Below, piece by piece: positions 1 to 15,248 of a stretch of 15,248 bases of DNA. Numbering within the stretch: the stretch's first letter is position 1; each line of letters starts with the position of its first letter. Below the pieces are notes generated by a model. That model saw only the letters and a list, made by a program, of their open reading frames with translations, was not told the origin of the DNA and ran no database searches. Location of the stretch: positions 1-15,248 of the forward strand of contig WFTN01000516.1 in assembly GCA_015485455.1 (NCBI GenBank). The letters are read 5' to 3'. The translations under genes and the position numbers were made by a program. This DNA is from Planctomycetota bacterium. GTDB taxonomy: Bacteria > Planctomycetota > GCA-002687715 > DRQF01.

Positions 1-1835
1 CTTTGGGTGTTTCGTTTCTCTAAACCTTTCTCCCTGGCCAATTCCAAGAGAGCTTTTCGATCGTTCTCCAAAGCCACAGAGCGCAGGCGACGGCGCCAAG
101 GATCTGTGTCCAAGAGTTGGCTGGTGCTGACGAGCTTGGACCAGAGTGATTCAGGCCCTTGGGCTTTCATGTTTCTCGTCGAGGCGGATCGCCCTCCGGC
201 TTGCCGTTCTCGGGCGGCCCAGTCGTCTAAAGCTGCCAATATTTTTCTTCGCAAATAGGGCGGTTGGGGGTCAAGTCTTCGAAAAGCAGATTCTGGGGAG
301 TGCTTTTCCATGTCGATCCCGAATGTGGTGAATGCGGCGGCGTACTCCTTGCGGCCAACATTCGGGTCGTCAATGGGTAACTGACGGATGTGGTCGATTT
401 CCTTGGCGAAAGTTTCCTGAGCCAGGGATGCCTTTTCTTTGGCTAACGCCGCCTTCTTGTGGGAGGACAATTGCTCGCGGGTGAGGGCAAGCTTGGTATG
501 GAGGTCTTTCGGTCCATTGTCTCGCAGCAGAATAAGATCGGCCCGCCTGAGTGCTTCTTCCATGGCATCCCAGGATTTCTCCTGTGATCTCAAGTTCGCC
601 GTTCGGAGAGCCCCTTCAAAATTCGTTCGCATTTCGATGAGGTCTTCGTTGCGGGCAGTGATCCAATTCCACCATAAACCACCGCTCACCAGCAGAACCA
701 AGATGACCAAGGCACCCAAAGCCATTGTGAGTCGCCTTGCTTTGCGCTCTTCGATGAGTTTGTGGTGGGCGGCTTGGGTTTCTATTTTCGCCCCTTGGAG
801 GTCTTCTTCTAATTTGTCGATATAGCTGGCAACCACATCAGCGACGATAAAAGCGTTTCTTGGGCGCGATGCAACCACCGGCTCCAAACACCAAATGGAC
901 AGTTCTTTGATTTCCCTTGGCCCGTCAGCCGCGGATATCCGTGTCACGGCGTCTTTCATATCCCCTTTGGCCGCAATTGTCGCTGCATGTACGCCACTCT
1001 CTGGGAGGTGAGGTGGGGCTCCCGTGAGTATTTCGCAGAGGATGCCCCCTAAGGCGAAGACATCGCAGCGTTCGTCGATTTCATCGATTTCGCCCCGGGC
1101 TTGCTCCGGGGACATGTAGCCAGGAGTGCCCAAGACGGAACCACTCATGGATTCAGAGCTTCCACTGCTGCTGCGGATGGTCCTCAGTGAATTCTGGTTT
1201 CTTGGTTGTTTGTTGGGTGTGCTCTGATTCGGGTTCTTGATGAGCTTGGCAAAGCCCCAGTCCAAGACCTGCACTTCGCCGAATGCTCCGATCATGATGT
1301 TTGATGGTTTGAGGTCGCGATGAATGACACCACGGGCGTGAGCGAAGGAGATTGTCTGACACAAAGAACTGAATATTTGGATCAGATGGCCAAGATTCTC
1401 TTCGACGGTTCTTCGTCTTTTCAAAACATCGGTGAGGGTTTCGCCCTTGACCAGCTTCATGACAAAGAAAGGGCGGTCCCGTTCGTCTAAACCAGTTTCA
1501 TAAATGGGCACGATGCCTGGGTGCTGGAGTTGGCCGGCAATCTGGGCTTCTTCAAGAAAACGAGCCATGGCCGAGTTTTCGTCGATCCGGTCGCGACGGA
1601 TAACCTTGATGGCGACGTCTCTTTCTAAGCGATCATCTCGGGCGCGATAGACAATGCCCATACCACCTCGGGCAATCTCGTCCAGCAAACGAAATCGACC
1701 GCACCAACCGTTGTGCTCCGTCTCTTCTTCCTCATCGTCGTTTTGGGAAAAGACTTCCCCCAATCCCAAGTCCCAGACAGATTCCACGTCTTCTTCTTCG
1801 AAGGCTGACTCGTCTTTGTCTTCTTCGTGACTCAT
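1..1835 (-). CDS. Membrane Ser/Thr protein kinase, DWG type (C-terminus beyond window)
   Basis: The frame stays open from the ATG at 1835 to the window edge, giving 611 residues; the C-terminus is missing. An acidic N-terminal stretch (about 1-42) precedes a Hanks-type kinase domain (about 47-340): glycine loop ARGGMGIVY (55-63), VAIK (74-77), catalytic HRDLKPSN (172-179), and [10 protein letters not shown] (237-246). The metal-binding DFG is DWG (192-194), a variant I associate with planctomycete-type kinases. The activation loop carries a long Ser/Thr/Asn-rich insertion (about 200-235). One membrane span lies at about 369-391, followed by a charged, probably helical region that may lead to repeats. 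The ATG abuts the TAG of the upstream sigma gene (TAG then ATG, no spacer) and no strong Shine-Dalgarno is visible, so translation is probably coupled. Predicted role: phosphorylation of cytoplasmic targets, plausibly including the partner sigma factor. The kinase assignment is firm; the substrate is unknown. Confidence 0.93.
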
Positions 1836-2516
1836 CTAGCGCAGGAGATCCAGAAGCTTCAGACATTCTTCGTCGACCGAAGCCAAGGATTGAGGATTGT
1901 GATATAGCACTTCTTCTCGCAGGGCTCGTTTGAATTCAGCTCTCGCCTTGCGGTATTCCACATGGGCAACATCGGCATCCATGCCAAGGTCGGCGGCAAT
2001 CTTTCGAATTGGTAATCCTGAGCCAAATCGCAATTTGAGAATCTCCACCCGGCGCAGGCTATCTTCGCCTTCTAAGGCAGCTTGGGTTTGGTGCCTTTCA
2101 CCGGCTCTGGACAACATGGTTTTTGCCCATGCTTTGTCGAATGCTGTGGCGATGCTCTCGTTCTCGGCTTCAACAACGTTGAGAACGGAATCACCCTGAC
2201 TTTTTTCGGCAGGGGACTCTCGCCGCTCTTCATAACGTCGCGCGATGTTACGAACGACGGCGAAAAGAAAGCTGCGAAATCGCCCTTGGCCATTGGCTTC
2301 GACCCGAGCCAAGGGGCCTTCTGGTCGGAGGCATTCCAAGAAGACGTCTTGCACGGCGTCGTCATACCATTTCCACATGGGGCCTTGTCGCCATCGAGCG
2401 CTCAAATAGGCGCGAACGATGGATAGGTACTGCCTGGCAAATTCTGAGCGTGCTTCTTCGTCGCCACCCGCGGCTTTCGCGACCATGGTCCAGCATGTGA
2501 CATCGCTTTTTGGCAC
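1836..2516 (-). CDS. ECF-family RNA polymerase sigma factor, kinase-linked
   Basis: A 226-aa sigma-70 family factor of ECF size and layout. Region 2 covers about residues 24-110, with YDDAVQDVFLECL as the sigma2.2-like core and GRFRSFLFAVVRNIARRYEE matching the style of planctomycete and acidobacterial ECF factors. A linker rich in charged residues follows. Region 4 is a helix-turn-helix at about 155-200 (LKLRFGSGLPIRKIAADLGM). The roughly 25 residues beyond it end in a short acidic and Leu-rich tail. The start codon is GTG at 2516, with GGAG six bases upstream; the first internal Met is residue 11. No anti-sigma gene is visible. The adjacent, directly abutting Ser/Thr kinase fits kinase-linked ECF groups in which phosphorylation replaces anti-sigma control. 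That link is inference from context; the sigma assignment itself is secure. Confidence 0.9.
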   Translation of the reverse strand: MPKSDVTCWTMVAKAAGGDEEARSEFARQYLSIVRAYLSARWRQGPMWKWYDDAVQDVFLECLRPEGPLARVEANGQGRFRSFLFAVVRNIARRYEERRESPAEKSQGDSVLNVVEAENESIATAFDKAWAKTMLSRAGERHQTQAALEGEDSLRRVEILKLRFGSGLPIRKIAADLGMDADVAHVEYRKARAEFKRALREEVLYHNPQSLASVDEECLKLLDLLR

Positions 2517-2761
2517 CGGAGTCTCCGAAAGTTACGTTCTTTGTCTTTTGCCTCAACTCGGATGGGATCTGTGAACCTCATGGGACCGGAAATCCGCCCT
2601 GAATTCGGCAACTCTCATAAGTTTAGCTTGCCATGCGGACGACAGCGAGCCATGGGAAAGAACTTTTTCTTTCGGTCTTTTCTCCGTGAGATCGAGCCCA
2701 ATTCAAGAAAAATTAGAATTCCATTTCGAAAACGCAATCAGAGCGGATGAGTCTTTGTTGT

Positions 2762-2943
2762 TGGAGTTTGCACCATTCTTCGGCCCTCCAGCCGACTTTT
2801 GGCCTTTGCCAGGGTGGAAACAGCCCGTTTGTCGTCGATAAGCCGAGACCTCCCAGGCACGGGGTGGTCAAGGGCGCACTTATCTGGGAAATGGGCATAG
2901 GAGCCCAGTGATACCTCGATGGAGGTTTCACTGGGCTTTTTTT
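2762..2943 (+). ncRNA. Candidate structured small RNA ending in an intrinsic terminator
   Basis: Upstream of the 2903-2943 terminator, with no coding gene to terminate, is a nested secondary structure. An 8-bp helix pairs GCCCGTTT (2823-2830) with AAATGGGC (2889-2896, one G-U). Inside it GATAAG (2837-2842) pairs with CTTATC (2879-2884). Inside that, GACCTCCC (2847-2854) pairs with GGGGTGGTC (2861-2869), with one mismatch or bulge and a 6-nt loop. A further 5-bp hairpin, TGGAG/CTCCA, sits at 2762-2790. A weak -10-like TAGAAT lies at 2714-2719 without a matching -35. I do not recognise a known riboswitch, SRP, RNase P, tmRNA or 6S consensus. It could be an orphan sRNA, or a leader whose gene was lost. 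The 5' end is a guess. Confidence 0.35.
2903..2943 (+). terminator. Rho-independent terminator (plus strand)
   Basis: A perfect 9-bp stem (GCCCAGTGA at 2903-2911 with TCACTGGGC at 2928-2936) continues after a T-T mismatch into a 5-bp stem (ACCTC at 2913-2917 with GAGGT at 2922-2926) capped by a GATG loop. Seven T residues (2937-2943) follow directly. The T tract exists only on the plus strand, so it terminates rightward transcription, yet no gene reads into it. Confidence 0.8.
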
Positions 2944-3154
2944 CGCTCTTTCCCACTGCAAAAACCCCCCAATGACCCAGAATGGATTAGGTCAGGGCTT
3001 GTTCCTGAGATGGTGGCATTCCAAAGATATTTCTTGACAGGGCATGGAGTCAAAGATGGGGAAGACGGCCCCGGCGGGGGCGAGAAAGTGAATAATTCGT
3101 TTCGGTGGGATTCTTCTATGGACATGGGCGTGGTGGGTCCTCGATAATTGGGCC

Positions 3155-6025
3155 ATGAATGAGGAATCACAACACGAGAATCTGGTGCGCCAGACAGTCC
3201 GTCAGTTGAGAAATCTCTCTCTTAGAGCTGAAAGACGGGAGGTTTTGGACGTACTCCGCTTGGCAGACGAGGCGGCCTATTCTGAGGTTATGGAACTCAT
3301 GCGTTTGGACCCCACTCTTCAGTTGGGCTCAGCCCACTCCCATGCTGACAATCTGAGTGATTTGACCTTTGTTGGCGAAAAGGTAGAGGATGATGGGGGC
3401 GTCGGGGTCCTTCCTGCAGCGATGCCTCAGACTCAGGTGGGGGAGTTTCGCATCATCAGGCAGATTGGTACCGGTGGCATGGGGCTGGTCTATGAAGCAG
3501 AGCAAGAAAATCCGAATCGCCGGGTTGCCCTGAAAGTGATGCGTGCGGATTTGATGAGCGAGGGTCTCCGAGAGCGATTTCAGTTCGAGGCGGAGATCTT
3601 GGGGCGCTTAGATCATCCAAATATTGCCAGAATCTTCGCCAGTGGATGGCAGGAAACAGCCGTCGGTAAGCAGCCTTGGTTCGCTATGGAATTAGTCGCA
3701 GGTTTGAGCATTCTGGCCTATGTCCAGGAAGAGAATCTGAGCTTGGAAGAGAAGGTTGCCCTATTTTTGGGGGTGATTGAAGGGGTTCATGGGGCTCATC
3801 AAAGAGGCGTTATACATCGAGATTTGAAACCAGCGAATGTGATGGTCAATGACGAAGGCCGGGTAAAGGTCTTGGATTTCGGACTTGCCAAGCTGGCAGA
3901 TTCCACGATGGATGCCATGAAGACCCAGACCGGGCAATTGGTGGGCACTCTCAACTATATGAGCCCAGAGCAGGCCGGAGGGGATTCTGATGAACTCGAT
4001 GTTCGAACCGATGTCTACTCTCTCGGTTGTGTACTCTATGAACTTCTGAGTGGTGAAGTCCCGGTGGACACCCGGGGCCAAAACCTGACCAGGTCGATTG
4101 TCGAGATTCAAGAGAAGACTCCAGTTGAACTCGGTATCATCAACCCGGCATGTCGCGGCGATCTGGCACTCATTGTGAGCAAGGCCATCGCTAAGGACAA
4201 AGAAATGCGCTACGGATCGGCCGCCGCCTTGGGAGATGATCTCCGTCGATTCTTGGCCAATGAAGCGATCGTCGCTAGGCCTCCTTCCGCGTGGTATCAG
4301 CTCAGGAAACTGGGGCAAAGAAATCGCGTGGCGTTTCTTGCGGTTGCGGGCGTGTTAGTTGCGATCATTGTTGGGGGTGTCGTATCGTTGAAGTTTGCTG
4401 TGGAGGCGGAAGAACACGCCCGGATCGCCGAGAGCGAAAAACAGCGGGCGGAGATGGAGTCAAGGAAGCGACTCCGCTTGGCAGAAGAGGCGAGGCGAGA
4501 ATCAGAAAGAGCGGAGGCTGAGGCGAAGGCTCGACTTAAGGCAACAGAAAGATCGAATCGATACTCCCAATTCATCATCGAGACGTTTGCCAATATCGAT
4601 CCCAATATTGCCAGGGGAAAGGAGATTTCTCTGCGTCAGGCCATGCAGGAAGTGGAGGCAAAATTCGAAAAGAGTCTGGGCGATGATCCTGAGAGTCTAG
4701 CGCGCTTACATGGTTTTTTTGCCACTATGAGTGAAAGTCTTGGTGATCCAGAGGGGGCTCTTGATCACGCGAAGAAAGCGGCCGGCCTTCTGGAGCGTTT
4801 TCCCCAAGAGACAAGAATTCTTGCCCAAGTGGAGAAAATCTGGGCTTTGAGTTTGGCGAGGCTGGGGCATGTTGAAGAGGCGGAGTTTCATTTGAATCGG
4901 GTTGAAGAAATCCTGAAGGCTGATGGCCTGGAAGAGGGGACGATGGCAGCTACCCTCTTGGCGGACAAGGCGGAACTCTATGAGCGAATGGGGCGCTACA
5001 AAGACGGCCTTTCTCTTGCGGATAGAGCCCTTGCTCTCCGCTTGAAGATTTTCGGGCCCGATCATGAAGATGTCATCATGAGTCGATTTATCCGAGCGTC
5101 GATCTTAACGGCTATGGAGAACTTCGACTTGGCTAAGGAAGAGGCGACTCGTTGTCTTGAATATCGTGCAGCAAACTTGCCGAGGAATCATCCCTTGGTG
5201 GCCGAGGCGCACAATCTCATGGCCCGTATTGCGGTGGGGCGGGGAGAAATTCAGTCTTCGATTGAGCACACTCAAGCAGCCATTGCCATCCAGAAGATTG
5301 TCTTTCCTGAAGGTGGCAGACCACTCCGAGCGAATCTCATGAACTTGGGGTTTCTTTATATGCAAGAGGGGAAGCTCGAGCTCGCCAGGGAAACTTTGAA
5401 AGCGGCATTGCACGCTTACGAGACCTCTGATGGTCAACAAGATCCAGTGGGGTTTTCCGTCTGTTACATCACTCTCTCGGATATCTATGACCAGCAAGGG
5501 GAATTGGGATTGGCTTTGGATGCCATTTCTCAGGCGGTGGCCTTGCTTCAGTCTCACCCTGGAGTGGCCCCCATCAATTTGGCTCACGCGCTTAGTCGCA
5601 AAGGATCATACTTGTCCGCTAAGGAGTCGGAACCGCTCTACCGACAGGCTCGGGACTTGTTCAGGAAGTCGGAATCGAGGACATCGCCCAATGCCTTGAC
5701 AGCGTCTCGTCACCTCACGGCTGCTCTCATGAAGCAGGAGAAGTTCATAGAATGCCGCGACCTCTTAGAGGAGTTGCGAACTGAAATTGACAGTGCCAAG
5801 AACATCCCATTTCGGGAACGCATGGCAATTCATGTCAATCTTGGACTTACCTATGACAAACTGAAAATGTTTGCCAAGGCCGAAGAGTCTCTCCTCTATA
5901 TTTACCGGCTTTGCCAAGAAGCTGGCCCACCCGCAGCCAGATCTTTGGCCGCGGTGAAGAAGAACCTCTTCGATTTCTACAGACGCTTGGGCAAGAAAGA
6001 AAAAGCAGCCAATTTCAAACCCTGA
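3155..6025 (+). CDS. Membrane Ser/Thr protein kinase with coiled coil and TPR-like sensor region
   Basis: A 956-aa protein. After a roughly 95-residue N-terminal region comes a complete Hanks-type kinase domain (about 97-365): GTGGMGLVYEAE (105-116), VALK with Lys127, HRDLKPANVM (221-230), DFGLAKL (241-247), VGTLNYMSPEQA (263-274) and DVYSLGCVLYELL. The usual juxtamembrane PPSAWYQLRK signature is at about 376-385. A single transmembrane helix lies at about 393-414, followed by a strongly charged Ala/Glu/Arg coiled coil (about 416-468). The remaining 480 residues are helical repeats of TPR type (for example GRYKDGLSLADRALAL and LYMQEGKLELARETLKAAL), probably extracytoplasmic and binding a ligand or protein. 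The ATG is the only ATG after the in-frame stop at 3089-3091; the ribosome site is weak. It is convergent with the ferrochelatase-MFS gene. The family assignment is firm; the signal and target are unknown. Confidence 0.94.
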   Translation: MNEESQHENLVRQTVRQLRNLSLRAERREVLDVLRLADEAAYSEVMELMRLDPTLQLGSAHSHADNLSDLTFVGEKVEDDGGVGVLPAAMPQTQVGEFRIIRQIGTGGMGLVYEAEQENPNRRVALKVMRADLMSEGLRERFQFEAEILGRLDHPNIARIFASGWQETAVGKQPWFAMELVAGLSILAYVQEENLSLEEKVALFLGVIEGVHGAHQRGVIHRDLKPANVMVNDEGRVKVLDFGLAKLADSTMDAMKTQTGQLVGTLNYMSPEQAGGDSDELDVRTDVYSLGCVLYELLSGEVPVDTRGQNLTRSIVEIQEKTPVELGIINPACRGDLALIVSKAIAKDKEMRYGSAAALGDDLRRFLANEAIVARPPSAWYQLRKLGQRNRVAFLAVAGVLVAIIVGGVVSLKFAVEAEEHARIAESEKQRAEMESRKRLRLAEEARRESERAEAEAKARLKATERSNRYSQFIIETFANIDPNIARGKEISLRQAMQEVEAKFEKSLGDDPESLARLHGFFATMSESLGDPEGALDHAKKAAGLLERFPQETRILAQVEKIWALSLARLGHVEEAEFHLNRVEEILKADGLEEGTMAATLLADKAELYERMGRYKDGLSLADRALALRLKIFGPDHEDVIMSRFIRASILTAMENFDLAKEEATRCLEYRAANLPRNHPLVAEAHNLMARIAVGRGEIQSSIEHTQAAIAIQKIVFPEGGRPLRANLMNLGFLYMQEGKLELARETLKAALHAYETSDGQQDPVGFSVCYITLSDIYDQQGELGLALDAISQAVALLQSHPGVAPINLAHALSRKGSYLSAKESEPLYRQARDLFRKSESRTSPNALTASRHLTAALMKQEKFIECRDLLEELRTEIDSAKNIPFRERMAIHVNLGLTYDKLKMFAKAEESLLYIYRLCQEAGPPAARSLAAVKKNLFDFYRRLGKKEKAANFKP

Positions 6026-6085
6026 TCCGACGGCTTCATAAGGTTGCGGTTCCCAGTTAGCGAATTTTCTGGGCAAGATCACAGC

Positions 6086-8512
6086 TCATATCGTTTTTTC
6101 CCGTTGGGGCAAGGTGCGGATCATGAGGAAGGGAATGATGAGGATGACTGCGCCTACCACATAGGGGCTTGCATAGCTGAATCGCCAATAGAGGAGTCCC
6201 CCCAGGACAGGACCAACAGTTCGCCCCAAAGCACCGATAGAGCGATAGACACCGATGATCCGACCTTGCTCGTGTTCCGGAGCATAGAAGGAAACCAAGG
6301 ACGTGAGACAAGGGATGACCATGGCAGAACCGGTGGCCATGAGGCTAAGCCCGACATAGAGCAAAAAGACGCTTCCCAAGTTGCCGGCCATGGCAATCAA
6401 AATGAGCCCAGGGATGAGAATCTTGAGCCCCTTTTGGGTGACGACTGATTCACCGATCAATGCTGCCTTTCGTCTGACGTAACCTCCTTGTACCATCGAT
6501 AGGACGACACCAATGAACACGAAAAGCATGCCGTTTTCTGCCGCGCTGTAGTCCAGCTTTTCGAACGTCAAGAAGGTCAGCATGTTTTCGGCGGCACCAA
6601 AAGCCGAAAGGAAAATGAAATTGACCCAAACGACGGCAGATACCCCAGGATAGCTTTCCATGTGGAAGAGCTTGATGGGGTTGATGGTGCGATAGAGTTT
6701 ACCTTTGCCTCGTTTCTCGGGAGGAAGAGTCTCTGGGAATTTTCTCAGGACGAAAACAAAGTTCCAGACGCAAAGGAGAAAAGCGATCAGAGCCGGAGCA
6801 GAGAAGGGGTTGATACCCCAATCGGAGCCTCCACTGAGCCACTGGTGAAGAGGAATAAATGCGGCGCTAAGTCCGCCAATTGCCGGCCCCAAGATGAATC
6901 CGAGACCAAAGGCAATGCCAATGATGGCCATACCTTTGGAGCGAGTTTGCTCGGTGGTGGTATCAGAAACCGCTGCAGTGGCTGTTGTGATATTGCTGCC
7001 CATGAGACCGGAGAGCAAACGTGAAATGACGAGCAGCAAGAAGCTGCCAGAAAACACCCAAATCAAATAGGCCACAGCATTGCCGAGAATCGAGAAGAGC
7101 AAGATGGGGCGGCGACCGACGCGGTCGGACACAGCTCCAAAGACTGGAGCCATGGCGAATTGAAGAAAGGAGTAGAGGAAGACTAAGAGTCCGCCGAATA
7201 GGGCCATAGTGGCTTTTGGGTTGTCTGAACCTCCGGTGATGCCCCGAATTCCTTCCATGAGGGCACCGAACAGACCGGTCTCACCTTCTATGGCATTGTA
7301 GTAGTTGAGCATCTCTGGGAAGAGGGGAAACATGATGGAGAAACCGATGAGATCGATGAACAAAGTCAGGAACATCGTTTTCAGAACACTTCGGTCTTTG
7401 GGTGAAAGGGCTCCGTCAGGATACTTGTCTAACCCAAGGTAGGGGCATGTCTCGCATTGCTTGGGGGCGTGGCAACACCCCTGTTCGGGAACTTCAATGG
7501 GACAAGCACGGGGAATCGGGAGTTCTGGGGAAGTAGGTGTTGCTGAAGTAGACTCATCCTGAGGTAACATGACATCTTTGGCAAAGTCCTGTGCCCAATC
7601 CTCATCGTCATTGAGGCATCTCACCACATGGAACTCGCTCCCACCATGTCTCAAGAATATCTCTCTCAGGCCGATACCTACCTCTTCTTGGGTTTCTAAA
7701 TTGTCGACCACGAATGCTGGGCAAACCACGGTGATTTTCTTGACCCCATTTTGGGCCATCTGGATGATTGTCTCTTCCGTACTTGGTGCTAACCAAGGTT
7801 CCCGACCGAATCTTGACTGGAAGGTGAGGTGAGTGTGTTTCGGATTGTGCTTGGTTCCCTGTGCTAAGAGGGTGGCGGTTTCGACGCATTGATCGAAGTA
7901 GGGGTCGCCTCCTCGGATGCGGCGGATGGGATAGCCATGAAAAGAGAAGAGCAATTCTTCAGGAGGATCCGCTTCGAGGCTCTCGTTGATCTTCTGGACT
8001 GTGTTGTTGATATAGGCCGGACTCTTGTGGAAGTTCTCGACAAAGGTGATCTCCATTGGCCCTATTTCTCTCAGCGCCTTGTCGAGGGCATCTCTGCAAG
8101 AAAGTGTGGTGGCTTCGCAAAACTGAGGAAACATGGGAATCACCCGGACATGCTCGCAACCCCTGTCCTTTAGTTCTCTCAGTTGTGAGGTGACGGAAGG
8201 GGGGCTGAGAATGTAGGAGAAGGCTAGTTCTATTTGCGTTCCATCAATGTGGGTTTGAAGCTTCTCAACAAATGATTCCGTAAACTGAAACAGCGGAAAG
8301 GTGGAGCCAGTCCAAATGCTTCTGTAGGCCGCGGCCGATTTGGGGGAGCGAGAAGGGAGGATGAAGAGGTTCAGCACCAGTTTCCACACCAAATCTTGTT
8401 TGTCGACCACACGGGGGTCGCCAAGAAATTCTCGGAGGTATTCCTTCACATCGCTGACTTGGGGGCTTTTGGGAGAGCCCAATTGAATCAAGAGAATACC
8501 GAGTTTCTTCAT
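6086..8512 (-). CDS. Ferrochelatase - MFS transporter fusion protein
   Basis: One continuous 808-residue frame joins two full proteins. Residues 1-317 are a ferrochelatase (inserts Fe2+ into porphyrin, the last step of haem synthesis): ILLIQLGSP start, YLREFLGDPRVVD (25-37), SFHGYP with the catalytic-type His192, GGDPYFDQC (201-209), LTFQSRFGREPWL (229-241), PAFVVDNLETQEE (265-277) and the terminal CLNDD. The style is that of Gram-negative protoporphyrin ferrochelatases. A linker (about 318-372) carries five Cys (337, 346, 347, 353, 356). Residues 373-800 are a 12-span-type MFS protein of the DHA1/Tet class, with motif A as GAVSDRVGRRPILL (459-472). The gene follows the Rrf2 regulator on the same strand with an 81-bp gap; only a weak GAG precedes the ATG. 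Whether the transporter moves haem, porphyrin, iron or something unrelated is unknown. Both domain assignments are secure; the coupling of functions is inference. Confidence 0.93.
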   Translation of the reverse strand: MKKLGILLIQLGSPKSPQVSDVKEYLREFLGDPRVVDKQDLVWKLVLNLFILPSRSPKSAAAYRSIWTGSTFPLFQFTESFVEKLQTHIDGTQIELAFSYILSPPSVTSQLRELKDRGCEHVRVIPMFPQFCEATTLSCRDALDKALREIGPMEITFVENFHKSPAYINNTVQKINESLEADPPEELLFSFHGYPIRRIRGGDPYFDQCVETATLLAQGTKHNPKHTHLTFQSRFGREPWLAPSTEETIIQMAQNGVKKITVVCPAFVVDNLETQEEVGIGLREIFLRHGGSEFHVVRCLNDDEDWAQDFAKDVMLPQDESTSATPTSPELPIPRACPIEVPEQGCCHAPKQCETCPYLGLDKYPDGALSPKDRSVLKTMFLTLFIDLIGFSIMFPLFPEMLNYYNAIEGETGLFGALMEGIRGITGGSDNPKATMALFGGLLVFLYSFLQFAMAPVFGAVSDRVGRRPILLFSILGNAVAYLIWVFSGSFLLLVISRLLSGLMGSNITTATAAVSDTTTEQTRSKGMAIIGIAFGLGFILGPAIGGLSAAFIPLHQWLSGGSDWGINPFSAPALIAFLLCVWNFVFVLRKFPETLPPEKRGKGKLYRTINPIKLFHMESYPGVSAVVWVNFIFLSAFGAAENMLTFLTFEKLDYSAAENGMLFVFIGVVLSMVQGGYVRRKAALIGESVVTQKGLKILIPGLILIAMAGNLGSVFLLYVGLSLMATGSAMVIPCLTSLVSFYAPEHEQGRIIGVYRSIGALGRTVGPVLGGLLYWRFSYASPYVVGAVILIIPFLMIRTLPQREKTI

Positions 8513-8593
8513 GTCGCACTCTTATGGTTGTATCTAGTCGCGGGATCTCTTGAAAGGAATCGCTTCCCAGGAATTGAAGAGACATGGGCACTA

Positions 8594-9013
8594 TCACTTA
8601 GAATCACAGGACTTGTTGGTGAGTCCATCCAAGCGCGCATTTGTTAAATGGCCTTTTATCAACTCTTGAAGTTGAACGAAGACCTGTGTCACCGCACAAC
8701 CCCCACTGGCAGGACAATTGCCTTCGACTTGAGTCTCACAGACGTTCATGGCCAGAGGACCTTCGAGAGCTTCAAGAATTTGGAGGAGGTCAATTTCCTT
8801 GGCTGGACGTCCCAGAGAATAACCACGCTTGGCTCCTCGATGGGCTTGAACAATACCAAAGCGGGTCAGGGACTGAAGGATGTTTGATAAGTAGTTGGCT
8901 GGGGCCCCAATTCCTTCAGCGATATCCACCAGAACGACGGGGCAATGCTCACTTTGCTCCGCTAAGAAGACAGTGGCACGAATGGCGTATTCCGTGCCGC
9001 GATTGATCTGCAT
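8594..9013 (-). CDS. Rrf2-family Fe-S transcriptional regulator (NsrR/RirA/IscR-like)
   Basis: A 139-aa protein of typical Rrf2 length. The N-terminal winged helix starts MQINRGTEYAIRATVFLAEQ, and the recognition region contains APANYLSNILQSLTRFGIV. The wing RGAKRGYSLGRP and the dimer helix with IDLLQILEALEGPL follow. Three cysteines, C92, C100 and C106 (spacing C-x7-C-x5-C), match the Fe-S ligand region of the family. This spacing resembles RirA as I remember it, more than the C-x5-C-x5-C of IscR; the distinction is from memory. An Fe-S cluster here would let the protein sense NO, iron or redox state. AAGGA lies about 7 bases upstream of the ATG. It is divergent from the NO reductase-like gene and shares a 147-bp control region with it, and is followed by the ferrochelatase fusion. 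It probably represses at least the divergent gene and itself. Confidence 0.9.
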   Translation of the reverse strand: MQINRGTEYAIRATVFLAEQSEHCPVVLVDIAEGIGAPANYLSNILQSLTRFGIVQAHRGAKRGYSLGRPAKEIDLLQILEALEGPLAMNVCETQVEGNCPASGGCAVTQVFVQLQELIKGHLTNARLDGLTNKSCDSK

Positions 9014-9065
9014 GGGTAATTCCTTTCAGTCCCAACCTGACCCTGAGGTCTTCTCATTCATTTTG

Positions 9066-9095
9066 TTGGCAAATCTCTGACTTTCAAGATATAGT
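9066..9095 (+). promoter_or_regulatory. Candidate sigma-70 type promoter of the NO reductase-like gene
   Basis: TTGGCA (9066-9071) and TATAGT (9090-9095) each match five of six consensus bases and are 18 bases apart. The predicted start near 9102 would give a leader of about 60 bases. The -10 box is overlapped by the repeated operator-like sequence, which suits repression. No equally good promoter was found for the opposite direction. Confidence 0.5.
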
Positions 9096-9121
9096 CACTC
9101 AACTCACTCACTTGAGTGACT
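9093..9121. promoter_or_regulatory. Probable regulator operator: three heptamers at 9-bp spacing
   Basis: The block contains a perfect 10-bp inverted repeat, AGTCACTCAA (9093-9102) and TTGAGTGACT (9112-9121), separated by 9 bases. It also holds a second, tighter dyad: TCACTCA (9104-9110) facing TGAGTGA (9113-9119) with a 2-base gap. Thus TCACTCA occurs at 9095 and 9104, and its complement at 9113, exactly 9 bp apart each time. It covers the putative -10 and start of the NO reductase-like gene and lies within the shared divergent region, so the adjacent Rrf2 protein is the natural candidate to bind it. Confidence 0.7.
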
Positions 9122-9160
9122 TTGACAACTTGATCCTTCCTAAACCCTCGGAGTTAGCTC

Positions 9161-11548
9161 ATGAACCTCATGTCGTGGATAGACAAACGTCAGCAATGGT
9201 GGAAGGTCTTTGTCATCATCTTCACCATCAGCATCAGTGTCGTGGGATATATTGGTTATCAGACTTACGAATATGCTCCCCCTCTCGCTGATTTCCGCTC
9301 CGACACCGGTGAGCTTGTTTTTTCTGGCAAAGCCATCACGGATGGTCAACAAATCTTTCTGCGTTATGGGCTTATGGACTATGGAACTTTCTTAGGCGAC
9401 GGAGCACTTCGGGGCCCAGATTTCACGGCGGAGGCTCTTAATCGCGCAGCCAAGGCGATGAACAAGTTTCATGAGGCTGAGTGGTTGGAGAAGATGCCTG
9501 ACGAGGAGAATCGAAAGGTCATTGTTCAATCACTTGTGCAGGCTGAGATCAAAGAAAACCGCTACGACGAAGTCAGCAACACAGTGACTCTGACGAAGGC
9601 TCAGGTTGCGGCCTGGGAGGACTTGCTTCAATTTAATACTGAGAGGTTTGCCGAGGGCGGTCCTTTGGCGGGCAAGGAAGCCTTTAAGCCGGAAAACTAC
9701 ATCACTGACCCACAAGAAATCGCGGATCTCACGGCTTTCTTCTTTTGGGGTGGGTGGCTCTGCGGGGCGGAGCGGCCAGGCTTTGACTACAGCTATACCC
9801 AGAATTGGCCTTTTGATCCTCTTGCTGGCAACGCTCCCGCTGCGGGGGTGATGTTCTGGAGCGTGATTGGCGGGTTGGTATTGATTCTATCCATGGGGCT
9901 TGTGTTCTACTTGTACGGCAAGCTCGATCGGGAATCTGTTTTTGAAGCTCAAGAATCCAAGACGCCACCGATGACAACAATCGAGGACATCGATCGGGCG
10001 CGCCCGACGCAGACACAACGAGCATGCTACAAATTTATGGCCGTAGCTTCGCTCTTGTTCTTGGTGCAAATTCTCGCGGGACTCATGGCCATCTCAGATT
10101 TCGTCGGGCTCTTCGACAACATCGGTATTGATCTGACGGCCATTTTTCCTGTGACAGTGACCCGGGCATGGCATTCTCAAATTTCTGTTCTTTGGATTGC
10201 TGTTTGTTGGTTTGCTGCTTCTATTTGGGTGTTGCCCCTCATTTGCCGGCCTGAACCCAAGAATCAGTTGGCATGGATTAACGGCTTGTTTTGGATGCTT
10301 GTGATTGTGGCTTTGGGAACTGCCATTGGGATTCCCTTGGGTGTTCACGGCTTTTTCGGTGACATGTGGCGTTGGTTCGGGAATCAAGGCTGGGAGTTCA
10401 TGCAGTTGGGTAGAGTGTTTCAATACTTGCTCTACGCCGCTTTTGTCGTCTGGTTTGTCATTGTCTATCGCGGACTGTGGCCAGTGCTACGAAGACGAGA
10501 AAGTTGGTCTTTGCCGAATTGGATGATCTACTCCATTGCGGGTATCATCTTCATGTTTACTGCTGGCTTCGTGGCGAATACGGATACGAATTTTGTCATC
10601 GCCGATTTTTGGCGTTGGTGCACAATCCACATGTGGGTGGAAGCATTCTTTGAGCTATTTACCACCGTCCTTTTGGCTTACTTCCTCTACATCATGGGCT
10701 TCGTCAGTCACATGGTGGCGGCACGGGTCGTGTATCTCTCAGCGATCCTCTTCCTTGGTTCGGGTCTCATTGGTATTAGCCACAACTTCTACTGGAATGC
10801 GAAATCTGTTGAGACATTGGCCTTGGGTGGTGTGCTCTCGACCTTGCAAATTACTCCACTTGTGTTGTTGACTGTGGAAGCGTGGAAGTTCAGGCACATG
10901 CCTCAAAGTCGTATCGCGCAAATGAAGAAGAAGAGCGGCAAGGATGCGATCTTTGGGCTTGGGGACGCATTTCTTTTCTTGGTTGGTGTGAACTTCTGGA
11001 ATTTCATGGGTGCCGGTGTCCTTGGGTTCATGATCAATTTGCCAATCGTAAATTACTACCAACATGCTACCTACCTCACGGTCAATCATGGGCATGCAGC
11101 ACTCTTTGGTGTTTATGGCAACTTGGCGATTGCATCCATGTTGTTTTGTGGCAGATGGGTCATCAAGCCAGAGAAATGGAATGGACGTCTGGTGAGGCGC
11201 GCATTCTGGTGGCTCAATCTCGGTTTGGTTCTGATGCTTATTATGGACTTGTTCCCAGTTGGCGTTCATCAACTTTGGACTGTGATGGATGAAGGCTATG
11301 CTTTCGCCCGATCCCAAGATTACATTCATGGCGAGATGTTTCAGCGGTTCACATGGCTGAGAGGTTTTGGCGTGGCCGCCTTTACCTTTGGCGGAGTCTT
11401 GCCCTTGGTGTGGTTCATGGTGACACGGTGGTTCCATTTGAAACCAAGAAGCGAAATCGAAGTGGAACCCTTTGTGGTACCGCCCACTGTCTTGGCTGTT
11501 ATGCCTGGGACCAAAGGGGACAAGAATGGGGAGGAACCGGGAGTTTAG
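9161..11548 (+). CDS. nod: qNOR-family haem-copper-superfamily protein, probable nitric oxide dismutase
   Basis: A 795-aa membrane protein colinear with quinol-dependent NO reductases: TM1 at about 14-36, a periplasmic domain to about 215 without a haem-binding CxxCH, then about 13 further membrane helices. Haem ligands are present: H338 (RAWHSQ), H643 and H645 (NHGHAALFGVYG). FeB ligand H490 and E494 (HMWVE) are present, as is H541. The changes are specific. The quinol-site residues H, E and F of qNOR (H328, E332, F336 in Geobacillus numbering as I recall it) are S312, G316 and N320. The second His of the HH pair is N542 (SHNFYW). The glutamate 21 residues on is Q563. These are the substitutions I associate with NO dismutase (2 NO -> N2 + O2). 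The start has GGAG seven bases upstream. The gene stands alone, with no cytochrome c partner. If not a dismutase, it is a diverged NO reductase unable to use quinol in the usual way. Confidence 0.85.
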   Translation: MNLMSWIDKRQQWWKVFVIIFTISISVVGYIGYQTYEYAPPLADFRSDTGELVFSGKAITDGQQIFLRYGLMDYGTFLGDGALRGPDFTAEALNRAAKAMNKFHEAEWLEKMPDEENRKVIVQSLVQAEIKENRYDEVSNTVTLTKAQVAAWEDLLQFNTERFAEGGPLAGKEAFKPENYITDPQEIADLTAFFFWGGWLCGAERPGFDYSYTQNWPFDPLAGNAPAAGVMFWSVIGGLVLILSMGLVFYLYGKLDRESVFEAQESKTPPMTTIEDIDRARPTQTQRACYKFMAVASLLFLVQILAGLMAISDFVGLFDNIGIDLTAIFPVTVTRAWHSQISVLWIAVCWFAASIWVLPLICRPEPKNQLAWINGLFWMLVIVALGTAIGIPLGVHGFFGDMWRWFGNQGWEFMQLGRVFQYLLYAAFVVWFVIVYRGLWPVLRRRESWSLPNWMIYSIAGIIFMFTAGFVANTDTNFVIADFWRWCTIHMWVEAFFELFTTVLLAYFLYIMGFVSHMVAARVVYLSAILFLGSGLIGISHNFYWNAKSVETLALGGVLSTLQITPLVLLTVEAWKFRHMPQSRIAQMKKKSGKDAIFGLGDAFLFLVGVNFWNFMGAGVLGFMINLPIVNYYQHATYLTVNHGHAALFGVYGNLAIASMLFCGRWVIKPEKWNGRLVRRAFWWLNLGLVLMLIMDLFPVGVHQLWTVMDEGYAFARSQDYIHGEMFQRFTWLRGFGVAAFTFGGVLPLVWFMVTRWFHLKPRSEIEVEPFVVPPTVLAVMPGTKGDKNGEEPGV

Positions 11549-11833
11549 CCCGACTCACCTCAGAGACTTTGGTGCCCCAGCCATGTGGCCAGGAATTCGG
11601 ATTGGATGTGGTAAGTGCAAAATACTGCCATGATGTGTCTACTTTTGGATACTCTTGATCTCCGAATTAGGCCACTCGATTGTGCCTGACTTTTTACTAT
11701 TTGTGTCGTTAACCTGTTAAATATCAGTATGTTATGGGTTGTGTTTGATGTTGGCATGGCGTGTGCGAAGGGAAAGGGGATGACAAAAAGCTGTCGTCGC
11801 AATAGTTCCGTTTCTCTCGAAAGGAGACGTTCC
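11549..11833. other. Intergenic region, no clear gene
   Basis: These 285 bases follow the NOD-like gene. No rho-independent terminator and no convincing promoter were recognised. A small palindrome, TTAAC-CT-GTTAA, lies around 11710. An upstream in-frame ATG at 11729 for the next gene would place 35 extra residues before its signal peptide and is not used. Confidence 0.5.
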
Positions 11834-12217
11834 ATGACGATCAAGACATTCCTCAGCACCGCAGCCTTCGCATTACTTCTCACGGCGCTTTCCACTCCAG
11901 CCAGCGCCCAGAGCTTTGGTGCCAGTTTTGGAGGTCATGACGGTGGATTCAGTATCAGCATCGGGGGCCACGGAGGAGGCTACTACAATAGCTACGGTGG
12001 GAACTACGGCGGAAGTCATGGCTATTCCTGGAACCGAGGTCACAATTCCTATTCCGGCGGCCACAATTCCTACTATCGCCCCAGCTACAACCGCCACTAT
12101 TCGAGTCGTCCAAGCCACCGCAGGAGTTATCGTTCGCGAAGTCACAGTCGTTCAACGTATCGGCCTCGCCACGGATCCTACCGATCGTCGTACAATCGTC
12201 ACGGTCGCAGACACTGA
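11834..12217 (+). CDS. Small secreted Gly/Tyr/Ser/His/Arg-rich protein of unknown function
   Basis: A 127-aa product with a clear Sec signal peptide, MTIKTFLSTAAFALLLTA followed by the cleavage-like PASAQ, so the mature protein begins near residue 27. The first mature half is Gly/Tyr/Ser/His-rich (GGHGGGYYNSYGGNYGGSHG). The second half is basic, rich in Arg, Ser, His and Tyr (for example RRSYRSRSHSRSTYRPRHG), with loose repeats of HNSY. There are no cysteines. The start at 11834 is chosen because AGGAG stands seven bases upstream and the signal peptide begins there. Such composition is seen in sticky or disordered envelope proteins, and the many His could bind metal, but no family was recognised. 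It is flanked by the NOD-like gene and, past a strong terminator, a copper oxidase gene. The ORF is well supported; the function is open. Confidence 0.75.
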   Translation: MTIKTFLSTAAFALLLTALSTPASAQSFGASFGGHDGGFSISIGGHGGGYYNSYGGNYGGSHGYSWNRGHNSYSGGHNSYYRPSYNRHYSSRPSHRRSYRSRSHSRSTYRPRHGSYRSSYNRHGRRH

Positions 12218-12272
12218 TCTGACCTCAGCCGACTTTCTCTCATTGTAGATTTGGTCCGTGCGCTCAGAAACC

Positions 12273-12314
12273 AAAGCCTCCTTGCACCTATAATCTTAGG
12301 TCAAGGAGGCTTTT
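12273..12314 (+). terminator. Strong intrinsic terminator after the secreted-protein gene
   Basis: AAAGCCTCCTTG (12273-12284) is perfectly complementary to CAAGGAGGCTTT (12302-12313). An inner stem, ACCTA with TAGGT, closes a 6-base loop after a single bulged C. The T tract is short (TTTT then CTC). It lies 55 bases after the stop codon of the small secreted protein. The A run on the left arm gives it some bidirectional character. Confidence 0.8.
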
Positions 12315-12444
12315 CTCGTGCCAAAGTGGATGAGCCCATTGCGCCTACCGAACATGTCGAGTCTTCTTTTTTCCTAGGGCCAATAAACTTGAGAATAGGT
12401 GTATCATTCATCTGGTCTGTGACTTCGTTGAGATTGGAGACGAG

Positions 12445-13764
12445 ATGTTTGATGAAACACGGAGGCGATTCGTTGCCGCTTTAGGAATGTTTGGGGTGGC
12501 CTCTGCGAGTTCCGGAAATCCTCTTTCAGGAGTATCCGGCTCAACCCAAGAAGAGCAGGAAGAAAAACGCAAGAAGAAACAGAAAATGAAGGGGATGAAG
12601 AGTGGCCAGGAACATGGCAAGTCCATGGACACCATGATGAATCCTCTCGAAGATCGTTTTCCGCGCAATGATCCAACAATTGCTCTTTCGAAGCCGCCCA
12701 AGCTTATGGGGCGTCAAATGGGCCGGATCGAGACTCCCGGGATTGAACCACTTGGATTCGAGATGGATGGTTCGGTGAAGGTATTTCATCTTATTGCACA
12801 ACCGGTGGAGAAAGTGATTTCGAGTGGGATGTCTATGTCTCAGGTCGATCAGCGGATGAACATCCCCAAGCCGTTTCAGCGTTTTCGCCCAAGACCAAGC
12901 CAACCGAAGAAAATGGTTTGCTGGGGTTACAACGGAACCACTTGCGGGCCAACTTTGGAGGCGACGGAAGGCGAGCGCGTTCGTATTGTGTTCAAGAACG
13001 AATTGCCAGAACCAACATCGATTCACTGGCACGGGTTTGAAATTCCATTCTCTGAAGATGGTGCCTCGGGATATTTCCCCTTTGAGGCCCGACGTCCGGT
13101 CTTGCCTGGGGAGACAGATGTCTATGAGTTTGACCTCATCCAATCGGGAACGCTCATGTATCACACTGGCTTCAATGTCATGAAGCAGGAGGGGATGGGA
13201 GTCTCTGGCATGTTCGTGATTCACCCGAAGAAGGAAGAGCAACCCCCTGACCATGATTTTGCCATCATGTTGCAGCAGTGGAGCTTTCGTCCAGGAAATC
13301 CGAATCCCGATGTTGTTCCCATGGAGCCGACCTTTGCCACTTTCAATGGTCTCACCGCACCTGATATCCCCATGCTGGAAGTTAAGCAAGGGGATCGGGT
13401 TCGCATTCGATTCGGAAACCTCAGCCTCCTGTATCACCCGATCCACATTCACGGTCACATTTTTGAAATCGTTGGGACCATTGGCGGTTCGATTCCAAGA
13501 GCAGCCCGAATGAGAGAAGCGACGGTCACCATTGGACCAGGAGAGACTCGGGATATCGAATTCGTCGCCTGGAATCCTGGGACCTGGAGAATGCACTGTC
13601 ATGTCTTGCATCATCTGATGAACCAGATGGCCGATCAACCTATGGGAATCGCTCCTCCCGAAGGCATGTTCACTCACATGAATGTGCGTCCCAAAGACCC
13701 TGGCTATGATCCAAAAGACCGAAAAGCCAACTGGAGCTATCCACCAAAGGAAGAGAGGATCTAA
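12445..13764 (+). CDS. Tat-exported multicopper oxidase
   Basis: A 439-aa protein with a twin-arginine type leader (TRRRFVAALGMFGVASAS at 5-22), so export folded to the periplasm is likely. A Lys/Glu/Met-rich segment follows (about 34-65). The first cupredoxin domain (about 155-262) has HWH (194-196) and YHTG (239-242). The second has HPIHIHGH (331-338) and HCHVLHHLMNQM (384-395), giving type 1 copper ligands H331, C385, H390 and M395. Of the eight His expected for the type 2/3 trinuclear cluster, seven are present; the second His of the HxH motif in the first domain is G242. The architecture resembles two-domain oxidases with type 1 copper in domain 2. GGAG lies five bases before the ATG. 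It is followed two bases later by a TolC-family gene, so oxidation of Cu(I) or another metal during detoxification is the likely role. The family is certain; activity with the missing His is not. Confidence 0.92.
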   Translation: MFDETRRRFVAALGMFGVASASSGNPLSGVSGSTQEEQEEKRKKKQKMKGMKSGQEHGKSMDTMMNPLEDRFPRNDPTIALSKPPKLMGRQMGRIETPGIEPLGFEMDGSVKVFHLIAQPVEKVISSGMSMSQVDQRMNIPKPFQRFRPRPSQPKKMVCWGYNGTTCGPTLEATEGERVRIVFKNELPEPTSIHWHGFEIPFSEDGASGYFPFEARRPVLPGETDVYEFDLIQSGTLMYHTGFNVMKQEGMGVSGMFVIHPKKEEQPPDHDFAIMLQQWSFRPGNPNPDVVPMEPTFATFNGLTAPDIPMLEVKQGDRVRIRFGNLSLLYHPIHIHGHIFEIVGTIGGSIPRAARMREATVTIGPGETRDIEFVAWNPGTWRMHCHVLHHLMNQMADQPMGIAPPEGMFTHMNVRPKDPGYDPKDRKANWSYPPKEERI

Positions 13765-13766
13765 CA

Positions 13767-15125
13767 GTGAAGAATCTCAGTTGTTTGATTTTGCTCGTCC
13801 TGTCCGGGTGCGTGGCCGTCGATCCCGCGCCATCATGGCGTCGTGTTCATGAGCTAAGCGAAGAGCGTATTGACGCCGACACTGTTTGGATTCGCTCGGA
13901 CGATGAAGCTCAATTGGTTGAGCAAACCGTTGAGGCGATGTTGAAGGATGGTCTGACCCGGGACGAGAGTCTACGAATAGCAGTCCTTAAGAACCTTCGA
14001 CTGCAAGCTCGCTTTAACGATCTCGGCGTGGCCACGGCGGCTGTTGTTGAAGCATCGTTACCAACGAACCCAACACTTGATGGTTGGTTAGGTCTTCCCG
14101 GGCGGTCCGGTGCGAGTTCTTTAGGGTTGGTCGCTTGGCTATCCGACCTTTGGATCATTCCTCAACGAAGCGCCGTTGCTGAACTCATGGCACAACGTAC
14201 AGAATACGTTGTCACGATTGACATCATGAACACGGCGATCCGTGGAGCCTCCTCGTGGGATCGTCTTGTGGCAGCGCAACAAGCATTAGGCATGACTCAG
14301 GAGCTGCTACAGGTGCGTCGAGATCATGCTCAACGGGTTGCCATACGTTTTGCTCATGGGCTTGATGATTCTGCTACCTTAGATGAGGCTAAAGCTATGG
14401 TGGCGGAAGAACAGGTTGCCTTGCAAAAGGCGAAGCAGGATCTGACCCAGGCCCGGACCAATATGTCGGCGATCCTGGCAACTCCTGAAGTTTGGCGACA
14501 TGTCCCTTCAAACGCCTCCCTCTCTCCAACTCCGTCTCCAAAAATGCAAGTGAGCGATTCGATCGAATTCGGCATGTCCAACAGGTTGGACTTGCTTGCT
14601 GGGCGGGTAGAGGTCGAGCAAGCGACGCGAGCCGTCGGTTTGGAAGATGCCCTTATCTGGCGATCTGTTTCTCTTGGTACTAACAAGGAAGGGCAATTCT
14701 CTCGGGTCTACGACTCGAATGTTGAGGCTGACGAGTCATTTGGGCCGACGATTTCTATTGAGATACCCATTTTCAATCAGAATCAGGCTGGGCGAGCTGC
14801 TGCATCATTCGAGCTTCAACGGGCAATCAAACTGCTTGATGCGGCTCGGGTGCGGGCAACAAAGGAAATTGTAGATTCTTTTCAGCGCTATGAAAACTCG
14901 AATGAGAGTTTGCGAAATCTGGAAGAAATTGCTCGACCTGCCATTGTGTCTCGGCTCAAGTACATGGAAGAGTGGAACCTGAAAATGCAGGTGCCATTTC
15001 TGGAGGTGCTCGCCGCCCGCGAAAAACTCATAGCTGTAGATATGGAAATCAATATGGTGCGCGAAGAAAGAAACAACAGTTGGCGGGAGCTTGAGTTCGC
15101 AACCAAGGGCGGTGAAAAGCGGTAG
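13767..15125 (+). CDS. TolC/CusC-like outer membrane efflux lipoprotein
   Basis: A 452-aa protein beginning with a lipoprotein signal peptide, MKNLSCLILLVLSGC, whose lipobox LSGC puts the lipidated Cys at residue 15. The body is two similar helical-hairpin halves typical of the outer membrane efflux (OEP) fold: ESLRIAVLKNLRLQARFNDL near the first repeat, long Ala/Gln/Glu helices in between, then SIEIPIFNQNQAGRAAASFE and a C-terminal helix (EKLIAVDMEINMVREERNN). The start codon is GTG, two bases after the oxidase stop, with GAGAGGA seven bases upstream, so the two genes are translationally coupled. Such proteins form the outer-membrane channel of tripartite efflux pumps. With a multicopper oxidase upstream, copper or silver efflux (Cus-like) is the best guess; the adaptor and pump genes would lie beyond the window. 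Confidence 0.88.
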   Translation: MKNLSCLILLVLSGCVAVDPAPSWRRVHELSEERIDADTVWIRSDDEAQLVEQTVEAMLKDGLTRDESLRIAVLKNLRLQARFNDLGVATAAVVEASLPTNPTLDGWLGLPGRSGASSLGLVAWLSDLWIIPQRSAVAELMAQRTEYVVTIDIMNTAIRGASSWDRLVAAQQALGMTQELLQVRRDHAQRVAIRFAHGLDDSATLDEAKAMVAEEQVALQKAKQDLTQARTNMSAILATPEVWRHVPSNASLSPTPSPKMQVSDSIEFGMSNRLDLLAGRVEVEQATRAVGLEDALIWRSVSLGTNKEGQFSRVYDSNVEADESFGPTISIEIPIFNQNQAGRAAASFELQRAIKLLDAARVRATKEIVDSFQRYENSNESLRNLEEIARPAIVSRLKYMEEWNLKMQVPFLEVLAAREKLIAVDMEINMVREERNNSWRELEFATKGGEKR

Positions 15126-15215
15126 CCAAGGAAAGGCCACCTTCCCCTCCCCGCAGGGCTTCAACTCTATTATTTTCGAGTTGTTCCCCCGTGGAGATTC
15201 ACTTCTCTCAATAAG

Positions 15216-15248
15216 ATGCGAATATTTTACCGCCCTCTGTCGTTGGAG
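15216..15248 (+). CDS. Possible start of the next gene (partial)
   Basis: From the ATG at 15216 the frame is open to the window edge for eleven codons (MRIFYRPLSLE). It begins 90 bases after the efflux gene, on the same strand. No good ribosome binding site is close to it: the nearest purine-rich stretch, GGAG at about 15192, is too far. A membrane-fusion adaptor would be expected here in a tripartite pump operon, but eleven residues cannot show it. Confidence 0.25.
   Translation, partial: MRIFYRPLSLE

Follow-up and report, generated by a model that had tools for sequence, protein, structure and literature searches.

Active-site residues and surroundings of the gene

The window, by which we mean the whole 15,248-nucleotide stretch of planctomycete DNA analysed here, carries on its forward strand a gene (9161–11548) for an NO reductase-fold protein of 795 residues that is of the N/Q type and is without a quinol site. 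The open reading frame matches Pfam PF22085 and PF00115 and holds no further Pfam domain. Its predicted fold resembles that of the quinol NO reductases (qNOR), and it aligns with the Geobacillus qNOR (PDB code: 3AYF) over residues 18–767 with 482 bits. The original prediction, aligned by eye, had given constant offsets of 16 and then 18 to the Geobacillus numbering, and the alignment to 3AYF returns both these offsets and the residues assigned from them. In the former quinol site, judged from the alignment (codons 312–320, 10094–10120, +; offset 16), S312, G316 and N320 replace H328, E332 and F336. The FeB pair is H541-N542 (10781–10786, +; offset 18), equivalent to H559 and H560 of 3AYF, with the third histidine changed to Asn, and Q563 (10847–10849, +; offset 18) replaces the catalytic glutamate E581. 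The FeB ligands H490 and E494 (10628–10642, +; H508 and E512 of 3AYF) are retained together with H541, and so are the haem ligands H338 (10172–10174, +), whose role is assigned by homology to qNOR, and H643 and H645 (11087–11095, +). A canonical qNOR is ruled out, since H328/E332/F336, the FeB HH pair and E581 are all missing. The haem c of a cNOR is missing as well: the protein has no CxxCH motif, and a scan of ten window ORFs gave no cytochrome c family.

A search in which the best 7999 candidates were scored gave 1624 hits at E values up to 0.001, and 120 of them are listed; one of these, P0002, is 99% identical and carries the label of the window itself. N542, Q563, H490, E494 and H541 are identical throughout the set formed by the window protein and these 120 of the 1624 hits (121/121), and a CxxCH motif occurs in 0/121. 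Addition of L003, L004 and L006 gives a window-clade set of 124 proteins. Among the matches listed, H338, H490 and E494 are each found in 124/124 and H643 and H645 in 123/124 each, with one gap; at the quinol-His position H never occurs and S (56), A (32) and G (25) prevail over a few other residues, column 316 has E in 0/124 and column 320 has F in 2/124, that is, variable quinol positions beside invariant ligands. Comparison with the same-genus genome G186 over 616 codons yields pN 0.10 and pS 0.78, with no pN/pS-type ratio given because dS is saturated, and indicates purifying selection on the gene. These values rule out a pseudogene. Together with the 121/121 constancy among the matches listed, they also exclude chance or decay as the source of the pattern, in agreement with the earlier view that the gene is not decaying.

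The putative NO dismutase (NOD) of Ettwig 2012 (PMC3413370) was described by the exchange of His for Asn and of Glu for Gln and by the missing quinol site, and the same paper infers that such proteins cannot accept external electrons. In the window protein H560 is likewise Asn, Glu is Gln and the quinol residues are gone; the remaining haem and FeB histidines are intact, and the cytochrome c-like domain is without haem c.

A divergent gene (8594–9013, −; PF02082, 99.5 bits) encodes an Rrf2-family regulator with three cysteines (C-x7-C-x5-C), a predicted NO/Fe-S sensor. Between it and the N/Q gene lies a perfect 10+10 bp palindrome, AGTCACTCAA-N9-TTGAGTGACT (9093–9121), a predicted operator. 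The Rrf2 gene beside the N/Q gene and the palindrome block are both kept in G186, although the spacer has changed over much of its length. When up to two mismatches are allowed, neither the host genome (G000) nor G186 contains a further copy of the palindrome. A reversed-pattern control gave one match per strand per genome at up to three mismatches, so palindrome sites with three mismatches are background. A three-cysteine Rrf2 gene is no more than 1 kb away from the N/Q gene at 12 of 80 named loci, all belonging to the NOD-core or the quinol-His-keeping group described below, and adjoins it in 2/6 window-clade genomes. Altogether 16 of 28 Rrf2 hits fall within 1 kb, against 14% of the flank, with a binomial p of 1.7e-7 that takes the hits to be independent even though closely related loci are among them. 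An earlier record of NsrR next to nod exists (PMC13386854). The Rrf2 protein of the window may be a sensor of NO.

Several other genes were recognised in the window. An 808-residue protein (6086–8512, −), adjoining the haem enzyme, joins a ferrochelatase (residues 1–315; hemH above the NCBIfam cut-off) through a cysteine-rich linker to an MFS transporter (380–763) and looks like an unusual fusion. A gene for a multicopper oxidase, which matches the NirK model weakly, stands immediately before one for an outer-membrane efflux protein (12445–15125, +), and the two look like a copper-handling pair. The remaining ORFs include a Ser/Thr kinase with TPRs (3155–6025, +), an ECF-type sigma factor (1836–2516, −) and an ORF that is kinase-like by eye (3–1835, −).

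Three groups of N/Q proteins

Relatives were taken from a named-genome scan, with 80 of 306 confirmed relatives retained, and from a phylum sample in which 37 of 199 genomes have any match and six are window-clade genomes. Among the references were Methylomirabilis (L051), HdN1 (L087), an ETNP alphaproteobacterium (L049), Cecembia (L107) and Algoriphagus (L094 and L111). Row L001, the same as P0001, and the partial rows L005, L013, L031 and L080 were dropped before the group counts, in which one gene, a NOD-core gene of genome G022 from the host's phylum, is counted twice (L012 and L037, 100% identical).

Asn and Gln occur together in 124/124 window-clade proteins (among the matches listed), in 62/62 proteins of the NOD core and in 23/23 proteins of a middle group, while HH and E are found in 18/18 canonical qNORs compared. 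At the thresholds applied, the columns marking the N/Q type are H80D, Y313D, L491M, H542N and E563Q. The quinol His is present in 23/23 of the middle group and absent from 124/124 window-clade proteins (among the matches listed) and 62/62 of the NOD core; this group of quinol-His keepers was drawn up with the residues already known, which makes 23/23 partly circular for H312, not for N/Q. The NODs of Methylomirabilis and HdN1 (DAMO_2434/2437, HdN1 NorZ) are like the window protein in H560N, E581Q, the retained haem ligands and the lost quinol His. With the fragment row L080 excluded, the NOD core shares 40–46% identity with the window protein, and differs both in the quinol-His column, which is mostly T, E, M or N in the core and mostly S, A or G in the window clade, and in a motif that reads HNFYWIA or WIG in 62/62 core proteins but HNFYWNA or WNG in 124/124 of the window clade (among the matches listed). 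The quinol-His keepers (Cecembia type), 45–52% identical to the window protein, share N, Q and the HNFYWNA motif in 23/23; unlike the window protein, they have H at the quinol site in 23/23 and F in 20/23. The canonical qNOR paralogue of the host genome (G000 C397) is 31% identical and has HEF, HH and E. The 'Unknown qNor-related' lineage of PMC7338807 and PMC10286720, compared by description, would fit in substance, with NOD-type substitutions and a place between NOD and qNOR; both papers regard the function of such in-between sequences as ambiguous.

The residue pattern had been taken as that of NOD. Its match to the residues of Ettwig 2012 stands, but the N/Q changes, being found in 23/23 quinol-His keepers too, are not markers of the Methylomirabilis/HdN1 clade, and with this active site shared by proteins that have the quinol His, N/Q alone need not mean dismutation. 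Fuchsman 2017 (PMC5723336) gave a similar warning, reporting the same active-site changes in other qnorB-like genes.

Separately, a Deltaproteobacterial MAG contig (L080, 8043–12135) carries an NOD-range gene (41% identical to the window protein) and then a second gene, 59% identical, that ends at the edge of the stretch; two N/Q types thus stand in tandem, with a window-clade-like gene beyond the PVC group. Genomes G120 and G151 have two N/Q-range homologues each (about 52% and 45% identity), which suggests paralogues of different groups within one planctomycete.

The window clade and the NOD core are each recovered at 100/100 in careful trees of 47, 47 and 63 rows and at 100 in a quick tree of 64 rows. 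They are united in none of the best trees and in 0/1000 bootstrap trees of the 63-row tree. The window clade is a Planctomycetota/Verrucomicrobiota lineage apart from the Methylomirabilis/HdN1 NODs, and the separate 100/100 clades of the three careful trees rule out membership of the window protein in the Methylomirabilis/HdN1 clade. The phylogeny proposed as a check on the original prediction thus agrees with it in placing the protein outside the canonical qNORs, and departs from it in placing the protein outside the NOD clade too.

The best trees require two changes of the quinol-His state. An AU test rejects one common clade of the window clade and the NOD core when all columns are used (p 0.006), and does not when the quinol-loop and signature columns are removed (p 0.098 and 0.053). 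With a single loss rejected in one of three AU tests, a double loss is favoured, not proven; the window clade would probably represent the second loss of the quinol site. The order of branching among the N/Q groups is weak: one careful 47-row tree places the planctomycete keepers with the window clade (82/98), which the other three trees do not, and a further union among the groups is not rejected (AU p 0.21). The remodelled iron site, common to the N/Q groups, is probably older than their split.

Nitrogen metabolism and electron donors

The host genome (77% complete) also carries a canonical qNOR. A canonical qNOR with the six diagnostic residues is present in 4/6 window-clade genomes, in which plain NO reduction is therefore already covered. 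The host genome has narG and narI above the NCBIfam cut-offs, a NarH-like subunit, and a cbb3-like oxidase with FixO above the Pfam cut-off and the CcoN model below the NCBIfam cut-off. ORFs for c-type cytochromes adjoin narG and two other oxidase-like genes.

Full-length NirS was not found in five window-clade genomes, where a partial match in G016 (75 positions, 26 bits) is above the cut-off and two in G158 are below it; the controls HdN1 and Methylomirabilis gave full-length matches. In these five genomes no NirK was found above the cut-off. Weak NirK matches occur in G000, G186 and G115, and the two in G000 are the multicopper oxidase of the window. For NosZ, the five genomes gave short C-terminal pieces only, with the HdN1 control at 445 bits (positions 7–578), below the model cut-off of 625; PF18764, used as another NosZ probe, had no match even in the controls and was discarded. 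NrfA was found in 1/6 window-clade genomes (G176). Since these genomes are 76–94% complete, the absence of nirS, nirK and nosZ is soft.

Two further loci were noticed. In G016, narG (L147, 1200–4808) and the window-clade gene share a contig, at a distance of about 5.6 kb. In the host genome, L131 (3131–5328) holds a haem-copper oxidase-like protein behind a two-domain cytochrome c, with COX1 at 55 bits, above the Pfam cut-off, and no NCBIfam oxidase model above its cut-off.

A Pfam scan of neighbours covered 20 chosen ORFs, 14 at window-clade loci, five at quinol-His-keeping loci and one at L080, for which no Pfam match was found. No recurring electron-donor neighbour was found among the 14 ORFs, which come from five further window-clade loci (L112, L113, L114, L116 and L121); they include Rrf2 (L114 only), kinases, DUF1501, a nitroreductase and a DAO oxidoreductase, and at L113 a protein with an HZS_alpha domain whose cytochrome match is weak and below the cut-off. 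At L117, whose organism belongs to the host's own family, a multihaem-cytochrome-like ORF (4495–6540, −) directly behind the quinol-His-keeping N/Q gene has weak MtrC-like and cytochrome c7 matches below the Pfam cut-offs, which hints that the quinol-His-keeping group may draw on some other electron source.

Possible functions of the protein

Judging from the sequence, we tentatively favor, at a little short of an even chance, an NO-induced and electron-independent consumer of NO that is most likely a dismutase. It would be a single-chain membrane protein with a modelled qNOR fold, haem and iron ligands intact, and a FeB site with His changed to Asn and Glu to Gln. As the quinol residues and the haem c motif are absent, NO would likely be consumed without outside electrons, and the likely reaction would be 2 NO → N2 + O2. 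NO is predicted to act through the divergent Rrf2 protein, which would free the palindrome at 9093–9121 and turn the gene on. NarG nitrate reductase can leak NO. With no nitrite reductase found in the host genome at 77% completeness, the NO may be supplied by neighbours or arise as a side product of NarG. Any O2 formed could feed the cbb3-like oxidase of the host. According to PMC13386854 (2026), no NOD has yet been isolated and characterised, so the reaction tied to the N/Q signature, O2 production by NOD-type proteins included, is putative.

The main rival to dismutation is an NO reductase that makes N2O and receives electrons by another route, from a soluble cytochrome c at the periplasmic domain or from a re-sited quinol. 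This is possible but somewhat doubtful. The qNOR fold, the haem ligands and the retained E494 agree with such an enzyme, and Fuchsman 2017 (PMC5723336) argued from N2O correlations that such qnorB-like genes make N2O. Donors exist in the host, where c-type cytochrome ORFs lie by narG and two oxidase-like genes, and a multihaem-like ORF stands behind the N/Q gene of L117, a quinol-His keeper. However, the enzyme's own haem c motif is missing in 121/121 proteins (among the matches listed), its quinol residues are unconstrained, the ten window ORFs scanned contain no cytochrome c family, and a normal qNOR coexists in 4/6 genomes. The glutamate implicated in catalysis (PMC3413370) is moreover Gln in 124/124 (among the matches listed). 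Altered as it is, the FeB site could also belong to a non-catalytic protein that binds or senses NO, which we regard as very improbable given that H338, H490, E494 and H541 are kept in 124/124 and H643 and H645 in 123/124, with one gap (among the matches listed), and that no further Pfam domain is attached.

Another electron-neutral disproportionation, 3 NO → N2O + NO2−, serving mainly NO detoxification, would dispense with electron entry just as dismutation does. Rrf2-type control beside N/Q genes fits detoxification, a role that PMC13386854 proposes where nod lies near such regulators. However, no enzyme of this family is known to run the reaction and the sequence holds nothing that separates it from dismutation; we consider it improbable.

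Extended to the whole lineage, the dismutase reading would give Planctomycetota and Verrucomicrobiota a quinol-free NO dismutase that arose independently of Methylomirabilis/HdN1 from an N/Q ancestor with a quinol site; under NO control, bacteria that make no NO themselves would turn the NO of others into N2 and O2 for their own cbb3-like oxidase. All of this together is unlikely to hold.

Source names on the window-clade hits (among the matches listed) include Planctomycetes, Verrucomicrobiota and a Candidatus Scalindua. Elbon 2024 (AEM e02099-23) reportedly describes a planctomycete nod. The expectation that an NOD-type gene in a planctomycete would be notable is right as to the host, and less so as to novelty: planctomycete nod is already in print, for Scalindua (PMC10359470) and for Planctomycetia (cited in PMC12285268). 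The NOD passages of PMC8099898 concern other phyla only. A check for the H-to-N change on HMM hits (PMC13386854) would, if used alone, admit at least two other lineages. The N/Q proteins form a natural series with one iron site, in which the Cecembia type has the quinol residues, the NC10/HdN1 type lacks them and the window clade, probably independently, lacks them too. Products compared along this series would tell which of the two changes, in the iron site or in electron entry, decides between N2O and O2, and the window clade could serve as a probably independent test of dark oxygen production by such enzymes.
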